From NCBI RefSeq assembly GCF_020164495.1, contig NZ_JAIQYZ010000005.1, forward strand, positions 62,001 through 126,000: a stretch of 64,000 nt of DNA. Reading direction: 5' to 3'. Positions 1-64,000 of the stretch are shown here, piece after piece. Within the stretch, counting starts at the first letter, position 1, and each line of letters starts with the position of its first letter. The notes below the pieces were generated by a model that did no database searches, was not told the DNA's origin, and saw only the letters and a list, made by a program, of their open reading frames with translations. This DNA comes from Psychroflexus lacisalsi. GTDB lineage: Bacteria; Bacteroidota; Bacteroidia; Flavobacteriales; Flavobacteriaceae. The translations under genes were made by a program, and so were the position numbers.

Positions 1-353
1 TCTGCATCCATCAACTCTTTAATCTCGTCTTGATTTGCTATTTTCATTTTGATCATCCATCCTTTTTGGTAAGGCTCCTCATTTACCATTTCTGGCTCAT
101 CTTCTAGTTCTTCATTGAATTCTAAAATTTCGCCACTTAGAGGTAAGTAAAGATCAGAAACTGTTTTTACTGCTTCTACAGTACCAAAAACTTCATCTTT
201 ATCCAAGGTTTCTCCAACGGTTTCCACTTCTACATATACTATGTCCCCAAGTTCACTTTGAGCAAAATCAGTAATACCAATAGTTGCTGTGTCTCCGTTA
301 ATCTCGATCCATTCATGATCTTTTGTGTACTTTAAATTGTCTGGTGTGTTCAT
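1..353 (-). CDS. gcvH: Glycine cleavage system H protein, 3' end outside window
   Basis: H protein carries the aminomethyl intermediate on a lipoyl-lysine between the P, T and L proteins of the cytoplasmic glycine cleavage system. The translation begins [20 protein letters not shown], and the lipoylation context [11 protein letters not shown] is present with its lysine near residue 64. The reading frame stays open to the window edge, so about 117 of the usual 125 or so residues are visible and the C-terminus is cut by the window. It lies 15 bp downstream of the sprA stop on the same strand. The gcvH-sprA-ruvA arrangement is known from other Flavobacteriaceae. The assignment is secure. Confidence 0.95.
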
Positions 354-368
354 TCGTTAGTTATTTTT

Positions 369-3300
369 TTAATTTCCAAAATTATATCTCAACGTAACTC
401 CTGTTCTAATCGTTGTTTGAGGAAATATCGTTGAGATTGCGTTTTGCGAAAATACGTGATCGTAGAAAAATAATGCAGTTAAATTCTTAGTAAATGCATA
501 ATCTGCTACAAAATTTATTGACCAGATGTCCTGTCCGGAAGTTACTCGATTACTTAACACATCTAAATTTCTAATAATAGTTTCATTTCTTCTCAAAGAA
601 AGGTCCGCTTTTATATTCAAATCGCTACTCAACACTCTCCTATTTCCTTCAAATTGAGTTACAACTGTTAGATCTTTTATCCTGTACCCTAATCCAACAA
701 TATACTCATCTCCTTGCATTTCTGTGAGCAAATTATTATTAAAGCTTAAAGACAGAGCCCGGTCTCTTCTAACTTCAGCAATCACACTTATAGAATTTTT
801 CATTTCAAAATCAAACTTGACTAGGGGACTGAACTCTTCTATAAGATTAACATTTGAAACAAATAACTCTGGTCTAAAGTTGCCATTTTCATCTAAATTG
901 AAATTTCCGAAAGGGTCTCTTCCGTTGAATTCTAAGTTGGATTGGAACTGATTGATTGTATAGGTTGACCTGTAGCCATGTTGAATAGAGAAACGGTTGA
1001 AGTTTTCTCTGAACCAGGTTAATCTCATAAATCCTGTATATTTCAAATTCCAGCCTGGTATTGGTATATCTCTAAGTATTCCCAGGTCTTCACTTTCTGG
1101 ACTTGATCCCGTGTATGCCGATAAAAAAGATGGTAATAATACAGCCTGACTAGTTCTACCAAACCCAACCGGAAAACCATTTTCATCTATATTATTAGGA
1201 TCGTTAAGATTGATTCCTGCTTGTTCTGCCAATCTATTGGCAACTATAAATCGATTTTCTCTAAACTGTTCAAAATTCTCTGAGACATCTCTTGTACTCG
1301 TGCTGAACGACGTGCGTATCATATTGGTAGAAATCCTGAAGTTCCCAAATGTGTTCGGAATGATGGAATTATATTCCATCGTTTCAGGATCTACCCGGAA
1401 GTTCTCAGTATACGTATCAGAATACAGTCTATTGGCGATTAAGTCTACAGTAAGACCTGGCAAAAGTTTTAATCCTGCCTGGATATCCAATTGTTGATTA
1501 TCTGTCCTGGTATATTGTTCATTAAAATCCTGATACATTGTAAGCCAGCCTCTTCTTGCCGCTTCTCGTCTTACATCGTTTTGGCTTCCAAAAGTAAAAC
1601 CAGCAGTAGGTTTCAAAGTTCCACCAAAACCAACATCATTGGTATAGCCTGGCAAGAAAATACCCTTCGTGTCAGAATAATTAACTTGTACTCTGTCCAA
1701 AGCGGTCACAATTCCGATAAGCGTATTCACGGCTTTATCGCCAACGCTTAATTCTGTGTCAGTATTTTGTGTAGTATTATTTTGGTTTCCTCCTTGATTT
1801 TCTTCCTGCCCTTGACCAGGTTGTCTTCTTCTTACGTTTCTTTTGATCTCTGCCGGATTTTGAGCTCTTTTCTTCGTCAATCCTAAGTAAGAATAAAAAC
1901 TAGACATATTCAAGTTCGAATTGATTTGATGACTTGCCGAATTTTGAACTGAGTTCCCCAGATCTGGTATTCCTTCAAGACCTCTTAAAATTTCTGAACC
2001 CTTAGTCCATAAAAAATCACCTGTATAAGAGTATTGTGTTTGAACAAATTTTAAAAAAGGAATTTTATTAAACGGTAGAGTGTAATTAAGCTGAAGTTGT
2101 TGATAATGCCTGTTCGGTATTCCTACATCAAAGAAATCATCGAAAATACCGATACTGTTATCCTGTAAATTATTTTCATCTATGTAATTCCTTACAATTC
2201 TATTGGTGGAGGCGTTAAAGTTGAAATTAAGAGCTTTGGTTAAGCTATAATCTATGGCATATTCCCAATCAAAAAAGTAGTTCCTTTGGAATAACTTCGG
2301 AGTTCCGAGGCTTCCTGGGGGCAGATTAAATTCTCTATACCTCAACTCATTGTATTGTCTATTCACATTTGCTCCAGCAGTAATACTATTGGGCAAAAGA
2401 TTAACATTAAAATCTTTGAAAATTGCAAAATACGGACTTTCAAAAAGACCTATATTTTCTAAAGGTTTAACTTCCAGAGGTTGAAAGTTGAAGCCATAAG
2501 TAAGTGCAGCATCTACATTTTGATCCAGAGATTCTCTTATTTCAAAATCTCTGTAATCCGTTTGATTATAACTGGCGGATAATGTAAAATTTTCAACATC
2601 ATAAGGCATTGGTGTTTTATCTTCGTTGGTTCTATCCTTCCTCAGACCAATAACACTAATTCCCTGCCTTCTGGTGTATGTTTCAGCCTGCTCTTGAAAT
2701 TCAGCTCTATCATTTTCATCAGCGGTATTATCCAAGAGGGTTTCAAGTTCGAGGTCACCAAATACAGGATCAAATTGTGGAGTAATAAGTTCTTCTCCTC
2801 TATTGTAGTTTAATGGAATTTTTACTCCCCACTTTTGAGGCAGGACCTGGCCTAAATTAAGTCCTGTTACAACATCGTATTGCTGGATATCTTCTCTGCT
2901 CCTTTGATTTGGACCTTGCTCAATTGCTCCAAAACCTATAGTAGACATTCTTCCACTTGCTGAGACATTTGCAAAATCTGCAAAATTGGTATCGAGGTTT
3001 AAAACTGCAGCCCAACCTCCCTCATTTTTTAAACCCGACAATCTCATTTCATTAAACCAAACTTCACCAGAAACGTTTTGACCACTAGAATTTTTAAGAC
3101 CAAGCATCATAACTCTTATATTACCAAAACTAGGATTACCAATAATTCCTACTTTAAGATTTTCATTGAAGCTGCCATTAACAGGATTTAGAGATTCATC
3201 AAAATAATTGAGCTCAAGATTACTTAAATTATCGTCACCTAGAACTCTTGATTTAATCTGCTGAAGTAATTCTAAAGGAAGATTCAAATCATTTTCTAAA

Positions 3301-6300
3301 GGCCAAACTCCTCTGGGAGAGAGATCTTGAGGATCTGAAACTTTTAAAGGAATTTCAATCTGGTAATAGTTACTGGTAAAATCAATACCCATTCTTATAA
3401 AAGCCGTAAGCTGGTCATCTTGGAGCTGGGTGTTTGGTGATGGTAATGATTGTGCGTGCAAATACATTTCCAATCGTTCAAATTGCCGCATATCAATCTG
3501 GTAGTTTTTGAAAACCCCTCTAGAATCTTCAGACTTTAAGTTACTCACTTTTAAAGCAAGAGACTTTTCATCTTCACGAATAGCTACATTATTATTTACT
3601 AATTCCTCTCTCAAAACTCCAGGCGGAGTTACGTAATTTGAAGTGATTTCTTCGCTTACTGCTTCAGAATTAAACTGGGTATTTCCAATATTTGGATTTG
3701 ATCCATCTGGTAAAATGGGTTGATCGTAGGTAAAATAATCTCCTCTTACGAGTTCCAAAGTTCCAAATCTTAAGATCGTTTCCTGACTGAAGTCTGTCAT
3801 AAACATTCTCATGAACCGTATAGATCTGAGGTCACTTATTCCCCCGATAGCAAATTCTTCGCTAGTTCTCAACGGAACTCTAAACTGAACCCATCTTGCT
3901 TCTATTTCTTGTCCATTTTGAAGCGTCGTAATCACTTCCTGAACATCCGTAATGTAATCTGAATTTATTCCAGGCCTAGAGCTTGTATTATTTTCTACAC
4001 TCATGTTAGGAAAAACAGGAACTTCATACTCAAAGTAACTATCGATCGTATTCATGGTGTTGTCCATATTTACATCTTCAACATCTGGAAAAGCAGAATT
4101 ACCACGATTATTCTCCGTGACTTCCACAGGATTGTTTCCTTCAGTACCATTAAAATTTCTGTACCGATTTAGAATATCTCCATTTCTATCTAAATAATAC
4201 TGGTAATCATCATTGGAAGGATCTTCGAAGCTTGAAAATTCGGGAAACTTTTCGGCCTCATCTAGATTATCTAATCCATCAAATCCAACGTCTTGATTTA
4301 CTCTTTCTTGCCCATTGGTATCAAAAGCATAGACCAAAGATTGATTGCTTGGTACTTTAGCATAATTGGTCGATAAAGTATTTGAATTTCCGCCATCTTC
4401 TGGTAGACCATTTTCAAATTGTTTTCTCCCATCTTTCAAAATATCCTCGGATATACTTCCAAAGTTAAGTACCACTTTACCTCCTGTATTTGCAGTATTT
4501 TCAGGATAGATAAAAGGATCCATCACCCAAAATTCGACATACTCTACATTGGATTGTTCAAAATCTGTAGTTTGTAAACCTCTCATTATACCCCCAAAAT
4601 TTTGATTCGGGTTAGGAAGTGTGTTATCGCTAGTGGCTGCCGAATTGTAGTTATACATTCCTCTTTCACTGGGTCTGTATACCAAATCCAACGGAAATAA
4701 AGTTTGAATTTGTCCAGGTACAATATCAATATTGGGAAATATTTCATTCACGAGAATCCGTCTTGAGTAATATTGAGAAAGATCTTCGTCTGTTACATCT
4801 CCTGGTCTTTGAAAACTATAAAAAATGGGGTCTATGGTATACCAATTGAGCTTGGCTCTATAATCATTTGTGCTTATATCATTGTTGGCATCGTATGTAC
4901 CGTTAGCATCATTTGGCCCTCTGTAACCTACTGGAGCGCTTGACAACTTCCAAGCCTGCGGATCTATAACAGAGATAGACGTTTGTGAACCTTCAAAATC
5001 GTCTACATAACTTGTAGCATCTCCTTCAAAATCACTTGCATTTGGGCTTCCGGGTAATAAATAAGCAAATTCTCCTCTGAGAGAAAAATTCGATTCTACA
5101 TCTGTATCAATATTTGGTAGTTTATTAACCATTCTGGTAAAGAATGGAACTGTAGTATTATAATTGAAATTAACTCCGTAAATACTATTATTCACAGGTT
5201 CGGTCCCATAATCTGCTTTTTGGGTAATCGGTCTTTCGTTCAAATTTAAAAATGTTCCACCTATCAGTAATTCTTCACTAAACCTATGCTGAACATCAAT
5301 TCCTGTAAATCGCTTGGTTTGCCTTCCAAATAAAGCATTGTTTTCTGTAGACACCTGGATTGGAGTATCCGAAGCGAGTAAGGCATCATCGAGGATGTTT
5401 ACCCTTCCTAACTCATAATCCACCGTATAATCTATTCCTTCCTGAAGTATTCTGCCTCCTGCGGAAACAGTCACAGAACCCCTGGGAACGTTGAAGGCAC
5501 CAATAGGGATTCCACCAGTATTTGAAGCTTTATAACGTCCTGATAATTTGAATTTATTTTTCTCAGCTCCTTCTTGTTGAGCCTGTATTTTGGTAGTTGC
5601 ATAAAGACTTCTGAAAACATACTTGGATTGGTTTTCGTTATAAGTCTGAGGATTATCATAATCTTCTGAACCAGTCTCTAATTTACTAAAGAGGTGCTCG
5701 CCAAAAGGTTCTACTTTGGTAAACTTTAAAATTCCGTTTTGAGGATCAATGGTGATATTGGGCACAAAGTCAAAAAAGCCGTCGCCACCATTCACGGGGT
5801 CATTATTAAAATTTAAGTTATCGAGATCTAAAACCTGCAAAAGGTTAGTTTCACTCACATCATCTGGAAGAGGGGTTGTGCTCCCTGGCGCTTCGGTAAT
5901 AAAGTTGACAGGTTGTGGATCTGCATATAAAATATTGAATCTAAACCCGTCCTGCTCCAATCCAGAAGCTCCTAGACTGTAAAAGTTTTTCATCATCAGA
6001 TCCCAAATTGGCTCCTGGACAAAGGTAATTGGACTCTTGAGTAGTTTTACAATTAAGTTTTGGTTGAGTGCAATTTGCTCCTCCTGTTGTTCCGGGTTTT
6101 CTTGAGTTTCTGTTCCTGGGGGTCCCCCATTTCCAAATTCACCAACACGAAACACCCGCCCATCGGTTGTAGTATATTCAAAAGCAACTCCTAAAACCTC
6201 GTCATTGTTAAGACGTTGATTCAAAGAAATATACCCTAACTGAGTGTTTAAGTAATATTCATTGGGCTGCAATTCTCTTGCATTTTCTAGAATTGCATAA

Positions 6301-7595
6301 TCACGCCCTTCAGAAACAAAAGACTGTGCAGAACCAAAGCCCTCCTGTATGGATGCTAGATCTCTTATCTGGCTCGTCAGCACCGACTGCCCGCTACCAA
6401 GAGCACTGGGGTTGAACAAGTTATTAGCATTATTAGGTCTTCCGTTGGGGTTCAATATAAAATTGGGGACTGGAGATGGTATTGGGTCACCTGTATTATC
6501 ATCTTGTAATAATCCTAGATTGCCAGGTTCACTTTCACCAAGATCTTGCAAAGCAATAATATTCCTTGCATTGGATGTCGTTGCAGAATTGTTTGTCCGA
6601 TTGGTAACCCAAACCTGAAGTCTTGTAATCTGAATCCTGCTATTGATAAAGGGATAGTTTTCTAAAGCTCGATCATATTCGTCTCTAAAGAAATGGGCAA
6701 GAAAAAAGTGCCTGTTTTCATCATAGTCCAAAGCAAATTTATCAAATTCTCTCACAGTCGCTCCACCCTGGATATTTACACTTTGTCGCTCTGAATTTAA
6801 TTCTGAAAATACTCCCGTTATTGTAGTCTTTCCGAATTGAAGCTGAGTTTTTACACCAAACAAACTTTGTGAACCTTGTATAAGCGAACTATTTAAAGGC
6901 ATCTGAACGTTACCCACTTCAATCTTTTGAATAATATCGTCTTCAGAAGGAGTATAATCCAATTTAATTTGATTCTGAAAATCAAAAGTTGATTCCGTAT
7001 CATATTCAGCATTCACTTGCAGTCGAGTCCCTACTGAAGCTTGTAAACTCATGCTGATGCGTTGATCAAAATCAAAAGTGAGATTGCTTTGATTTCTTGG
7101 AGATAACGAGGGATTATCCTGTTTACCATATAGGATGCCCATGTCTACGGCAACAGACCCCCTGGGTTGTACATCGATTTCATTTCCTCCAAATACTGAC
7201 TGAAAAAAAGAATTGTTCACGTAAAAAATAGGAATCAAATTCTTTTGATTCTCCTCGTCGCCTTTTCCTAAACTGGCATCAGATTTCTCTTTGAAATAAG
7301 CTTTCATCTGTTCTTCCAGAACAAGATCTTCAAATTCCTGAGGGGTGAGAACCAAAGGATATTTTGTATTTACAGAACCGATTTTTTCTGTGTAGATATA
7401 CCGATCTAAAATAGGATCATACTCATATTTCGAAACTATACTCGATGGATTTGGCATAGATATATTGCCAAAAGAAGGACCTTTAGGAATAGAATCTTGC
7501 TCATCCTGAGCATAAACATCAGATGCAAATAATATTGCAACAAGTAAAACTACAGGGCAAGAAATTATGTTAATGAGTCGATGAGTAATCTTCAA
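369..7595 (-). CDS. sprA: SprA, outer-membrane translocon of the type IX secretion system
   Basis: SprA is the giant outer-membrane beta-barrel through which T9SS cargo and gliding adhesins leave the cell in Bacteroidota. At 2408 residues this is full family length. An N-terminal signal peptide ends near residue 29 (ASDVYAQDEQ). Repetitive beta-strand sequence, with many polar-aromatic alternating stretches, runs to a C-terminus ending in RTGVTLRYNFGN, typical of an outer-membrane barrel. The gene starts 5 bp after ruvA ends, so it is probably co-transcribed with it. Likely secreted clients in this window are the M36 protease at 40-42.6 kb and the small sorting-domain protein at 49 kb. The frame is intact. 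Confidence 0.97.
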   Translation of the reverse strand: MKITHRLINIISCPVVLLVAILFASDVYAQDEQDSIPKGPSFGNISMPNPSSIVSKYEYDPILDRYIYTEKIGSVNTKYPLVLTPQEFEDLVLEEQMKAYFKEKSDASLGKGDEENQKNLIPIFYVNNSFFQSVFGGNEIDVQPRGSVAVDMGILYGKQDNPSLSPRNQSNLTFDFDQRISMSLQASVGTRLQVNAEYDTESTFDFQNQIKLDYTPSEDDIIQKIEVGNVQMPLNSSLIQGSQSLFGVKTQLQFGKTTITGVFSELNSERQSVNIQGGATVREFDKFALDYDENRHFFLAHFFRDEYDRALENYPFINSRIQITRLQVWVTNRTNNSATTSNARNIIALQDLGESEPGNLGLLQDDNTGDPIPSPVPNFILNPNGRPNNANNLFNPSALGSGQSVLTSQIRDLASIQEGFGSAQSFVSEGRDYAILENARELQPNEYYLNTQLGYISLNQRLNNDEVLGVAFEYTTTDGRVFRVGEFGNGGPPGTETQENPEQQEEQIALNQNLIVKLLKSPITFVQEPIWDLMMKNFYSLGASGLEQDGFRFNILYADPQPVNFITEAPGSTTPLPDDVSETNLLQVLDLDNLNFNNDPVNGGDGFFDFVPNITIDPQNGILKFTKVEPFGEHLFSKLETGSEDYDNPQTYNENQSKYVFRSLYATTKIQAQQEGAEKNKFKLSGRYKASNTGGIPIGAFNVPRGSVTVSAGGRILQEGIDYTVDYELGRVNILDDALLASDTPIQVSTENNALFGRQTKRFTGIDVQHRFSEELLIGGTFLNLNERPITQKADYGTEPVNNSIYGVNFNYNTTVPFFTRMVNKLPNIDTDVESNFSLRGEFAYLLPGSPNASDFEGDATSYVDDFEGSQTSISVIDPQAWKLSSAPVGYRGPNDANGTYDANNDISTNDYRAKLNWYTIDPIFYSFQRPGDVTDEDLSQYYSRRILVNEIFPNIDIVPGQIQTLFPLDLVYRPSERGMYNYNSAATSDNTLPNPNQNFGGIMRGLQTTDFEQSNVEYVEFWVMDPFIYPENTANTGGKVVLNFGSISEDILKDGRKQFENGLPEDGGNSNTLSTNYAKVPSNQSLVYAFDTNGQERVNQDVGFDGLDNLDEAEKFPEFSSFEDPSNDDYQYYLDRNGDILNRYRNFNGTEGNNPVEVTENNRGNSAFPDVEDVNMDNTMNTIDSYFEYEVPVFPNMSVENNTSSRPGINSDYITDVQEVITTLQNGQEIEARWVQFRVPLRTSEEFAIGGISDLRSIRFMRMFMTDFSQETILRFGTLELVRGDYFTYDQPILPDGSNPNIGNTQFNSEAVSEEITSNYVTPPGVLREELVNNNVAIREDEKSLALKVSNLKSEDSRGVFKNYQIDMRQFERLEMYLHAQSLPSPNTQLQDDQLTAFIRMGIDFTSNYYQIEIPLKVSDPQDLSPRGVWPLENDLNLPLELLQQIKSRVLGDDNLSNLELNYFDESLNPVNGSFNENLKVGIIGNPSFGNIRVMMLGLKNSSGQNVSGEVWFNEMRLSGLKNEGGWAAVLNLDTNFADFANVSASGRMSTIGFGAIEQGPNQRSREDIQQYDVVTGLNLGQVLPQKWGVKIPLNYNRGEELITPQFDPVFGDLELETLLDNTADENDRAEFQEQAETYTRRQGISVIGLRKDRTNEDKTPMPYDVENFTLSASYNQTDYRDFEIRESLDQNVDAALTYGFNFQPLEVKPLENIGLFESPYFAIFKDFNVNLLPNSITAGANVNRQYNELRYREFNLPPGSLGTPKLFQRNYFFDWEYAIDYSLTKALNFNFNASTNRIVRNYIDENNLQDNSIGIFDDFFDVGIPNRHYQQLQLNYTLPFNKIPFLKFVQTQYSYTGDFLWTKGSEILRGLEGIPDLGNSVQNSASHQINSNLNMSSFYSYLGLTKKRAQNPAEIKRNVRRRQPGQGQEENQGGNQNNTTQNTDTELSVGDKAVNTLIGIVTALDRVQVNYSDTKGIFLPGYTNDVGFGGTLKPTAGFTFGSQNDVRREAARRGWLTMYQDFNEQYTRTDNQQLDIQAGLKLLPGLTVDLIANRLYSDTYTENFRVDPETMEYNSIIPNTFGNFRISTNMIRTSFSTSTRDVSENFEQFRENRFIVANRLAEQAGINLNDPNNIDENGFPVGFGRTSQAVLLPSFLSAYTGSSPESEDLGILRDIPIPGWNLKYTGFMRLTWFRENFNRFSIQHGYRSTYTINQFQSNLEFNGRDPFGNFNLDENGNFRPELFVSNVNLIEEFSPLVKFDFEMKNSISVIAEVRRDRALSLSFNNNLLTEMQGDEYIVGLGYRIKDLTVVTQFEGNRRVLSSDLNIKADLSLRRNETIIRNLDVLSNRVTSGQDIWSINFVADYAFTKNLTALFFYDHVFSQNAISTIFPQTTIRTGVTLRYNFGN

Positions 7596-7600
7596 ATGCT

Positions 7601-8182
7601 TTATAGATTTTTTAAGGCGAGTTTGATTATCTCTTCAACGCTTGCATTTGGATTATTATTACAAATTTTAGTGATAATTTTTCCAGATTGTTTTCTCGTG
7701 TAACCTAAAGTCTCCAAAGCGGATAAGGCTTCTTCTTTATTGGCGTGACTTGGAGAACTAACAATTTCTGTAAGCGCTTCTGTACTTTTGAATTTATCTT
7801 TAAGGTCTAAAATAACACGTTGTGCAGTTTTCTTACCAATACCTTTTACACTTTGTATGGTGTCTGTGTCTTCACTCGTGATTGCTTCAATCACCTGTTC
7901 CGGGGTAAGAGAAGATAACATTATCCTAGCTGTACTTGCACCAATACCAGACACGGATAATAATTGTCTAAATACTAGACGTTCCGCCTTATCTATAAAT
8001 CCATATAACGTGTGGGAATCCTCTTTAACCTGAAGATGGGTGAATATTGTGATCAATTCTTCATCCTTCAAACGAGAAAAGGTATGAAGTGAAATATTCA
8101 CCTCATACCCTATCCCGTTACAATCTATAACTATATGAGTTGGGTTTTTTTCTAAAAGTTTACCTCGTAGCTGAGTAATCAT
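7601..8182 (-). CDS. ruvA: Holliday junction branch migration protein RuvA
   Basis: RuvA tetramers bind the four-way junction and load RuvB hexamers for branch migration in recombinational repair. The 193-residue length is normal. The N-terminal OB-fold starts MITQLRGKLLEKNPTHIVID. Two helix-hairpin-helix segments follow around residues 70-130 (LSVSGIGASTA and IQSVKGIGKKTAQRV), and domain III, which contacts RuvB, ends the protein. The gene leads a pair with sprA. Its partner ruvB is about 5 kb away in a separate operon, so the two are not co-transcribed here. Two candidate -7 boxes lie just upstream. Confidence 0.97.
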   Translation of the reverse strand: MITQLRGKLLEKNPTHIVIDCNGIGYEVNISLHTFSRLKDEELITIFTHLQVKEDSHTLYGFIDKAERLVFRQLLSVSGIGASTARIMLSSLTPEQVIEAITSEDTDTIQSVKGIGKKTAQRVILDLKDKFKSTEALTEIVSSPSHANKEEALSALETLGYTRKQSGKIITKICNNNPNASVEEIIKLALKNL

Positions 8183-8202
8183 CTTAACTTAATTTTAGGA
8201 AT

Positions 8203-8219
8203 CAAATGTAACAAAATTA
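8203..8219 (-). promoter_or_regulatory. Candidate -7 promoter boxes for ruvA-sprA
   Basis: Read on the minus strand, 8219-8212 is TAATTTTG and 8210-8203 is TACATTTG. Both fit the Bacteroidota -7 consensus TAnnTTTG and lie 20-30 bp upstream of the ruvA ATG. No well-spaced -33 TTG is seen, so this is a weak prediction. Confidence 0.35.
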
Positions 8220-8274
8220 AGTTTAGAACTTAAAAGTCTTTACCACATTATAAGCCACTCAATAATGGGATCTA

Positions 8275-10557
8275 CTATACCTTACGCTTGCTTTTTTGCT
8301 GAGCATCTACAACCGCAACAGCAGACATATTTACCATCTCATCTACACTCGCTCCAAGTTGAAAAACATGAGCTGGCTTATTAAGTCCCATCAAAATTGG
8401 TCCTATGGAACCAGCACTATTTAGTTCTTTCATTAACTTATAAGTACTATTAGCAGAGTCAAGATTTGGATAAATGAGTGTATTGACTTTTTTTCCATTA
8501 AGTTTAGAAAAAGGAAATTTATCCATTCTCATTTTCTTGTTGAGAGCAAAATCAATTTGCAACTCTCCATCAACTGCAATTTCCGGATAATTTTTATGTA
8601 AATATTCCACTGCTTCTTTCACCTTTGATGCATTCGGATAGCTGGATGATCCGAAGTTGGAATACGAAGCCATAGCGATAACAGGGTCTATTCCAAACAT
8701 TTTCACTGTTTTGGCTGTCATCTGGGCGATTTTAGCCAAAACTGTAGAGTCCGGATCTATGTTGATAGAGGTGTCACTAATAAAGATAGGCCCTCTTTTG
8801 GAGTTCATTAAGTTGGTAGCTGCTACATTGGTAACTCCTTTTTCTTTTCCTATTAATTCTAAAATCGGCTTTAGAACTGCAGGGTAAGCTCTAGAATATC
8901 CAGATAACATAGCATCTGCATCTCCGTTCTCTACCATCATTGCTGCAAAATAGTTTCGCTCTCTTATCAATTTTTTAGCATCGTAAAGAGTAACACCCTT
9001 TCTACTTCTTTTTTTCCAAAGAGCTTCCGCATATTCGTGTCTCTGTTTTTGCTCTTCATCAGATTTAGGATCTATGATAATGATATCCTCTCCTTCAAAT
9101 TCAATTTCACTCATCAATTCAAGGATTACATCTCTTCTGCCTAGAAGTATGGGTGTAGCGATTTTTTCATCATAAACCTGTTGAGCGGCCTTTAAAACAT
9201 CCAGATGATCTGCTTCAGCATAAACTATACGTTTAGGGTCTTGTTTAGCACGGTTAATAAGAAGTCTTGTTATCTTATCCTCACTTCCCATACGTTCCAG
9301 AAGATCTTCTTTGTAAGCCTCCCAATCTTCAATCGGAGTCTGAGCCACACCAGAATCCATAGCTGCCTTGGCAACGGCAGGTGGGACTTCAGCAATAAGT
9401 CTGGGATCAAAAGGTTTAGGTATGATATAATCTCTTCCAAAGTTGAGGCGTGTTTCAGCATAAGCAATATTCACTTGCTCTGGAACAGGTTCTTTGGCAA
9501 GTCTAGCCAGTGCTTTAACAGCGGCCATTTTCATCTCTTCGTTTATTTGCGTTGCGCGAACATCCAATGCACCTCTGAATATGTATGGAAATCCAAGAAC
9601 GTTATTGACCTGATTTGGAAAATCTGTCCGTCCTGTTGCCATAATAATATCATCCCGAGTCTCTAAAGCTAGATCGTAATCTATTTCTGGATCTGGATTG
9701 GCCATTGCAAAAACAATAGGATCAGGCGCCATTTTTTTCAGCATTTCTGCCTTTAAAACTCCTCCCACAGAAAGCCCTAAAAACACATCTGCATTTTCGA
9801 TTGCCTCGTTTAAATCTTTTATTTTTCTGGTTGTTGCAAACTCTATCTGTTTAGTAGATAAGTCATCTCTACTTTTATCAATTATCCCTTGACTATCAAA
9901 CATCAGGATATTTTCTTTTTTAACACCAAGCAAGACATAAAGTTTTGTGCAAGCAATAGCAGCGGAACCTGCTCCAGACACTACAATCTGAACTTCATCT
10001 ATTTTTTTGTCTGCCAGCTCTAAAGCATTCAAAAGTGCTGCAGCAGAAATAATAGCTGTTCCGTGCTGGTCATCATGCATCACAGGAATTGGCAATTCTG
10101 CTTTGAGTCTTTCTTCTATTTCGAAAGCTTCTGGAGCTTTAATATCTTCTAAATTGATACCCCCAAAAGTTGGTGCGATATTTTTTACTGTTTCAATAAA
10201 TGCATCTATATCCTTGGTGTCTACTTCAATATCAAACACATCGATATCAGCAAATATTTTGAACAGTAAGGCTTTACCTTCCATAACTGGCTTGGAGGCT
10301 TCAGCTCCGATATCACCGAGTCCCAAAACGGCTGTTCCGTTTGATATTACTGCTACCAGATTTCCTTTGTTGGTGTATTTATAAGCATTTTGAACGTCCT
10401 TTTCTATCTCCTTACAAGGCTCGGCTACTCCTGGAGAATACGCCAACCCTAAATCTCTTTGGGATGCATGTTTCTTGGTAGGCACGACTTCTATTTTACC
10501 AGGTCTTGGTTTGGCGTGGTAGACTAAGGCTTCTCTGCGTTTTCTTGATGTACTCAT
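8275..10557 (-). CDS. maeB: NADP-dependent malic enzyme with phosphotransacetylase-like C-terminal domain
   Basis: This enzyme oxidatively decarboxylates malate to pyruvate, supplying NADPH and linking the TCA cycle to pyruvate metabolism in the cytoplasm. Its 760 residues match the large MaeB class. The N-terminal malic domain has YSPGVAEPCKEI (about 39-50), the metal site region VMHDDQHGTAII near 160 and the nucleotide-binding stretch VVSGAGSAAIAC near 190. From about residue 430 a phosphate acetyltransferase-like domain follows (MLSGYSRAYPAV, NSKRGPIFISD); in this family that domain is thought to be regulatory rather than catalytic. It is monocistronic, with a -7 box 54 bp upstream. Confidence 0.95.
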   Translation of the reverse strand: MSTSRKRREALVYHAKPRPGKIEVVPTKKHASQRDLGLAYSPGVAEPCKEIEKDVQNAYKYTNKGNLVAVISNGTAVLGLGDIGAEASKPVMEGKALLFKIFADIDVFDIEVDTKDIDAFIETVKNIAPTFGGINLEDIKAPEAFEIEERLKAELPIPVMHDDQHGTAIISAAALLNALELADKKIDEVQIVVSGAGSAAIACTKLYVLLGVKKENILMFDSQGIIDKSRDDLSTKQIEFATTRKIKDLNEAIENADVFLGLSVGGVLKAEMLKKMAPDPIVFAMANPDPEIDYDLALETRDDIIMATGRTDFPNQVNNVLGFPYIFRGALDVRATQINEEMKMAAVKALARLAKEPVPEQVNIAYAETRLNFGRDYIIPKPFDPRLIAEVPPAVAKAAMDSGVAQTPIEDWEAYKEDLLERMGSEDKITRLLINRAKQDPKRIVYAEADHLDVLKAAQQVYDEKIATPILLGRRDVILELMSEIEFEGEDIIIIDPKSDEEQKQRHEYAEALWKKRSRKGVTLYDAKKLIRERNYFAAMMVENGDADAMLSGYSRAYPAVLKPILELIGKEKGVTNVAATNLMNSKRGPIFISDTSINIDPDSTVLAKIAQMTAKTVKMFGIDPVIAMASYSNFGSSSYPNASKVKEAVEYLHKNYPEIAVDGELQIDFALNKKMRMDKFPFSKLNGKKVNTLIYPNLDSANSTYKLMKELNSAGSIGPILMGLNKPAHVFQLGASVDEMVNMSAVAVVDAQQKSKRKV

Positions 10558-10610
10558 AGGTTTCTTACTCTTGTCGAAGTCGTTTTAACTTCAACATATA
10601 TTAAAAAAAA

Positions 10611-10618
10611 CAAAGGTA
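10611..10618 (-). promoter_or_regulatory. Candidate -7 promoter box for maeB
   Basis: The minus strand reads TACCTTTG, an exact match to TAnnTTTG, giving a predicted leader of about 50 nt before the maeB ATG. No clear -33 TTG is seen at 17-20 bp. The rest of the 235-bp gap between queG and maeB shows nothing else that I recognise. Confidence 0.4.
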
Positions 10619-10792
10619 AGGCTTAAGTCTAATTCTGAAAGACATCCGCTTCAATATTAGAACCAACATTTAATTGTTGCGGAACTTCTAAAAACTAAGA
10701 ATCATAAAATTTAACAGAAAAGAGAACTTACCTATTTGCGAAAAATTGAATTATCTACAGGATTGATCTGGGGGGCATACTTTATAGGGGAT

Positions 10793-11719
10793 TTAACTTG
10801 ATTGAATATAATTCATATTTCTTTTCAAGCCTTCATACTTGGTACGTTTTACGGCTGATTTTCTGAAAATTTCATTGAAAATATCTTTAGTAATTTCCTC
10901 CCAGTCTTTTTTATCGAAAGAAAGCAAATCTGGATGAGGGTTGAACAATGGCTCATTATGAGGTTTACTAAATCGGTTCCAGGGACAAACATCCTGGCAA
11001 ATGTCACAGCCAAACATCCAGTCTTCAAATTTATCTTGAAAGCCGTTGGGAATTTCATTCTTCAATTCAATGGTGAAATAGGAAATGCATTTGCTTCCAT
11101 CCACTTTGTAGGGTTCATAAATCGCATCTGTGGGGCAGGCATCAATACATTTAGTGCATGAACCACAATGATCTGTTACTGGGGTATCGTATTCCAGATC
11201 GATATCCAAAATCAATTCGGCAATGAAATAAAACGACCCTGTTTGTTTTGACAGTAAATTGGAATGTTTGCCTACCCAGCCCAAACCACTTTTGGTGGCC
11301 CAGGCTTTTTCCAAAACTGGAGCAGAATCTACAAAAGCTCTACCTCCAATTTCACCTATTTCCTGATTCAGCGTATGCATCAGTTCCCTCAACTTAGACT
11401 TTATGATGTGATGGTAGTCTCTACCATAAGCATATTTACTGATTTTGTAGGTGTCGTCTCTTTGAGTTTCTTCTGGGAAATAATTATAGAGTAAAGAAAT
11501 CACGCTTTTGGAACCTTCAACGAGTTTGGTAGGGTCCAAACGTTTGTCGAAATGATTTTCCATATACTGCATCTCACCATGAGCATTTTGCTTCAGCCAA
11601 TTTTCCAATCGTGGAGCTTCTTTTTCTAAAAATTCAGCCTTAGAAATTCCACAAGACAAAAACCCAAGGCGATCTGCTTCAGCTTTTATCAGTTGGGTAT
11701 AGGTTTCTTTAGTCGAGAT
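10793..11719 (-). CDS. queG: Epoxyqueuosine reductase QueG, start codon non-standard
   Basis: QueG reduces epoxyqueuosine to queuosine in tRNA, using cobalamin and two 4Fe-4S clusters. The ferredoxin-like motifs [16 protein letters not shown] and [11 protein letters not shown] are intact. Family members usually begin roughly 20 residues before the conserved [11 protein letters not shown] motif, and here that extension ([19 protein letters not shown]) is encoded in frame but has no ATG, GTG or TTG. The codon where the initiator would fit is ATC at 11719-11717, 4 nt after the P450 stop. The first conventional start is TTG at 11659-11657, which would cut into the conserved N-terminus. I therefore extend to 11719, with the start uncertain. 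The third gene of ruvB-P450-queG. Confidence 0.88.
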
Positions 11720-11723
11720 AAGC

Positions 11724-13046
11724 TTATCGTTTTGAAAATTTTACAAAGGCATTTTTTGGCTTCAAACTAATGAGAGGCTGGATTTCAATTTCTGGTTTAA
11801 CTTCTTCGATTTTAAATTTTTTCAACAGCTGATGAAGAGCTAAAGTGATTTCATACATTGCAAAATTATTACCAATACATTTCCGGGGTCCGGCGCCAAA
11901 AGGAAAGTAAAAATCGGTTACGCTCCTTGTCTCTGCAAAGCGGTCCGGATTGAAATCTGAAGGATTATCCCAATTTTTTGCATTCCTGTGTATTTGATGC
12001 ACAGAAAAAAGTAGTGTAGTATTTTTAGGAATCTCAAAACCTTTAAAAGAATCCTCTTCAATATTTTGCCTGTCGATAAAGTAAACCGGAGGAAATAAAC
12101 GCATAGATTCTTCAATCACGTTTTGGTTGTATTTACTTTCTTTTAGAACCTCAAAAAGTGATCTCTCCTCGAGATCTTTAATTTCTGAAAATAACTTTTC
12201 CTGAACCTTACCTTTTTGCCCAATCAACTGTATTGTGAAGGACAAAGCATTGGATGTAGTTTCATGTCCCGCAATAAAAAGAATGAGAATTTCATCGATG
12301 AGTTGCTCTTCGTTCATCTTTGAACCGTCCTCATAGCTCAATCCCATTAGCATGTCCAAAAGGTCTTTCCCTTCTTGTTTGGAATCTCGCCTTCTTTTTA
12401 TAATACCAGATAATAAATCTCTAGCATCCTGACTTAAACCCAAATTCCGCTTAAGTTGGCCACTTAATATAAACCACCATTTTTTATAAGGCTGTCTCAA
12501 TTCTTTGACGAGCATTTTCTGAGTTTCTTCGGTGATGAACTGTAATCTTGCTATTTCTTCTGAATTTATGGCGTCACTGAAAAGACTTTTGACCACCACT
12601 TTAAAGGCTAAATCATTAAATATTGGAAATATATCAATCGTCTTATCGACTTCAATTCTGTCTAATTCCTTATCAATGGCTTCTACCATAAAATCTAAAA
12701 GCGTGTAAAGATTCTTTCTGTGGAAGGCTGGTTGAATCAATTTTCGCTGAAATTTCCACTCATCACCATCAGAAGTGAGTAGACCGTGACCAACATACTT
12801 GGCAAGATCTTTAGTCTGAATCTCAGTTTTTTTGAAATTCTTTTGATTATCTCGTAGCGCATATATAGCAAACTCAGGATCTCTGGAAAAAACTACAGAA
12901 TTTCCAAACCCAAGGTTTAGTCTAAATGTATCACCTAGTTTTTCAAAATTTTTTTGATGAAAAGGAAGAGGGTTTTTTAATATTCCGCCTGCATGTGTAA
13001 AAAAATCAATCGAAGGAACTTCAGGAAGTTGTTTTAAATCTGACAT
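11724..13046 (-). CDS. Cytochrome P450
   Basis: A haem-thiolate monooxygenase of 440 residues with no signal or membrane anchor, so probably a soluble class needing separate redox partners. The I-helix oxygen-activation motif AGHETTSN lies near residue 260, the K-helix ExxR in EESMRLFPP near 315, and the haem-binding loop [14 protein letters not shown] with its axial cysteine near 388. All diagnostic residues are intact. Substrate cannot be read from sequence; the overall look is of the CYP102/CYP4-like fatty-acid or terpenoid group. It lies between ruvB (9 bp upstream) and queG (overlapping any extended start by a few bases), an operon without obvious functional logic. Confidence 0.92.
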
Positions 13047-13055
13047 AAATAATAA

Positions 13056-14078
13056 TTAAAATAATCCACCTTGTTTATTTTCTCTAAGCCTTCCAAGGTG
13101 TTTGTAGGCAGATTCTGTTACTTCTCTACCACGAGGAGTTCTATTGATAAACCCCTTCTGAATAAGGAAAGGTTCATAAACCTCTTCAATAGTCTCTGCA
13201 TTTTCGCTCACTGCTGTAGCCAATGTTGTAAGTCCGACGGGACCACCTTTAAATTTGTCGATGATGGTAAGTAATATTTTATTATCCATATCATCAAGAC
13301 CGAAGGCATCAACATTTAAAGCTTTCAAACTATATTTTGAAATTTCCATATCAATTTTACCATTGCCTTTTATCTGGGCAAAATCTCTTACTCTCCTCAA
13401 AAGTGCATTGGCAATCCTAGGAGTTCCTCTGCTTCTGCCGGCAATTTCAATAGCTGCTTCACTGGTTATGGACACACCAAGAATAGAGGCACTTCTCAAA
13501 ATAATATCGCTGAGTAACTCTGTTGAATAGTACTCCAATCTACTTGATATTCCAAACCTTGCTCGCATGGGTGCAGTAAGCAATCCTGACCTTGTAGTTG
13601 CTCCAACTAATGTAAAAGGATTTAAGTTGATTTCAACACTTCTGGCGTTAGGACCAGATTCGATCATAATATCAATCTTGAAATCTTCCATTGCTGAATA
13701 CAAGTACTCTTCAACAACAGAACTTAGTCTATGGATTTCATCAATAAACAATACATCCCTAGGTTCGAGGTTGGTCAACAAACCAGCAAGGTCACCAGGC
13801 TTATCTATAACCGGACCTGAAGTAATTTTGATGCCTGTTTCTAATTCGTTAGCGAGTATATGCGCTAAGGTAGTTTTACCAAGTCCGGGAGGACCATGGA
13901 AAAGCGTATGGTCGAGAGCTTCACCACGAAGATTGGCAGCCTTAACGAAGACCTGTAAATTTTCTAGAACATGAGATTGACCTGCAAAATCATCGAATGA
14001 GAGTGGTCTTAAAGCTTTTTCAACTTCTTGGTCTTGAGGAGTGAAGTTTTCACCGGAGGCATCTAAATTTTCATTCAT
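13056..14078 (-). CDS. ruvB: Holliday junction branch migration ATPase RuvB
   Basis: RuvB is the hexameric AAA+ motor that drives branch migration with RuvA. The 340 residues include Walker [12 protein letters not shown] near 64-74, Walker [10 protein letters not shown] near 111-119, sensor 1 LVGATTRSG near 154-162, the arginine finger in RARFG, and the C-terminal winged helix ending [17 protein letters not shown]. It is the first gene of ruvB-P450-queG. A -7 box lies only 4 nt upstream of the ATG, suggesting a leaderless or nearly leaderless mRNA. Confidence 0.98.
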
Positions 14079-14082
14079 AAAA

Positions 14083-14090
14083 CAAAGATA
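14083..14090 (-). promoter_or_regulatory. Candidate -7 box directly upstream of ruvB
   Basis: The minus strand reads TATCTTTG, matching TAnnTTTG, and ends 4 nt before the ATG. If functional, transcription would start at or next to the initiation codon. A possible -33 TTG sits 14 bp further upstream, inside the ctaD terminator, which is closer than the usual spacing. Confidence 0.35.
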
Positions 14091-14099
14091 AATAAAAAA

Positions 14100-14126
14100 G
14101 CCTCCAAGGAGTTAATGCTTGGAGGC
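14100..14126 (-). terminator. Intrinsic terminator of the act-cox operon
   Basis: GCCTCCAAG at 14100-14108 pairs perfectly with CTTGGAGGC at 14118-14126 around a 9-nt loop. On the minus strand the stem is followed by a run of six T. It lies 21 bp downstream of the ctaD stop and closes the respiratory operon. Confidence 0.9.
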
Positions 14127-14147
14127 TTCTAATTTTTTATTGACAAA

Positions 14148-15968
14148 TTATTCATTCATCTCTTCTTCGTTATCTTGGACAGGAACATTTTGTGGAACAA
14201 AATCTTGTCCCGCAATGATGTAATCTGTGTCTTCCTTATTTCTTTTGCTGTAATCATAAGACCATCTATACACTTTAGGAATTTCTCCAGGCCAGTTACC
14301 GTGAATATGTTTTACAGGCGTAGTCCATTCTAGTGTATTTGATTTCCATGGATTTTGTTCAGCCTTTTTACCGTAAAATATCGAGTGAATAAAATTATAA
14401 ACAAAGAATATTTGAGCTGCGGCAGTAATAAAAGCAAAAACTGAAATTAAGATATTAGTATCTGCTAAATCATCAAAATATGGAAATTCAGTAAACTTGT
14501 AGTAACGTCTTGGTAATCCAGCCATACCAATGAAGTGCATTGGGAAGAAAATACCGTAAGCACCAACTGCAGTTATCCAGAAATGTACATAACCTAAGTT
14601 TTTACTCATCATTCTTCCAAACATCTTTGGAAACCAGTGATAGATACCCGCAAATAAACCATACAATGCTGAAATACCCATAACTAAATGGAAGTGAGCA
14701 ATTACAAAATAAGTATCGTGAACATTGATATCAAGTGTACTATCTCCTAAAATAATACCAGTCAAACCACCAGTAACGAACGTAGATACAAGACCTATTG
14801 AAAACAACATGGCTGGATTCAACTGTAAGTTACCCTTCCAAAGCGTAGTTATATAGTTGAAAGCTTTTACTCCAGAAGGTATAGCAATCAATAATGTGGT
14901 AAATGTAAATACAGAACCTAAGAATGGATTCATACCAGATACGAACATATGGTGACCCCAAACAACAGTAGACAAGAAGGCGATGGCAAGAATGGAAGCA
15001 ATCATAGCTCTGTAACCAAATATTGGTTTTCTTGAGTTAGTCGCAATGATCTCTGACGTAATACCAAGAGCCGGTAAAAGGACGATATAAACTTCAGGGT
15101 GTCCTAAAAACCAGAAAAGGTGTTCATATAATACTGGTGAACCTCCTTGGTAAGATAAAACTTCACCTTGAATATAAATATCACTTAAGAAGAATGAGGT
15201 TCCAAAACTTCTATCCATCAACAATAATAAACCTGCGGCTAATAAAACCGGGAAAGAAACGACACCAATAATGGCAGTAACAAAAAATGCCCAAATTGTC
15301 AAGGGGAGTCTTGTCATTGTCATACCTTGAGTTCTAAGGTTTAAGACTGTAACAATATAGTTTAATGAGCCTAACAAAGAGGAGGCGATAAATATAGTAA
15401 TCGCTACTAACCATAATGTCATCCCAAGACCAGATCCTCCTATAGCCTGTGGTAACGCACTAAGAGGTGGATAAACAGTCCATCCAGATGATGCAGGACC
15501 AGCTTCTACAAAAAATGAAGAAACGATAACGACACATGAAAGAGCGAATAACCAATAAGATAACATATTAATGAATCCAGAAGCCATATCTCTTGCACCA
15601 ATTTGTAAAGGTATAAGTAGGTTACTGAATGTACCACTAAGGCCAGCAGTTAAAACGTAAAATATCATGATTGTACCATGAATTGTAGAAAGAGCTAAAT
15701 AGATACTAGGATCCATAACACCATCTTCTCCAAAACGACCTAATAGAACTTCATAAATCCAAAACGTTTCATTTGGCCAAGCTAATTGGAGCCTCATAAG
15801 CATTGACATAGCAATACCTATAAATCCCATAATAAGACCAGTAATAAGGTATTGTTTAGCGATCATTTTGTGATCGGTACTAAAAATGTACTTCTCTATG
15901 AAAGTGGGCTCGTGGTGACCTTCCTCGTGTGCATGATCGTTAGCAAGTGGTTGTGCAGCTACTGACAT
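14148..15968 (-). CDS. ctaD: Cytochrome c oxidase subunit I
   Basis: The catalytic subunit of a haem-copper oxidase reduces O2 at the haem a3-CuB site and pumps protons across the inner membrane. It has 606 residues and about twelve membrane spans. The motif GHPEVYI near residue 290 carries the CuB histidine, the proton-channel glutamate and the cross-linked tyrosine, marking an A1-type enzyme. HDTYFVIAHFHLVMG near 420 carries haem ligands. A soluble His/Glu-rich N-terminus (ANDHAHEEGHHEP) precedes the first span. Last gene of the act-cox operon, 24 bp after coxB; subunit III is not in this window. Confidence 0.97.
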   Translation of the reverse strand: MSVAAQPLANDHAHEEGHHEPTFIEKYIFSTDHKMIAKQYLITGLIMGFIGIAMSMLMRLQLAWPNETFWIYEVLLGRFGEDGVMDPSIYLALSTIHGTIMIFYVLTAGLSGTFSNLLIPLQIGARDMASGFINMLSYWLFALSCVVIVSSFFVEAGPASSGWTVYPPLSALPQAIGGSGLGMTLWLVAITIFIASSLLGSLNYIVTVLNLRTQGMTMTRLPLTIWAFFVTAIIGVVSFPVLLAAGLLLLMDRSFGTSFFLSDIYIQGEVLSYQGGSPVLYEHLFWFLGHPEVYIVLLPALGITSEIIATNSRKPIFGYRAMIASILAIAFLSTVVWGHHMFVSGMNPFLGSVFTFTTLLIAIPSGVKAFNYITTLWKGNLQLNPAMLFSIGLVSTFVTGGLTGIILGDSTLDINVHDTYFVIAHFHLVMGISALYGLFAGIYHWFPKMFGRMMSKNLGYVHFWITAVGAYGIFFPMHFIGMAGLPRRYYKFTEFPYFDDLADTNILISVFAFITAAAQIFFVYNFIHSIFYGKKAEQNPWKSNTLEWTTPVKHIHGNWPGEIPKVYRWSYDYSKRNKEDTDYIIAGQDFVPQNVPVQDNEEEMNE

Positions 15969-15992
15969 ATATATTCTTGTTTAATTTTATAA

Positions 15993-17039
15993 TTAATTTT
16001 GGGCTGTTAATTCTCCAAATGTTTGTTGTTCCGAAATCCATTTCTGATACTCTTCTTCTGTTTCGACAACAATTTTCATTTGCATGTTGTAGTGAGATAC
16101 ACCACAAATTTTATTACACAACAGATAATACTCGAATTCATAGTCCTTCTCATCTGGACCTAAATTGTCATTATTTTGACGAATTTCGTTGATATTTTTT
16201 ACTTTTTCAACCATGTATTCGCTATTTCGGATTTCTTTAGAGGTTGTTGTAGGAGTGAAACCAAACTGGGTGGTCATACCAGGAACAACGTTCATTTGTG
16301 ATCTAAAAAATGGAAAATAGGCGGAGTGTAACACGTCCTGAGATCTGAATTTAAAAAGAACTTGTCTGTCTACAGGCAAGTGAAGCTCTGTTGTAATTTT
16401 ATCGTCTTGAGCATAAGGATCAGATTCATTTAGACCTAACTGATTTATGCCTTCTATGAATCTGACGTTTGCTTCTCCAAGTGTTCCATCTTCTCCTGAA
16501 TATCGGGCTCTCCAGTCAAACTGATAAGCGTATATCTCTACAACTAATGTATCGTCTGTTTCCTGGACATTCATGATTTCCGACCAACTGAATAATCCAT
16601 AAATAATCAAAGCTGCAAGAGTTATAACGGGTATGATAGTCCAAATAAATTCCAGCTTATCATTATCGGCATAAAACAGGGCTTTCTGACCTTTTTTACC
16701 TCTGTATTTATAAGCGAACCAGTGGATCAAAAACTGGATAATAACTTGAACAAACATGATAAGTCCAAGAGATATAAAAAATAATTGATCGTAATCATCT
16801 GAGTGGGAAGAAGCACCAGGAGCATAAAATTTACTTAAACTCCAAAATGAATAAATCATTAACCCATACAGGAAAACCGTAAAAACCAGAAATATTTTTC
16901 CTTGCTTTTGATTGTCTTCATTAGTGGCTATTTGAGAATCATCGCTTTCAATTGGCTGGGATAATTTGAAGATTTTTGAAATCTGCCAAATCGTAATCCC
17001 TAATAAGGCTGCGACTAAAATGATAAGTAATGCGGTCAT
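15993..17039 (-). CDS. coxB: Cytochrome c oxidase subunit II
   Basis: Subunit II takes electrons at the binuclear CuA centre and passes them to subunit I. The CuA motif is intact near residue 305: cysteines in CNKICGVSH with the following HYNMQM, preceded by the ligand region of DVLHSAYFPFF. The 348-residue protein has an N-terminal span, a linker and two more hydrophobic segments before the CuA cupredoxin domain, one span more than the classic form. There is no fused cytochrome c domain, so electrons probably come directly from the haems of the neighbouring ACIII. Confidence 0.95.
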   Translation of the reverse strand: MTALLIILVAALLGITIWQISKIFKLSQPIESDDSQIATNEDNQKQGKIFLVFTVFLYGLMIYSFWSLSKFYAPGASSHSDDYDQLFFISLGLIMFVQVIIQFLIHWFAYKYRGKKGQKALFYADNDKLEFIWTIIPVITLAALIIYGLFSWSEIMNVQETDDTLVVEIYAYQFDWRARYSGEDGTLGEANVRFIEGINQLGLNESDPYAQDDKITTELHLPVDRQVLFKFRSQDVLHSAYFPFFRSQMNVVPGMTTQFGFTPTTTSKEIRNSEYMVEKVKNINEIRQNNDNLGPDEKDYEFEYYLLCNKICGVSHYNMQMKIVVETEEEYQKWISEQQTFGELTAQN

Positions 17040-17063
17040 CTTCTATCTTTCTTTTAAATAGTT

Positions 17064-18374
17064 TTAATAATGGAAATGTTTGCTTTCTTCTAGAAAAGCA
17101 CCGTGTTGAACTGTTAGCGGAGCTTTTGCTAATGCTTTGAACACTGTAAATATAAATACACCTAATATCAGCAATATTGAGCTAATTTCAGGAATACCAA
17201 TCGTCCAGGATTCTCCAACTGTACCTGGCATAATCATAACGAAAAAGTTTAGATAATGTCCCAAAAGGATTATAACCCCTGCGAAAACAATTATCCAATT
17301 AATTCTCTTAAAGTCCGAATTGATAAGAATAAGCATTGGTAACACCCAATTCAAAATAACAGTACTGAAGAATAATACAGGGTAATCCTCCAATCTTTGT
17401 GCGTAATAAGTCACCTCCTCTGGGATATTTGAATACCATATCAATAGAAATTGAGAAAACCATAGGTAGGCCCAGAATATTGAAAAGCCCATCATGAATT
17501 TACCTAAATCATGGATATGACTGTTGTTGACGTGCTCTAGGTAGCCCTTACCTTTTAAGTAAATAGTAACTATTGCAATAGTTGTTACAGCAGATACTAA
17601 AATACTGGCTAATACGAACCATCCAAACAAAGTACTAAACCAGTGAGTATCAATACTCATAATCCAATCCCACGACATCATAGACTCTGTTACAATAAAA
17701 AACACCAAGAACCCAGCTGAAAGCTTGAAATTGCGCTTGTGAAGCCTCAAGTCAAAACCTTCATCCATTTTTCTGGAATTCTTAATAATCAGTTTAGAAA
17801 ACAATATCCATCCCGCTAAATATATAAAGGCTCTAATTAAGAAAAAGGGAGTGTTTAGATAAGCCACCTTATTCTGAATGATTTCATCGTGAGCTACTAC
17901 TTCAGGGTCCATCCAAACAAAAAGATGATTGAGATGTAAACTTGAAAGTATTAAAAGTAAGTATACAATGATACCCCCTGGAACTAAGTAGGAAGAAATA
18001 CCTTCCATAACTCTAAATAGTACAGGAGACCATCCAGCTTGTGATGCGTTCTGTAAAGCGTAGAATACAAAAACACCAAGTGAAATTAGAAATAAAAATA
18101 AAGCAGGAACATAGATTGCAGCCCATGGTTTATTTTGTAGTTGGTGATAAATGTGTTCAGCGTGCTCATCGTCACCGTGTGCATCAGAACTAGATGAAGA
18201 ATTAGCTTCCATAGCGACACTTTCACCCTCGTGGGACGCGCCGTCTGAATGTAGCATTTCTTTAACCTCTTCTACAGAAGATGGTGCATCTATGAAACTG
18301 TAAGCCAACCCAATAGCCCCTACAACAATAAGGATTAAGGAGAATGATTTTATTTTACTTGACATTGTGTACAT
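17064..18374 (-). CDS. actF: Alternative complex III subunit ActF (membrane quinol-oxidase scaffold subunit)
   Basis: ActF is the ten-helix NrfD-related integral membrane subunit of alternative complex III and a partner of ActC. The 436 residues contain an early span (SFSLILIVVGAIGLAYSF), a His/Glu-rich loop near residues 40-75 and about nine more spans. The start MYTMSSKIKSFS resembles flavobacterial ActF proteins, so I kept the first ATG rather than the one three codons later. It lies 24 bp upstream of coxB, placing ACIII and oxidase genes in one transcript. Confidence 0.93.
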   Translation of the reverse strand: MYTMSSKIKSFSLILIVVGAIGLAYSFIDAPSSVEEVKEMLHSDGASHEGESVAMEANSSSSSDAHGDDEHAEHIYHQLQNKPWAAIYVPALFLFLISLGVFVFYALQNASQAGWSPVLFRVMEGISSYLVPGGIIVYLLLILSSLHLNHLFVWMDPEVVAHDEIIQNKVAYLNTPFFLIRAFIYLAGWILFSKLIIKNSRKMDEGFDLRLHKRNFKLSAGFLVFFIVTESMMSWDWIMSIDTHWFSTLFGWFVLASILVSAVTTIAIVTIYLKGKGYLEHVNNSHIHDLGKFMMGFSIFWAYLWFSQFLLIWYSNIPEEVTYYAQRLEDYPVLFFSTVILNWVLPMLILINSDFKRINWIIVFAGVIILLGHYLNFFVMIMPGTVGESWTIGIPEISSILLILGVFIFTVFKALAKAPLTVQHGAFLEESKHFHY

Positions 18375-18403
18375 AATATCTCAGCTATGTATTATAATTA
18401 GTT

Positions 18404-18991
18404 TTATTCTGATTCTGTTTCAAATTCCCTAGGTTCTTTACCTTCCAATTCAGCTTTCAACTTCATGACATAGTGGTCAACAAGCCATAGTTCTTCGCTG
18501 TTCATTTGTGAAGCATAAGAACCCATAGTATTTATACCATGCCACATTACATGATAAACACTACCTTCTGTGATAGCTCTACCCTGGTCATCATAGCTAG
18601 GAACACCAAGAATTTTCTCTCTCTCTACTAAATAGCCTTTACCATTACCATTTTCTCCGTGGCATGTAGCGCAGTAGATGTTATAAAGTTCTTTTCCCGT
18701 AGCTAGATTCTCTTCGGTGTAAGGAACTTCATTTTTCAATTCTTCCTTCGCCTTTGTATAGCCCTCTGTATTATCTTCATATTCATATGGCGTAAAGCCA
18801 CGAGGTATAGAACCCTCTACAACAGTCAATGCTTCTTGCTCCTCTGGAAATATCTCATATTCTCCATAGGTATCGTAAGGTACTGAAACGTACATGTTTG
18901 GAAAGTACTGATAGTTACGCTCCGTTTTATCAGAACAAGAGATAAAAGCTAAGGAAAAAACTATAAGTAATATAGTAATCAAACTTTTCAT
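18404..18991 (-). CDS. actE: Alternative complex III monohaem cytochrome c lipoprotein ActE
   Basis: ActE is a lipid-anchored periplasmic cytochrome c of ACIII. Starting at the ATG at 18991 gives MKSLITILLIVFSLAFISCS, a textbook lipoprotein signal with its cysteine near residue 19. This start lies 4 nt after the actD stop and is preferable to the ATG at 19009, which would overlap actD and add MIINKF before the signal. One haem site, CATCHGENGNGKG, lies near residue 110, and a methionine-rich stretch (HGINTMGSYASQM) supplies the likely axial ligand. 195 residues. Confidence 0.93.
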   Translation of the reverse strand: MKSLITILLIVFSLAFISCSDKTERNYQYFPNMYVSVPYDTYGEYEIFPEEQEALTVVEGSIPRGFTPYEYEDNTEGYTKAKEELKNEVPYTEENLATGKELYNIYCATCHGENGNGKGYLVEREKILGVPSYDDQGRAITEGSVYHVMWHGINTMGSYASQMNSEELWLVDHYVMKLKAELEGKEPREFETESE

Positions 18992-18995
18992 AAAC

Positions 18996-19523
18996 TTATT
19001 TATTATCAATTAATTTAATTTCAGAAGCACCATTTTCATGTAAAACTTCTGCAATGGCTTGCACATTATTTTCGTTTACTGAAATTTCCATCAAAAATTT
19101 ATCGTCTGTAGTTCTTACATCAGGGTTTTCAGATTTTTTGAAAGGCCATAATTTACTTCTCATATAAAAAGTAATGACCATAAGGTGTGCAGCAAAAAAT
19201 ACTGTCATTTCAAACATAATAGGCACAAAGGCTGGCATATTTTCTATATAACTGAAACTTGGCTTACCTCCAATGTTTTGAGGCCAATCTTCAATCATAA
19301 TGAAATCCATCATCCAGGTAGCTACAGCTAAACCAACTAAACCGTATAGGAATGAGGTGATCGCCAGACGTGTATGAGAAAGACCCATAGCCTTGTCCAG
19401 ACCGTGAACAGGAAATGGACAAAAGACTTCTTTTATACTATATTTTTTCTCGCGCAAAGCTTTAACCGCCTGCATCAATATATCATCGTCTGTAAAAATC
19501 GCATGTAAAGATTTTGATGCCAT
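18996..19523 (-). CDS. actD: Alternative complex III subunit ActD (DUF3341)
   Basis: ActD is a small peripheral and membrane-associated subunit of ACIII with a DUF3341 domain. The 175 residues start with a soluble alpha/beta domain (about 1-45, containing FCPFPVHGLDKAMGL), followed by two membrane spans around 52-75 and 95-120, and a C-terminal soluble tail. Its ATG overlaps the last base of actC, and its stop is 4 nt before actE, indicating translational coupling. The role is structural or regulatory; no cofactor motif is seen. Confidence 0.94.
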   Translation of the reverse strand: MASKSLHAIFTDDDILMQAVKALREKKYSIKEVFCPFPVHGLDKAMGLSHTRLAITSFLYGLVGLAVATWMMDFIMIEDWPQNIGGKPSFSYIENMPAFVPIMFEMTVFFAAHLMVITFYMRSKLWPFKKSENPDVRTTDDKFLMEISVNENNVQAIAEVLHENGASEIKLIDNK

Positions 19524-20989
19524 TATGAGTTTGATTTTGAATTAAACTGTGCTGAAAAATCTGGTAAAGGTTCTTGCTTAGGCTCAACATATAATTTAGC
19601 GTCATCTCCTTTTTCAGCTCTTATTTTTTTGAATTTTTCTCCGGAAGCTTTCAATATTGATTTTACTTCAGCTTGAGCAATTACTGGGAATGTTCTTGAG
19701 TATAATAAAAACAACACAAAGAAGAATCCAATAGTTCCTACAAATATGCCAATATCGACAAATGTTGGTGAGAACATGGTCCAAGCTGACGGCATATAAT
19801 CTCTGTGCAATGAAGTCACAATAATTACAAAACGCTCAAACCACATACCAATATTTACTACAATAGATATAAAGAATGAGAACATAATACTTCTTCTCAA
19901 CTTTGGAAACCACATAAGTTGTGGAGAAAACACGTTACAAGTCATCATTGACCAATAAGCCCAGGCATAAGGACCTGTTGCCCTGTTAAGGAAAGCATAC
20001 TGTTCGTATTCTACACCAGAATACCATGCCATAAACAATTCCGTAATGTAAGCAACACCAACAATAGAGCCGGTAATCATGATGACTATATTCATCAACT
20101 CAATATGCTGAATGGTGATATAATTTTCTAGGTTGGATACTTTTCTCATAATAATAAGAAGCGTATTCACCATAGCAAATCCTGAAAATACAGCTCCCGC
20201 AACAAAATAGGGAGGGAATATAGTGGTGTGCCAACCTGGTATTACAGAAGTAGCAAAGTCAAAAGATACAATAGTGTGAACTGACAATACAAGAGGCGTT
20301 GCCAAACCAGCTAATACAAGGGAAACTTCCTCGAAACGTTGCCAGTCTTTCGCTCTACCACTCCACCCAAAAGCGAGTATTCCATAAATATGCTTTTGGA
20401 ATGGCTTTACAGCTCTGTCTCTAATCATTGCAAAATCTGGCAGTAAACCTGTCCACCAGAATACTAAAGAAACCGATAAATAAGTTGAAATCGCAAATAC
20501 ATCCCAAAGTAATGGGGAATTAAAGTTTACCCACAAGGATCCATATTGATTTGGAATAGGAAGAACCCAATAAGCCAACCATGGACGACCCATGTGAATA
20601 ATTGGGAACAAACCAGCTTGTACTACGGCAAAAATAGTCATTGCCTCTGCAGACCTATTAATTGCCATTCTCCACTTTTGTCTGAAAAGCAAAAGCACTG
20701 CCGAAATAAGTGTTCCAGCGTGGCCAATACCTACCCACCATACGAAGTTAGTAATATCCCAGGCCCATCCAATTGTCTTGTTAAGACCCCAGGTACCAAT
20801 ACCTTCGGAGACAGTATATACTATACAACCTAAACCCCATAAAAAGGCGATGAGTGCAATTGAGAAAGCAACCCACCATGATTTATTTGCCTGCCCTTCA
20901 ACAGATCTTACCACATCCAATGTAACGTCATGGTAAGACTTATCTCCTGTAACTAAGGGTTTTCTAATAGGCGATTCGTAATGAGACAT
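19523..20989 (-). CDS. actC: Alternative complex III quinol-binding membrane subunit ActC (NrfD family)
   Basis: ActC is the polytopic NrfD/PsrC-like subunit that binds menaquinol on the periplasmic side in ACIII. Its 488 residues contain about ten membrane helices, with conserved WWVGIGHAGTLISAVLLLFRQKW near helix 2 and many charged residues facing the presumed quinol pocket. It follows actB by 32 bp and shares a base with actD. Together with ActB and ActF it forms the energy-coupling core of the complex. Confidence 0.95.
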   Translation of the reverse strand: MSHYESPIRKPLVTGDKSYHDVTLDVVRSVEGQANKSWWVAFSIALIAFLWGLGCIVYTVSEGIGTWGLNKTIGWAWDITNFVWWVGIGHAGTLISAVLLLFRQKWRMAINRSAEAMTIFAVVQAGLFPIIHMGRPWLAYWVLPIPNQYGSLWVNFNSPLLWDVFAISTYLSVSLVFWWTGLLPDFAMIRDRAVKPFQKHIYGILAFGWSGRAKDWQRFEEVSLVLAGLATPLVLSVHTIVSFDFATSVIPGWHTTIFPPYFVAGAVFSGFAMVNTLLIIMRKVSNLENYITIQHIELMNIVIMITGSIVGVAYITELFMAWYSGVEYEQYAFLNRATGPYAWAYWSMMTCNVFSPQLMWFPKLRRSIMFSFFISIVVNIGMWFERFVIIVTSLHRDYMPSAWTMFSPTFVDIGIFVGTIGFFFVLFLLYSRTFPVIAQAEVKSILKASGEKFKKIRAEKGDDAKLYVEPKQEPLPDFSAQFNSKSNS

Positions 20990-21021
20990 AATTTGATATA
21001 AATTTGTTCCTAATTAGTTGA

Positions 21022-24000
21022 TTAAGCTTCTGTTGTGTTTCTAACTTTAGTATGGTACATGACATTTGGCTTGGTACCTAAATACTCTAGGAGATGATAC
21101 ATTCTATCATCTTGAGTCTTTTTATACACAACACTTTCTTTATCATTAATATCTCCAAATACCATTGCGCCATTGTCACAAGCGGCAGAACAAGCAGTCT
21201 GGAATTCTCCATCTTCAATAACTCTTCCTTCTCGCTTAGCGTCAAGTATAGTTTTTTGTGTCATTTGTATACACATAGAACATTTCTCCATTACACCACG
21301 TGATCTTACAGTCACATCTGGATTTAATACCATACGTCCAAGATCATTGTTCATATGATAGTCAAATTCGTCATTTTGGTTATATAAAAACCAATTGAAA
21401 CGTCTAACCTTATAGGGACAGTTGTTGGCGCAATATCTTGTACCGACACAACGATTGTAAGTCATATGATTTTGACCTTGGCGTCCGTGAGCAGATGCTG
21501 CAACAGGACAAACGGTCTCACATGGAGCATGGTTACAGTGCTGACACATTACAGGCTGAAAAATAACCTGAACATCTTCTGCTGAAGCCACTTCAAGATC
21601 TCCGTAGGTACCAATAGCACTGCTTAAGCCTGAGATATCATTTTTCTTATCATAATCACCCTGGATAGTATCTTCAGAAGAATAGTACCTATCGATTCTT
21701 AACCAGTGCATATCCCTACTCTTACGGATTTCATCTTTACCAACTACAGGGACATTGTTCTCACTGTGACAAGCTATAACACATGCGCCGCAACCAGTAC
21801 AAGCATTTAAATCGATTGATAGATTAAAATGGTGACCAATAGATCTATCAAATTCATCCCACAAATCTACATCTGGGCTCGTCACCTCAACTTCTTGATG
21901 ATTAAGAGAAACTTCAGGAACTGCATTCCAGTGTTTTTTATCTTTAGTATTGAATATCTCCAAGGAAGTTTCCTTTACGATATCCTTTCTACCCATCATT
22001 GTATGGTGCAACTGGACACAAGCAAACTCATGAACACCATCTACTTTATCAACTTTTACAGTTTGATTGACATCAAAGTTTTGATATAGAGGATAAGCAT
22101 TTACACCAACCTGCATTTCTTCTTGTATGGATTCGATTTTACCATATCCCAAGGCAACACCTATTGACCCAGGAGCTTGTCCTGGCTGAATAATCACTGG
22201 TAGTTTAGCAAGTTTTTTATCACCAATGGCGACTGTAACGTAATTCCCGTTCAAAGCACCGTTGGCGACATTGGTATTTACAAGACCTAAGCTTTCAGCA
22301 TCATACTTAGACATTGTTACATAATTGTCCCAAGAAGTTCTAGTTACGGGATCTGGCATTTCTTGCAACCATGGATTATTAGCCTGACGACCGTCACCCA
22401 TGGAAGTTTTAGTGTATAAAGTCAATTCAAATCCTTCTGAATCACTCTTGGAAACAAGTTTTCTGGCTCCGGCTGAGATATCAATAGTCGAAGTTTCTTC
22501 TACTTTTGATAAATCCATATCGTAGACAAAACTACCATCATGAAGTGATTGATTCCAAGATATGCCTTCGAACGTAGACTTGAAGTTATCTTTTACATAT
22601 TCATAATATTTAAAAGAACTATTATTCAGCTTCAACAAGCAATCTTCAAATTGCTTTGTATTGAATAATGGTTTTATTGTGGGCTGTATTAAGCTAAAGT
22701 CATTCTTAGTAACTCTAACATCTCCCCATGATTCAAGATAATGTGGAGTTGCCGCAATATATTTGAAAAGTTTAGCAGTTTCGTCTTTCTTCATTGAAAA
22801 ACTCACTGTAGTTTCTACATTTTTTATAGCTGAAACAAATTCATCAGCATTAGGAAGAGAATATGCAGGATTCACACCGGCTACCATAACACTTCCAACC
22901 TTGCCTGCATTCATTTCTGAAATCACAGTCTGAATTGTAGAATTTTTTCCTTGACGAATAAGACGTGGATTTTCAATATTGAAAACCTGGCTGGATAGTT
23001 TTTCATTAATCTCTAAAGCCATTGCCTGTGCTTCTACTGAATCTAATCCAGTAACAAATATAGCTCCAGAAGACTTAGATTTCAATTGAGCAATTGCGTT
23101 GTCAACATGGCTTTGTAAGGCATCACTAAGGTCTGTAGAAGCTACTCTACCCACAATTTGGTTATAAACTTCAACCACAATTTGGTTTTGCAAAGAAGGC
23201 TTTACAGGAACTCTTTTATCTGCGTTTGCTCCACTCAAAGTCATGTTAGCTTCAAATTGCACGTGGCGAGACATTTTACCGTTATTTGGAACTCTGCTCT
23301 TACTGTAGCCAGAATCAAAAGCACCTCCCTGCCAATCTCCTAGAAAGTCAGCACCAACAGATACAATCATTTCTGATTTTGAGAAATCATAGTTAGGAAG
23401 AGCTCTATATCCGTACTTAGCTTCAAATGCATTTAAAGCAGATTCATCAGAAACCGTGTCATATACAACATGTTCCACATTCGGATACTTCTCCTGAAAT
23501 TCTTTAATAAGTTTCTCAGTAGATGGAGAAGCAAATGTCTGAGTTATCAAGTAAGTCTTTTTATCAGAAGTAGCTTTTAGTTCTGTTTCAAGAGAAGAAA
23601 AGAATTCAGTCCACGTTACATCTCTATTTTCAATCTGTGGGTTTTGAAGACGTTTAATGTCATACAAATCCAGAACAGATGCATGAACTCTAGCTTTACC
23701 AGCAGAAAGCCCATTGGATTCTTTATTAGTTTCAATTTTAATAGGTCGACCTTCTCTGGTTTTCACAAGGATACTTGCAAAATCAAAGCCGTCGGCAATA
23801 GTTGTCGCATAATAATCTGCAACACCAGGAACAATGCGTTCTGGCTGAACAACGTAAGGAATCGACTTAATAACTGGACCTTCACAAGCCGCTAAAGATG
23901 CAGCCGCTGTACTAAATCCAACATACTTAAGAAAGTCTCTACGCGATGTTTGAGAACTCTCTAGCTTATCCTTATCACCTAAAAACTCATCTGCAGGAAT

Positions 24001-24096
24001 ATGTTCTGCAAATTCATTTTGTTCAAGCGCTTCTACAAGAGGGCTGTTTTCCTCAAGTTGTTCAGCACTTTTCCAATATTTTTTTTCTGATGACAT
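21022..24096 (-). CDS. actB: Alternative complex III iron-sulfur subunit ActB (molybdopterin-oxidoreductase-like)
   Basis: ActB passes electrons from quinol through iron-sulfur clusters to the cytochrome subunits. The ATG at 24096 (MSSEKKYWKSAEQLEENSP) fits the family; the upstream ATG at 24156 would overlap actA and was rejected. A twin-arginine-type signal SRRDFLKYVGFS ends in LAAC, so the protein is probably a Tat-exported lipoprotein. The middle is a molybdopterin-oxidoreductase-like fold that in this family lacks the cofactor. The C-terminal ferredoxin part has four cysteine groups (CTGCGACVIAC, CQHCNHAPCETVC, CVGTRYCANNC, CSMC with a later CSAAC). 1024 residues. Confidence 0.95.
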   Translation of the reverse strand: MSSEKKYWKSAEQLEENSPLVEALEQNEFAEHIPADEFLGDKDKLESSQTSRRDFLKYVGFSTAAASLAACEGPVIKSIPYVVQPERIVPGVADYYATTIADGFDFASILVKTREGRPIKIETNKESNGLSAGKARVHASVLDLYDIKRLQNPQIENRDVTWTEFFSSLETELKATSDKKTYLITQTFASPSTEKLIKEFQEKYPNVEHVVYDTVSDESALNAFEAKYGYRALPNYDFSKSEMIVSVGADFLGDWQGGAFDSGYSKSRVPNNGKMSRHVQFEANMTLSGANADKRVPVKPSLQNQIVVEVYNQIVGRVASTDLSDALQSHVDNAIAQLKSKSSGAIFVTGLDSVEAQAMALEINEKLSSQVFNIENPRLIRQGKNSTIQTVISEMNAGKVGSVMVAGVNPAYSLPNADEFVSAIKNVETTVSFSMKKDETAKLFKYIAATPHYLESWGDVRVTKNDFSLIQPTIKPLFNTKQFEDCLLKLNNSSFKYYEYVKDNFKSTFEGISWNQSLHDGSFVYDMDLSKVEETSTIDISAGARKLVSKSDSEGFELTLYTKTSMGDGRQANNPWLQEMPDPVTRTSWDNYVTMSKYDAESLGLVNTNVANGALNGNYVTVAIGDKKLAKLPVIIQPGQAPGSIGVALGYGKIESIQEEMQVGVNAYPLYQNFDVNQTVKVDKVDGVHEFACVQLHHTMMGRKDIVKETSLEIFNTKDKKHWNAVPEVSLNHQEVEVTSPDVDLWDEFDRSIGHHFNLSIDLNACTGCGACVIACHSENNVPVVGKDEIRKSRDMHWLRIDRYYSSEDTIQGDYDKKNDISGLSSAIGTYGDLEVASAEDVQVIFQPVMCQHCNHAPCETVCPVAASAHGRQGQNHMTYNRCVGTRYCANNCPYKVRRFNWFLYNQNDEFDYHMNNDLGRMVLNPDVTVRSRGVMEKCSMCIQMTQKTILDAKREGRVIEDGEFQTACSAACDNGAMVFGDINDKESVVYKKTQDDRMYHLLEYLGTKPNVMYHTKVRNTTEA

Positions 24097-24124
24097 ATTA
24101 AACTTTAATTTTTCTTTATTGATA

Positions 24125-25450
24125 TTAATAATGACACTTTCCACATTCCAGACCACCCATTTCTGCAGCGGTTAACTGATCAACATCATACTTTTTGGAA
24201 AGTTCTTCATGTATTTTTTCGTAATAGGCATTACCTTCAACCTTGATGTTGGTTTCTCGGTGACAATTAATACACCAGCCCATTGTTAGAGGTGCGTACT
24301 GTTTTTGGATTTCGTAAGTTTCAACTGGACCGTGACAAGTTTGGCAATCAATTTGGCCAACAGTTACGTGTTGTGAATGGTTGAAGTAAGCAAAATCTGG
24401 AAGATTATGAATACGAATCCACTTCACAGGCTTTGTATCTCCAGTGAAAGATTGAGTGGAAGTATCCCAGCCTGTAGCTTCGTAAAGCTTTTGAATTTCA
24501 GCGTTGTAATCGACACCATATTCTTTTTGACCCTCAGCTTGAGTTTCCGGCGCGACCTCAGCAATCTGTTTGTGACAATTCATACAGACATTCAACGAAG
24601 GTATACCTGAATGCTTTGAAACTCTTGCAGAAGAGTGACAGTACTTACATTCTATTTGGTTTTCACCAGCATGTATTCTGTGAGAATAATGTATCGGCTG
24701 AATCGGCGCATAGCCTTGATCAACACCAACTTGCATTAAAAAGCCATATCCACCCCAAGCTACTGCCAACAATAAGAATACCACTGCCACAAGAACTAAA
24801 AATTGATTCTCAGCAAACGCTACCCAAATTGGTTTCCCTTTAGGCTTGTCAGCTCTTACGGGAATTCCATTAACCTCAGCAAAACGATTTAAAGTTTTAT
24901 TGACAAGGTATAAGATAACTGAAAGTACAAGTAAGACCACTGCAAGTAATCCCAGTACAATTTCAGTAGAAATACCACCACCACCTTGTGCGTCTGCAGC
25001 TGGAGCAGCAGCTACATCAACTATAGGTTCTGGTTTTGGCATTTCAACATAAGCTAATATGTTATTGATATCTTCTTCACCCAGCTGTGGATAAGCATTC
25101 ATGGCTACTTTATTCCATTCCTCATACAATTGAACAGCTTGTGAATCCCCAGATTTTATCAGCTCCTGGCTATTGACAATCCATTTGTACAACCAATCCA
25201 TTTCTCTTCGGTCTGTAACCTTGTGTAACGCAGGTCCAGTTGCATTTTTGTAGCGCTTGTGACAAGCGGCACAAAGAGAATTGAATAACTCTTTTCCTTT
25301 TGCATCATCAGCATTTACAACTACTTCTGGCACATAATCGCCGTATCCTCCTTCTTCTTCGTCTTGTGCAAATGTTGTAAAGGTGAAAAGCAAAAGAAAC
25401 ATTAGGAAGAAATGTTTCAAATTTAATGGGCGTTCCATCGTCTTTCTCAT
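24125..25450 (-). CDS. actA: Alternative complex III multihaem cytochrome c ActA
   Basis: ActA is the membrane-anchored periplasmic multihaem cytochrome of ACIII. Six CxxCH sites are visible: CAACH near residue 61 in an N-terminal cytochrome c domain, then CKYCH, CMNCH, CQTCH, CINCH and finally CGKCH at the extreme C-terminus. A signal peptide (FFLMFLLLFTFTTFAQ) and two spans, around 160-185 and 215-240, anchor it. The first gene of the act-cox operon. An alternative start is the ATG four codons in (25438). Position 25450 is kept as the longest start. Confidence 0.94.
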   Translation of the reverse strand: MRKTMERPLNLKHFFLMFLLLFTFTTFAQDEEEGGYGDYVPEVVVNADDAKGKELFNSLCAACHKRYKNATGPALHKVTDRREMDWLYKWIVNSQELIKSGDSQAVQLYEEWNKVAMNAYPQLGEEDINNILAYVEMPKPEPIVDVAAAPAADAQGGGGISTEIVLGLLAVVLLVLSVILYLVNKTLNRFAEVNGIPVRADKPKGKPIWVAFAENQFLVLVAVVFLLLAVAWGGYGFLMQVGVDQGYAPIQPIHYSHRIHAGENQIECKYCHSSARVSKHSGIPSLNVCMNCHKQIAEVAPETQAEGQKEYGVDYNAEIQKLYEATGWDTSTQSFTGDTKPVKWIRIHNLPDFAYFNHSQHVTVGQIDCQTCHGPVETYEIQKQYAPLTMGWCINCHRETNIKVEGNAYYEKIHEELSKKYDVDQLTAAEMGGLECGKCHY

Positions 25451-25521
25451 ATGTATTTTATTAATCTTTTTGAATGTGATGCCCGTAAAAATATAGGTTT
25501 AAGCATCAAAAAAACTGACTA

Positions 25522-25529
25522 CAAAAGTA
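25522..25529 (-). promoter_or_regulatory. Candidate -7 box for the act-cox operon
   Basis: The minus strand reads TACTTTTG, matching TAnnTTTG, and predicts a leader of about 70 nt before actA. The 200-bp gap also carries a divergent -7 box for the SPOR gene. No convincing -33 element was found. Confidence 0.4.
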
Positions 25530-25626
25530 ATACTTATAAGACGTTTCTGGAATACCTACATATGTTAAATGGCAATTTATAATCTTTCTAAATTACAATT
25601 TAAATGCTTTATTTTGCGTTAAACTG

Positions 25627-25634
25627 TACATTTG
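25627..25634 (+). promoter_or_regulatory. Candidate -7 box for the SPOR-domain gene
   Basis: TACATTTG matches TAnnTTTG and lies 16 bp upstream of the ATG at 25651. The nearest TTTG upstream is only 10 bp away, too close for a standard -33 element. Confidence 0.4.
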
Positions 25635-25650
25635 CTTTAAAACCAATGAG

Positions 25651-26031
25651 ATGTTAAAAAATGTAGTTTTCACCTGTATATTTATTGTTTTTTATTTTTC
25701 AGCAAACCCATGTTTTGCACAAGATAAATTAAACACTACTGAACTGAATATGGTGAAAAAATTAATCAAAGAAAAGCATCAACTAGAATCTAACAATGAA
25801 CTAAAGAGTTCCTATAAATTACAAATTTTTTCAGGTCCTTTAGACGATGCCAAGAACACCAGAGTTAAGTTCGAGACTTTAGAATTTGACTTAGATTCAA
25901 AAATAATTTATCAAACTCCAAATTATAAAGTATGGGTTGGAAACTACAGAAACAGAATCCAAGCCGATAGAGCTTTTGATAAAATAAAATCTGAATACCC
26001 AAATACGCTTATCATAAGGCCTGGGAAATAA
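25651..26031 (+). CDS. Secreted SPOR-domain protein
   Basis: SPOR domains bind septal peptidoglycan that lacks stem peptides. This 126-residue protein has a signal peptide (MLKNVVFTCIFIVFYFSANPCFA) and a C-terminal SPOR-like repeat from about residue 50 (SYKLQIFSGPLDDA, then YKVWVGNYRNRIQADRAFDKI), ending in LIIRPGK. It carries essentially only this domain, as do several small flavobacterial homologues. It is divergently transcribed from actA, and I see no functional link to its neighbours. Confidence 0.85.
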   Translation: MLKNVVFTCIFIVFYFSANPCFAQDKLNTTELNMVKKLIKEKHQLESNNELKSSYKLQIFSGPLDDAKNTRVKFETLEFDLDSKIIYQTPNYKVWVGNYRNRIQADRAFDKIKSEYPNTLIIRPGK

Positions 26032-26123
26032 AAACTAAGCATCAGCTGAGTATTCCTAAAATTTATATCTGTAAATTTTGAAACCTTGTAAGAATTTTCT
26101 CGTAAGTAAGACTAAAGTTAAAG

Positions 26124-26813
26124 ATGAATACCACTACAGCACTTTTAATTTTTGCAAGAACTGCTTCCGAAGAAAGTAAGCATAAGTCATTCAAGGCTTC
26201 TGAAGCTTTTTTCAGGTATCAAAATAAAAAGTTGCTTGAACTGGCTAAAACATCAGGACTTGACTACTTCTGGGTAGACGAAAGCCATCAAATTGGTGAA
26301 AACTTTGCCCAACGTTACCTCAACGCCATTCAGTTTGTTTTTGAAAAAGATTATGAACAGGTCATCTCCATAGGAAACGATTCTCCAGGCTTGAGTTTAG
26401 ATCAAATAAATCAATCTGTTCAACTTCTCAAATCCAGGGATATGTGTTTTGGTCCTTCTCAGGACGGAGGCTTCTATCTTTGGGGAGTAAAAAAAGCATT
26501 TTTCAAAAAAGAAGAGTTTCAGAATTTCCCCTGGAAAACTCAGAATCTGCTTTCAGTAATTTTAACTACTCTTGAGCAGCAATCAATTTCAGTAGATTAT
26601 CTCCAAACCTTAGGGGATCTGGATTTTCGGGAAGATGCTCAGCACCTGCTGAAAAACACCAAACTATCCTTCACACTAAAGGACATTTTGCTTCAGATGA
26701 TCAATCCGAAGCAAAATGTACTTTCCCTATTTCAACCCCATTTAAAATCAAAATTCACAGACGTTTATTATAATAAAGGATCGCCAAAAAGCTGCTTAAT
26801 ACAGACCTTTTGA
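26124..26813 (+). CDS. Divergent DUF2064 (TIGR04282-like) transferase-family protein
   Basis: DUF2064 proteins are GT-A-fold transferase-like proteins. This copy of 229 residues keeps the central GNDSPGLS and the family signature FGPSQDGGFYLWG near residue 115. It has lost the N-terminal FAKxPxxGxxKTRL nucleotide-binding motif: the equivalent stretch reads FARTASEESKHKSFKAS. The second copy in the window (34453-35076) has the motif intact, so the two are paralogues and this one may have changed substrate or lost activity. It lies upstream of the SusC gene on the same strand with 174 bp between. Function is unknown. Confidence 0.72.
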   Translation: MNTTTALLIFARTASEESKHKSFKASEAFFRYQNKKLLELAKTSGLDYFWVDESHQIGENFAQRYLNAIQFVFEKDYEQVISIGNDSPGLSLDQINQSVQLLKSRDMCFGPSQDGGFYLWGVKKAFFKKEEFQNFPWKTQNLLSVILTTLEQQSISVDYLQTLGDLDFREDAQHLLKNTKLSFTLKDILLQMINPKQNVLSLFQPHLKSKFTDVYYNKGSPKSCLIQTF

Positions 26814-26843
26814 AACTTTAATGAACATGTAATAATGTTATAA

Positions 26844-26973
26844 AATCCGTGTGAAATATCTGGTTCTATTAATTCTTCGTGAAAGCCTTGGAAGTAAACC
26901 TTGGAATTTTGGGCCTAAAATTTCAGGAAATCTGTCTGCCTTTTTAGGCTGATTAGACCTTCAATCACGGATT
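26844..26973 (+). promoter_or_regulatory. Possible structured leader RNA upstream of the SusC gene
   Basis: AATCCGTG at 26844-26851 is perfectly complementary to CACGGATT at 26966-26973, and the pairing can be extended by TGA/TCA across a small bulge. This stem encloses about 110 nt. Inside, GCCTAAAA (26913-26920) pairs with TTTTAGGC (26942-26949), and a competing shorter hairpin can form from GCCT at 26938 with AGGC at 26946. A direct repeat CCTTGGAA occurs at 26886 and 26899. The closing stem ends 14 bp before the SusC ATG. I match it to no riboswitch class I know. Confidence 0.4.
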
Positions 26974-26987
26974 AAACAAACACCATA

Positions 26988-29900
26988 ATGAAACTATTTC
27001 TCATTGCCGCCTGGCAATTATTTGTGATCACTATGTTTTCACAAAATACCTTTTATGAATCCAGAATCGTGGATAGTGATCAAAATCCTATTCCATATGC
27101 CGCTGTAAATGAAACAGGTACTCAAAACTATACCACTACAGATGCTAATGGCTTTTTTAAATTAAAGACCCAGTCTGAAAATTTTACACTTCAAATCTCC
27201 TCAATAGGGTTTAAAACTCTCAGTATTGAAGTAAAAAACGGCTTACTCCAGGATGAAATTATTTTAAAGGATTCCGAAGAGGTACTCAGTGAGGTTGTCG
27301 TGACAGCATTAGGCATCAAAAAAGAAAGACGCTCTTTGTCTTCTTCAGTTTCTACAGTAAATTCTGAACAAATGGTCAATGTGCCGCAAACCAATATGGT
27401 GAATGGCATGGCTGGTCAAGTAGCAGGGGTACAAATTACCAATGGATCCAGCGGCGTGGGGTCATCGTCACGAATTATCATACGTGGTGAAAATTCTCTA
27501 AGTGGCAGTAACCAGCCGTTGTTTGTGGTAGATGGAGTTCCGATTAGCAACGAACAAATCACCAGCGATCTTGTTAATAACGGCGCTTTACAGGAGGTGG
27601 ATTATGGTAATGGAGCTTCAGAGTTTAGTCCAGACGACATCGAATCGATTTCTATATTGAAAGGTGCTGGTTCTGCGGCACTCTACGGCACTCGTGCTGC
27701 AAACGGAGTTGTTCTTATCACTACAAAACGTGGTAAGAAATCTAAAGGCTTAGGAGTTAGCATCAATAGTAATTTTACGGTTGAAACTCTATTAACGCTT
27801 CCAGAATATCAAAATGAGTACGGTTTAGGTTCTAATGGCCAATATGCCTTCCAAGATGGAGTTGGGGCAGGAATAAACGATGGAGGCATAAGCAGTTATG
27901 GACCACGACTGGATACTGGTCTTTCGATTCCACAATTCGATAGTCCGTCTGTGGATATCAACGGTAATCCTGTTCGAGCAGGTGATGTGAGTTCCCGTAG
28001 GCTTGCAGATGGTTCTTTTACTCCTATCACTGCCACTCCCTGGGTTGCAAGACCAGATAACGTTCGTGATTTTTTCAATACCGGTATCACTTACCAAAAT
28101 AATATTGCCATAAGCAACCGAGGAGATATTGGAGGAATGCGTTTGTCTTACAGCAATCTGCGTAACGAAGGCATTGTTCCTAACACAGACCTGAAAAGAG
28201 ATGGTATTGCTTTAAGTCTAGACCAGGAACTTAGTGATAAGCTAAAGGTCAACACATTTCTGAATTTCATAAACACGCGAAGTGGCAATCGTCCCAACTT
28301 AGGTTATGGTTATGAAAATGTACTTTACGGCTTCAACTGGACGGGTCGCCAAGCCAACATTGGTTCTATGAGAGATTACTGGCAAGCTGGGCAAACGGGG
28401 CGTCAACATTATGATATCAATTATTTATGGCTCACTAACCCCTACCTCACTCTGTTTGAAAACACCAACAGTTTTGATAAGAACAGAATTTTGGGAAATG
28501 CATCTGCCACTTATGAATTTAGCGATCATTTATCGTTTAAAGCAAGAACGAGTATAGATACTTATGATGATCAAAGGAATTTCAGGAGGGCGGTTAGTAC
28601 CAATGCGAATCCTTTTGGTTCCTATAGAGAAGACAACGTGCGCTTTACTGAAATGAATACCGATCTTTTGCTTTCTTATCGAAATAAAATCAACGAAGAT
28701 TGGGACTATACGCTTACCGCAGGAGCCAATCGATTTGACCAGGAAATACAATATTCATTTTCTGAAGCCTCACAGCTAGCATTACCCGAAATCTTTACGT
28801 TAGCGAACTCTCGTTCCCCATTACTTGGGAATAGCGAAAGTTTTAAAAAACGCATCAACAGTGTCTATAGCACAGTCAATTTTGCATTTAAAAATGAACT
28901 ATACGCTGATTTCACGTTTAGAAACGACTGGAGTAGCACTCTGCCTTCAGAAAATAACTCATTCAGCTATTATTCTGCAGGGTTAAGCTATATAGCTTCA
29001 GAGCGCTTCAAGCTACCTGAAGCTGTATCATTTCTAAAATTCAGATTAAGTGCAGCATCGGTAGGAAATGATACAGACCCCTTCCAAAATTCACAAAATT
29101 TTCAGTTAAATGGTAATTATGGTTCCAACTTTAGAGTCACAAATGCCACAGTTTTACAAAACACCAACTTAAGACCAGAACGACTGGATGCTTATGAGGC
29201 TGGTTTGGAAACTTGGTTTTTTAAAGGAAGACTTCAACTAGATGCTTCTGTATATCAAAATGTAAGTAAAAATCAAATCATCTCCAGACCAGTTTCTAAT
29301 GCAAGCGGCTTTTCGAGCTTTAATGAAAATGGAGGTCAGATCAGAACCAGAGGTGTGGAAGTCATGTTGTCGGCATCACCTATTAAATTAAATGACTTTC
29401 AATGGAATACCGCTTTAAATTTTAGTACGTTTAGAAGTATTGTGACCGAGCTTCCACAAGGCGTGGATCAATTTGTAACTGCTACAGCAGACGTCTTTAG
29501 CGGTAGTGGCGGTTCTAACACAGTCTTTTATATCGCCAGAGAAAACGGCCGAGTAGGCGACATGTATGGATCTGGCTTTATTCAAATTGACGGTCAAAAC
29601 CTATTTGACTCCAATGGCTTACCCGTTCAGGATCCCAACTTACGTAAATTAGGAAATTACAATCCAGACTTCTCTGTAGGTTTGAATAACAGCTTTTCTT
29701 ACAAAAATTTTGATGTAAATATTTTATTTGACTGGCGTCAAGGTGGCACCATCGTGTCTAGAATTAAAGCCCTTGGAAGCACATCTGGCGTTTTAAGGGA
29801 AACCTTGGCTGGCCGGGAAGGAGGTTCGCCAAGTACTCGTTTTGCTGATGGAAATGGTGTTGTAGGAGATGGAGTGATGAATGTTGGATCTTCAGAAAAC

Positions 29901-30239
29901 CCAGTCTATGTGCCCAATACAACTGCAGCCGCGGCAAGCACTTTCAATAATGCTTTTTATGATAGAGGGAATGAAGAAAGTGCGCTTTATGATGCTTCTT
30001 ATGTTAAACTGAGGCAGCTCAGCATCTACTATACATTTCCTCAAAAAATAGCTAAATCTCTGGGTACAGAAGATCTGAAAATTGGACTCACAGGAAATAA
30101 TTTATTGCTATTTACAGAAAACCCTCATTTTGACCCAGAACTCAATGCCTTACAAGGCCGTAATATCGTTCAAGGCGTGGAAGATTTTTCATACCCTTCG
30201 ACTAGAAGTTTTGGCGTCAGTTTAAAAACCAATTTTTAA
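26988..30239 (+). CDS. SusC/RagA-family TonB-dependent outer-membrane transporter
   Basis: SusC proteins form the outer-membrane barrel of SusCD importers and take up oligomers or small ligands using TonB energy. The 1083 residues show a signal peptide (about 1-19), a carboxypeptidase-regulatory-like domain (about 25-100), a plug with VVVTALGIKKERRSL and the family pattern FVVDGVPI near 180, then a barrel ending RSFGVSLKTNF with a terminal phenylalanine. There is no sigma-interacting N-terminal extension, so it is not obviously an anti-sigma transducer. It is 10 bp from the SusD gene, and substrate is suggested by the downstream nucleoside hydrolase. Confidence 0.93.
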   Translation: MKLFLIAAWQLFVITMFSQNTFYESRIVDSDQNPIPYAAVNETGTQNYTTTDANGFFKLKTQSENFTLQISSIGFKTLSIEVKNGLLQDEIILKDSEEVLSEVVVTALGIKKERRSLSSSVSTVNSEQMVNVPQTNMVNGMAGQVAGVQITNGSSGVGSSSRIIIRGENSLSGSNQPLFVVDGVPISNEQITSDLVNNGALQEVDYGNGASEFSPDDIESISILKGAGSAALYGTRAANGVVLITTKRGKKSKGLGVSINSNFTVETLLTLPEYQNEYGLGSNGQYAFQDGVGAGINDGGISSYGPRLDTGLSIPQFDSPSVDINGNPVRAGDVSSRRLADGSFTPITATPWVARPDNVRDFFNTGITYQNNIAISNRGDIGGMRLSYSNLRNEGIVPNTDLKRDGIALSLDQELSDKLKVNTFLNFINTRSGNRPNLGYGYENVLYGFNWTGRQANIGSMRDYWQAGQTGRQHYDINYLWLTNPYLTLFENTNSFDKNRILGNASATYEFSDHLSFKARTSIDTYDDQRNFRRAVSTNANPFGSYREDNVRFTEMNTDLLLSYRNKINEDWDYTLTAGANRFDQEIQYSFSEASQLALPEIFTLANSRSPLLGNSESFKKRINSVYSTVNFAFKNELYADFTFRNDWSSTLPSENNSFSYYSAGLSYIASERFKLPEAVSFLKFRLSAASVGNDTDPFQNSQNFQLNGNYGSNFRVTNATVLQNTNLRPERLDAYEAGLETWFFKGRLQLDASVYQNVSKNQIISRPVSNASGFSSFNENGGQIRTRGVEVMLSASPIKLNDFQWNTALNFSTFRSIVTELPQGVDQFVTATADVFSGSGGSNTVFYIARENGRVGDMYGSGFIQIDGQNLFDSNGLPVQDPNLRKLGNYNPDFSVGLNNSFSYKNFDVNILFDWRQGGTIVSRIKALGSTSGVLRETLAGREGGSPSTRFADGNGVVGDGVMNVGSSENPVYVPNTTAAAASTFNNAFYDRGNEESALYDASYVKLRQLSIYYTFPQKIAKSLGTEDLKIGLTGNNLLLFTENPHFDPELNALQGRNIVQGVEDFSYPSTRSFGVSLKTNF

Positions 30240-30249
30240 TATAACTAAT

Positions 30250-31695
30250 ATGAAATATATACAACCCTTTCTTTTTGCATTGATGTTTCTATTGACATTA
30301 AGTTGCACAGAGGATTTTGAAGACATCAACGACAATCCTAATGCTCCTCAGGAGGTGAGTCCAGAATTTTTGTTGACCAATGTGATTTTAGAACAAATCA
30401 ATGAGCACACCTATACGCAAGGCTTAAGATTCAACAACTACCTGGCTCAATTTAATGCAGATGTCGAATTTGAAAGAATTGATCGCTATGAATTGGGCAG
30501 CAACTCTGGCTATTGGAACATGATATTTGGTCTATTGGCAGATTTGGAATCTATGAAAGAACTACCAGGCTACAATGATGCCTACGATGCTGTGGCAGAA
30601 ATTTACAGAGTTTATCTCTTTTCTCAACTTACAGACTTGTGGGGTGATGTGCCTTACAGCGAAGCCATTCAGTTCAATGAGCTCAACTTCACACCTGTCT
30701 ACGATACTCAAGAAGATATCTATATCCATCCAGAAAATGGCCTGTTAGCAAAACTGGAAGTTGCGGCTGCTCAACTTGAAGATACTAGCGAAAGTATACG
30801 GGGAGATGTGATGTTCAATAACGATCTTACCCAATGGTTCCAATTTGCCAACTCGCTACAAGTAAGATTTCGGTTACGCATCAGTAAACGATTTACAGAC
30901 TTTACCCCACTCCAACAGCTTGCAGATGGAGGCAACCTCATGCAATCCAATACCGATAATGCTGTTGTGCCCTACTTAAGCTCTGCTCCCAACCAATTTC
31001 CATTGTTCAATGCAGCAACAGGAATATTTCAAGGCTTAAAAATGAGTGAGACTGTAGAAAATCAATTAAAACAATGGAACGATCCTAGACTAGACGTTTT
31101 TTTCAAGCCAACTCCAAAAAGTATACTGGATGGAACTCCTGAATTTAAAGGTTTGCAAAATGGACTGAGCACACAATCCATAAGCGAAAGAGGAGTTGAC
31201 CTTAATGATCTTTCAGTTCTATCAGATCGGTTTAGGACTATGCCTAACGGAGTAGACGCTCAGATTATGTTGTATTCTGAAGTGCAATTTGCATTGGCTG
31301 AAGCTGTAGAGCGCGGTTTTATTTCTGGTAATGCAGAAGTCTATTATCAAAACGGAATTGAAGCTCATTTTGAATACTATGGAGCTTCACTACCAGGCGA
31401 TTACTTTACTCGAGATGCTGTCGCATTGAATGGTTCTACCGAAGAAAATCTTGAAAAAATACTTACACAAAAATGGCTAAGTCTATTTATGATTGGCCAT
31501 GAAGCGTGGTTTAATATCAGAAGAACAGGCTTCCCAAAACTGATGCCAGGACCAGACAACTTTAACGATAACAGGTACCCTGTACGCTATTTGTATCCAG
31601 AATCTGAACAAGCAGTGAATAAAGAAAATTATGATACGGCTGTGGAAAGAATCGATGGTGATGATATCAACTCCAAAAACTGGTGGGAAAATTAA
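30250..31695 (+). CDS. SusD/RagB-family substrate-binding lipoprotein
   Basis: SusD lipoproteins act as a lid on their SusC partner and bind the ligand on the cell surface. The 481 residues begin with a lipoprotein signal ending LSC near residue 20, followed by the acidic TEDFEDINDNPN typical of surface-exported lipoproteins. Helical repeat sequence of the SusD-like family runs to the C-terminus, where DDINSKNWWEN matches flavobacterial relatives. The nucleoside hydrolase follows 21 bp downstream. The ligand is not readable from the sequence. Confidence 0.92.
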   Translation: MKYIQPFLFALMFLLTLSCTEDFEDINDNPNAPQEVSPEFLLTNVILEQINEHTYTQGLRFNNYLAQFNADVEFERIDRYELGSNSGYWNMIFGLLADLESMKELPGYNDAYDAVAEIYRVYLFSQLTDLWGDVPYSEAIQFNELNFTPVYDTQEDIYIHPENGLLAKLEVAAAQLEDTSESIRGDVMFNNDLTQWFQFANSLQVRFRLRISKRFTDFTPLQQLADGGNLMQSNTDNAVVPYLSSAPNQFPLFNAATGIFQGLKMSETVENQLKQWNDPRLDVFFKPTPKSILDGTPEFKGLQNGLSTQSISERGVDLNDLSVLSDRFRTMPNGVDAQIMLYSEVQFALAEAVERGFISGNAEVYYQNGIEAHFEYYGASLPGDYFTRDAVALNGSTEENLEKILTQKWLSLFMIGHEAWFNIRRTGFPKLMPGPDNFNDNRYPVRYLYPESEQAVNKENYDTAVERIDGDDINSKNWWEN

Positions 31696-31716
31696 ATTAA
31701 CTCAAAACAAACTCTA

Positions 31717-32790
31717 ATGCAAAATCTATATAGAAATACGCTTGTCATCTTGTTTACACTTGCACTAATAAGCTGCCAAAGTGACCAAAGAAACACTAAA
31801 GAAAACACCGCTGACTTAGATGGTAAAGCCACAACCGAATCTACTTTAGATAAAACTAATGAAGAAGAAGGAAAGAAAAAAGTGTGGATAGATGCTGATG
31901 TGGCCGTAGGCATGAAGCGTTATGAACGCGAAGACTATAGCGATGTAGATGATGGCTTTGCTATTTTGCAGCTTTTTAAAGCTGAGAATATTGAGGTCAA
32001 AGGGATGAGTGCTGTATTTGGGAATACGAGAATTGATGATGCTTACCGCCTTTCTCAAAAAATGGTCGATGATTTCGCACCATACGAGATCCCCGTTTTC
32101 AAAGGAGCAGGAAAAGCAATCACCTTAGATGAGATAGAAACTAACGACGCTGTAGAAGCCTTAGCAGAAGCCTTGAAAAAAGAACCTTTGCATATATTGG
32201 CTATTGGCCCTGCTACAAATATTGCCACTTTAGTGTTGTTATATCCTGAATTGAAATCTCAGATAAAAGAAGTAGTACTTGTCGCTGGAAGACGAACCCC
32301 AACCTCCTATTTTGAAATTGGCAAACCAGAAGTAAAACACGCACCAGACCTTAACTTTGATTTGGATAACGATGCCTTTCGAGTGCTGTTGGAAAATGAG
32401 ATTTCAGTTGTCCTTTGCCCGTTTGAAATTTCCAACAAAGTGTGGATCACTCAAAAAGATCTAGGAAAACTGAGTGAAGGCGACCCAGCTAGCAAGTGGA
32501 TGGCCAAAGAATCACAACCCTGGTTGCAACAATGGCAGTCAATGGGAGAAAACGGATTTAACCCTTTTGATGTTTTGGCAAGCCATTATCTCATTGCCCC
32601 GGAAGATATTATACAAGAAGATCTAAATGCTCATCTGGAAATTCACCCCAATGACATGAAACTGGATTCTCCTGGAAATCATTTCAAAAATTATCTTCTT
32701 TGTAATGAAACTCATGGATCCACTGTGACATATTGTTATGATGTTGTTGAAGATTATCATGAAAAATTGATGGAAAGCCTTTTAAAATAA
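31717..32790 (+). CDS. Nucleoside hydrolase-family lipoprotein
   Basis: Inosine-uridine-type nucleoside hydrolases cleave the N-glycosidic bond, giving base plus ribose. This 357-residue version carries a lipoprotein signal (LFTLALISC near residue 20) and a 35-residue polar linker, so it acts outside the cytoplasm. The calcium-binding DxDxxxDD motif is present in an expanded form: DADVAVG, eleven residues, then DVDDGFA near 70. Later landmarks are LAIGPATNIATL near 165 and a DLNFDLDNDAF stretch near 210. Family relatives with this insertion exist, so specificity may differ from classic IU hydrolases. The placement behind SusCD implies hydrolysis of imported nucleosides in the periplasm. Confidence 0.85.
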   Translation: MQNLYRNTLVILFTLALISCQSDQRNTKENTADLDGKATTESTLDKTNEEEGKKKVWIDADVAVGMKRYEREDYSDVDDGFAILQLFKAENIEVKGMSAVFGNTRIDDAYRLSQKMVDDFAPYEIPVFKGAGKAITLDEIETNDAVEALAEALKKEPLHILAIGPATNIATLVLLYPELKSQIKEVVLVAGRRTPTSYFEIGKPEVKHAPDLNFDLDNDAFRVLLENEISVVLCPFEISNKVWITQKDLGKLSEGDPASKWMAKESQPWLQQWQSMGENGFNPFDVLASHYLIAPEDIIQEDLNAHLEIHPNDMKLDSPGNHFKNYLLCNETHGSTVTYCYDVVEDYHEKLMESLLK

Positions 32791-32804
32791 AAAAGCCGAG
32801 GATA

Positions 32805-33803
32805 ATGAAACATGTAGAAGAATTAACTGCAGACAAGGCCAGTTTAGAAAGCTATCTAAAGGGACAAGGTTGGTTACAACTGAATGAAAAGATCACAGCA
32901 TTAGAAATACCAGGCGCTGGAAATATGAATTTCACGATTCGTGTAAAAACTGGGGAGCGTAGTTTTATTGTAAAACAAAGCCGGGAGTACGTAGAGAAAT
33001 TCCCTCAAGTTCCAGCTCCCTCTGAACGTGCGCTACGAGAAGCAGAATTTTATCAGTTGGTTTCAAACAAGAGTTTGCTCAATGAAAAGATGCCAAAACT
33101 CATCGGCGTCGATAAAAAAAATCACGTCTTAAATCTTGAAGATTTAGGACACGGGGTAGACTATACCTTTTTATATCAAAAAGGGGAGCATATCGATGAA
33201 GCAGAGCTTAAGCAAATAATGACTTTCATTGCTAATCTCCATAAAGCCATAAACACCAAAACTACTGATACCAGACTGCCCAATAGAAAAATGCGAAAGC
33301 TCAATCACGAACATATATTTATTTACCCCTATCTTGAAGATAACGGTCTAAATCTAGACGACGTTCTCCCTGGCCTCCGAGCGGCAGGAAAACCATTTAA
33401 GCAGGATGAGGCCTTAAAGAAAAAGGTGGGAAAATTAGGAGATCGGTATCTACAGGATGGAAACACCTTACTACACGGGGACTATTTTCCTGGAAGCTGG
33501 TTGAAGACGAACGATGGGATTAAAATTATCGATCCAGAATTCTGCTTTTTTGGAGAGGTAGAATTTGAAATTGGTGTCACTTTAGCACACCTTAAAATGG
33601 CTGATCAACCAGATAAATTGGTAGAAAAGGCTTTGAGATTTTATAAAGATCGATCTGCTTTAAATGAATCTCTTTGTAAGCAATTCATGGCTGTAGAAAT
33701 TTTACGCAGGATTTTAGGTTTGGCACAATTGCCATTAAGTCTTGATCTAGAAAAACGAAAAGAATTATTGAACGAAGCGCAGTCAATTCTGATACCAGAA
33801 TAA
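32805..33803 (+). CDS. APH-fold sugar kinase resembling methylthioribose kinase
   Basis: This 332-residue cytoplasmic protein has the aminoglycoside-phosphotransferase kinase fold. The pattern most resembles 5-methylthioribose kinase (MtnK): GAGNMNFTIRV near 42, FIVKQSREYV with the ATP-binding lysine near 62, catalytic LLHGDYFPGSW near 222 and the metal site IIDPEFCFFGEVEFEIG near 240. MtnK-type enzymes phosphorylate the anomeric hydroxyl of 5-substituted ribose. It lies 15 bp after the nucleoside hydrolase, so the simplest reading is a kinase for the sugar released by that enzyme. Generic APH family is certain; the sugar is inference. Confidence 0.75.
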   Translation: MKHVEELTADKASLESYLKGQGWLQLNEKITALEIPGAGNMNFTIRVKTGERSFIVKQSREYVEKFPQVPAPSERALREAEFYQLVSNKSLLNEKMPKLIGVDKKNHVLNLEDLGHGVDYTFLYQKGEHIDEAELKQIMTFIANLHKAINTKTTDTRLPNRKMRKLNHEHIFIYPYLEDNGLNLDDVLPGLRAAGKPFKQDEALKKKVGKLGDRYLQDGNTLLHGDYFPGSWLKTNDGIKIIDPEFCFFGEVEFEIGVTLAHLKMADQPDKLVEKALRFYKDRSALNESLCKQFMAVEILRRILGLAQLPLSLDLEKRKELLNEAQSILIPE

Positions 33804-33892
33804 ATCACATGTTCTAGGCTAATTTAGTAACAGATGATAATGACAGGAAAAACCAATCGTTTCGAGTAACCTGTTCAAATATTAAAAGATGA

Positions 33893-33900
33893 TATCTTTG
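33893..33900 (+). promoter_or_regulatory. Candidate -7 box for the rhodanese-DUF2064-PNP genes
   Basis: TATCTTTG matches TAnnTTTG and lies 46 bp upstream of the TTG start at 33947. This suggests that the three downstream genes can be transcribed separately from the SusCD operon. No -33 TTG at standard spacing is visible. Confidence 0.4.
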
Positions 33901-33946
33901 AAAAAAGATTCTAAAGGTTTAGAGAAACACACTTAAAACTACAGAT

Positions 33947-34453
33947 TTGAAATACAAACTTTTAATTTCAATTATTATGTTTGGAGGACTTCCGTTTTTG
34001 GGAATCTCCCAAAACAAGATTGACAAAGCTTTAAAACGATACAACTCAAATTCAGTAGAATACATTAGTACTGAAGACTTGATTCATCTGAAAAATTCAA
34101 GCGACAACATCAAAATTTTAGACACGAGAGAAGCCTCAGAATATAGCATAAGTCATATTCAAGACGCCATTTATGCTGGATACGATGATTTCAACTTGCA
34201 ACACATTCAAGATAAAATCGATACCAAAGATACCATTGTAGTCTATTGCTCCATTGGAGTACGTTCCGAAGATATTGGAGAAGAACTTCTAAAAGCAGGA
34301 TATGAAAATATTTATAACCTCTACGGAGGAATTTTTGATTGGATGAATAAAGACCAAAAGGTCTACGATCACAAAGGAAATCCAACCGATAAAGTCCATG
34401 CCTACGACAGATTTTGGGGTGATTACTTAGAAAAAGGACAGAAAGTATATTAA
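33947..34453 (+). CDS. Exported single-domain rhodanese-like protein
   Basis: Rhodaneses move sulfane sulfur, or related soft anions, on an active-site cysteine. The domain spans about residues 40-145 of 168 and has the loop VVYCSIGVRSE with its cysteine near 103, plus ILDTREASEY and LYGGIFDW. A TTG start gives MKYKLLISIIMFGGLPFLGIS, a plausible signal peptide; the first ATG would remove half of it, so TTG is preferred. The protein probably works in the periplasm. Its stop overlaps the start region of the DUF2064 transferase gene, so the two are translationally coupled. Confidence 0.85.
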   Translation: MKYKLLISIIMFGGLPFLGISQNKIDKALKRYNSNSVEYISTEDLIHLKNSSDNIKILDTREASEYSISHIQDAIYAGYDDFNLQHIQDKIDTKDTIVVYCSIGVRSEDIGEELLKAGYENIYNLYGGIFDWMNKDQKVYDHKGNPTDKVHAYDRFWGDYLEKGQKVY

Positions 34454-35076
34454 TGGATAGATTAATTATAGTTTTTGCAAAAAACCCTGAACTTGGCAAG
34501 TGTAAAACACGTTTGGCCAAAAGCATTGGAAGTGAAAAGGCTTTAGAGGTTTATAAAAAATTGATAAAACACACGGCTAAAATAATCAGCAACGTTAGCG
34601 CTAGTCGGGCAGTGTTTTATTCAGAAAAAATTCAAAAAAATGACTTCTGGGACGATTCTCAATTTCATAAATCAGTACAGAGCAGCGGTCATCTTGGTGA
34701 GAAAATGCAAGCTGCTTTTGAATGGGGTTTTGCTCAAGGCTATTCTAAAATTTGTATTGTTGGTAGCGACTTATTTGAGCTTGAAACTTCGGACTTTGAA
34801 AAAGCATTTCTGGAATTAGAACAAAAGGACCTGGTTTTTGGACCCGCCAACGATGGTGGATATTATCTCATGGGTATGTCTACGTTTTACAAAGAAGCCT
34901 TTCTGGAAAAAGCATGGAGTACAGAAACTGTCCTAAAGCAAACTCTAAAAGATTTAAAGAATCAAAACATTGCATTTCTGAAAACCAAAACCGATATTGA
35001 CATTGTAGAAGATTTGGTAAAACATCCAGAATTTCATCATGTTATACCACACCAAATTTTAAAAAAACTAACATAA
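34453..35076 (+). CDS. DUF2064 (TIGR04282) GT-A-fold transferase
   Basis: This family is known from comparative genomics as a transferase that travels with radical-SAM/selenoprotein (ArsS-like) systems. All signatures are present in 207 residues: FAKNPELGKCKTRLAKSIG (about 8-26), IVGSDLFELE near 99 and the nucleotide-sugar pocket FGPANDGGYYLMG near 130. It is coupled to the rhodanese gene and lies 4 bp ahead of the PNP gene. The acceptor and donor are not known. A divergent paralogue lies 7.6 kb upstream. Confidence 0.85.
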   Translation: MDRLIIVFAKNPELGKCKTRLAKSIGSEKALEVYKKLIKHTAKIISNVSASRAVFYSEKIQKNDFWDDSQFHKSVQSSGHLGEKMQAAFEWGFAQGYSKICIVGSDLFELETSDFEKAFLELEQKDLVFGPANDGGYYLMGMSTFYKEAFLEKAWSTETVLKQTLKDLKNQNIAFLKTKTDIDIVEDLVKHPEFHHVIPHQILKKLT

Positions 35077-35080
35077 ATCT

Positions 35081-35893
35081 ATGAAAGACAGACTAGAAAA
35101 AACTGTAAGCTACCTTGAAGAAAAAGGATTTGAAAATCCTGAAATCGGCATCATTCTCGGCACAGGCTTGGGAAAACTGATTGACCAAATAGACATTGAA
35201 AAAGAAATAAGTTACAACCACATTCCACACTTCCCGACAGCAACAGTGGAGTTTCATCAGGGCAAATTTATTTTTGGCAGCTTAGGTGGCAAGAAAGTCG
35301 TAGTTATGCAAGGACGTTTTCATTTTTATGAAGGCTACTCGCTGCAAGACATTACTTATCCCGTACGCATTATGAAGGAATTGGGCATACAGAAGCTTTT
35401 GGTGTCTAATGCCGCAGGCGGTATCAATAAAACTTACAAAAAAGGCGACTTGATGCTTATTGACGATCATATCAATTTACAAGGCGGTTCGCCATTAGCA
35501 TTCAAAGGCGTTTCTCAACTTGGCGAGCGTTTTGTCGACATGTTGGCACCTTACGATAAAGAGATGAACACCCAATTCAAAACCATCGCCAAAGAACATG
35601 ATATCAGGCTTCATGAAGGCGTTTACGCTTCCGTGGTGGGTCCCCAATTGGAAACTCGTGCAGAATATCACTATCTCGGCATCATTGGCGCCGATGCTGT
35701 GGGAATGAGCACTGTGCCAGAAGTTATTGTCGCCAATCACCTAAAATTACCTGTTTCGGCTATTTCGGTCTTAACCGACGAATGTGATCCCGATAATTTG
35801 CAACCTGTGAATGTCGAAGAAATCATTGCCGTGGCGGGCAAAGCCGAACCCAAACTCGTACAACTTTTCAAAAGCCTTATAGAAAACATGTAG
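35081..35893 (+). CDS. punA: Purine nucleoside phosphorylase, trimeric type I (PNP/MTAP family)
   Basis: This family cleaves purine nucleosides with phosphate to base and ribose-1-phosphate. In 270 residues it shows phosphate-binding GIILGTGLGKL near 25, HFHFYEG near 86, the VVGPQLETRAE segment with the purine-binding glutamate near 190 and MSTVPEVIVA near 210. At the position where human PNP has the purine-contacting asparagine (LITN), this protein has aspartate (VLTDECD), as methylthioadenosine phosphorylases do, which suggests tolerance of 6-aminopurines. It follows the DUF2064 transferase by 4 bp. The stop codon TAG is the first three bases of an interspersed repeat. Confidence 0.9.
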   Translation: MKDRLEKTVSYLEEKGFENPEIGIILGTGLGKLIDQIDIEKEISYNHIPHFPTATVEFHQGKFIFGSLGGKKVVVMQGRFHFYEGYSLQDITYPVRIMKELGIQKLLVSNAAGGINKTYKKGDLMLIDDHINLQGGSPLAFKGVSQLGERFVDMLAPYDKEMNTQFKTIAKEHDIRLHEGVYASVVGPQLETRAEYHYLGIIGADAVGMSTVPEVIVANHLKLPVSAISVLTDECDPDNLQPVNVEEIIAVAGKAEPKLVQLFKSLIENM

Positions 35894-36040
35894 GGCGTTT
35901 TCGGGCTTTTCGCTGCAAGTCCGCCTGCAGTTTTAGAGAGTTGTAAAGCTATAAAAAGAGCTTCTTTGCAGTCGCTTTTTTATAGCCACACCTCTAATCC
36001 AAAACCGCAGTGCGGGCTTTACGCTTTAATCCCTAACGCA
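35891..36040 (+). repeat. Interspersed extragenic repeat A, copy 1
   Basis: This 150-bp GC-richer unit begins TAGGGCGTTTTCGGGCTTTT, at the PNP stop codon itself, and ends CCCTAACGCAAGTC. It contains an inverted repeat GCTATAAAAA with TTTTTATAGC. The second copy at 51253-51428 shares both ends, the GCTATAAAAA motif and the internal AGCTTC..TTTG..GTCGCTTT block. I see no coding capacity. Confidence 0.75.
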
Positions 36041-36070
36041 AGTCTTAAGTCTATTTAAACAATAAATTTT

Positions 36071-36078
36071 TAAGTTTG
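36071..36078 (+). promoter_or_regulatory. Candidate -7 box for the PagL-like gene pair
   Basis: TAAGTTTG matches TAnnTTTG and lies 20 bp upstream of the ATG at 36099. It follows repeat A copy 1 directly. A -33 element is not evident. Confidence 0.35.
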
Positions 36079-36098
36079 CAGCAACCAATTTAATATTA

Positions 36099-37205
36099 AT
36101 GATCTCGAAGTGCTTTATCAGTCTAAGCTTTATATTGTTTAGCTTTTGTTGCTTAGCTCAGGAAAAAGCATCCAAAGCATCCGATGTGTTTCATGCCGAT
36201 TACCTCTATGGCAGAATCATGAGGCATAGCCCTCAAATTTTACATCTCATCCAGGGAACTACTCAAGGAGTTTTGTTTTCCTGGGAACGGGAAACCTTTG
36301 GCGAAAAGGAGTGGCAGCAATTGTACAATTACCCGAGTTATGGTGCATCCCTGTTAATTCAGGATATGGGATCGCCAGAATTGGGTAGAGTGTATAGCTT
36401 ACATGGAGAGTACAGGTTCTTCTTCCTAGATCGAAAGCTTAACCTTAAAGCGGGACTTGGTGCAGGATATATCCCAAACACTTATGACCCCATAGAAAAT
36501 CCGAGAAATACAGCTTACGGATCGTCCTTCACCGCTTCAATATTATTCGGCCTGGAGTACCGCTTCCAGCGCCTTTTCGATTTGCCTTTGGATTTTAAAG
36601 TCGGGACCTTTTTAGTCCATTATTCCAATGGGAAAACTAAATCACCAAATACCAGCACCAACAACTACGGACTTCAGGCCGGATTGAATTATAACCTATC
36701 TGAAACGAAAAAGGAATATAACACCTCATCTTTAGAACCCATATCCAAAGACTGGACCTGGGATATTTTAGCAGCATCGGGAGCCAATGACAGTGGCATT
36801 TGGGGAGAAGCAAACGAAGCGTTTTTAACGCTCACAACTTCTGTCAACAAACGCCTTTCTCACCGCAGTGGATTAAGTTTAGGACTAGATGCTTTTTTTA
36901 CACCCTCCGTCAAAACCTTTATCCAATACCGTGCTGCAGCATTTCCTGAATTGGACAACTTCCAAGGGGATGAAGATTGGAGACGGGTTGGCTTATTTTT
37001 GGGTCATGAATTGTATTTAGGAGGTTGGAGTGTGATGTCTCAAATAGGTTATTATGTGTATTATCCGATAGATTATCTTAACAGGGAATATATAAAAGTA
37101 GGATTGAGACGTTATATCACCGATAAATTTTATGTGTCAATCGTGCTTAAATCTCACTATTCTAAAGCGGAGGCTATAGAATATGGAATAGGAATACGTT
37201 TATAA
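36099..37205 (+). CDS. PagL-like acyloxyacyl hydrolase (lipid A deacylase family)
   Basis: PagL-type enzymes are outer-membrane barrels that remove an acyl chain from lipid A. The 368 residues start with a signal peptide ending LAQEKA near 21. Alternating strand sequence follows, with the catalytic pair context HYSNGKTKSPNTST near residue 170; histidine and serine of the HxSN motif are present. The protein is about twice the size of pseudomonad PagL because a second barrel-like segment occupies residues 210-368. It is 8 bp from the head-GIN gene. Barrel identity is firm; enzymatic activity is inferred. Confidence 0.8.
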   Translation: MISKCFISLSFILFSFCCLAQEKASKASDVFHADYLYGRIMRHSPQILHLIQGTTQGVLFSWERETFGEKEWQQLYNYPSYGASLLIQDMGSPELGRVYSLHGEYRFFFLDRKLNLKAGLGAGYIPNTYDPIENPRNTAYGSSFTASILFGLEYRFQRLFDLPLDFKVGTFLVHYSNGKTKSPNTSTNNYGLQAGLNYNLSETKKEYNTSSLEPISKDWTWDILAASGANDSGIWGEANEAFLTLTTSVNKRLSHRSGLSLGLDAFFTPSVKTFIQYRAAAFPELDNFQGDEDWRRVGLFLGHELYLGGWSVMSQIGYYVYYPIDYLNREYIKVGLRRYITDKFYVSIVLKSHYSKAEAIEYGIGIRL

Positions 37206-37213
37206 AACCTAAC

Positions 37214-37963
37214 ATGATAAAATATATTTTCCTTTTTATTTCAATTTTAATCCTTAGCTCTTGCGATCTGGAAGCGACAAAAGACTGCTTAAAAGGAGCT
37301 GGAAATACTGAAGCACGCAATTTGAATATTTCTGATTTAGAAAGAATTATAATAAGAGAAAATATTCGTTTAGAAATAACCGATAGTGATATAGATGAAT
37401 TAACAGCTGAAGGTGGAAAAAATCATCTGGACCAACTAGAAATTATTCAAAATGAAAATGAATTCGAATTCAAGGTAAATGAACTCTGTACTACAGGATT
37501 TTCTGAGGCACCTATCGTTTTAAAACTAAAAAGCTCAAGGCTCAATTATGTGAGAAATTCCTCACAATTTGAAGTTGTGAGTACCAATGTTTTGAAATTT
37601 GAAAATCTTTCCCTGATTTCAGAAGATTTTAATGACAGTAATGCTCTAAATCTGGGAAATTTCAAGGTAAAAGTAGATAACGAAAGAGTAAATATTGTTG
37701 GAAACGGTATATCAGATTTTGAAATCAGTGGAATAACTCAGCTTTTTAATTTTATGACTGCTTCTGGATCAGGAACCATATTGGCCAGAGATTTAGAAGC
37801 AGAAGCAATCACTTTTTCACATCGGTCGTTTCGAGATGCTATCGTCAATCCTGGCAAGTCGTTGAAAGGAGAAATCCGATCCTCTGGAAATCTTATCAGC
37901 ACAAAAAAACCTCCACTTGTGGAGGTTGAAGAATTTTATACGGGAAAACTTATTTATGAATAA
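37214..37963 (+). CDS. Head-GIN-domain (DUF2807) lipoprotein
   Basis: The 249 residues have a lipoprotein signal (ILILSSCDLE, cysteine near 17) and a right-handed beta-helical head-GIN domain: NLNISDLERIIIRENIRLEI, then short strands with regular spacing through SGSGTILARDLEAEAI. Proteins with this domain are common cell-surface or periplasmic proteins of unknown function in Bacteroidota. It is co-oriented with and 8 bp after the PagL-like gene and converges on greA with 13 bp between stops. Confidence 0.82.
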   Translation: MIKYIFLFISILILSSCDLEATKDCLKGAGNTEARNLNISDLERIIIRENIRLEITDSDIDELTAEGGKNHLDQLEIIQNENEFEFKVNELCTTGFSEAPIVLKLKSSRLNYVRNSSQFEVVSTNVLKFENLSLISEDFNDSNALNLGNFKVKVDNERVNIVGNGISDFEISGITQLFNFMTASGSGTILARDLEAEAITFSHRSFRDAIVNPGKSLKGEIRSSGNLISTKKPPLVEVEEFYTGKLIYE

Positions 37964-37976
37964 GCTTCCTTAATTT

Positions 37977-38453
37977 TTAGCCTCTCGAGACTTCAAGGAT
38001 TTCAAAGTTCAGTATTCCGTTGGGCACTTGAATTTCAGCGGTATCACCAGCTTTCTTACCTAACAAACCTTTTCCGATAGGAGAATCTACAGAAATTTTA
38101 CCTGTCTTTAAATCAGCTTCACTTTGTGCAACCAACTTATAGGTCATTTCTTTATTCATTTTGGTGTTTTTCAACCTCACATTACTGTGAATCAAAACTT
38201 TTGAAGTGTCTAGTTGAGACTCATCGATTACTCTAGCGTTAGCAACAACTTCTTCAAGCTTAGAAATACGCATTTCCAGCATGCCTTGTGCTTCCTTAGC
38301 AGCATCATATTCAGCATTTTCACTCAAGTCTCCTTTATCTCTTGCATCAGCAATATCTTGCGAAGCCTTAGGCCTTTCCACGTCTCTCAACTGGTCAAGT
38401 TCTGCTTTAAGCTTTTTCAATCCTTCTTCCGTATAATAAGATACTTTACTCAT
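37977..38453 (-). CDS. greA: Transcript cleavage factor GreA
   Basis: GreA enters the RNA polymerase secondary channel and stimulates cleavage of backtracked RNA. The 158-residue length is standard. The N-terminal coiled coil runs to about residue 75 and carries the acidic tip DKGDLSENAEYDAAKE, whose Asp and Glu residues position the catalytic magnesium. The C-terminal FKBP-like domain has SPIGKGLLGKKAGD near 125. Upstream, between a -7 box and the ATG, lies an intrinsic-terminator hairpin that may attenuate expression. Confidence 0.97.
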   Translation of the reverse strand: MSKVSYYTEEGLKKLKAELDQLRDVERPKASQDIADARDKGDLSENAEYDAAKEAQGMLEMRISKLEEVVANARVIDESQLDTSKVLIHSNVRLKNTKMNKEMTYKLVAQSEADLKTGKISVDSPIGKGLLGKKAGDTAEIQVPNGILNFEILEVSRG

Positions 38454-38474
38454 AATCTAGTCGTTTATATATAA

Positions 38475-38505
38475 CAAAAAAGAATCCCGGTCGTTTCGAG
38501 ATTCT
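38475..38505 (-). terminator. Hairpin terminator in the greA leader
   Basis: On the minus strand AGAATC (38505-38500) pairs with GATTCT (38486-38481), with two further GC pairs across one mismatch and a 7-nt loop, followed by six T at 38481-38475. The T run is on the minus side only, so it terminates transcription entering greA. It starts within a few bases of the predicted transcription start. It could also stop read-through from the ABC ATPase gene. Confidence 0.65.
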
Positions 38506-38511
38506 ATAATA

Positions 38512-38528
38512 CAAATATAATATTTTTG
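38512..38528. promoter_or_regulatory. Back-to-back -7 boxes for greA and the 38562 lipoprotein gene
   Basis: On the minus strand 38519-38512 reads TATATTTG (greA), and on the plus strand 38521-38528 reads TATTTTTG (the 38562 gene). Both match TAnnTTTG and are separated by one base, forming a near-palindrome. Polymerase binding at one would exclude the other. -33 elements at standard spacing are not clear. Confidence 0.4.
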
Positions 38529-38561
38529 TAGGTCCAAAGTTGTAAACACTTAAAAATTAAT

Positions 38562-38987
38562 ATGAAAGCTATTTTTCTCTTTATTGGATTGTCTTTATTG
38601 ATGAGCTGCGAAAACGATGATAACTTGAGGAGGAATCCTAATTTGCTAAATATAAATGTGAACTACGAGGTCAATTTAAACCTGCCTCAATTCAATAACC
38701 TCAACTTTAGCGGTAACTCGGTTTATATACCCGGTCAGGGGAATCAAGGGCTTATCATAGTAAATTCGGGTAGTAGTTATTTAGCTTGGGATGCTGCAGA
38801 CCCTAACCTTGTTCCAAGTGACTGCTCAAGACTTATTATTGATGGTTTGAATGCTGAATCTACATGTGATACACCTCCAAATAGTTATAGCCTAATAACA
38901 GGTCAACCTTTAGTAGAAGATTTAAGATATCCACTATTTGCTTACAGGATAACTGAAAGTGGCGGAGTACTCAGAATATTTAATTAA
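38562..38987 (+). CDS. Small lipoprotein resembling a Rieske fold without iron ligands
   Basis: The 141-residue protein has a lipoprotein signal ending MSCEND (cysteine near 16). The body (NSVYIPGQGNQGLIIVNSG, then SDCSRLIIDGL and ESTCDTPPNSYSLITGQPL near 95-115) follows the strand order of Rieske-type proteins in Flavobacteriaceae. The CxH...CxxH ligands are absent: only lone cysteines remain and there is no histidine in the region. I therefore call it Rieske-like in fold only. Function unknown. Its stop overlaps the convergent ABC ATPase gene by 8 bp. Confidence 0.6.
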   Translation: MKAIFLFIGLSLLMSCENDDNLRRNPNLLNINVNYEVNLNLPQFNNLNFSGNSVYIPGQGNQGLIIVNSGSSYLAWDAADPNLVPSDCSRLIIDGLNAESTCDTPPNSYSLITGQPLVEDLRYPLFAYRITESGGVLRIFN

Positions 38988-39948
38988 GCCTATTTTTAAT
39001 CTTATCCCAATCAAAGTCGAAGTTTACATTATCGTTTATTTTGAAATCTTCAGTTGAAGTCGCAAAAATTGATTTTGAATTGAAGTCGATTTCGATAAGA
39101 TAATGTGAGCCTTTAAAATAACTAGATGTAACCCTGCCTTGATATTTTGAAGTTGTACCCACTCTAATCTCGTGAGGAAAAATAATAACTTTATCATCTG
39201 CCAGTTCGAGATTAAATTCACAGGTGTCAATTACATTGACATCTCCAAAAAGTGATGCACAGTACTCATTTTTTGGCTTGCTATATACCTGCTGAGTAGT
39301 TCTAAAATCTAGAGATTTTCCGTCTTTAAGAACCATAGTAAAATCAGAAAATGGCAAGACGTCATCTGCATCATGAGTCGCAAAAATGCAGGTAATTTCT
39401 TCTTTTTTCAAAAATTTAAAAAGTCGACGCCTTAATCTATGTTTCAAAAATTGGTCAATATGGCTAAAGGGCTCATCTAATAAAATCAGTTCTGGAGGCT
39501 TTGCTAAAGCTTGTGCAATTGCTACTCTCTGTTTCTGCCCGCCGCTTAATGTTTTAACTTTTTGATGTTTAACCTCATCGAGATCAAACAGCGCAATAAG
39601 TTCATCACTTCTTCTTTGATTTTCTTCGGGAGTTTCTCGCGATAAAAACTTCTGTATATTCTCCTCTGAAGTAGTAAAAGGCATCAAATCAAATTCCTGA
39701 GACAGATGTTTAAATCTTTTATAGCCTGGTACAAGATTATAAGCAGGTCCCAAAATTTCTTCTTTTCTCCATTTTATGGATCCCTTATCAAGGTCAAAAA
39801 GTCCATAAACTGTTTTTATAAGTGTGCTTTTACCACAGCCACTTTCACCTATTAGGGCTAAGTGATCTCCTTTTTTTAATTCGAAATTGATATTTAAAAC
39901 GCCCTTATCATTTTCGTGTAAATAGGTAAGGTTACTGACTGTTAGCAT
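38980..39948 (-). CDS. ABC transporter ATP-binding protein
   Basis: The 322 residues hold a complete ABC ATPase: Walker A GESGCGKST near 34-42, signature LSGGQKQRVA near 139, Walker B ELILLDEPFSHID near 159 and switch histidine FATHDADDV near 192. After about 230 a TOBE-like C-terminal segment (IFPHEIRVG, then GRVTSSYFKGSHYLIEI) resembles PotA/FbpC-type importer ATPases. No permease or binding protein gene lies nearby, so the partners are encoded elsewhere. It converges with the 38562 lipoprotein gene, with 8 bp of overlapping coding sequence. Confidence 0.9.
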   Translation of the reverse strand: MLTVSNLTYLHENDKGVLNINFELKKGDHLALIGESGCGKSTLIKTVYGLFDLDKGSIKWRKEEILGPAYNLVPGYKRFKHLSQEFDLMPFTTSEENIQKFLSRETPEENQRRSDELIALFDLDEVKHQKVKTLSGGQKQRVAIAQALAKPPELILLDEPFSHIDQFLKHRLRRRLFKFLKKEEITCIFATHDADDVLPFSDFTMVLKDGKSLDFRTTQQVYSKPKNEYCASLFGDVNVIDTCEFNLELADDKVIIFPHEIRVGTTSKYQGRVTSSYFKGSHYLIEIDFNSKSIFATSTEDFKINDNVNFDFDWDKIKNRLN

Positions 39949-39963
39949 AAATAACTATTTACA

Positions 39964-39971
39964 CAAAAGTA
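39964..39971 (-). promoter_or_regulatory. Candidate -7 box for the ABC ATPase gene
   Basis: The minus strand reads TACTTTTG, matching TAnnTTTG, 15 bp upstream of the ATG. A TTTG lies 16 bp further upstream inside the M36 terminator, near acceptable -33 spacing. Confidence 0.4.
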
Positions 39972-39980
39972 ACTAAAGCA

Positions 39981-40012
39981 AAAAGACCAAAGTCAAATGA
40001 CTTCAGTCTTTT
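39981..40012 (-). terminator. Intrinsic terminator after the M36 protease gene
   Basis: AAAAGACCAAAGTCA pairs with TGACTTCAGTCTTTT, with mismatches, around a 2-nt loop. The stem ends in T-rich sequence on the minus strand, 22 bp after the protease stop. It is almost identical to the terminator at 42711-42742. Confidence 0.8.
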
Positions 40013-40034
40013 AAAGCTGCTGAAAATTCAAATT

Positions 40035-42629
40035 TTATTGAACTATTAATTTCTTAGTATAGGTCTTGCTTCCAGATTCTACCATTATGATAAATACTCC
40101 CGAATTAAGAGTTTGAATATCAACTTTCTGGTTATTATCAGAAGTTTTTGAAAGAATTAATTTACCTGTCATATCATAAATATCAACTTGAGCGTTCGCA
40201 AGATTTCCGTTTGTCAAACTTAAGCTGAAGCTTTCTTGAGCTGGGTTTGGATAAATCCCGAAAGAATCAAATCCAAAACTTTCATTAGACAATGAACAAT
40301 TCAACACACCAGAAGGTGGGAGATCAAAAGCTTCTTCCTGGTCCTCTCTGTTATCTGTATCCCCCTGTTTAGCACTCCATCCAAGGCCTCGTTTAGCAAA
40401 TACTTCCCATATGAGGCATTGGTTTGCACCACCATTTGCGAGCAGATCTGCTTCCAATATAGCATCGCGTGCATCGATAAAGCCAGGACTGCAAGCCTGT
40501 AATTTCATGCCGTCAATAACCAGTTGCATATTGATATTATTTCCACCTGTTCCTGTATATAGATTTGAGTCAAACCCATAACGCTCTATAAGTGCCCAGT
40601 TCAAATCCCATAACATGGAAGCCCAAACAAAACCAATTCCGTGAGGTTGGCTTAGGTCTAGATTGTTTGTTAGGCCGTAAGTTGCAGGATTAATGTCTGT
40701 TGATGTGGAATATCTGAATGGTCGTATCCCTACTCCTTCAATAGATTGAGATGTGGCAAAGGTACCTATACCTCTACCCTCAGTCGCAATATCTCCATCA
40801 GAAATTGTCATCATCAGTCCCAACCAATCACTCCATCCTTCACCCATTTGTTCTGCGTTTGTTAAGCAATCGGCTTCAGAAGCACCGCCGGTTAAACGAT
40901 TAGAAATACCATGACCATATTCGTGTGCAATAATCCCATTATCAAAATCCCCATCAACTTCATATGGACCATTATTAGCTAAAGAACCTAAAACGACCTC
41001 ATCATTTTGAAGGGCTTGAATTATCATCTCACCATCAGCCTGACTCAACATAATAGAAGGAATGGTAATACCAGTATCATCACCTCCCATAATTATTGGC
41101 TCCCCAGCAACATTATTAACCATGATTACTGCTGAAGCTCCAGCAGCTTGTGCTTTCTCAATCTTACTCGCAAAAGCGCATTCTCCTCTTCTAATGATCA
41201 CAATCTTTCTATTTAATACTGTGGCATTCAATAATTCTCCACAAGCATCTAAAGGGTCTGAGCTCGAATCCTCATCAAGTGCCAGAGCAAACTCCCGTGA
41301 GACTGGTCTTGAAGAAAGGCTAGGACCAAAAGCAGCAGCAACACCATTATAACCGCCAGCAAGATTACTTGGATCTGTAATTGATAATGGTTCTATTAAA
41401 GGGCCAGAAGGTGACCACAAAAACATTTGCATTCGTGGACGAGATCCATCTGGGGGCGTAGCAAAATTTGCATTGTTAAGACCGTCACCGTCTTGAGCCT
41501 CAGCTCTAACATAATCATTACCCAAACCTCTTCCATTATAATTGGTTTGTTGAAAATTACCAGAGGATTCATCAAAACCGTAATTAGCCCACATATCGTG
41601 AACGATATTATTCCAATAAAATAAATTGGTGATCGCAGCAGCTTGATTGAACTGAGGTTGACGGTTTAAGTCCAAAGGGAAATTGAAATTTAAACTTTCA
41701 CCACCATCTGGTGAATAACCTTCAATATTTTCATTCGCAATGTCTTCGTAAGCATGTACATTATTACCTCTGGTAATAGTATATTCAGCACCTTCAACAC
41801 CATCAGTATCATGCCATCCAAAGGGTGAAAACAAAAGGTCTTCTGGGTTTGATACTATTTCTCTCAACCCATGATTCGGAGACTCCACAGGATAAGGGAA
41901 CACATTATAACTTGATCCAAGCATAAAGGTAGAAGTTAAATTTTGAAATGCATTATGGGTAAAAGAAGTTCTTAACTTTTTATCTGCAATGCTAGAATGA
42001 TCAAAGTCACAACTTACCATCCAGTCGTTCTTTTCTAAAATCCTTCCATTAATAGCATCTACCCTTAGGCTCCACCAATGAGAACCATCCACCATGTGAA
42101 TTGACATATCCCAGGCTAAACTCAAAAAACCTTCTTTTGATTTTTGATATACGAGCTTAACTGGAATCTCATCGATTGAAATACCAGATTTAGAGAGTAG
42201 TAAATCCTCTTTAGAGTTAGATTTTAAAACATTAATTTTATTAGGTTTTTGTATTCCCAGTTGAGTGGTCGCTGCGATTAGAGCCTCTTGGGGAGATAAA
42301 GACGGTTTTTTGTTGGAAATATTTGTTTTAAGATTGAAAGTAAAATTATAAGTTGCGAACTTAACCTTTCCGCCTTGCAAGGCAAAGTTCCCTAATGCAT
42401 TAAAAATTGGAATACCCTGATAAGTTTGTTGAACATACACATGTTCTACATTTGTACTTTTAGAAAAGTGTTGAGAACTTATATCTAAATCTGCAAGATC
42501 GTCTGTAGATATTAGATTTTTTGATATTCCTTGCTCCAAATAGGCTTTGATAATATCAATTTCTGATTGAGCATTAAGTTGAAAAAAAATAATTGATAAG
42601 AATAAGAAAAATGGTAATTTTAATTTCAT
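40035..42629 (-). CDS. Secreted M36 (fungalysin-type) metalloprotease with T9SS sorting domain
   Basis: A zinc endopeptidase exported across both membranes. The 864 residues run: signal peptide (about 1-20), an FTP-like propeptide to about 210, the M36 catalytic region with a protease-associated (PA) insert near 440-550, the zinc motif IAHEYGHGISNR near 570 and its downstream glutamate in the SEADCLTNAEQMGEGWSDW stretch. The type A T9SS sorting domain occupies the last 75 residues (FGIYPNPAQESFSLSL, ending in KLIVQ). It is expected to depend on SprA for secretion. Monocistronic, with a terminator. Confidence 0.93.
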   Translation of the reverse strand: MKLKLPFFLFLSIIFFQLNAQSEIDIIKAYLEQGISKNLISTDDLADLDISSQHFSKSTNVEHVYVQQTYQGIPIFNALGNFALQGGKVKFATYNFTFNLKTNISNKKPSLSPQEALIAATTQLGIQKPNKINVLKSNSKEDLLLSKSGISIDEIPVKLVYQKSKEGFLSLAWDMSIHMVDGSHWWSLRVDAINGRILEKNDWMVSCDFDHSSIADKKLRTSFTHNAFQNLTSTFMLGSSYNVFPYPVESPNHGLREIVSNPEDLLFSPFGWHDTDGVEGAEYTITRGNNVHAYEDIANENIEGYSPDGGESLNFNFPLDLNRQPQFNQAAAITNLFYWNNIVHDMWANYGFDESSGNFQQTNYNGRGLGNDYVRAEAQDGDGLNNANFATPPDGSRPRMQMFLWSPSGPLIEPLSITDPSNLAGGYNGVAAAFGPSLSSRPVSREFALALDEDSSSDPLDACGELLNATVLNRKIVIIRRGECAFASKIEKAQAAGASAVIMVNNVAGEPIIMGGDDTGITIPSIMLSQADGEMIIQALQNDEVVLGSLANNGPYEVDGDFDNGIIAHEYGHGISNRLTGGASEADCLTNAEQMGEGWSDWLGLMMTISDGDIATEGRGIGTFATSQSIEGVGIRPFRYSTSTDINPATYGLTNNLDLSQPHGIGFVWASMLWDLNWALIERYGFDSNLYTGTGGNNINMQLVIDGMKLQACSPGFIDARDAILEADLLANGGANQCLIWEVFAKRGLGWSAKQGDTDNREDQEEAFDLPPSGVLNCSLSNESFGFDSFGIYPNPAQESFSLSLTNGNLANAQVDIYDMTGKLILSKTSDNNQKVDIQTLNSGVFIIMVESGSKTYTKKLIVQ

Positions 42630-42710
42630 GTGAAGCTTTTATTAAATTTAAAGCAACTTAATTATAAAAAATAATAATCATTTACTAACAGATGTTAATT
42701 TAATAATGAA

Positions 42711-42742
42711 AAAAGACCAAAGTCATTTGACTTCGGTCTTTT
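42711..42742 (-). terminator. Intrinsic terminator after the DUF3332 gene
   Basis: AAAAGACCAAAGTCA and TGACTTCGGTCTTTT form a 15-bp stem with one mismatch and a 2-nt loop, followed by T on the minus strand. It lies 21 bp after the DUF3332 stop. Confidence 0.85.
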
Positions 42743-42763
42743 AAAGCTAAAACTTGCTTAGTA

Positions 42764-43348
42764 TTACTTAGCGTCTGCCCACATTGAAGTTTCATAATCT
42801 GCTACCTTTCCTTTCAAAATAGCAATGTTTTGTTCTTTGGAAGCTGTAGGGTTCATTTGAATAGCTTCACCTTCTGGAGTGTATACCATATAAAAACCAT
42901 CTTCCATGGAAGCTAACTTGATCAATTCTCCATTCTCATCGATAGCATTCCAGGTTTTATTATCTGGTGTATATACCATTTCTAGAATTTCACCTTTATT
43001 TTCTCCTGAAAGCACTTCTACACTAAAATGATTTTTAGTAGCCGTCATTTTGACGTCCTGACCTTTTACGTTTGCGTATTGTGTTTCTTCTTCACCTTCT
43101 GCCATCGCGATAGGATTATCCCCGGTCCAGAATTCCAAAACGTTGAAAAATAGAACATCTCCAGCTATGAATAATCCATAAACCGGCACAATATTAAGCG
43201 CCCAAAAAATTAAGTTATCTAAGAATTTGTTATCCGTTACACCATCATTCCAGTCCCTTAGCGAGTTAAAAGCGCTAAATGAACCCAAGCAACTTGTACT
43301 TAGTAGGGTCATTGATAAAGCACCGCAAATAAAAATTTTCTTTTTCAT
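42764..43348 (-). CDS. DUF3332-family lipoprotein
   Basis: The ATG at 43348 gives MKKKIFICGALSMTLLSTSC, a clear lipoprotein signal. An earlier in-frame ATG at 43477 would put 43 unrelated residues before it and overlap the upstream gene, so it was rejected. The 194-residue protein then has a hydrophobic stretch (IFWALNIVPVYGLFIAGDVLFF), an acidic region EGEEETQYANVKG and a C-terminal beta-rich part. DUF3332 proteins are of unknown function. It stands alone with its own terminator. Confidence 0.75.
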   Translation of the reverse strand: MKKKIFICGALSMTLLSTSCLGSFSAFNSLRDWNDGVTDNKFLDNLIFWALNIVPVYGLFIAGDVLFFNVLEFWTGDNPIAMAEGEEETQYANVKGQDVKMTATKNHFSVEVLSGENKGEILEMVYTPDNKTWNAIDENGELIKLASMEDGFYMVYTPEGEAIQMNPTASKEQNIAILKGKVADYETSMWADAK

Positions 43349-43428
43349 TGTATTTAGGTTTTTAGGTTTGTATTTACAATGTAGAAGTAAATAAGCAACC
43401 TGACTTTTGACTAAACAGAAATTTAACA

Positions 43429-44694
43429 TTACAGAGCTATACTCAAGTGCCTTGCACAAAGGTAAGCACTCGTCCAAGCAGCCTGAAAATTGAAACCTCC
43501 AGTAACCGCATCGATATTTAAAACTTCTCCAACAAAAAATAAATTGTCATGTAGTTTACTTTGAAAGGTTTTAAAATCAATTTCTTTCAAATGGATTCCG
43601 CCTGCAGTTACAAATTCCTCTTTAAAGGTGCTTTTCCCATTCACATGAAATTCTCCGGCACAAAGTTCTTCGGCCAGAGATTGAGTTTGGGATTTATTGA
43701 GAGTGGACCAGTTGAGTTGAGAATCGATATGAATGTAATCCAAAAGACTTTGCCAAAAGCGTTTAGGCAAGCCTTCTATTGGATTTGAATAAAGTAACTG
43801 TTTGGGATGTGTGTCCTTCAAACCTTCCAATAAAGATTTAGCAGACTCTTCATTATGTTGGGGTAACCAATTGACTCGCAATTGAAATTGATGATTCAGC
43901 TCATGAAATACTCTAGCTCCCCAAGCCGAAAGCTTCAATATACAAGGACCACTCAACCCCCAGTGGGTTATCAATACTGGCCCGGAAGACTGAAGCCTCT
44001 TGAGTTTTTGCTTGGATACACCTCTGTCTTTTGTAGTAAAAACTTCAACTTCAGCATCCAGACTTATTCCAGGAAGGTCTTGCAAACGTTCATCTTTCAC
44101 ATTAAAAGTGAATAATGAAGGGACGGGATCTACAACTTGATGACCTAGCGTTTGAATCAGCCGCCACATTTTTGGACTACTCCCGGAAGCAACAATAAGA
44201 TGTTTGGCGAAAACATGAACTTCTTTTCCTTTCATTTCCCAAGCATAATCTTGGTCTTCCAATTTTGAAATCGCATCTATTCCAGCATTGGTTTTGACAT
44301 TTACACCTAGTCTATCTGCTTCATTTTGAAAGCAGTCCATTATGGTTTGTGAGGAATCTGACACTGGAAAAACCCGACCATCTTCTTCAATTTTGAGCTC
44401 GACGCCTCGTTCTTCCAGCCAGGCAAACATATCGCCTGTCATAAATTGATGAAAAGGACCTAGCAATTCCTTGTGGCCTCGAGGGTAATTATGAGCCAGA
44501 GTTTTTGGATCAAATTCTGCGTGAGTAACATTACACCGGCCACCTCCAGAAATTTTAACCTTACTAAGAACTTGCTTTCCCTTTTCAAGAATAATAACTT
44601 TTACTGCTGAATTTGATGCTGCTAGATTAATGCCTGCGAAAAAACCTGCTGCCCCTCCTCCAATAATGGCTACATCTGTTTTTGTAATTTTCAT
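43429..44694 (-). CDS. HI0933/YhiN-family FAD-dependent oxidoreductase
   Basis: This 421-residue flavoprotein belongs to the HI0933 family, whose characterised relatives reduce flavin-bound or bile-acid-type substrates. Most members have no known substrate. The N-terminal dinucleotide-binding motif VAIIGGGAAGFFAG lies near residues 8-21, the conserved KVKISGGGRCNVTH near 45, and the C-terminal GGIHLKEIDFKTFQS and AVTGGFNFQAAWTSAYL close the FAD site. The frame is intact. A -7 box ends 4 nt before the ATG, pointing to a leaderless transcript. Confidence 0.9.
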   Translation of the reverse strand: MKITKTDVAIIGGGAAGFFAGINLAASNSAVKVIILEKGKQVLSKVKISGGGRCNVTHAEFDPKTLAHNYPRGHKELLGPFHQFMTGDMFAWLEERGVELKIEEDGRVFPVSDSSQTIMDCFQNEADRLGVNVKTNAGIDAISKLEDQDYAWEMKGKEVHVFAKHLIVASGSSPKMWRLIQTLGHQVVDPVPSLFTFNVKDERLQDLPGISLDAEVEVFTTKDRGVSKQKLKRLQSSGPVLITHWGLSGPCILKLSAWGARVFHELNHQFQLRVNWLPQHNEESAKSLLEGLKDTHPKQLLYSNPIEGLPKRFWQSLLDYIHIDSQLNWSTLNKSQTQSLAEELCAGEFHVNGKSTFKEEFVTAGGIHLKEIDFKTFQSKLHDNLFFVGEVLNIDAVTGGFNFQAAWTSAYLCARHLSIAL

Positions 44695-44698
44695 TCAG

Positions 44699-44706
44699 CA
44701 AAAGTA
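44699..44706 (-). promoter_or_regulatory. Candidate -7 box directly upstream of the HI0933-family gene
   Basis: The minus strand reads TACTTTTG and ends 4 nt before the ATG at 44694. It fits TAnnTTTG, but no -33 element is evident. Confidence 0.35.
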
Positions 44707-44794
44707 ATGGAATAGATGCTTCTAATCTGGTAAAAAAGTTTAAGATGGAATTGAATATCCAACTATCTAGCTGAAAAAGGAATCCGTATGAAGT

Positions 44795-45391
44795 TTAATC
44801 TAAAGATGAGGCTATCTGCTTAGCCAAAAACTTTTGACCAAACTCAGAATTGAGGTATTTCATATCCTCAGAATTGGATAAAAAGCCTAATTCGACCGTA
44901 ACTGCAGGACATTTTAAATTTTTCAAAAGAAAAAAATTAGCTGATTTAAGGTCTGAGGTTTTAAAATCTTTTCGTTTAAACGATTCCAGAATTTTAGTTC
45001 CAAAATAAGAAGATTTGACTGTGAATTCATTTTCAGCAACAAAAACCTCCACTCCATTTCTGTCTCTATCTGGCGAATAGTTAGCATGAAGGGAAATAAC
45101 TAAATCTGGTGAAAGGGCTTCTATTTTAGCGAGCCTATCTTGTAAAGACATAAATTCATCTTCTGTTCTCAGTAAAATGACTTCAATGTTCTTATCTGAA
45201 CAAAGCTCCTTGAGGTGAGAAGATACATCTGCAACAATTTGCTTTTCCAATATTGAATTGCTTTGCGCTCCAGTATCTATACCACCATGACCTGCGTCAA
45301 TGACAACGCGAATTTTGTTTGGATGAGACGGATCCGCAGACACAAAATTGAACCCAACACAAAAAACAAATAAAAAGCAAAGTAATCTCAT
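44795..45391 (-). CDS. N-acetylmuramoyl-L-alanine amidase (Amidase_3)
   Basis: This zinc amidase cleaves the bond between muramic acid and the stem peptide in the periplasm. The 198 residues have a signal peptide ending VSADPSH near 20, and the zinc-binding DAGHGGIDTGAQSN near 34, ISLHANYSP near 100 and the catalytic VELGFLSNSEDM near 165. There is no SPOR or LysM domain, so it is a minimal enzyme. It stands alone, about 100 bp downstream of the HI0933-family gene on the same strand. Confidence 0.93.
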   Translation of the reverse strand: MRLLCFLFVFCVGFNFVSADPSHPNKIRVVIDAGHGGIDTGAQSNSILEKQIVADVSSHLKELCSDKNIEVILLRTEDEFMSLQDRLAKIEALSPDLVISLHANYSPDRDRNGVEVFVAENEFTVKSSYFGTKILESFKRKDFKTSDLKSANFFLLKNLKCPAVTVELGFLSNSEDMKYLNSEFGQKFLAKQIASSLD

Positions 45392-45552
45392 AACTCACAA
45401 AAATTTGAATGTTAAATGTAATGATTTTTTATAAAAAATTAAGGTTTCATTATGAAAAATATATTATTTAACATGTGGTCAAAACGGGATGCTTATCACT
45501 TAAAAATTACAAGCCTTTGACATTTAACGCATTCGTAATGTATAAAATTATA

Positions 45553-46287
45553 TTAGTTGCTTTTTCCCTTTTCAGCACTAAGCATATTTCGATACTCATC
45601 ACTAAATTTATAAAACTTGTCAATTAAGTCAAGTTCGTAGGAAGGTTCTAAGTAAACATACTCTAATTGCTGAATGGCAAGAAATTCGTAAAATAAATCA
45701 TGACTTTTTTTCGGGATGAGAAGTTCTAATGTTAGAAACTCAGTATCAAAAAAATCATCCCTAAGAAATAAGATCTCAAAATCTTCAAAACTTAAGTACT
45801 GAGGAGAAGCGTTTTCAGGCTTTGAATCATTTTTAAACAGATCAAAAATGGATTGAATCATATTACCAATATTCCCTTTGGAAGTTCTGTAAAGGTTTGG
45901 ATGTTTTTTAATATCCTTTTGAATTTGACCAGAGAGCTCGGTATCCAAATCCTCAATAGCTGTATTACGAGATCGATAACCCGTAATCCGCACTTCATCT
46001 AAAGTAGATATACTTAATTCAACTACAAACTTTTTCTCAACATGCTGATCTTCAACAACCAACTCATACAAATCGTAAGCCACTGAAGTAAAATGAATAG
46101 TATCTCCAACAGCTGCTTCAACTCTGAAGTAACCATTGGGGTTAGAAACTTCAACTATTTCTTGATTCAAATTACTAATGCGTACCCCCGGAACCCTTCC
46201 TGAATCATCGTAGGTGTAGCCCTCAATTTCCTGTCCATAAGCATAGACACAACTGAAAAGGAATACATAAAATAAAGTTTTTGTCAA
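45553..46287 (-). CDS. Secreted carboxypeptidase-regulatory-like-domain protein
   Basis: From a TTG start at 46287 the protein begins MTKTLFYVFLFSCVYAYGQE, a clean signal peptide. The ATG at 46338 would prefix 17 polar residues and is less likely. The domain at about 20-95 (IEGYTYDDSGRVPGVRISN, then NGYFRVEAAVGDTIHF) matches the beta-sandwich found at the N-terminus of Sus-type receptors, here without a barrel. The C-terminal half is alpha-helical and of unknown function. Flavobacterial genomes carry several such stand-alone proteins. Confidence 0.7.
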   Translation of the reverse strand: MTKTLFYVFLFSCVYAYGQEIEGYTYDDSGRVPGVRISNLNQEIVEVSNPNGYFRVEAAVGDTIHFTSVAYDLYELVVEDQHVEKKFVVELSISTLDEVRITGYRSRNTAIEDLDTELSGQIQKDIKKHPNLYRTSKGNIGNMIQSIFDLFKNDSKPENASPQYLSFEDFEILFLRDDFFDTEFLTLELLIPKKSHDLFYEFLAIQQLEYVYLEPSYELDLIDKFYKFSDEYRNMLSAEKGKSN

Positions 46288-46407
46288 AATTTGGTCACTA
46301 GATTTAAAACTACAATATACTAGATTATGACAATCCAAAGCAGTAGGTACCTGAATTATATCAGTAAAGTAACTTTTCTATAGGGGCTTTATTTTAAGCT
46401 CTGATTC

Positions 46408-46432
46408 AAAAAAAGCCTCTCAGTATATGAGA
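46408..46432 (-). terminator. Hairpin terminator in the 46.4-kb gap
   Basis: TCTCA and TGAGA (46432-46428 and 46422-46418 read on the minus strand) form a short stem followed by GGCTTTTTTT. It is 160 bp after the stop of the 46592-46999 gene. The rest of the 46339-46591 gap is AT-rich and shows nothing else recognisable. Confidence 0.4.
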
Positions 46433-46591
46433 AATTTTTAAAATTTAATAATTATCTATAATCTTAGCTTGAAAAGCCTTGTTAAAAAAACACATGGTTT
46501 TATTTTGGTTTTTAATTCGTGATTTAAAAATTCATCATTAAAGTTAGAGTTTACTTACATTGACTCAGCAAACATTAATAAACCTATAATT

Positions 46592-46999
46592 TCAAGAAGT
46601 CATATAACTAATGATCAAAGTTCCTATTGCTAAAGATATTAAGACAATGTCTTTTGCAATATCAAACCTGTATTTATTTCTTTTTCTTCTTTCATTTTCA
46701 ATTTTACCTTTTATTAATTTAAAATAACCACCATCAAAACTTAAAAATGTGTTTGCTTTTTCAGTTATATGGTATTGAAAGACTTTACCCGAAATTTGAG
46801 GTCTTTCGTAATATGTTTTTGAAATAAATTCATCAACAATAAATAGGTCTATCAGATTCCAAGGAACAGTTAAGGATTTATTTTCAATTAAAAAATCTGA
46901 TATTTTATTGTGAATTTTTTTAAAATCAACTTTGCCTTCTATGTTATTTATCAAAAAAAATAGTACTTGATCAGCTTCTTTTGCTTGCTTTAATGTCAT
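46592..46999 (-). CDS. Small protein with winged-helix-like body and C-terminal membrane anchor
   Basis: I do not recognise a named family. The 135 residues have a helical N-terminal half (MTLKQAKEADQVLFFLINNI), a segment YHITEKANTFLSFDGGYFK near 78-96 that looks like the wing of a winged-helix domain, then a basic stretch ERRKRNKYRF and one membrane span (IVLISLAIGTLIISYM) at the very end. Similar layouts occur in small flavobacterial hypothetical proteins. A decayed homologue lies immediately upstream, so a duplication seems likely. The gene is markedly AT-rich. Confidence 0.55.
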   Translation of the reverse strand: MTLKQAKEADQVLFFLINNIEGKVDFKKIHNKISDFLIENKSLTVPWNLIDLFIVDEFISKTYYERPQISGKVFQYHITEKANTFLSFDGGYFKLIKGKIENERRKRNKYRFDIAKDIVLISLAIGTLIISYMTS

Positions 47000-47002
47000 T
47001 AC

Positions 47003-47260
47003 CTAATTATTTATTTGATGTTTATATAATTCAATACCAAAATTTAAAATAAGAGATAAGAAAGCTACAACTGAAAGAATTTTATTTATAGCTAAATCTT
47101 TCCTTCTATTCCTCATCTTCTATTTTTTGAGTTCAATTTCATTATCTACCGCTTTAGTGTAACCTCCTTTAAATAATATAAAAAAGCCTCTCTTTTATCA
47201 GACAACTAAAAATAATCTAATTTTTTTATCTTCAATTTGAGTAACTATTAATTTTATTTA
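47003..47260 (-). pseudogene. Decayed homologue of the winged-helix/membrane-anchor gene
   Basis: Reading the minus strand, LDYF, a TAG stop, then LSDKREAFLYYLK, a frameshift, GGYTKAVDNEIELKK, another TAG, and finally KMRNRRKDLAINKILSVVAF can be assembled. This parallels the neighbouring gene's YHITEKANTFLSFDGGYFK, basic stretch and membrane span in the same order. The tail from ATG 47116 (MRNRRKDLAINKIL..., 37 residues) remains open and could be translated as a small membrane peptide. The alignment was made by eye and is short, so coincidence is not excluded. Confidence 0.45.
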
Positions 47261-47309
47261 ATAATAGTTCTTTAGGTGATAGGATAACTTGTAAATAAAA
47301 GTTAGGCTA

Positions 47310-47906
47310 TTATATTTTCATTAAATCAGACATGATTTTGAGGTTTTGTTTAGCTAGGTTTGAAAAATAATGATCTTCTGATTTTAATATTTTTCTAGCT
47401 ATCTCCTTATTCTCAATACTTTCAGAAATAGAATTATGAAAAAAAAGTTTTATTTTTTTAAAGAAATCATCTTTTTCATTGAAATTAAGATCAATTATTT
47501 TTTGTTGATTACCATTAACAGTTTTTAAAATATATTTTATTATTTCCTCTGTTTTTTGAGAAATTTCATTTTTACTTAAGTAGCTATTTGATTTTGAATC
47601 TGAAAATGGAATATGTGCAATTGCAGATGCAATTTGTATATCTCGTAAAAAATCTTTGCTTTCTGAAAATCCGATTTTTTCTTTGCTAAATCGAGCACCC
47701 ATAACTATCATCATATTAGTCATAAACCTTACTTTGTAAGCGCCATAATCAGACACTTGAATTTCTTCATTTGGATAGTCTTGCTTAAAATAAGAAATTT
47801 GATTTCTATAGGCTTTCTCTGTTTCATCAGAATATAGTTTCATGCACTCTAAAACTTTAATATTGATCTTTTCTATTTTCTTTTTCTTACCGAATACTCC
47901 AAACAT
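47310..47906 (-). CDS. Hypothetical protein, no family recognised
   Basis: The 198 residues start MFGVFGKKKKIEKINIK and look mainly helical, with no signal peptide or membrane segment. The only visible features are a basic N-terminus, a hydrophobic core stretch VRFMTNMMIVMGARFS near residue 60, and many Ser, Asn and Lys residues. Codon use is AT-rich, like its neighbours in this accessory stretch. It stands alone, and context gives no clue to function. Confidence 0.6.
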   Translation of the reverse strand: MFGVFGKKKKIEKINIKVLECMKLYSDETEKAYRNQISYFKQDYPNEEIQVSDYGAYKVRFMTNMMIVMGARFSKEKIGFSESKDFLRDIQIASAIAHIPFSDSKSNSYLSKNEISQKTEEIIKYILKTVNGNQQKIIDLNFNEKDDFFKKIKLFFHNSISESIENKEIARKILKSEDHYFSNLAKQNLKIMSDLMKI

Positions 47907-48146
47907 TAATTTTAGTTTTACTTATGTGATTTTACTTTTGATTTTATATAAAAAAATTGTTATTGAATTCGCCTTTTTAGTAAATAATAAATGCGTGTTT
48001 TACTATTTAGGGACTATTTAATAAACCCGAAGTTTATCTTGTTTTTTTAACCTACTCCCACCTATTTCACTGAAGGTATTTTGAATAAATTTAGTCCTTA
48101 GAAATAATAAAATTTCAAAAATTTTTCAAGTTCTTAAGGCCGAATA

Positions 48147-48527
48147 TTATTCGATAACATTAAATTCAATCCCACTGTAAGAGAAAGTTATACCAGTAAC
48201 ATTCCCACTACTTCTAGTTTCTATAGTATAAGATCCCTCAGGAAGCCAGAGCGGAAACGGATTTAGGTTAGAATATTTTGTATTATCAGTATTAATTATA
48301 CTTACTAAATGCCCATCAATTTTTGCATACGCTGAATTAAAACTATCTCCAATTGTTGCAGATGTTATTTTCCATATTTTTCCAGAAGGAACTGTAAGTA
48401 TACTGGTTTGGGTTCCATTTTCAACGTCAGCATTAAATTTAATTACACTATTAAACTCAAGATTCTTTTGTGAAAATGCATTAAATGAGAGGAAAATTAG
48501 TACGATTAAAAAGGTTGTTTTTTTCAT
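48147..48527 (-). CDS. Secreted hypothetical protein of a T9SS-type surface cassette
   Basis: The 126 residues have a signal peptide (LIVLIFLSFNAFSQKN). The rest is beta-rich, with WLPEGSYTIETRSSGNVTGI near 95-114 and few helices, consistent with an adhesin or fibre-tip sandwich. No family is recognised and there is no sorting domain. It lies 10 bp after the NYQA-domain gene and is the last gene of a three-gene unit. Confidence 0.6.
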   Translation of the reverse strand: MKKTTFLIVLIFLSFNAFSQKNLEFNSVIKFNADVENGTQTSILTVPSGKIWKITSATIGDSFNSAYAKIDGHLVSIINTDNTKYSNLNPFPLWLPEGSYTIETRSSGNVTGITFSYSGIEFNVIE

Positions 48528-48537
48528 AGTTTAAGAT

Positions 48538-48978
48538 TTAGAATCCATCCGATAAATACATTAAAGTTTTATTTTGTTGGCTAGTCCCAGATTTTTTTGA
48601 ATAAAAAGAAAAAGGTACACTTAAAAATTGTGTTGTTCCTAAATTAACAAATCCACTACCAGTATTCAATTCGATGTTTAAGTGAAAAATTCCTGTAGAC
48701 CAGTCAATTTGATTAAATTGTCCAATTTGTGTGTTGCCTTGACCTACAATTGTGTTGATTTGACCTAAATCATCAGTTATTAAAGAATTTGTTTCACTGT
48801 AAACAGGTGTGTTTTCTGGCAAACCACTTATAATATTAAATTTAAAAATGACTTCTTGATTTTTTATTAGATCACCATTATTATCTCTTACTGTCGCTTG
48901 ATAATTAAATCCATAAGGAACTTGACTCAATGCGCTAATGGAATAAAAACATAACAACAGAATTACTATATTTTTCAT
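48538..48978 (-). CDS. Short NYQA-domain surface protein (fibre-type N-terminal domain only)
   Basis: The 146 residues contain a signal peptide and the domain beginning VPYGFNYQATVRDNNGDLIK and including IDWSTGIFHLNIEL and FLSVPFSFYSKKSG. This module usually forms the N-terminus of much longer Bacteroidota surface proteins with tail-fibre or S74 C-terminal domains. Here it ends almost at once after the domain, with LMYLSDGF. Either a truncation or a stand-alone form is possible; no frame remnant of a longer tail is seen downstream. Its ATG overlaps the upstream stop as ATGA. Confidence 0.75.
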   Translation of the reverse strand: MKNIVILLLCFYSISALSQVPYGFNYQATVRDNNGDLIKNQEVIFKFNIISGLPENTPVYSETNSLITDDLGQINTIVGQGNTQIGQFNQIDWSTGIFHLNIELNTGSGFVNLGTTQFLSVPFSFYSKKSGTSQQNKTLMYLSDGF

Positions 48979-49445
48979 TTTTTAATGATTTTAATTGATT
49001 TGTAAAAGTTTGTTTCCCTATTAGATAGGCTTAGAATATACACGCCCTGAATTAGATCCCCCATGTATAATTGTCCTTCTTTCAAAGTCTTTGACTTGAT
49101 TAATCTACCATTTATATCAAACACCTTCACATCAAATAATGTATTTGACTCATACTCAAACTTTAAAAAACTTTGGACTGGGTTTGGGTAATATTCAAAG
49201 TGGGTAATGAAAGGGTTCTCTATTGATAGGGTTGAGATATTTAAACTTTGATAATAGCCATTTGACAACTGAATATCTGAGCTCTTCATTAATCCAATAA
49301 CGGGCTCACCAATTGAGAAATTTGTCCGACTTACAGTGCTACCCAAAGAACCATTGGAGCTAATTAAACTTTTCGAAATGCTCTGGCTTAAAAGGTTTAG
49401 GCTATAAAAAGCAATAAACAGAAATAATGTAAATTTAAGTTTCAT
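48975..49445 (-). CDS. Small T9SS type A sorting-domain protein
   Basis: The 156 residues comprise a signal peptide ending NLLSQSIS, a short repeat-like domain (SLGSTVSRTNFSIGEPVIGL then LSNGYYQSLNIS) common in small Bacteroidota secreted proteins, and a C-terminal type A sorting domain with FEYYPNPVQSFLKFEYES and KSIKIIKK. It is exported by the system whose channel is SprA. First gene of the three-gene surface cassette, with translational coupling to the NYQA-domain gene. Confidence 0.85.
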   Translation of the reverse strand: MKLKFTLFLFIAFYSLNLLSQSISKSLISSNGSLGSTVSRTNFSIGEPVIGLMKSSDIQLSNGYYQSLNISTLSIENPFITHFEYYPNPVQSFLKFEYESNTLFDVKVFDINGRLIKSKTLKEGQLYMGDLIQGVYILSLSNRETNFYKSIKIIKK

Positions 49446-49632
49446 AATATTGGTTAATCAATATTATATATTCTAAAAGTATATTCCAAAGATTATTTAA
49501 CTTATTTCAGTAAAGCATATGAATGTTAATTATAAATATCGCTCTAAATTTATATGGCAATAAGGCAAAAAACATTGCAATGGAGTGTCATTAATATAAA
49601 ACAGGGTAGGATTCAGGGGAATAAACAAAATA

Positions 49633-49676
49633 AGAAAAGGCTAAACAACTATAATATAGCCATTTAACCTTTTCTT
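49633..49676 (-). terminator. Terminator of tRNA-Leu
   Basis: On the minus strand AAAAGG.TAAA...CTATA pairs with TATAG...TTTA.CCTTTT in a long interrupted stem starting 5 bp after the tRNA, followed by T-rich sequence. A few internal mismatches are visible. Confidence 0.7.
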
Positions 49677-49680
49677 TTAG

Positions 49681-49762
49681 TACGGGCGGAGAGACTCGAA
49701 CTCTCACACCTTGCGGCACTAGATCCTAAGTCTAGCGTGTCTACCAATTCCACCACGCCCGC
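49681..49762 (-). tRNA. tRNA-Leu, anticodon TAG
   Basis: An 82-nt class II tRNA. The acceptor stem GCGGGCG pairs with CGCCCGT (one GU pair). The anticodon stem-loop is CTAGA-CTTAGGA-TCTAG, giving anticodon UAG, and the T-loop is TTCGAGT between GAGAG and CTCTC. A long variable arm (TGCCGCAAGGTGT) confirms leucine. CCA is not encoded: the bases after the discriminator A read CTA. Confidence 0.97.
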
Positions 49763-49779
49763 ATTATTTTTTGCGATTG

Positions 49780-49809
49780 CAAATATAGATAATAATTACA
49801 ACTTTCAAA
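49780..49809 (-). promoter_or_regulatory. Promoter of tRNA-Leu
   Basis: On the minus strand TTTG at 49809-49806, an 18-bp spacer, then TATATTTG at 49787-49780. This is the best match to the Bacteroidota TTTG-N17/19-TAnnTTTG promoter in the window, 17 bp before the mature 5' end. Confidence 0.7.
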
Positions 49810-49857
49810 TTAAGTTTCAGGAAAAAATTTTATATTGTAAAAACTCAAATTTTTAGC

Positions 49858-51255
49858 ATGACAACTAGACCTTATATCGACCAACACCAAGAGCGTTTTA
49901 TAGATGAGCTTATCGAGCTATTAAAAATTCCATCTATCAGTGCAGATCCTAAGTTTAAGAAGGAAGTTTTGATGACGGCTGGCGCCGTAAAAATCAATTT
50001 GGAAGCTGCTGGCTGCGATACCGTGGAAATTTGTGAAACCTCTGGGTTTCCTATCGTTTACGCAGAAAAAATCATCGATCCTGACCTCCCTACTGTATTA
50101 GTTTACGGGCATTATGACGTCCAACCCCCAGACCCTGTGGAATTATGGACGAGTCCGCCTTTTGAACCCGTCATTAAAAACACCGATATTCATCCTGAAG
50201 GAGCTGTTTTTGCCAGGGGGGCCTGTGATGACAAAGGTCAGATGTACATGCACGTGAAGGCCATGGAAGTCATGATGCAAACCGATGAACTGCCTTGTAA
50301 CATCAAATTTATGATCGAAGGCGAAGAAGAAGTAGGCAGCGTGAGCCTGGAAGCTTTTCTGGAACACAACCGAGAAAAACTAGCTAACGATGTGATCTTG
50401 ATTTCCGATACAGGGATGATTAGCAAAGACGTCCCCTCCATCACCACCGGTTTAAGAGGATTGAGCTATGTGGAGGTAGAAATCGAAAGTCCTAACCGTG
50501 ATCTTCATTCTGGACTTTACGGCGGAGCAGTGGCCAACCCCATCAATATTTTATCTCAAATGATTGCCTCACTTCACGATGAGAATAATCATATTAATAT
50601 TCCGGGTTTTTACGATAAGGTAGAAGAATTGAGCGATGCTGAAAGAAAGAAAATGGCTGAGGCTCCATTTGATCTGGAAGACTACAAAAAACACATTGGC
50701 ATCAACGATATCCACGGTGAAACAGGCTTTAGCACCAACGAACGTAACTCTATCAGACCTACCCTGGACATCAACGGCATTTGGGGAGGCTATATTGGTG
50801 AAGGTGCGAAAACGGTGATTCCAAGCAAGGCATTTGCAAAGATTTCCATGCGTTTGGTACCTAACCAGGATTGGAGAGAAATTACAGAACTATTCAAAAC
50901 CCATTTTGAAAGTATCGCTCCCAAAAGCGTAAAAGTAAAAGTTAAGCCGCACCACGGTGGACAGGGCTATGTTACGCCCATAGATGGTATTGAGTACCAG
51001 GCTGCAGATCTTGCCTTTCAGGAGGCCTTTGGCAAACCTGCAGTACCACAGCGTAGCGGAGGCAGCATACCTATTGTCTCTTTATTCGAAAAATATTTGG
51101 GTAGCAAAACGGTTTTGATGGGCTTTGGTCTCAACTCCGATGCGATACACTCACCCAACGAACATTTTGGGATCTGGAATTACCTTAAAGGCATCGAGAC
51201 CATTCCTTATTTCTACAAGCACTTTACAGAACTTTACAAAAAAGAAAACCAATAG
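49858..51255 (+). CDS. M20-family dipeptidase
   Basis: A dinuclear zinc carboxypeptidase/dipeptidase of 465 residues. Metal-binding landmarks are VLVYGHYDVQPPDP near residue 81, RGACDDKGQMYMH near 121, IEGEEEVGS near 156 with the general-base glutamate, ISDTGM near 184, and the C-terminal GFGLNSDAIHSPNE near 430 with the last histidine. A lid/dimerisation domain lies between 190 and 400. No signal peptide, so cytoplasmic. The gene is monocistronic. Its stop codon TAG sits at the start of repeat A copy 2. Confidence 0.94.
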   Translation: MTTRPYIDQHQERFIDELIELLKIPSISADPKFKKEVLMTAGAVKINLEAAGCDTVEICETSGFPIVYAEKIIDPDLPTVLVYGHYDVQPPDPVELWTSPPFEPVIKNTDIHPEGAVFARGACDDKGQMYMHVKAMEVMMQTDELPCNIKFMIEGEEEVGSVSLEAFLEHNREKLANDVILISDTGMISKDVPSITTGLRGLSYVEVEIESPNRDLHSGLYGGAVANPINILSQMIASLHDENNHINIPGFYDKVEELSDAERKKMAEAPFDLEDYKKHIGINDIHGETGFSTNERNSIRPTLDINGIWGGYIGEGAKTVIPSKAFAKISMRLVPNQDWREITELFKTHFESIAPKSVKVKVKPHHGGQGYVTPIDGIEYQAADLAFQEAFGKPAVPQRSGGSIPIVSLFEKYLGSKTVLMGFGLNSDAIHSPNEHFGIWNYLKGIETIPYFYKHFTELYKKENQ

Positions 51256-51428
51256 GGTTTGGGCGTTACCCCCAACGCATTGGGGGTCGAGCTATTCGTT
51301 GCAAGCCATTTCAGTAAAGCTATAAAAATATAAGCCTGGCAAAAGCTTCCTTTGGTCGCTTTACCAGACTTTATTTTTAAAGGGCTTTTACTTTATGGAC
51401 TTTTCACTGCTATCCCTAACGCAGGTCT
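51253..51428 (+). repeat. Interspersed extragenic repeat A, copy 2
   Basis: The copy starts at the dipeptidase TAG: TAGGGTTTGGGCGTTACC, and a small hairpin of CCCCCAACGCATTGGGGG is inserted relative to copy 1. It shares AAAGCTATAAAAA, AGCTTC..TTTG..GTCGCTTT and the end CCCTAACGCAGGTC with the copy at 35891. The intergenic gap is 338 bp and contains no gene. Confidence 0.75.
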
Positions 51429-51465
51429 TTAGTTAACTTTAATTTTTATAAATAATCAATTAAAT

Positions 51466-51590
51466 TTTACGCCGATTTCAATTAAAACTTAACAGTTTAG
51501 ACGCCATATGAAATCATAAGACAACTCGAAGCTGAATATCGAAAACTTAAAAGTGAGCTGTTGCAAAATCAATAGAAAAAAGCAATAGAA
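51466..51590 (+). repeat. Degenerate interspersed repeat B, copy 1
   Basis: ACGCCGATTTCAATTAAAAC and the following stretch match 62465 onward (ACGCCGACTTCAGTTGAAAC) at roughly four of five positions over about 45 bp, and again around GAATATCGAAAAC. Both copies lie between convergent genes, close to the end of the minus-strand gene. No intact open frame is seen, only a possible short remnant with the sequence QLEAEYRKLKSELL. Confidence 0.5.
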
Positions 51591-51593
51591 ATT

Positions 51594-52622
51594 CTATGAA
51601 CTCTTGTATTCCTTCACGGCGTCTACGAAAGCTTTTGCATTCTCCACAGGAATATTGGGTAAGATGCCATGTCCTAAGTTTACGATATAGCGGTCTTTTC
51701 CAAACTCATCTATCATTTGATGAACCATTTTCTTAATGTCTTTTGGCGGAGAAAATAACCGTGAGGGATCAAAATTTCCCTGTAAGGTGATCTGGCCTCC
51801 AGACAAAAGCCTGGCGTTTTTAGCAGAGCAAGTCCAATCGACTCCAAGGGCTGTAGCCCCGGATTTTGCCATCACATCCAGTGCAAACCAGCAGCCTTTT
51901 CCAAAAGCAATCACTGGGATTTCATCTTTTAAAGCATCAATGATTTGCTGAATATAAGGCCATGAAAACTCCTGATAATCGACTGGGGACAGCATGCCTC
52001 CCCAGGAGTCAAACACCTGTACCGCATCTACGCCAGCCTCCACTTTTCCTTTGAGGTAAGCAATAGTAGTGTCGGTAATTTTTTGAAGCAACTCATGAGC
52101 CATTTGGGGTTCTGTAAAGCAAAATTCTTTGGCTTTATCAAAATTTTTGGAGCCCTGTCCCTGCACACAATAGCAAAATATCGTCCAAGGTGAGCCTGCG
52201 AAACCGATGAGAGGCACCTCATCGTTCAGCTCTTTTTTGGTCATTTTAATAGCCTCGTACACATAGCCCAATTCTTCATAGACATCTGGAACAATCACCT
52301 GGTCTAAAGTTTTTCTATCCCGAATAGGATTGGGCAACCAGGGACCTACTCCAGGTCTCATCTCTACTTCTATGTTCATGGCTTGTGGAACAACCAGAAT
52401 GTCACTAAACAAGATCGCTGCATCTGTCCCTACCTGATGTATGGGCATAACAGTGATTTCAGTTGCAAGTTCTGGAGTTCTACATCGTGTAAAAAAGTCG
52501 TATTTAGCTTTTAGCTTCATAAAATCTGGCAGGTATCTGCCAGCTTGCCTCATCATCCACACCGGTGGTCTTTCTACAGTTTCTCCCTTTAAGGCTTTGA
52601 GAAATAAGTCATTTTTAATCAT
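51594..52622 (-). CDS. hemE: Uroporphyrinogen decarboxylase
   Basis: HemE removes four carboxylates from uroporphyrinogen III to give coproporphyrinogen III in the cytoplasm. The 342 residues begin [20 protein letters not shown] and carry the signature [16 protein letters not shown] near 20-35 with its substrate-binding arginines, the catalytic aspartate region [10 protein letters not shown] near 78, and VDWTCSAKN and [11 protein letters not shown] in the C-terminal half. It lies 51 bp after hemB, with a -7 box in the gap, so it may have its own promoter. Confidence 0.97.
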
Positions 52623-52660
52623 GTATTCTGTATTGAGAATTCAATAATATTTTTAAAATG

Positions 52661-52668
52661 CAAAATTA
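52661..52668 (-). promoter_or_regulatory. Candidate -7 box for hemE
   Basis: The minus strand reads TAATTTTG, matching TAnnTTTG, 38 bp upstream of the hemE ATG, just after the hemB stop. The -33 region would lie inside hemB. Confidence 0.35.
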
Positions 52669-52673
52669 GTGAG

Positions 52674-53660
52674 TTACAGTAATTTTGCAGCATCTTTTGC
52701 AAAATAACTGGCAATCATGCTGGCTCCTGCCCTTTTGATAGCGGTTAGTTGCTCCAACATGACGGCGTCGTGATTCAACCATCCTTTTTCTGAAGCTGCT
52801 TTGATCATGGCATACTCACCGCTCACCTGATAAACTGCAACAGGCACTTCCACCTCGTTGGCAATATCTCTAACGATATCCAGATAGCATAAACCTGGTT
52901 TCACCATTACAATATCAGCACCTTCGTCGATATCGGTAAAAGTTTCTTTCAGAGCTTCAGATCTATTGGCCGGGTCCATTTGATAGGTTTTTTTATCTTT
53001 TGGAATGTCTTTGACATCTACTGGAGCAGAGTCCAGTGCATCTCTAAAAGGACCGTAAAACGCAGAGGCAAATTTGGCAGAATAACTCATAATTCCTATA
53101 TCGGTGAAATGAGCATCTTCCAGAACGCTTCTTATTTCTAAAATGCGTCCATCCATCATGTCACTAGGGGCAACAAAGTCTGCTCCTGCCTGGGCATGGC
53201 TGAGTGCCATTTGAGCCAAAAATGAATTGGTTCTGTCATTAACAATTTTTCCCTGATCCACAATACCATCGTGACCATATATAGAATAGGGGTCCAAAGC
53301 GACATCGGTCATCACCAACATTTCTGGAACAGCATCTTTTACCGTTTTGATAGCTCTCTGCATCAATCCGTTAGGATTGGTAGCCTCCTCTCCTCTATTG
53401 TCTTTTAGTTTTTCATCCACCTTTACGAATAGTAAAACTGACTTTAAGCCTAGTTGCCAAAGCTCCCTGACTTCTTTTACCAGAAGGTCCAGGCTAAACC
53501 TATAATAATTGGGCATAGAGGCAATCTCATCCTTCACGCCCTTGCCTTCAACTACAAACAATGGAACAATAAAGTCTGTTGGACTTAAATGGGTTTCTCT
53601 TATCAGTGATCGTATAGATTCATTTTGTCTTAAACGACGGTGTCTTTGCAATGGAAACAT
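52674..53660 (-). CDS. hemB: Porphobilinogen synthase (ALA dehydratase)
   Basis: HemB condenses two 5-aminolevulinate molecules to porphobilinogen. The 328 residues contain the Schiff-base lysines in SYSAKFASAFYGP near 200 and DIVMVKPGLCYLD near 252. The metal-site loop reads TDVALDPYSIYGHDG near 118, with aspartates in place of the zinc-binding cysteines, marking the magnesium-type class. It follows the enoyl-CoA hydratase gene by 1 bp and precedes hemE. Confidence 0.97.
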   Translation of the reverse strand: MFPLQRHRRLRQNESIRSLIRETHLSPTDFIVPLFVVEGKGVKDEIASMPNYYRFSLDLLVKEVRELWQLGLKSVLLFVKVDEKLKDNRGEEATNPNGLMQRAIKTVKDAVPEMLVMTDVALDPYSIYGHDGIVDQGKIVNDRTNSFLAQMALSHAQAGADFVAPSDMMDGRILEIRSVLEDAHFTDIGIMSYSAKFASAFYGPFRDALDSAPVDVKDIPKDKKTYQMDPANRSEALKETFTDIDEGADIVMVKPGLCYLDIVRDIANEVEVPVAVYQVSGEYAMIKAASEKGWLNHDAVMLEQLTAIKRAGASMIASYFAKDAAKLL

Positions 53661-53661
53661 A

Positions 53662-54438
53662 CTACTTGAAATTTGGCTTTTTCTTGTTTAAGAACGCTTG
53701 GGTTCCTTCTTTAAAATCTTCGGTTCCGAAGGATTTTCCGAAGTTTTTGATTTCCGTTTCAAATCCGTTGATGCCATCTTTGTAGTTATCATTTACGGCT
53801 TCAATCGCCACTGAAATGGCTTGCATGGAATTATTCAAAATCTTGTTGGCCAGTTTTTCAGCAAGAGGAATAAGCTCCTCTAAAGTGGTGACGTGATTCA
53901 CCAAACCGTAATCTTTGGCTGTTTCTGCATCTATCATGCCTGCGGTCATAATCATTTCCATGGCTCTCCCTTTTCCAACCAACTGAGGTAAACGTTGAGT
54001 TCCACCGTATCCTGGAATTACTCCCAGAGAAGTCTCTGGCAATCCTAATCTTGCATTATCACTAGCAATTCTGAAATGTGCAGACATGGCCAATTCCAAT
54101 CCACCACCAAGGGCAAAACCATTAACAGCTGCAATCACTGGCTTAGGGAAGTTAGCGATATAATCAAAAACAGTCTCCTGTCCTTTAGCCGCAAGATCCT
54201 TTCCTTCTTCTACAGTATATTCAGAAAATTCTGAAATATCTGCACCAGCAACAAATGCTTTTTCTCCGCTTCCGGTTAGAATTATAACAGACGCCTCTTC
54301 GTTGGCTAAAAGCCCTTTAAACGCTTCGTGAAGCTCCTGAATAGTAGCTCTATTTAAGGCATTTAGTTTTTTGGGTCTGTAGATATAAACAGTCGCAATG
54401 CGATCTTGGATACTAACTTGTAAATTTTCAAATGTCAT
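53662..54438 (-). CDS. Enoyl-CoA hydratase (crotonase family)
   Basis: The 258 residues are a single crotonase domain. The oxyanion-hole region GEKAFVAGADISEFSE lies near 58-73, and both catalytic glutamates are present: in ALGGGLELAMSA near 110 and GLPETSLGVIPGYGGTQRL near 130-148. It probably hydrates short-chain enoyl-CoAs in fatty-acid or amino-acid breakdown. The start overlaps the histidine-kinase stop by 11 bp, and the hemB gene follows by 1 bp, so it is in the same transcript, an odd place for a beta-oxidation enzyme. Confidence 0.93.
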   Translation of the reverse strand: MTFENLQVSIQDRIATVYIYRPKKLNALNRATIQELHEAFKGLLANEEASVIILTGSGEKAFVAGADISEFSEYTVEEGKDLAAKGQETVFDYIANFPKPVIAAVNGFALGGGLELAMSAHFRIASDNARLGLPETSLGVIPGYGGTQRLPQLVGKGRAMEMIMTAGMIDAETAKDYGLVNHVTTLEELIPLAEKLANKILNNSMQAISVAIEAVNDNYKDGINGFETEIKNFGKSFGTEDFKEGTQAFLNKKKPNFK

Positions 54439-55897
54439 GAGTATTGGATTTTGGAAATTTTAGTGTAAAGATAATGCCTTCATCAGGTTTTGAAGTCAGT
54501 TTTATATCTCCTTTATAAGTTTCAACAATATTTTTTACCATACCCAAGCCTAATCCCATGCCGCTGGTTTTAGTGGTAAATCGTGGTTCGAAAATACGCT
54601 CCTGCAAATCTTCAGGAATACCAACTCCATTATCTTCTACGGTTATAATCGCATTTTCTTCTTCAGAAAAAATATTTACTGAGATGATTGGGTTTTCCAA
54701 ATGTTCAGTTGCCTGAATAGCATTTTTCACCAGGTTGGTGATGATTCTAATTAACTGACTTCGATCAAATTCAATCTGAATGTTTTGTTGTTCAGAAGAA
54801 AATTGAATTTTGTTATCGTTGAAAATATCCAGAGCCAGTTTGATGATTTCAACAGCATTTAAGTTTTCATTCTGTTGAGCTGGTAATTTTGCGAAGTCCG
54901 AAAATGCCCCAGCAATAGCGCTTAAATTGTCAATTTGCTGAATGATGGTTTTAGAAAATTCCTTAACTCTAGTCTTTATATTTGGGTCGTTTGGATCAAA
55001 TCTTCGTTCGAAGCTTTGCATGCTCAAGCGCATAGGAGTAAGAGGGTTTTTAATTTCGTGAGCTACTTGTCTTGCCATTTGCCTCCAGGCCTCTTCACGC
55101 TCGGTTTTAGCGAGCTTTAAAGCGCTTTCTTCCAACTCGTCAATCATATCGTTATAAGCTTTTACTAGAGGTTTAATTTCATAACTTATCTCCTCATAAG
55201 ATATTTTGGGATTGGATTGATCTAGTCTGGTTTTGGTGATTTTTTTGCTGATGCTCTGCAAAGAACTTGTAATATATTTAGATAAAAAATAAGCTAATAC
55301 AATTGCAGAAATCAGCATAAATAAATAGACTTGAGACAAAAGCATAAGAAAATCTCTAAGCTCTTTTTGTAAAAATCCATCATCTTCGATGTAAGGTAAA
55401 TTTAATATCCCAATCGGTTTGAAATAATTATCGAGTATGTAGGTGTAAGAGGACTGGTAATTTTGATTATCTAATTTAAAATTTTCAACGTATTTCTTTT
55501 CACTAGAATTCTGAAGCGCCTGTACCTTTTCTGGATTCATTTGAGTTTCCAGAGAATCCATATAAAAGGTCGCAATGGAAGATTTAAGCAAATTTCCCTC
55601 AAGATCATAAATATTAATTTCAGTATTATGAATGTCTTGGATCTCGTATATTTTTTCTTTAAAAATGAGAGGTAAACTTTTGGTCTCTACTGGATAAGTT
55701 GTGGTCCTGAGGACGTAATTGATATTGGCCCTTATCGCATTCTCCTTTCGGTTAAGTTTTTCTCCATGTAATTCTTTGGCTTCTTCTTTAAATTGAAAAA
55801 TAGTTACCCCTGCAATCAGTACAGAAGCTCCAACAACCAAAGCAATCATGGAGATAAAAATTCGAGTTCGTAAGGATCGCCTGTAATTGAACATCAT
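54428..55897 (-). CDS. Membrane sensor histidine kinase, orphan
   Basis: The 489 residues contain a span at about 12-34, a periplasmic sensor region of about 150 residues, a second span near 185-208, a HAMP-like linker, a HisKA domain with phospho-acceptor histidine in VAHEIKNPLTPMRLSM near 283, and a HATPase with ITNLVKNAIQATE, DNGVGIPEDL and the GMGLGLGMVKN lid. The layout is like NtrY-type kinases. No response-regulator gene is nearby. The start overlaps the hemJ stop as ATGA. Signal unknown, possibly redox or haem status from context only. Confidence 0.93.
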   Translation of the reverse strand: MMFNYRRSLRTRIFISMIALVVGASVLIAGVTIFQFKEEAKELHGEKLNRKENAIRANINYVLRTTTYPVETKSLPLIFKEKIYEIQDIHNTEINIYDLEGNLLKSSIATFYMDSLETQMNPEKVQALQNSSEKKYVENFKLDNQNYQSSYTYILDNYFKPIGILNLPYIEDDGFLQKELRDFLMLLSQVYLFMLISAIVLAYFLSKYITSSLQSISKKITKTRLDQSNPKISYEEISYEIKPLVKAYNDMIDELEESALKLAKTEREEAWRQMARQVAHEIKNPLTPMRLSMQSFERRFDPNDPNIKTRVKEFSKTIIQQIDNLSAIAGAFSDFAKLPAQQNENLNAVEIIKLALDIFNDNKIQFSSEQQNIQIEFDRSQLIRIITNLVKNAIQATEHLENPIISVNIFSEEENAIITVEDNGVGIPEDLQERIFEPRFTTKTSGMGLGLGMVKNIVETYKGDIKLTSKPDEGIIFTLKFPKSNTHDI

Positions 55898-56439
55898 GAG
55901 GAAGATTTTCGGTTTCTAAGGCGTTTGTACAATTTAATCCCAAGCATCAGTACAACACCAAGACCAATTAAACCTATAAGACCCCAAATCCAGTTGATTG
56001 CACTTTTTAAAATGACCAAGAACACAATAGCAAATAATATAAGCGTAGCGCCTTCATTCCAAAAACGCATCCCATTGGAAGTCCACCTAATATCGTCCTT
56101 TTGAAACTGCTTAAATATGAAATGATTTTTGATGTGGTAAGCGAATAGTAAAACAACGAAAGCAAGTTTCACATGCATCCACCCTTGCTCCAACCAACCC
56201 GGAACGAGAATCAAAAGCCAAATGGCGAAGATGGTTGCCAGAATTGCAGATGGCCAGGTGATGATGTACCATAGGCGTTTTGCCATAATTTTGAGCTGTT
56301 CACTCAAAATATCGGCATCAGGCTGTGATTTTTGTCTAGCTTCAATGTGATAGATGAAAATTCTTGGAATATAGAATAAGCCTGCAAACCAAGTGATTAC
56401 AAATATGAGATGTAGCGATTTGATGTAGTTATATTCCAC
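55894..56439 (-). CDS. hemJ: HemJ-like protoporphyrinogen oxidase (CopD family)
   Basis: HemJ is a small integral-membrane enzyme that oxidises protoporphyrinogen IX to protoporphyrin IX. The 181 residues have five predicted spans. The conserved histidine is in YIKSLHLIFVITWFAGLFY near residue 10, and the conserved lysine is in WMHVKLAFVVLLFAYH near 88-103. The setting with hemH, hemB and hemE supports the haem role over a generic CopD annotation. First gene of the hemJ-kinase-hydratase-hemB(-hemE) transcript. Confidence 0.85.
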   Translation of the reverse strand: MEYNYIKSLHLIFVITWFAGLFYIPRIFIYHIEARQKSQPDADILSEQLKIMAKRLWYIITWPSAILATIFAIWLLILVPGWLEQGWMHVKLAFVVLLFAYHIKNHFIFKQFQKDDIRWTSNGMRFWNEGATLILFAIVFLVILKSAINWIWGLIGLIGLGVVLMLGIKLYKRLRNRKSSS

Positions 56440-56473
56440 TTGAAAATATTGAATTTATTGGATCTATTGAATC

Positions 56474-56481
56474 AAATATAA
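56474..56481 (-). promoter_or_regulatory. Candidate -7 box for the hemJ operon
   Basis: The minus strand reads TATATTTG, matching TAnnTTTG, 34 bp upstream of the hemJ ATG. A -33 TTG at standard spacing is not visible. Confidence 0.4.
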
Positions 56482-56591
56482 GCATAACAGTAAGATTTAT
56501 TAATTGAGAAAAAGTTCACGTTAAAAAAGAAAATAGGACAAGGATTCAAAAACTCGGACTTATACTTAATAAATCAACTCAGAATCTAACT

Positions 56592-57962
56592 CTAAGAAGT
56601 TTTCACTTGTGCTTCATCTTCAACAATCAGGGTCGATTTTACTTCTCGTCTAAGGAACAAGCCGGTTATAATAGTGGATATTAAATCTGCTAATGGGAAT
56701 GAAATCCAAACCCCAAATTCTCCGTAATAATTTGGCAAAATCAAAATCAAAGGAATAAATATAAAACCCTGTCTTGATAAAGTAAGAAGTAACGCAGGTA
56801 CTGCTTTGCCAATGGCTTGAAAATAAGCACTCCCTATCAATTGAATTGAAATGATTGGAATAGCAGCAAACACCCATCGCATAGCACTGGTTGTATCGTT
56901 TACAACTTTTTGATCTTGGGTAAAAACAGAAGCTATTTCTCCAGGGAAGATCATAATAATAGCAAAGACTAAAATGGCCATCACCGAAGCATAAAGAATA
57001 GCTTTATTGATACTTTCACGCACACGTGAATATTGATTTGCTCCATAGTTGTAACCAGAAATTGGTAAAAATCCTTGAGTTACTCCTAAAACAGGGAATA
57101 AGGCGAACATAAGCATACGCCCAACGATGCCGTAAACAGCAACAGAAGATTCTCCCCCCAATTCAAATAAAATATTATTCAATAGTAAATACGTCACACT
57201 TACCACAGCTTGTCTGGAAAGTGTAACAAAACCAAGCGCTCCGATTTCTTTCAGAATCGTAAAATCAATTCCAAAATCTGAAAATCTAATTTTCAATTCA
57301 GAATGTTTTGACAAGAAAAACCAGACGATGTATCCTAAACATAAAATGTATGAACCAGTAGATGCCCAGGCAGCGCCATGCATTCCCAAATCCATTATAT
57401 TAATGAAAATATAATCCATAATAAGATTGCCAACAGAAGGAATAATCATGGCCACCATAGCAAATTTGGGTTTACCCTCAGCGCGTATAACGCTATTGCC
57501 CATCATAGCCACCCCAAGCACTGGCACTCCGTACAGGACTATCTTATAATAAATTTTAGCAGGATCGAAAATATCACCTTTCCCCCCAAACGTAGGAATT
57601 AAATCATCCACGAATGAAAGTCCGAAAATGACCATAGTGACAGTCACCAGTAAAGTAATAGTAATTTGATTACCGAAAGTTTTGAGCGCTTTCTTGTCAT
57701 TATTGGCCCCTAAAGCCCGAGAAATAATTGAAGACCCTCCTATTCCAATAGCCATTCCCAGAGCTGCTATGAAGAAAGAAACAGGAAGCACGACATTGAT
57801 CGCCGCTATGCCAATAGAACCGATCCAATTGCCTACAAAAATTGTGTCCACCAAAATATTGATGGACATAACTAAAATTCCAATAGATGCAGGAACGGCT
57901 TGTTTAATAAGCAGCGGACCTATAGCCTTGTTTCCTAATTCTTCAGAGTTAGCTCTAGCCAT
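56592..57962 (-). CDS. MATE-family efflux transporter
   Basis: The 456 residues have two homologous six-helix halves (about 12-235 and 240-445), the MATE pattern, with VDTIFVGNWIGSIGIAAINV near 33-52 in the first half and VYGIVGRMLMFALFPVLGVTQGFLPISG in the second. It probably exports cationic compounds using a Na+ or H+ gradient. It begins 3 bp after the ferrochelatase stop, so both are one transcript. Substrate cannot be read. Confidence 0.9.
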   Translation of the reverse strand: MARANSEELGNKAIGPLLIKQAVPASIGILVMSINILVDTIFVGNWIGSIGIAAINVVLPVSFFIAALGMAIGIGGSSIISRALGANNDKKALKTFGNQITITLLVTVTMVIFGLSFVDDLIPTFGGKGDIFDPAKIYYKIVLYGVPVLGVAMMGNSVIRAEGKPKFAMVAMIIPSVGNLIMDYIFINIMDLGMHGAAWASTGSYILCLGYIVWFFLSKHSELKIRFSDFGIDFTILKEIGALGFVTLSRQAVVSVTYLLLNNILFELGGESSVAVYGIVGRMLMFALFPVLGVTQGFLPISGYNYGANQYSRVRESINKAILYASVMAILVFAIIMIFPGEIASVFTQDQKVVNDTTSAMRWVFAAIPIISIQLIGSAYFQAIGKAVPALLLTLSRQGFIFIPLILILPNYYGEFGVWISFPLADLISTIITGLFLRREVKSTLIVEDEAQVKTS

Positions 57963-57965
57963 TTA

Positions 57966-59000
57966 CTATGCGTTAACCTTTTCATTTTGATGCGCCCATT
58001 CATCAATCCAGCGACTCATGGTTTTTATCCAATCTTCTCTATCGTTGAGACAAGGAATAAACATAAAATCATCACCGCCAGATTCTTCAAAAATCTCTCG
58101 AGCTTCCATATTGATTTCTTCCAAAGTTTCTAAACAATCTGAAACAAAAGCTGGGGATACTACCGCCAACTTTTTAGTGCCTTCTAGACCTAACTTTTCA
58201 ACGGTTCTGTCTGTGTACGGCTTCAACCAAGGGTCAAATCCTAAACGGGATTGAAAGCTCGTACTGTAGGTTCCCTCTTTTAAGCCTAAAGTTTTCGCCA
58301 CGCCACGGGTGGTTTCAAAACACTGGTGTCTGTAACAAAATTGATGTGCTTTGGAAGGCGTTTGGCAGCATGACCCATCTACTTTACAATGCGAATTGGT
58401 GATATCGCTTTTTCTGATATGACGTTCAGGGACTCCATGATAACTAAACAACAAATGATCATAATCAAACTCATCTAGCTTTTCTCCAATACTTCTTGAT
58501 AAAACAGTCACATAGTCCGGATGATTGTAAAAAGGAGGTAGTGTGGTAAACGACATTTCAGGGAAATGTTCGCGTCTCAGCTCCTCAGCCAATACAAGAA
58601 TCGTTTCTGTGGTTGCCATAGCAAACTGAGGATACAAAGGGACTAACAATACCTCATCTACGCCTTTGTCATGAAGCTCCTGGAGGCCAGATTTAATATT
58701 TGGTTGACCGTAGCGCATGGCCAACGAGATAGGAACTGTTGTTTGCTTATCAATTCCCTTCTGTAAACGCTTTGATAACACAATAAGTGGAGAACCTTCA
58801 TCCCACCAAATTTTTGAATAAGCTTCTGCAGATTTTTTGGGTCTTGTATTTAATACAATTCCTTTTACAAGAATTGTTCTGAAAAACTTCGGTAAATCAA
58901 TAACACGCTCGTCCATCAAAAACTCACCCAAATAGGTTTTTACATCTTTGGGATCTGTTGATTTAGGCGAACCTAGATTAACTAATAATACTCCTTTCAT
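57966..59000 (-). CDS. hemH: Ferrochelatase
   Basis: Ferrochelatase inserts Fe2+ into protoporphyrin IX. The 344 residues contain the metal-site histidine in FSYHGVPERHIRKSD near 188, CCQTPSKAHQFCYRHQC near 210 and the glutamate of SPAFVSDCLETLEEIN near 282. The N-terminus MKGVLLVNLGSPKSTDPKDV is family-typical. The several cysteines near 205-222 are frequent in this clade. It is followed by the MATE gene. Confidence 0.97.
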   Translation of the reverse strand: MKGVLLVNLGSPKSTDPKDVKTYLGEFLMDERVIDLPKFFRTILVKGIVLNTRPKKSAEAYSKIWWDEGSPLIVLSKRLQKGIDKQTTVPISLAMRYGQPNIKSGLQELHDKGVDEVLLVPLYPQFAMATTETILVLAEELRREHFPEMSFTTLPPFYNHPDYVTVLSRSIGEKLDEFDYDHLLFSYHGVPERHIRKSDITNSHCKVDGSCCQTPSKAHQFCYRHQCFETTRGVAKTLGLKEGTYSTSFQSRLGFDPWLKPYTDRTVEKLGLEGTKKLAVVSPAFVSDCLETLEEINMEAREIFEESGGDDFMFIPCLNDREDWIKTMSRWIDEWAHQNEKVNA

Positions 59001-59134
59001 GTGCTTATTTTTATCATTTTTAAATGCTCACACCTATTAGTCGGGGGTAAGGGGTAAGTGTCACTCAGTTGATTAAAATTTATTTTTAAGAACCATTTTA
59101 ATCATGTCGGTTTAATTACATTTTCAACAAGTGT

Positions 59135-59161
59135 CAAAATTAAAGCACTTAATTTTAACAA
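59135..59161 (-). promoter_or_regulatory. Candidate promoter for hemH
   Basis: On the minus strand TTG at 59161-59159, a 16-bp spacer, then TAATTTTG at 59142-59135. The predicted leader is about 130 nt. In the 205-bp gap nothing else is recognised. Confidence 0.4.
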
Positions 59162-59205
59162 TAGCTAATTTTGATAGAATGTTATAATAAGTGTAAAGGA
59201 AAGCG

Positions 59206-59685
59206 TTATTTTATTTCATTCAAAAAAAGAACGACTTCTGAAGTCCCTTCGTAGACTTTTATCAATTTATTATCCTTGTTATATAAAAAAGCAGTTGGAA
59301 ATGGACCGACATTAAAAGCATCTGCAAATTTGTAATCTTCATCTCTTAGGATCTCAACATTAACTAGGTTTTGAAGTTTGGGAGCGTGTTGTTCGAAAAA
59401 AGACTGGGTAAGTTGCTCTGTATTTGCTGAAATTGTATAAATCTGAACGTCTGCTTTTTTGATCTGATCCGATTTAAGATTCAAGACCTTAAAAGTATCT
59501 ACACAGTGCCCGCAAGTCGGATTGTAATATATGAAATAATTAAAACTGTTTTCTTTGATATTTTCCTTACTAAAGGTTTCACCATTGAGTTCATATAATT
59601 CAAAATCTACCAAGCGCTCTGGATGGCTTTGAGCTATATATGACTGAGTAATAAATAAACTAAAGACTAATAAAATGTTCTTCAT
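59206..59685 (-). CDS. Secreted thioredoxin-fold protein with CGHC active site
   Basis: The 159 residues have a signal peptide (NILLVFSLFITQSYIAQS) and a thioredoxin/AhpC-like fold with active site NPTCGHCVDTF near residue 55-65 and the cis-proline loop VGPFPTAFLY near 130. It probably acts as a periplasmic thiol oxidoreductase. A likely promoter precedes it. Alone in its transcript. Confidence 0.87.
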   Translation of the reverse strand: MKNILLVFSLFITQSYIAQSHPERLVDFELYELNGETFSKENIKENSFNYFIYYNPTCGHCVDTFKVLNLKSDQIKKADVQIYTISANTEQLTQSFFEQHAPKLQNLVNVEILRDEDYKFADAFNVGPFPTAFLYNKDNKLIKVYEGTSEVVLFLNEIK

Positions 59686-59731
59686 GATGTTATTATGTAT
59701 TGTTAATAGGAAATAATTATAATTTCAGTTT

Positions 59732-59759
59732 CAAAATTAGATATATTTAGATCAAACAA
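59732..59759 (-). promoter_or_regulatory. Promoter of the thioredoxin-fold gene
   Basis: On the minus strand TTG at 59759-59757, a 17-bp spacer and TAATTTTG at 59739-59732. This fits the Bacteroidota promoter; the predicted leader is about 45 nt. Confidence 0.5.
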
Positions 59760-59829
59760 TTTCAATATTTAGACAAACTTAATGTTTCAAAATAGCATCA
59801 TGGTTAAAAAATAGACAGATAGAAAAGGA

Positions 59830-59863
59830 TTGACAACTTTAAAGGCAACAATACTTATGTTTG
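59830..59863 (+). promoter_or_regulatory. Candidate promoter abutting the helicase start
   Basis: TTG at 59830-59832, a 23-bp spacer and TATGTTTG at 59856-59863. The -7 box ends 3 nt before the ATG at 59867, implying a leaderless mRNA if it is used. Confidence 0.4.
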
Positions 59864-59866
59864 TAT

Positions 59867-62323
59867 ATGCCAAAATCTCCCGATATATCCTTATTTACCG
59901 ATTGGTTTGCGTCCAAAGGCTGGACACCATTTGAATTTCAAACTGAAACCTGGCACGCCTTTGCAAAAGGAAAACACGGTCTATTGAATGCACCGACGGG
60001 TAGCGGAAAAACTTATGCGCTTTGGATTCCAATTTTCCTGGAAATTTTGAAACTCAAGGCTCAAAAAAAAAGAAAAGCTTCCACCCTGAAGGCGGTTTGG
60101 ATCACCCCATTACGAGCGCTTTCTATTGAAATACAACAAGCTGCAGAGCAACTTATTGTTGATCTTAATTTGGATCTTAGTGTAGGTATTAGGACTGGAG
60201 ATACCCCTCAGAAAGAACGGGCAAAGCAAAAGCGCAAAATGCCAGACTTGCTTATTACCACTCCGGAAAGCCTACAGTTACTTCTGGCATCCAAAGATTA
60301 CCCCAAAACATTTAAGGATTGCCAGGCTATTGTCGTCGATGAGTGGCATGAGTTGTTGGGCACCAAGCGCGGTGTACAAATGGAACTGGCATTATCCCGT
60401 TTCAAAACCATCAATCCAAAGTTGAGAGTCTGGGGAATATCAGCCACCATTGGCAATCTGGAACAAGCAAGAGATGTATTGCTGGGCGTAGATCCTAAGA
60501 TGCTCAAAAATTCCATTTTAATCAAAGCGGATCTTGAGAAAAATATACACGTCCAAAGCATAATTCCTGAAACTATGGATAAATTCCCGTGGCGTGGGCA
60601 CCTGGGTTTACATCTTCTGGAAGAAGTGGTCCCCATCATCAAAGCCTCAAAAACCACTTTGCTGTTTACCAACACACGGTCACAATGTGAAATCTGGTTT
60701 CAGAAGATTTTAGAAAAACATCCTGAATTTGCTGGAGAACTGGCGATGCATCACGGGAGCATCAATAAAGAAACCCGACTTTGGGTGGAGAGTGCTATCC
60801 GAAATGAAAGCCTCAAAGCAGTGGTGTGTACTTCCAGCTTGGACCTGGGTGTTGATTTTGCGCCTGTGGAAACTATTATTCAAATTGGCGGACCTAAAGG
60901 TGTTGCCCGATTTTTACAACGGGCCGGCAGGAGTGGTCATCAACCTGGTAAAACCAGTGTCATTTATTTTCTTCCCACCCATGCCATTGAATTGATTGAG
61001 GCTTCTGCTCTGCAAAAAGCCGTTAAGTCAAAAACGGTGGAAGATCGTTTGCCTTATCTCAACAGTTTTGATGTCTTGGTGCAGTATTTAACGACATTGG
61101 CGGTATCTGACGGATTTTACCCTAAAAATATTTTTCCTGAAATCCAATCTACCTTTTGTTTTCAAACCATTACTGAAGAACAGTGGGACTGGGCCTTAAG
61201 TTTTATCACTAAAGGTGGAGAAGCACTGCAAACTTATGATGAATACCGCAAAGTGGAAATTGAAGAAGATGGTTTATTTAAAGTCAACCGAAAAGGGATT
61301 GCGATGAGGCATCGCTTACAAATTGGAACGATTGTAAGTGATGCGGTCTTGACGGTGAAATACATGACAGGCGGCTTTATAGGATCTGTTGAAGAATGGT
61401 TCATTTCAAAACTGAAGCCTGGAGATGTATTTACTTTTGCTGGCCGAAATTTGGAATTGATTCGCATCAAGCAGATGCAAGTATTGGTGAGAAAATCCAA
61501 ATCTAAAACCTCCAAAGTTCCCAGCTGGATGGGAGGGAGATTGACGTTGACCTCACAAATGAGTGAACTGCTTCGGGAAGAACTCTATAACCAGGATGCT
61601 GAAGATAAAAGTCCGGAACTGGTGGCTCTTGAACCGATTTTTGAACGGCAAAATCTGGAATCCATCGTCCCCAGACCGCATCAGTTTTTGATAGAAACCT
61701 TTAAGACCTGGGATGGCTATCATCATATATTTTATCCATTTGAGGGACGTTTTGTCCACGAAGCCATGGGAAGTTTACTAGCCTATCGCATCAGTTTGCT
61801 GTCACCGATCTCATTTTCGCTGGCCTTCAACGATTATGGGTTTGAATTGCTTTCTGATCAGCCAGTAGATATGCAATCTGTTTTGGATAATGATTTATTT
61901 ACAGCCGATTATTTGCTGGACGATTTATCCAAAAGTCTTAACGCGACGGAAATGGCCAGACGAAAATTTAGAGATATTTCGGTTATTGCTGGTTTGGTCT
62001 TTACTGGCTATCCTAACAAGCTGATCAAAAACAAGCATTTACAATCCAGTTCGCAGCTGATTTTTGATGTATTCAAAGATTTTGATCCTGATAATCCTTT
62101 GTACCAACAGGCGTTTACGGAAACGTTTGAACATTCACTGGAACAAGGGCGATTGCAAAAAGCTTTGGAACGCATTGCCACTCAGGATATCGTCTGGAAA
62201 ACATGTAAAAAACCAACTCCGTTTTCTTTTCCTATCATCACTGACCGATTAAGAGAAAAATTGTCTTCTGAAAAACTGAGTGATCGCATTCAAAAGATGA
62301 TTAAGAAGTTACAGAAGTCGTGA
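59867..62323 (+). CDS. Lhr-like DEXH helicase of the ligase-associated DNA damage response family
   Basis: A large superfamily 2 DNA helicase of the Lhr group, in many bacteria encoded with a DNA ligase and a phosphoesterase for repair. From the ATG at 59867 it has 818 residues (a TTG two codons earlier is possible but not needed). Landmarks are Walker A NAPTGSGKTYALW near 43, DEWHELLGTKRG near 157, motif III ISATIGN near 190, and motif VI LQRAGRSGHQPG near 353, followed by a long C-terminal Lhr core. The usual partner genes are absent downstream. The stop codon is inside a tandem-repeat array. Confidence 0.92.
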   Translation: MPKSPDISLFTDWFASKGWTPFEFQTETWHAFAKGKHGLLNAPTGSGKTYALWIPIFLEILKLKAQKKRKASTLKAVWITPLRALSIEIQQAAEQLIVDLNLDLSVGIRTGDTPQKERAKQKRKMPDLLITTPESLQLLLASKDYPKTFKDCQAIVVDEWHELLGTKRGVQMELALSRFKTINPKLRVWGISATIGNLEQARDVLLGVDPKMLKNSILIKADLEKNIHVQSIIPETMDKFPWRGHLGLHLLEEVVPIIKASKTTLLFTNTRSQCEIWFQKILEKHPEFAGELAMHHGSINKETRLWVESAIRNESLKAVVCTSSLDLGVDFAPVETIIQIGGPKGVARFLQRAGRSGHQPGKTSVIYFLPTHAIELIEASALQKAVKSKTVEDRLPYLNSFDVLVQYLTTLAVSDGFYPKNIFPEIQSTFCFQTITEEQWDWALSFITKGGEALQTYDEYRKVEIEEDGLFKVNRKGIAMRHRLQIGTIVSDAVLTVKYMTGGFIGSVEEWFISKLKPGDVFTFAGRNLELIRIKQMQVLVRKSKSKTSKVPSWMGGRLTLTSQMSELLREELYNQDAEDKSPELVALEPIFERQNLESIVPRPHQFLIETFKTWDGYHHIFYPFEGRFVHEAMGSLLAYRISLLSPISFSLAFNDYGFELLSDQPVDMQSVLDNDLFTADYLLDDLSKSLNATEMARRKFRDISVIAGLVFTGYPNKLIKNKHLQSSSQLIFDVFKDFDPDNPLYQQAFTETFEHSLEQGRLQKALERIATQDIVWKTCKKPTPFSFPIITDRLREKLSSEKLSDRIQKMIKKLQKS

Positions 62324-62404
62324 GTCGTGAGTCGTGAGTCGTGAGTCGTGAGTCGTGAGTCGTGAGTCGTGAGTCGTGAGTCGTGAGTCGTGAGTCGTGA
62401 GTCG
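62316..62404 (+). repeat. Heptanucleotide tandem array, unit GTCGTGA
   Basis: Twelve perfect GTCGTGA units from 62317 plus a partial unit to 62404, about 89 bp without a mismatch. The TGA stop of the helicase gene is in the first unit. It stands in a 252-bp intergenic gap. Confidence 0.95.
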
Positions 62405-62458
62405 AAAATTGAAATAACAAATTTGAGATTACAAGTTTTAGATGTGAAATTTAAAATA

Positions 62459-62575
62459 TTTTCCACGCCGACTTCAGTTGAAACTTTACACTTTAGGCGC
62501 TGGATGAAGTGAACAGCAACATCTAAGTTGGATATCGTAAAGCATCTAAACTAGCAGAGGCAAATTCAGAAAGAA
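62459..62575 (+). repeat. Degenerate interspersed repeat B, copy 2
   Basis: ACGCCGACTTCAGTTGAAAC at 62465 and the following 75 bp align to copy 1 at 51469 with a few small gaps. It follows the heptamer array and abuts the pncA stop. No intact frame is seen. Confidence 0.5.
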
Positions 62576-63166
62576 CTAAATAATTTCCACTCCCTTCGCT
62601 TTCAATTCTTCTTGTTGTTGTTTGAATTTATCCTGATCCAAAGCTTTGGTCGCCTGTTCTATTAACCTGACTTTGAAGCCTTCCTTCAGCGCATCTTTGA
62701 TGGTGAAATACACGCAAATATCTCCGGCAAGTCCGCAAACATCTAAGGTTTCACAACCTTTTTCTTTAAGATAGCCAGACAGACCAGTTGATTTTTTGTG
62801 ATGATTATCGTAAAAAGCACTGTAGCTATCGATTTTGGAATCGGTTCCTTTTCTGAAAATAGCCTCGATGCAATTGGTTCTCATGTTGGGATGGAACTCA
62901 GCGCCTTTTGTACTCTGGACACAGTGCTCTGGCCATAGCGTCTGGTCATAACCATCGATTTCCTTCTTTTCGAAAGGTTTTCGACCCTCATGATTGGAAG
63001 CAAAACTCATGTGATGTTCTGGATGCCAGTCCTGAGTTGCCAAGACGAGGTCATACTGAGGTTGAATGAGATTGATGTGAGACACAATCTGGTCGCCGTG
63101 TTCTACCGCCAATCCTCCACCGGGCATAAAATCGAGTTGCGCGTCTACGATGAGTAAGATTTTCAT
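62576..63166 (-). CDS. pncA: Nicotinamidase
   Basis: PncA deamidates nicotinamide to nicotinate in the NAD salvage pathway. The 196 residues have the catalytic aspartate in IVDAQLDFMPGGGLAV near 7-22, metal-binding histidines in DWHPEHHMSF near 47, the conserved TLWPEHCVQSTKGAEFHP stretch near 90, and the nucleophile cysteine in GLAGDICVYFTIKDAL near 145. Its ATG overlaps the pncB stop as ATGA, so the two are translated together. Confidence 0.95.
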   Translation of the reverse strand: MKILLIVDAQLDFMPGGGLAVEHGDQIVSHINLIQPQYDLVLATQDWHPEHHMSFASNHEGRKPFEKKEIDGYDQTLWPEHCVQSTKGAEFHPNMRTNCIEAIFRKGTDSKIDSYSAFYDNHHKKSTGLSGYLKEKGCETLDVCGLAGDICVYFTIKDALKEGFKVRLIEQATKALDQDKFKQQQEELKAKGVEII

Positions 63167-64000
63167 GAGTTTTTATTTTTATAATGATTTTTCAATTGAT
63201 CTCGTTCTTCTAAAAGTCGATCTGAAATTCCAATTTTATAGATATGTGGATTTTCAAAACGTTGAAATTCTTCTGAAAATTCTGACAGGCGCTTTCTCGA
63301 AAAGGCTTTGATCTCCTCCAGAGATTTTGGCGGATAAGTTCTCTTGCCATTTTTCATCACCGATGAAAGCAATGGCTCTGCTGAGCAGTCTGTAAAGGAA
63401 AGTGTTTTGGAAGGTTCAAAAGGATGATTTATATGGCGAACTTCTGTTTCATCTCTTAAGGTCACGGCATCGGCTCCTGCGAGTTCTCCTTTGGTATTTC
63501 GAATCCTGTAGACTTGCTTTTTGTGAGGCATCGTAAGTTTGGCGAGATTTTCTGAAAGCTTTATACGAGGTTTCCCATTGGCAAATGCCAGTTTGTAAAC
63601 ACCATCCAGTGCCGCATCGGGATCGCCAATGACTAAGTTGGTTCCTACACCAAAGACATCGATCGGTCCTTTTTGCTCTTTCAAGCTCCTAATGACATAT
63701 TCATCCAACTGGTTTGAAGCTGCAATTTTAACGTCCTGTAAACCCGCTTCATCCAGAGCTTTCCTACATTTTTTAGCCAGGTAAGATAAGTCACCGCTAT
63801 CCAGGCGGATGCCTTTCAATTCCTCACCACGAGATTTCATTTCTTTTCCTACAGTAATAGCATTAGGCAAACCACTTTTGAGCGTATCGTAAGTATCGAT
63901 GAGAAGAATTGTGTTATCAGGATGACATTGGGCAAAATCACGAAAAGCCGTTAACTCTTCATCATAACTTTGAACGAAGGAATGTGCCATCGTTCCCGAA
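63163..64000 (-). CDS. pncB: Nicotinate phosphoribosyltransferase, 5' end outside window
   Basis: PncB converts nicotinate and PRPP to nicotinate mononucleotide, consuming the product of PncA. The visible part (about 279 residues, from SGTMAHSFVQSYDEEL) holds the conserved AHSFVQSY, DTYDTLKSGL, RLDSGDLSYLAKKCR and GVGTNLV regions and the C-terminal GKRTYPPKSLEEIKAF. The frame is open to the window edge, so roughly the N-terminal 40% is missing. 4-bp overlap with pncA. Confidence 0.96.
   Translation of the reverse strand, partial: SGTMAHSFVQSYDEELTAFRDFAQCHPDNTILLIDTYDTLKSGLPNAITVGKEMKSRGEELKGIRLDSGDLSYLAKKCRKALDEAGLQDVKIAASNQLDEYVIRSLKEQKGPIDVFGVGTNLVIGDPDAALDGVYKLAFANGKPRIKLSENLAKLTMPHKKQVYRIRNTKGELAGADAVTLRDETEVRHINHPFEPSKTLSFTDCSAEPLLSSVMKNGKRTYPPKSLEEIKAFSRKRLSEFSEEFQRFENPHIYKIGISDRLLEERDQLKNHYKNKNS

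Follow-up and report, generated by a model that had tools for sequence, protein, structure and literature searches.

Which ligand is imported by a SusCD pair whose genes run straight into those of a nucleoside hydrolase and a sugar kinase, and to what pathway does the imported sugar belong? Such a run lies in the window, by which we mean the whole 64,000-nucleotide stretch of DNA analysed, from Psychroflexus lacisalsi, a member of a salt-loving genus. Four open reading frames, all on the + strand, occupy positions 26988–30239, 30250–31695, 31717–32790 and 32805–33803, and the gaps between them (10, 21 and 14 bp) agree with a sequence-only reading that had described four same-strand genes with gaps of 10–21 bp. 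The first encodes a SusC-type TonB-dependent outer-membrane importer (TIGR04056, 605 bits, cut-off 368) and the second a SusD-type surface lipoprotein (SusD-like_2, PF12771, 324.6 bits, cut-off 27); adjoining and matching both families, they form a SusCD import pair. The third encodes a nucleoside/riboside hydrolase of the IU type (NH; PF01156, 113.9 bits, cut-off 34.2) with a lipoprotein-type N-terminus and the expanded loop, DADVAVG...DVDDGFA, that had been pointed out earlier. The fourth is an MtnK-like sugar kinase of the APH fold (TIGR01767, 117.7 bits), with the 1-phosphate of a 5-modified ribose as its predicted product, and it carries both motifs, HGD and DPEF, on which its likeness to MtnK had been based. 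The same gene order is found in other Bacteroidota, and the arrangement is thus not due to chance. Among the ten proteins scanned at 25651–37205 there is no transporter beyond SusCD, in line with the earlier statement that no inner-membrane sugar transporter is encoded nearby, and no glycan-degrading enzyme of the kind that marks a polysaccharide utilisation locus. An ABC-ATPase-like reading frame lies at 38980–39948 on the opposite strand.

The genes do form one run, as proposed earlier, but the unit does not end at four. Upstream lies DUF2064a (26124–26813, +), a divergent TIGR04282-like protein (95.4 bits, under the cut-off of 134; PF09837, 67.9 bits), and downstream follow a rhodanese-domain protein of the cluster type (33947–34453, +; NF045521, 199.7 bits, cut-off 145), DUF2064b (34453–35076, +; TIGR04282, 203.8 bits, cut-off 134; TIGR03552, 41.2 bits, under its cut-off of 105) and a purine nucleoside phosphorylase (PNP; 35081–35893, +; NF006054, 345.8 bits, cut-off 218; TIGR01700, 298.8 bits, cut-off 293.35). 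In the alignment DUF2064a is without the N-terminal K.P..G..KTRL stretch of DUF2064b. It stands immediately upstream of an outer-membrane importer in 24/24 distinct informative loci, a count from which L056, four importers lying at the edge of their locus, one SusC of L030 (its second) and SusC fragments of fewer than 700 residues (L035) were omitted. PNP is close to DUF2064b in most clusters seen; an attempt to read its specificity from single residues was dropped, because an Asp in the base site and the absence of the His normally found there are shared by other PNPs among the same PDB matches and so say little. The numbers of promoter-like sites were those expected by chance, and terminator-like sites numbered 15 against 9.1 expected (sd 2.7), none of them within the gaps between the genes described.

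NCBI links the DUF2064, rhodanese and PNP families of these flanks to arsenosugar biosynthesis and names DUF2064b a "TIGR04282 family arsenosugar biosynthesis glycosyltransferase"; the protein also has a weaker likeness to the guanylyltransferase CofC. "Arsenosugar" is, for TIGR04282 and TIGR04283 alike, an NCBI label. By the scores of DUF2064b and the rhodanese the locus falls among the arsenosugar clusters, which comprise ArsM, the radical SAM protein ArsS, AhpD-like TIGR04169, the rhodanese NF045521, TIGR04282, PNP and TIGR04283, and in which the same slot is bordered by the same DUF2064, rhodanese and PNP genes. P. lacisalsi has TIGR04283 elsewhere in its genome but differs in that genes for importer, riboside hydrolase and sugar kinase occupy the place where ArsS and ArsM would be expected: ArsS (TIGR04167) is absent from the genome at E <= 0.001, and so is arsenosugar-type ArsM, sought as relatives of the L048 protein at E <= 1e-60, a single query beyond whose reach other ArsM types lie. 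The earlier view of the surroundings as a nucleoside locus had overlooked this arsenosugar-type cluster, in which the cassette takes the place of ArsS/ArsM.

The exchange is seen within Psychroflexus, where the slot can be defined as the interval between SPOR(-DUF2064a) and rhodanese-DUF2064b. Sister Psychroflexus (L047–L052) have AhpD-ArsS(-ArsM) there; the window, L025, L026 and L057 have SusCD or a TonB receptor together with NH-kinase, and L053–L055 have TonB receptor-YnjBCD-radical SAM. A TonB receptor without SusD replaces SusC in L025, L032–L034, L036 and L057. The 13 Psychroflexus genomes divide without overlap into six with ArsS, three with the kinase, three with YnjB and one, 52% complete, with none of these. 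Other Sus-type importers occupy the slot of ArsS clusters in 18/18 loci that were selected for long spacing, by eye, among the matches listed, with nine controls hand-picked from those of short spacing. SusCD-SSS-phosphoesterase variants co-occur with ArsS, and an importer in the slot is therefore not always a replacement of ArsS.

The relation between ArsS and the kinase extends to the family. Among 199 Flavobacteriaceae genomes TIGR04282 was present in 158, namely all 147 with ArsS and 11 without, and the latter had the kinase in 11/11, arsenosugar-type ArsM in 0/11 and TIGR04283 in 9/11, leaving two without it (thresholds E <= 1e-10 for the kinase, 1e-60 for ArsS and ArsM, 1e-30 for TIGR04282 and TIGR04283). 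Conversely, all 22 kinase-bearing genomes of the family had TIGR04282. The profile has p = 2.6e-11 with phylogeny ignored, and on the kinase tree of these 22 genomes the presence of ArsS switches eight times. Kinase and TIGR04282 lie less than 10 kb apart in 14 of them, far apart on the same contig in two and on other contigs in four, and two have no listed position. ArsS occurs also in four of the 13 kinase-bearing genomes behind the named loci, that of L024 included; one kinase genome (G037) was covered over 3 kb only. These set relations and the slot exchange bind the cassette to DUF2064, and a stand-alone four-gene nucleoside locus was rejected on these grounds. Whether homologous loci keep the hydrolase-kinase pair, on which the sequence-only reading had staked its case, had a mixed outcome: NH is present at 26/36 distinct kinase loci, and nine of the ten without it in the stretch seen have an ADP-ribosylglycohydrolase-family protein instead. 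Over the same stretches an outer-membrane importer was seen at 17/36 loci and not at 19, and DUF2064 was not seen at 10/36, four of which (L027, L030, L031, L058) end at SusC. Distant kinases are often without NH and importer.

In NH, residues D59, D61, D78, D79, D211, N213 and D285 are invariant in 14 homologues, and the N-terminal Asp cluster (D59, D61, D78, D79), which we take to be that of IU-type nucleoside hydrolases, supports the class assignment given by PF01156. Its N-terminus has a lipobox. The homologous cassette of several relatives includes the ABC importer YnjBCD, and P. gondwanensis (L025) has both the kinase and YnjBCD; the YnjBCD binding protein was not found in the P. lacisalsi genome. 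An export-type N-terminus was present in 19/19 NH loci without YnjBCD in the locus and in 0/8 with it. Export-type is here a hydropathy criterion rather than the verdict of a signal-peptide program: the 12 residues preceding the first Asp motif must average 1.7 or more, a limit chosen after the N-termini had been inspected. The NH of L025 falls just below this limit (1.66); its longer reading frame overlaps ynjD, and an internal start comes after ynjD. L056, identical in sequence to L026, was left out as a duplicate. The N-terminus and the YnjBCD correlation support a location in which NH would act outside the cytoplasm.

That the cassette substitutes for ArsS is well supported by these observations. 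What it does in that place is an evenly balanced question. Our preferred answer is that it brings in a 5-modified riboside from outside, probably an arsenosugar, and re-activates it, thereby standing in for de novo synthesis in a pathway of the arsenosugar type. The observed basis is gene content, the slot exchange, the ArsS-or-kinase relation across the 199 genomes, the NH/YnjBCD correlation and the aligned pocket residues, from which we infer each reaction. SusCD would bring an external 5-modified ribofuranoside through the outer membrane, and exported NH, judging by its family, would remove the aglycone outside the cytoplasm. The free 5-modified ribose would then pass the inner membrane via a carrier and be phosphorylated at C1 by the kinase, as its conserved MtnK site suggests. 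The resulting 5-modified ribose-1-phosphate may feed the DUF2064b/TIGR04283 steps, which relatives would supply from ArsM, ArsS and perhaps PNP. The earlier suggestion of a 5'-modified riboside as ligand accordingly stays plausible, and that of a nucleoside is unsupported. The genomic context would implicate arsenic, with dimethylarsinoyl-riboside (an arsenosugar) as the most likely candidate ligand, and suggests that P. lacisalsi scavenges arsenic-containing sugars rather than making them. A wider proposition, which we put forward more tentatively, is that Bacteroidota possess interchangeable cassettes, Sus-type or with other TonB-dependent receptors, for the uptake of organic arsenicals, all placed at the same slot within the arsenosugar cluster, and that arsenic methylation and adenosylation are fully replaced in this Psychroflexus, its arsenic glycosides coming only from scavenged arsenosugars.

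The kinase could instead point to salvage of 5-methylthioribose or 5-deoxyribose by an MtnK-MtnA route, given that the MTR kinase family TIGR01767 is its best NCBIfam match, that the MTR kinases 2PYW and 2OLC are the sole PDB sequences matching it at E <= 0.001, and that the MtnK motifs are kept (G-loop GxGNxN, HGD loop, DXE in the form DPE, and RR with E/K three residues before). N40, N42, D226, D243, E245, E298, R301 and R302 are present in 37/37 distinct kinase sequences and H224 in 36/37. The roles of these motifs and of the pocket residues are those described in PMC2194712. The match of 117.7 bits is, however, well below the family cut-off of 275, and the likeness to MtnK noted earlier held only in part: in a phylogeny the kinase forms a clade apart from six MtnK (support 1.0), its nearest known relatives still being MTR kinases. 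In the sequence alignment, numbered by B. subtilis MtnK, the W74 column, the methylthio-capping Trp in 5/6 MtnK, is I/V/L in 37/37 kinases, L180 (Leu in 6/6 MtnK) is replaced by His in 37/37, and L345 remains Leu in 35/37. As aligned, the kinase is thus predicted to retain the catalytic and ribose-binding residues of MtnK but not its 5-methylthio pocket. The mtnA-type genes for which the sequence-only reading had proposed a search are absent from all 21 genomes, P. lacisalsi included (MtnA fold, PF01008, 0/21; control genomes positive in 9/14). Each of the six annotated mtnK compared adjoins mtnA. The kinase was matched in 150 plasmid records, seven of which were examined: these six and an unannotated Embleya record (L073) that was not used. 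Since no mtnA was found and the 5-methylthio pocket is changed, MTR salvage was rejected, and we regard this route as very improbable.

A closer competitor, although an unlikely one, keeps the pathway position but supposes a sugar free of arsenic, either unmodified ribose or a ribose with some other 5-modification. Nucleosides would be cut outside the cell, and ribose-1-phosphate would enter an arsenic-free ribosyl glycoside or lipid via DUF2064b/TIGR04283. The hydrolase does belong to a nucleoside hydrolase family, the slot, profile and topology evidence is equally compatible, and the His that invariably replaces Leu180 could bind a 5-OH, which counts against arsenosugar salvage, as does the retention in the cluster of a PNP that the kinase route should not need. 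With PNP encoded next door, however, ribose-1-phosphate should be obtainable from nucleosides, and the importer and ATP-dependent kinase would then be redundant, while the rule that a genome has ArsS or the kinase points to a product for which ArsS is otherwise the only source. Decidedly less probable is ordinary scavenging of nucleosides or ribose for carbon, placed near DUF2064 genes by chance. Its model is rus of B. thetaiotaomicron, a ribose-utilisation locus with SusCD, a nucleoside hydrolase, sugar kinases of the ribokinase fold and its own permease. The two loci have SusCD, hydrolase and sugar kinase in common, and we know of no product of DUF2064 genes, which may be counted in its favour. 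The kinase of P. lacisalsi is nevertheless MtnK-like and not of the ribokinase family, its neighbours are of the arsenosugar type, and no PfkB kinase or ribose permease was seen among the ten proteins scanned, the sole kinase being the PF01636/MtnK-like one. Chance proximity also fits poorly with TIGR04282 in every kinase genome, the kinase in every ArsS-negative TIGR04282 genome and, at every informative locus, DUF2064a as the gene just before the importer.

Should arsenosugar salvage be the correct reading, this would be the first dedicated system for arsenosugar uptake and salvage. To our knowledge no gene for either has been described, and in the open-licence literature, among the top matches as represented by titles and abstract openings, nothing dealt with the import of arsenosugars, with SusCD as part of an arsenosugar cluster or with the MtnK-like kinase. 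The ArsS-substituting cassette offers named genes (kinase, hydrolase, SusCD, YnjBCD, DUF2064) for testing arsenosugar uptake and salvage and a role of the cluster beyond ArsS, and it would represent a class of SusCD systems linked to something other than glycan feeding. According to PMC7345539, the arsenic species of marine algae are dominated by arsenosugars. The annotated genes of the E. coli ydjXYZ-ynjABCDE stretch include none for DUF2064, a sugar kinase or a nucleoside hydrolase, but encode in a row an AhpD-like protein, the YnjBCD importer and a rhodanese, the same kinds of protein as in these clusters.

The four genes at 26988–33803 on the + strand, encoding SusC, SusD, a nucleoside hydrolase (NH) and a kinase, are separated by gaps of 10, 21 and 14 bp, which bears out the single same-strand run proposed in the sequence-only reading. 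SusC, SusD and NH pass the cut-offs of TIGR04056, PF12771 and PF01156, respectively, and the N-terminus of NH is hydrophobic and contains a lipobox. The kinase shares 75–79% identity with its counterparts in three Psychroflexus species and scores 117.7 bits against the methylthioribose kinase (MtnK) model TIGR01767, below its cut-off of 275. The run extends both ways, upstream to a divergent TIGR04282-like gene, DUF2064a (26124–26813, +), and downstream of the kinase to + strand genes for a rhodanese (NF045521), DUF2064b (TIGR04282, above cut-off) and a purine nucleoside phosphorylase (PNP). TIGR04282 is labelled by NCBI as an arsenosugar biosynthesis glycosyltransferase. The earlier interpretation as a SusCD locus for nucleosides was therefore half right: the genes are as described, but they lie in an arsenosugar-type cluster, which raises the interest of the locus above that account. 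The cassette is made of known protein families, and there is a real chance that it constitutes a new kind of system.

The site between a SPOR-domain gene and rhodanese–DUF2064b holds differing cassettes in other Psychroflexus genomes. An AhpD-like protein and the radical SAM enzyme ArsS occupy it in loci L047–L052, joined by ArsM in L048, L049 and L051; the L048 proteins exceed the NCBI arsenosugar cut-offs (ArsS 448.7 against 300, ArsM 569.7 against 400, AhpD-like 185.7 against 120). In L053–L055 a TonB receptor is combined with the ABC importer YnjBCD and a 316–320-residue radical SAM protein. Several frames of this set are broken in L053 (5416–15769), which looks decayed: the TonB receptor, YnjB and YnjD are each split over two frames and five unlabelled ORFs separate YnjB from YnjC. 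SusCD-NH-kinase fills the site in the window and L026, TonB receptor-YnjBCD-NH-kinase in L025 (P. gondwanensis), and TonB receptor-NH-kinase in L057, where the stretch has the rhodanese and no DUF2064b. DUF2064a lies upstream of the cassette in the window, L025, L026, L048, L049, L051, L053–L055 and L057, and does not precede it in L047, L050 and L052. Among 13 Psychroflexus genomes, six have ArsS above cut-off, three the kinase, three YnjB and one (52% complete) none, with zero overlap. Beyond those 13, a single P. gondwanensis cassette includes both the kinase and YnjBCD; in P. aestuariivivens (L024) the kinase cassette lies elsewhere and ArsS occupies the canonical site.

A profile survey of 199 Flavobacteriaceae genomes (198 genera) found TIGR04282 in 158, ArsS in 147, the kinase in 22, arsenosugar-type ArsM in 116 and TIGR04283 in 138. 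TIGR04282 was present in every genome with ArsS or the kinase, and all three were absent from 41. Eleven genomes had TIGR04282 without ArsS and all carried the kinase (chance 2.6e-11 if genomes are independent, phylogeny being ignored), so that no TIGR04282 genome in the survey lacked both. ArsM occurred only with ArsS and in none of these 11 kinase-only genomes; TIGR04283 was restricted to TIGR04282 genomes and present in nine of the 11. On the tree of the 22 kinases ArsS presence changes eight times, like shuffles (mean 7.7). Kinase and TIGR04282 lie less than 10 kb apart in 14 of the 22, far apart on one contig in two and on different contigs in four, two having no listed position. Where ArsS and kinase co-occur, TIGR04282 is within 10 kb of the kinase in 9/11 genomes, with ArsS at least about 335 kb away or on another contig.

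The product attributed to ArsM and ArsS is 5'-deoxy-5'-dimethylarsinoyl-adenosine. In the ArsS branch a phosphorylase could free arsenoribose-1-phosphate, which DUF2064b and TIGR04283 would then use; the SusCD-NH-kinase cassette would arrive at a sugar-1-phosphate of that type starting from a riboside outside the cell. A review describes adenosylation of arsenic by a radical SAM enzyme in oxo-arsenosugar biosynthesis (PMC12159101), and arsenosugars have been reported from hypersaline Mono Lake with a species listed as AsRib (PMC7345539), a name we interpret as free arsenoribose. The uptake cassette seems to stand in for making arsenosugars de novo, and it probably supplies the same pathway input as ArsS. 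Several observations count against this reading: PNP is retained in kinase-only clusters, SSS-phosphoesterase cassettes co-occur with ArsS rather than taking its place, DUF2064a is kept without an importer in L048, L049, L051 and L106, TIGR04283 is missing from two of the 11 kinase-only genomes, and ArsS is also present in 4/13 kinase-bearing genomes behind the named loci. Nor was DUF2064 seen in ten kinase loci (L037, L059, L061, L062, L064, L065, L027, L030, L031 and L058), a count limited by the stretches of L027, L030, L031 and L058, which end at SusC.

The kinase bears on the sugar. In a sequence-based alignment N40, N42, D226, D243, E245, E298, R301 and R302 are kept in all 37 distinct kinases, and the His of HGD in 36; their MtnK counterparts are described as binding nucleotide, polarising O1 and holding ribose O2/O3, with a Trp, Leu180 and Leu345 named around the 5-methylthio group (PMC2194712). 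At the Trp position 37/37 kinases have Ile, Val or Leu, against Trp in 5/6 MtnK; at the Leu180 position His stands in 37/37, against Leu in 6/6, and at the Leu345 position Leu is kept in 35/37. The family forms its own clade (support 1.0) relative to the six MtnK, taken from plasmid records and each annotated beside an MtnA gene; no MtnA-fold gene was found in the window genome (3.04 Mb in 53 contigs) or 20 relatives. Because the MtnK residues are kept, the pocket is changed, the clade is separate and an MtnA-fold gene was not found, the expected substrate of the kinase is a ribose with a 5-group other than methylthio, phosphorylated at C1. An arsenosugar has roughly an even chance of being the cassette's ligand, and the main rival is that its sugar is plain ribose.

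Among 27 distinct NH, an export-type N-terminus (mean hydropathy at least 1.7 over the 12 residues before the first Asp motif, a limit set after inspecting N-termini) occurs in 19/19 without YnjBCD in the locus and 0/8 with it. L025 misses the limit narrowly at 1.66; its longer ORF overlaps ynjD, and an internal start lies after ynjD. On the simplest reading the riboside is cut inside when an inner-membrane importer is present and outside when it is absent, both layouts supplying free sugar to the cytoplasmic kinase. The window NH is of the exported kind and YnjB was not found in its genome.

Importers belong to the arsenosugar-type cluster. DUF2064a lies directly upstream of an outer-membrane importer in 24/24 distinct informative loci (25 rows including one duplicate, with four further rows at a locus edge); L030 has a second, distantly paralogous SusC with no DUF2064a upstream. 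In 18 ArsS genomes chosen for 8.1–9.8 kb between ArsS and TIGR04282 (L087–L092, L094–L105), all had an importer between ArsS and the rhodanese, 17 in a SusCD-SSS symporter-metallophosphoesterase cassette and L087 in a TonB receptor-YnjBCD-radical SAM cassette; none of nine hand-picked short-spacing controls had one there. DUF2064a precedes the importer in 10/11 of the second batch of these 18, and DUF2064a-TonB receptor-kinase-NH recurs outside Flavobacteriaceae in Emticicia, Lacihabitans and Pedobacter (L032–L036). DUF2064a, which adjoins nearly every importer seen, retains GND and GP..GG.YL.G stretches and is without the N-terminal K.P..G..KTRL stretch of DUF2064b. A radical SAM protein (314–354 residues) stands beside YnjBCD in 8/8 loci (L030, L031, L035, L036, L053–L055, L087), replacing NH and kinase in position in three Psychroflexus genomes; the two scanned (L030, L055) passed no NCBIfam cut-off. 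The E. coli K-12 stretch ydjX-ydjY-ydjZ-ynjA-ynjBCD-ynjE (L074, 7402–14775) has an AhpD-like protein, YnjBCD and a rhodanese, all of them types that arsenosugar clusters and their cassettes contain as well, and possibly has a related uptake function.

The importer-NH-kinase form is that of the window's closer relatives, since only part of 36 distinct kinase loci have NH (26) or an outer-membrane importer (17) in the stretch seen; 26 have a DUF2064 gene. An ADP-ribosylglycohydrolase-family protein is present in 9/10 kinase loci without NH, and many distant kinases, mostly with this protein, adjoin DUF2064b with no importer nearby in the stretch seen. A DraG-like member is paired with the kinase in L037, L060, L066 and L076–L085, joined by NH in some; DUF2064b and PNP are near the pair in all of these except L037, and an apparent GH32-like gene lies beside it in L066.
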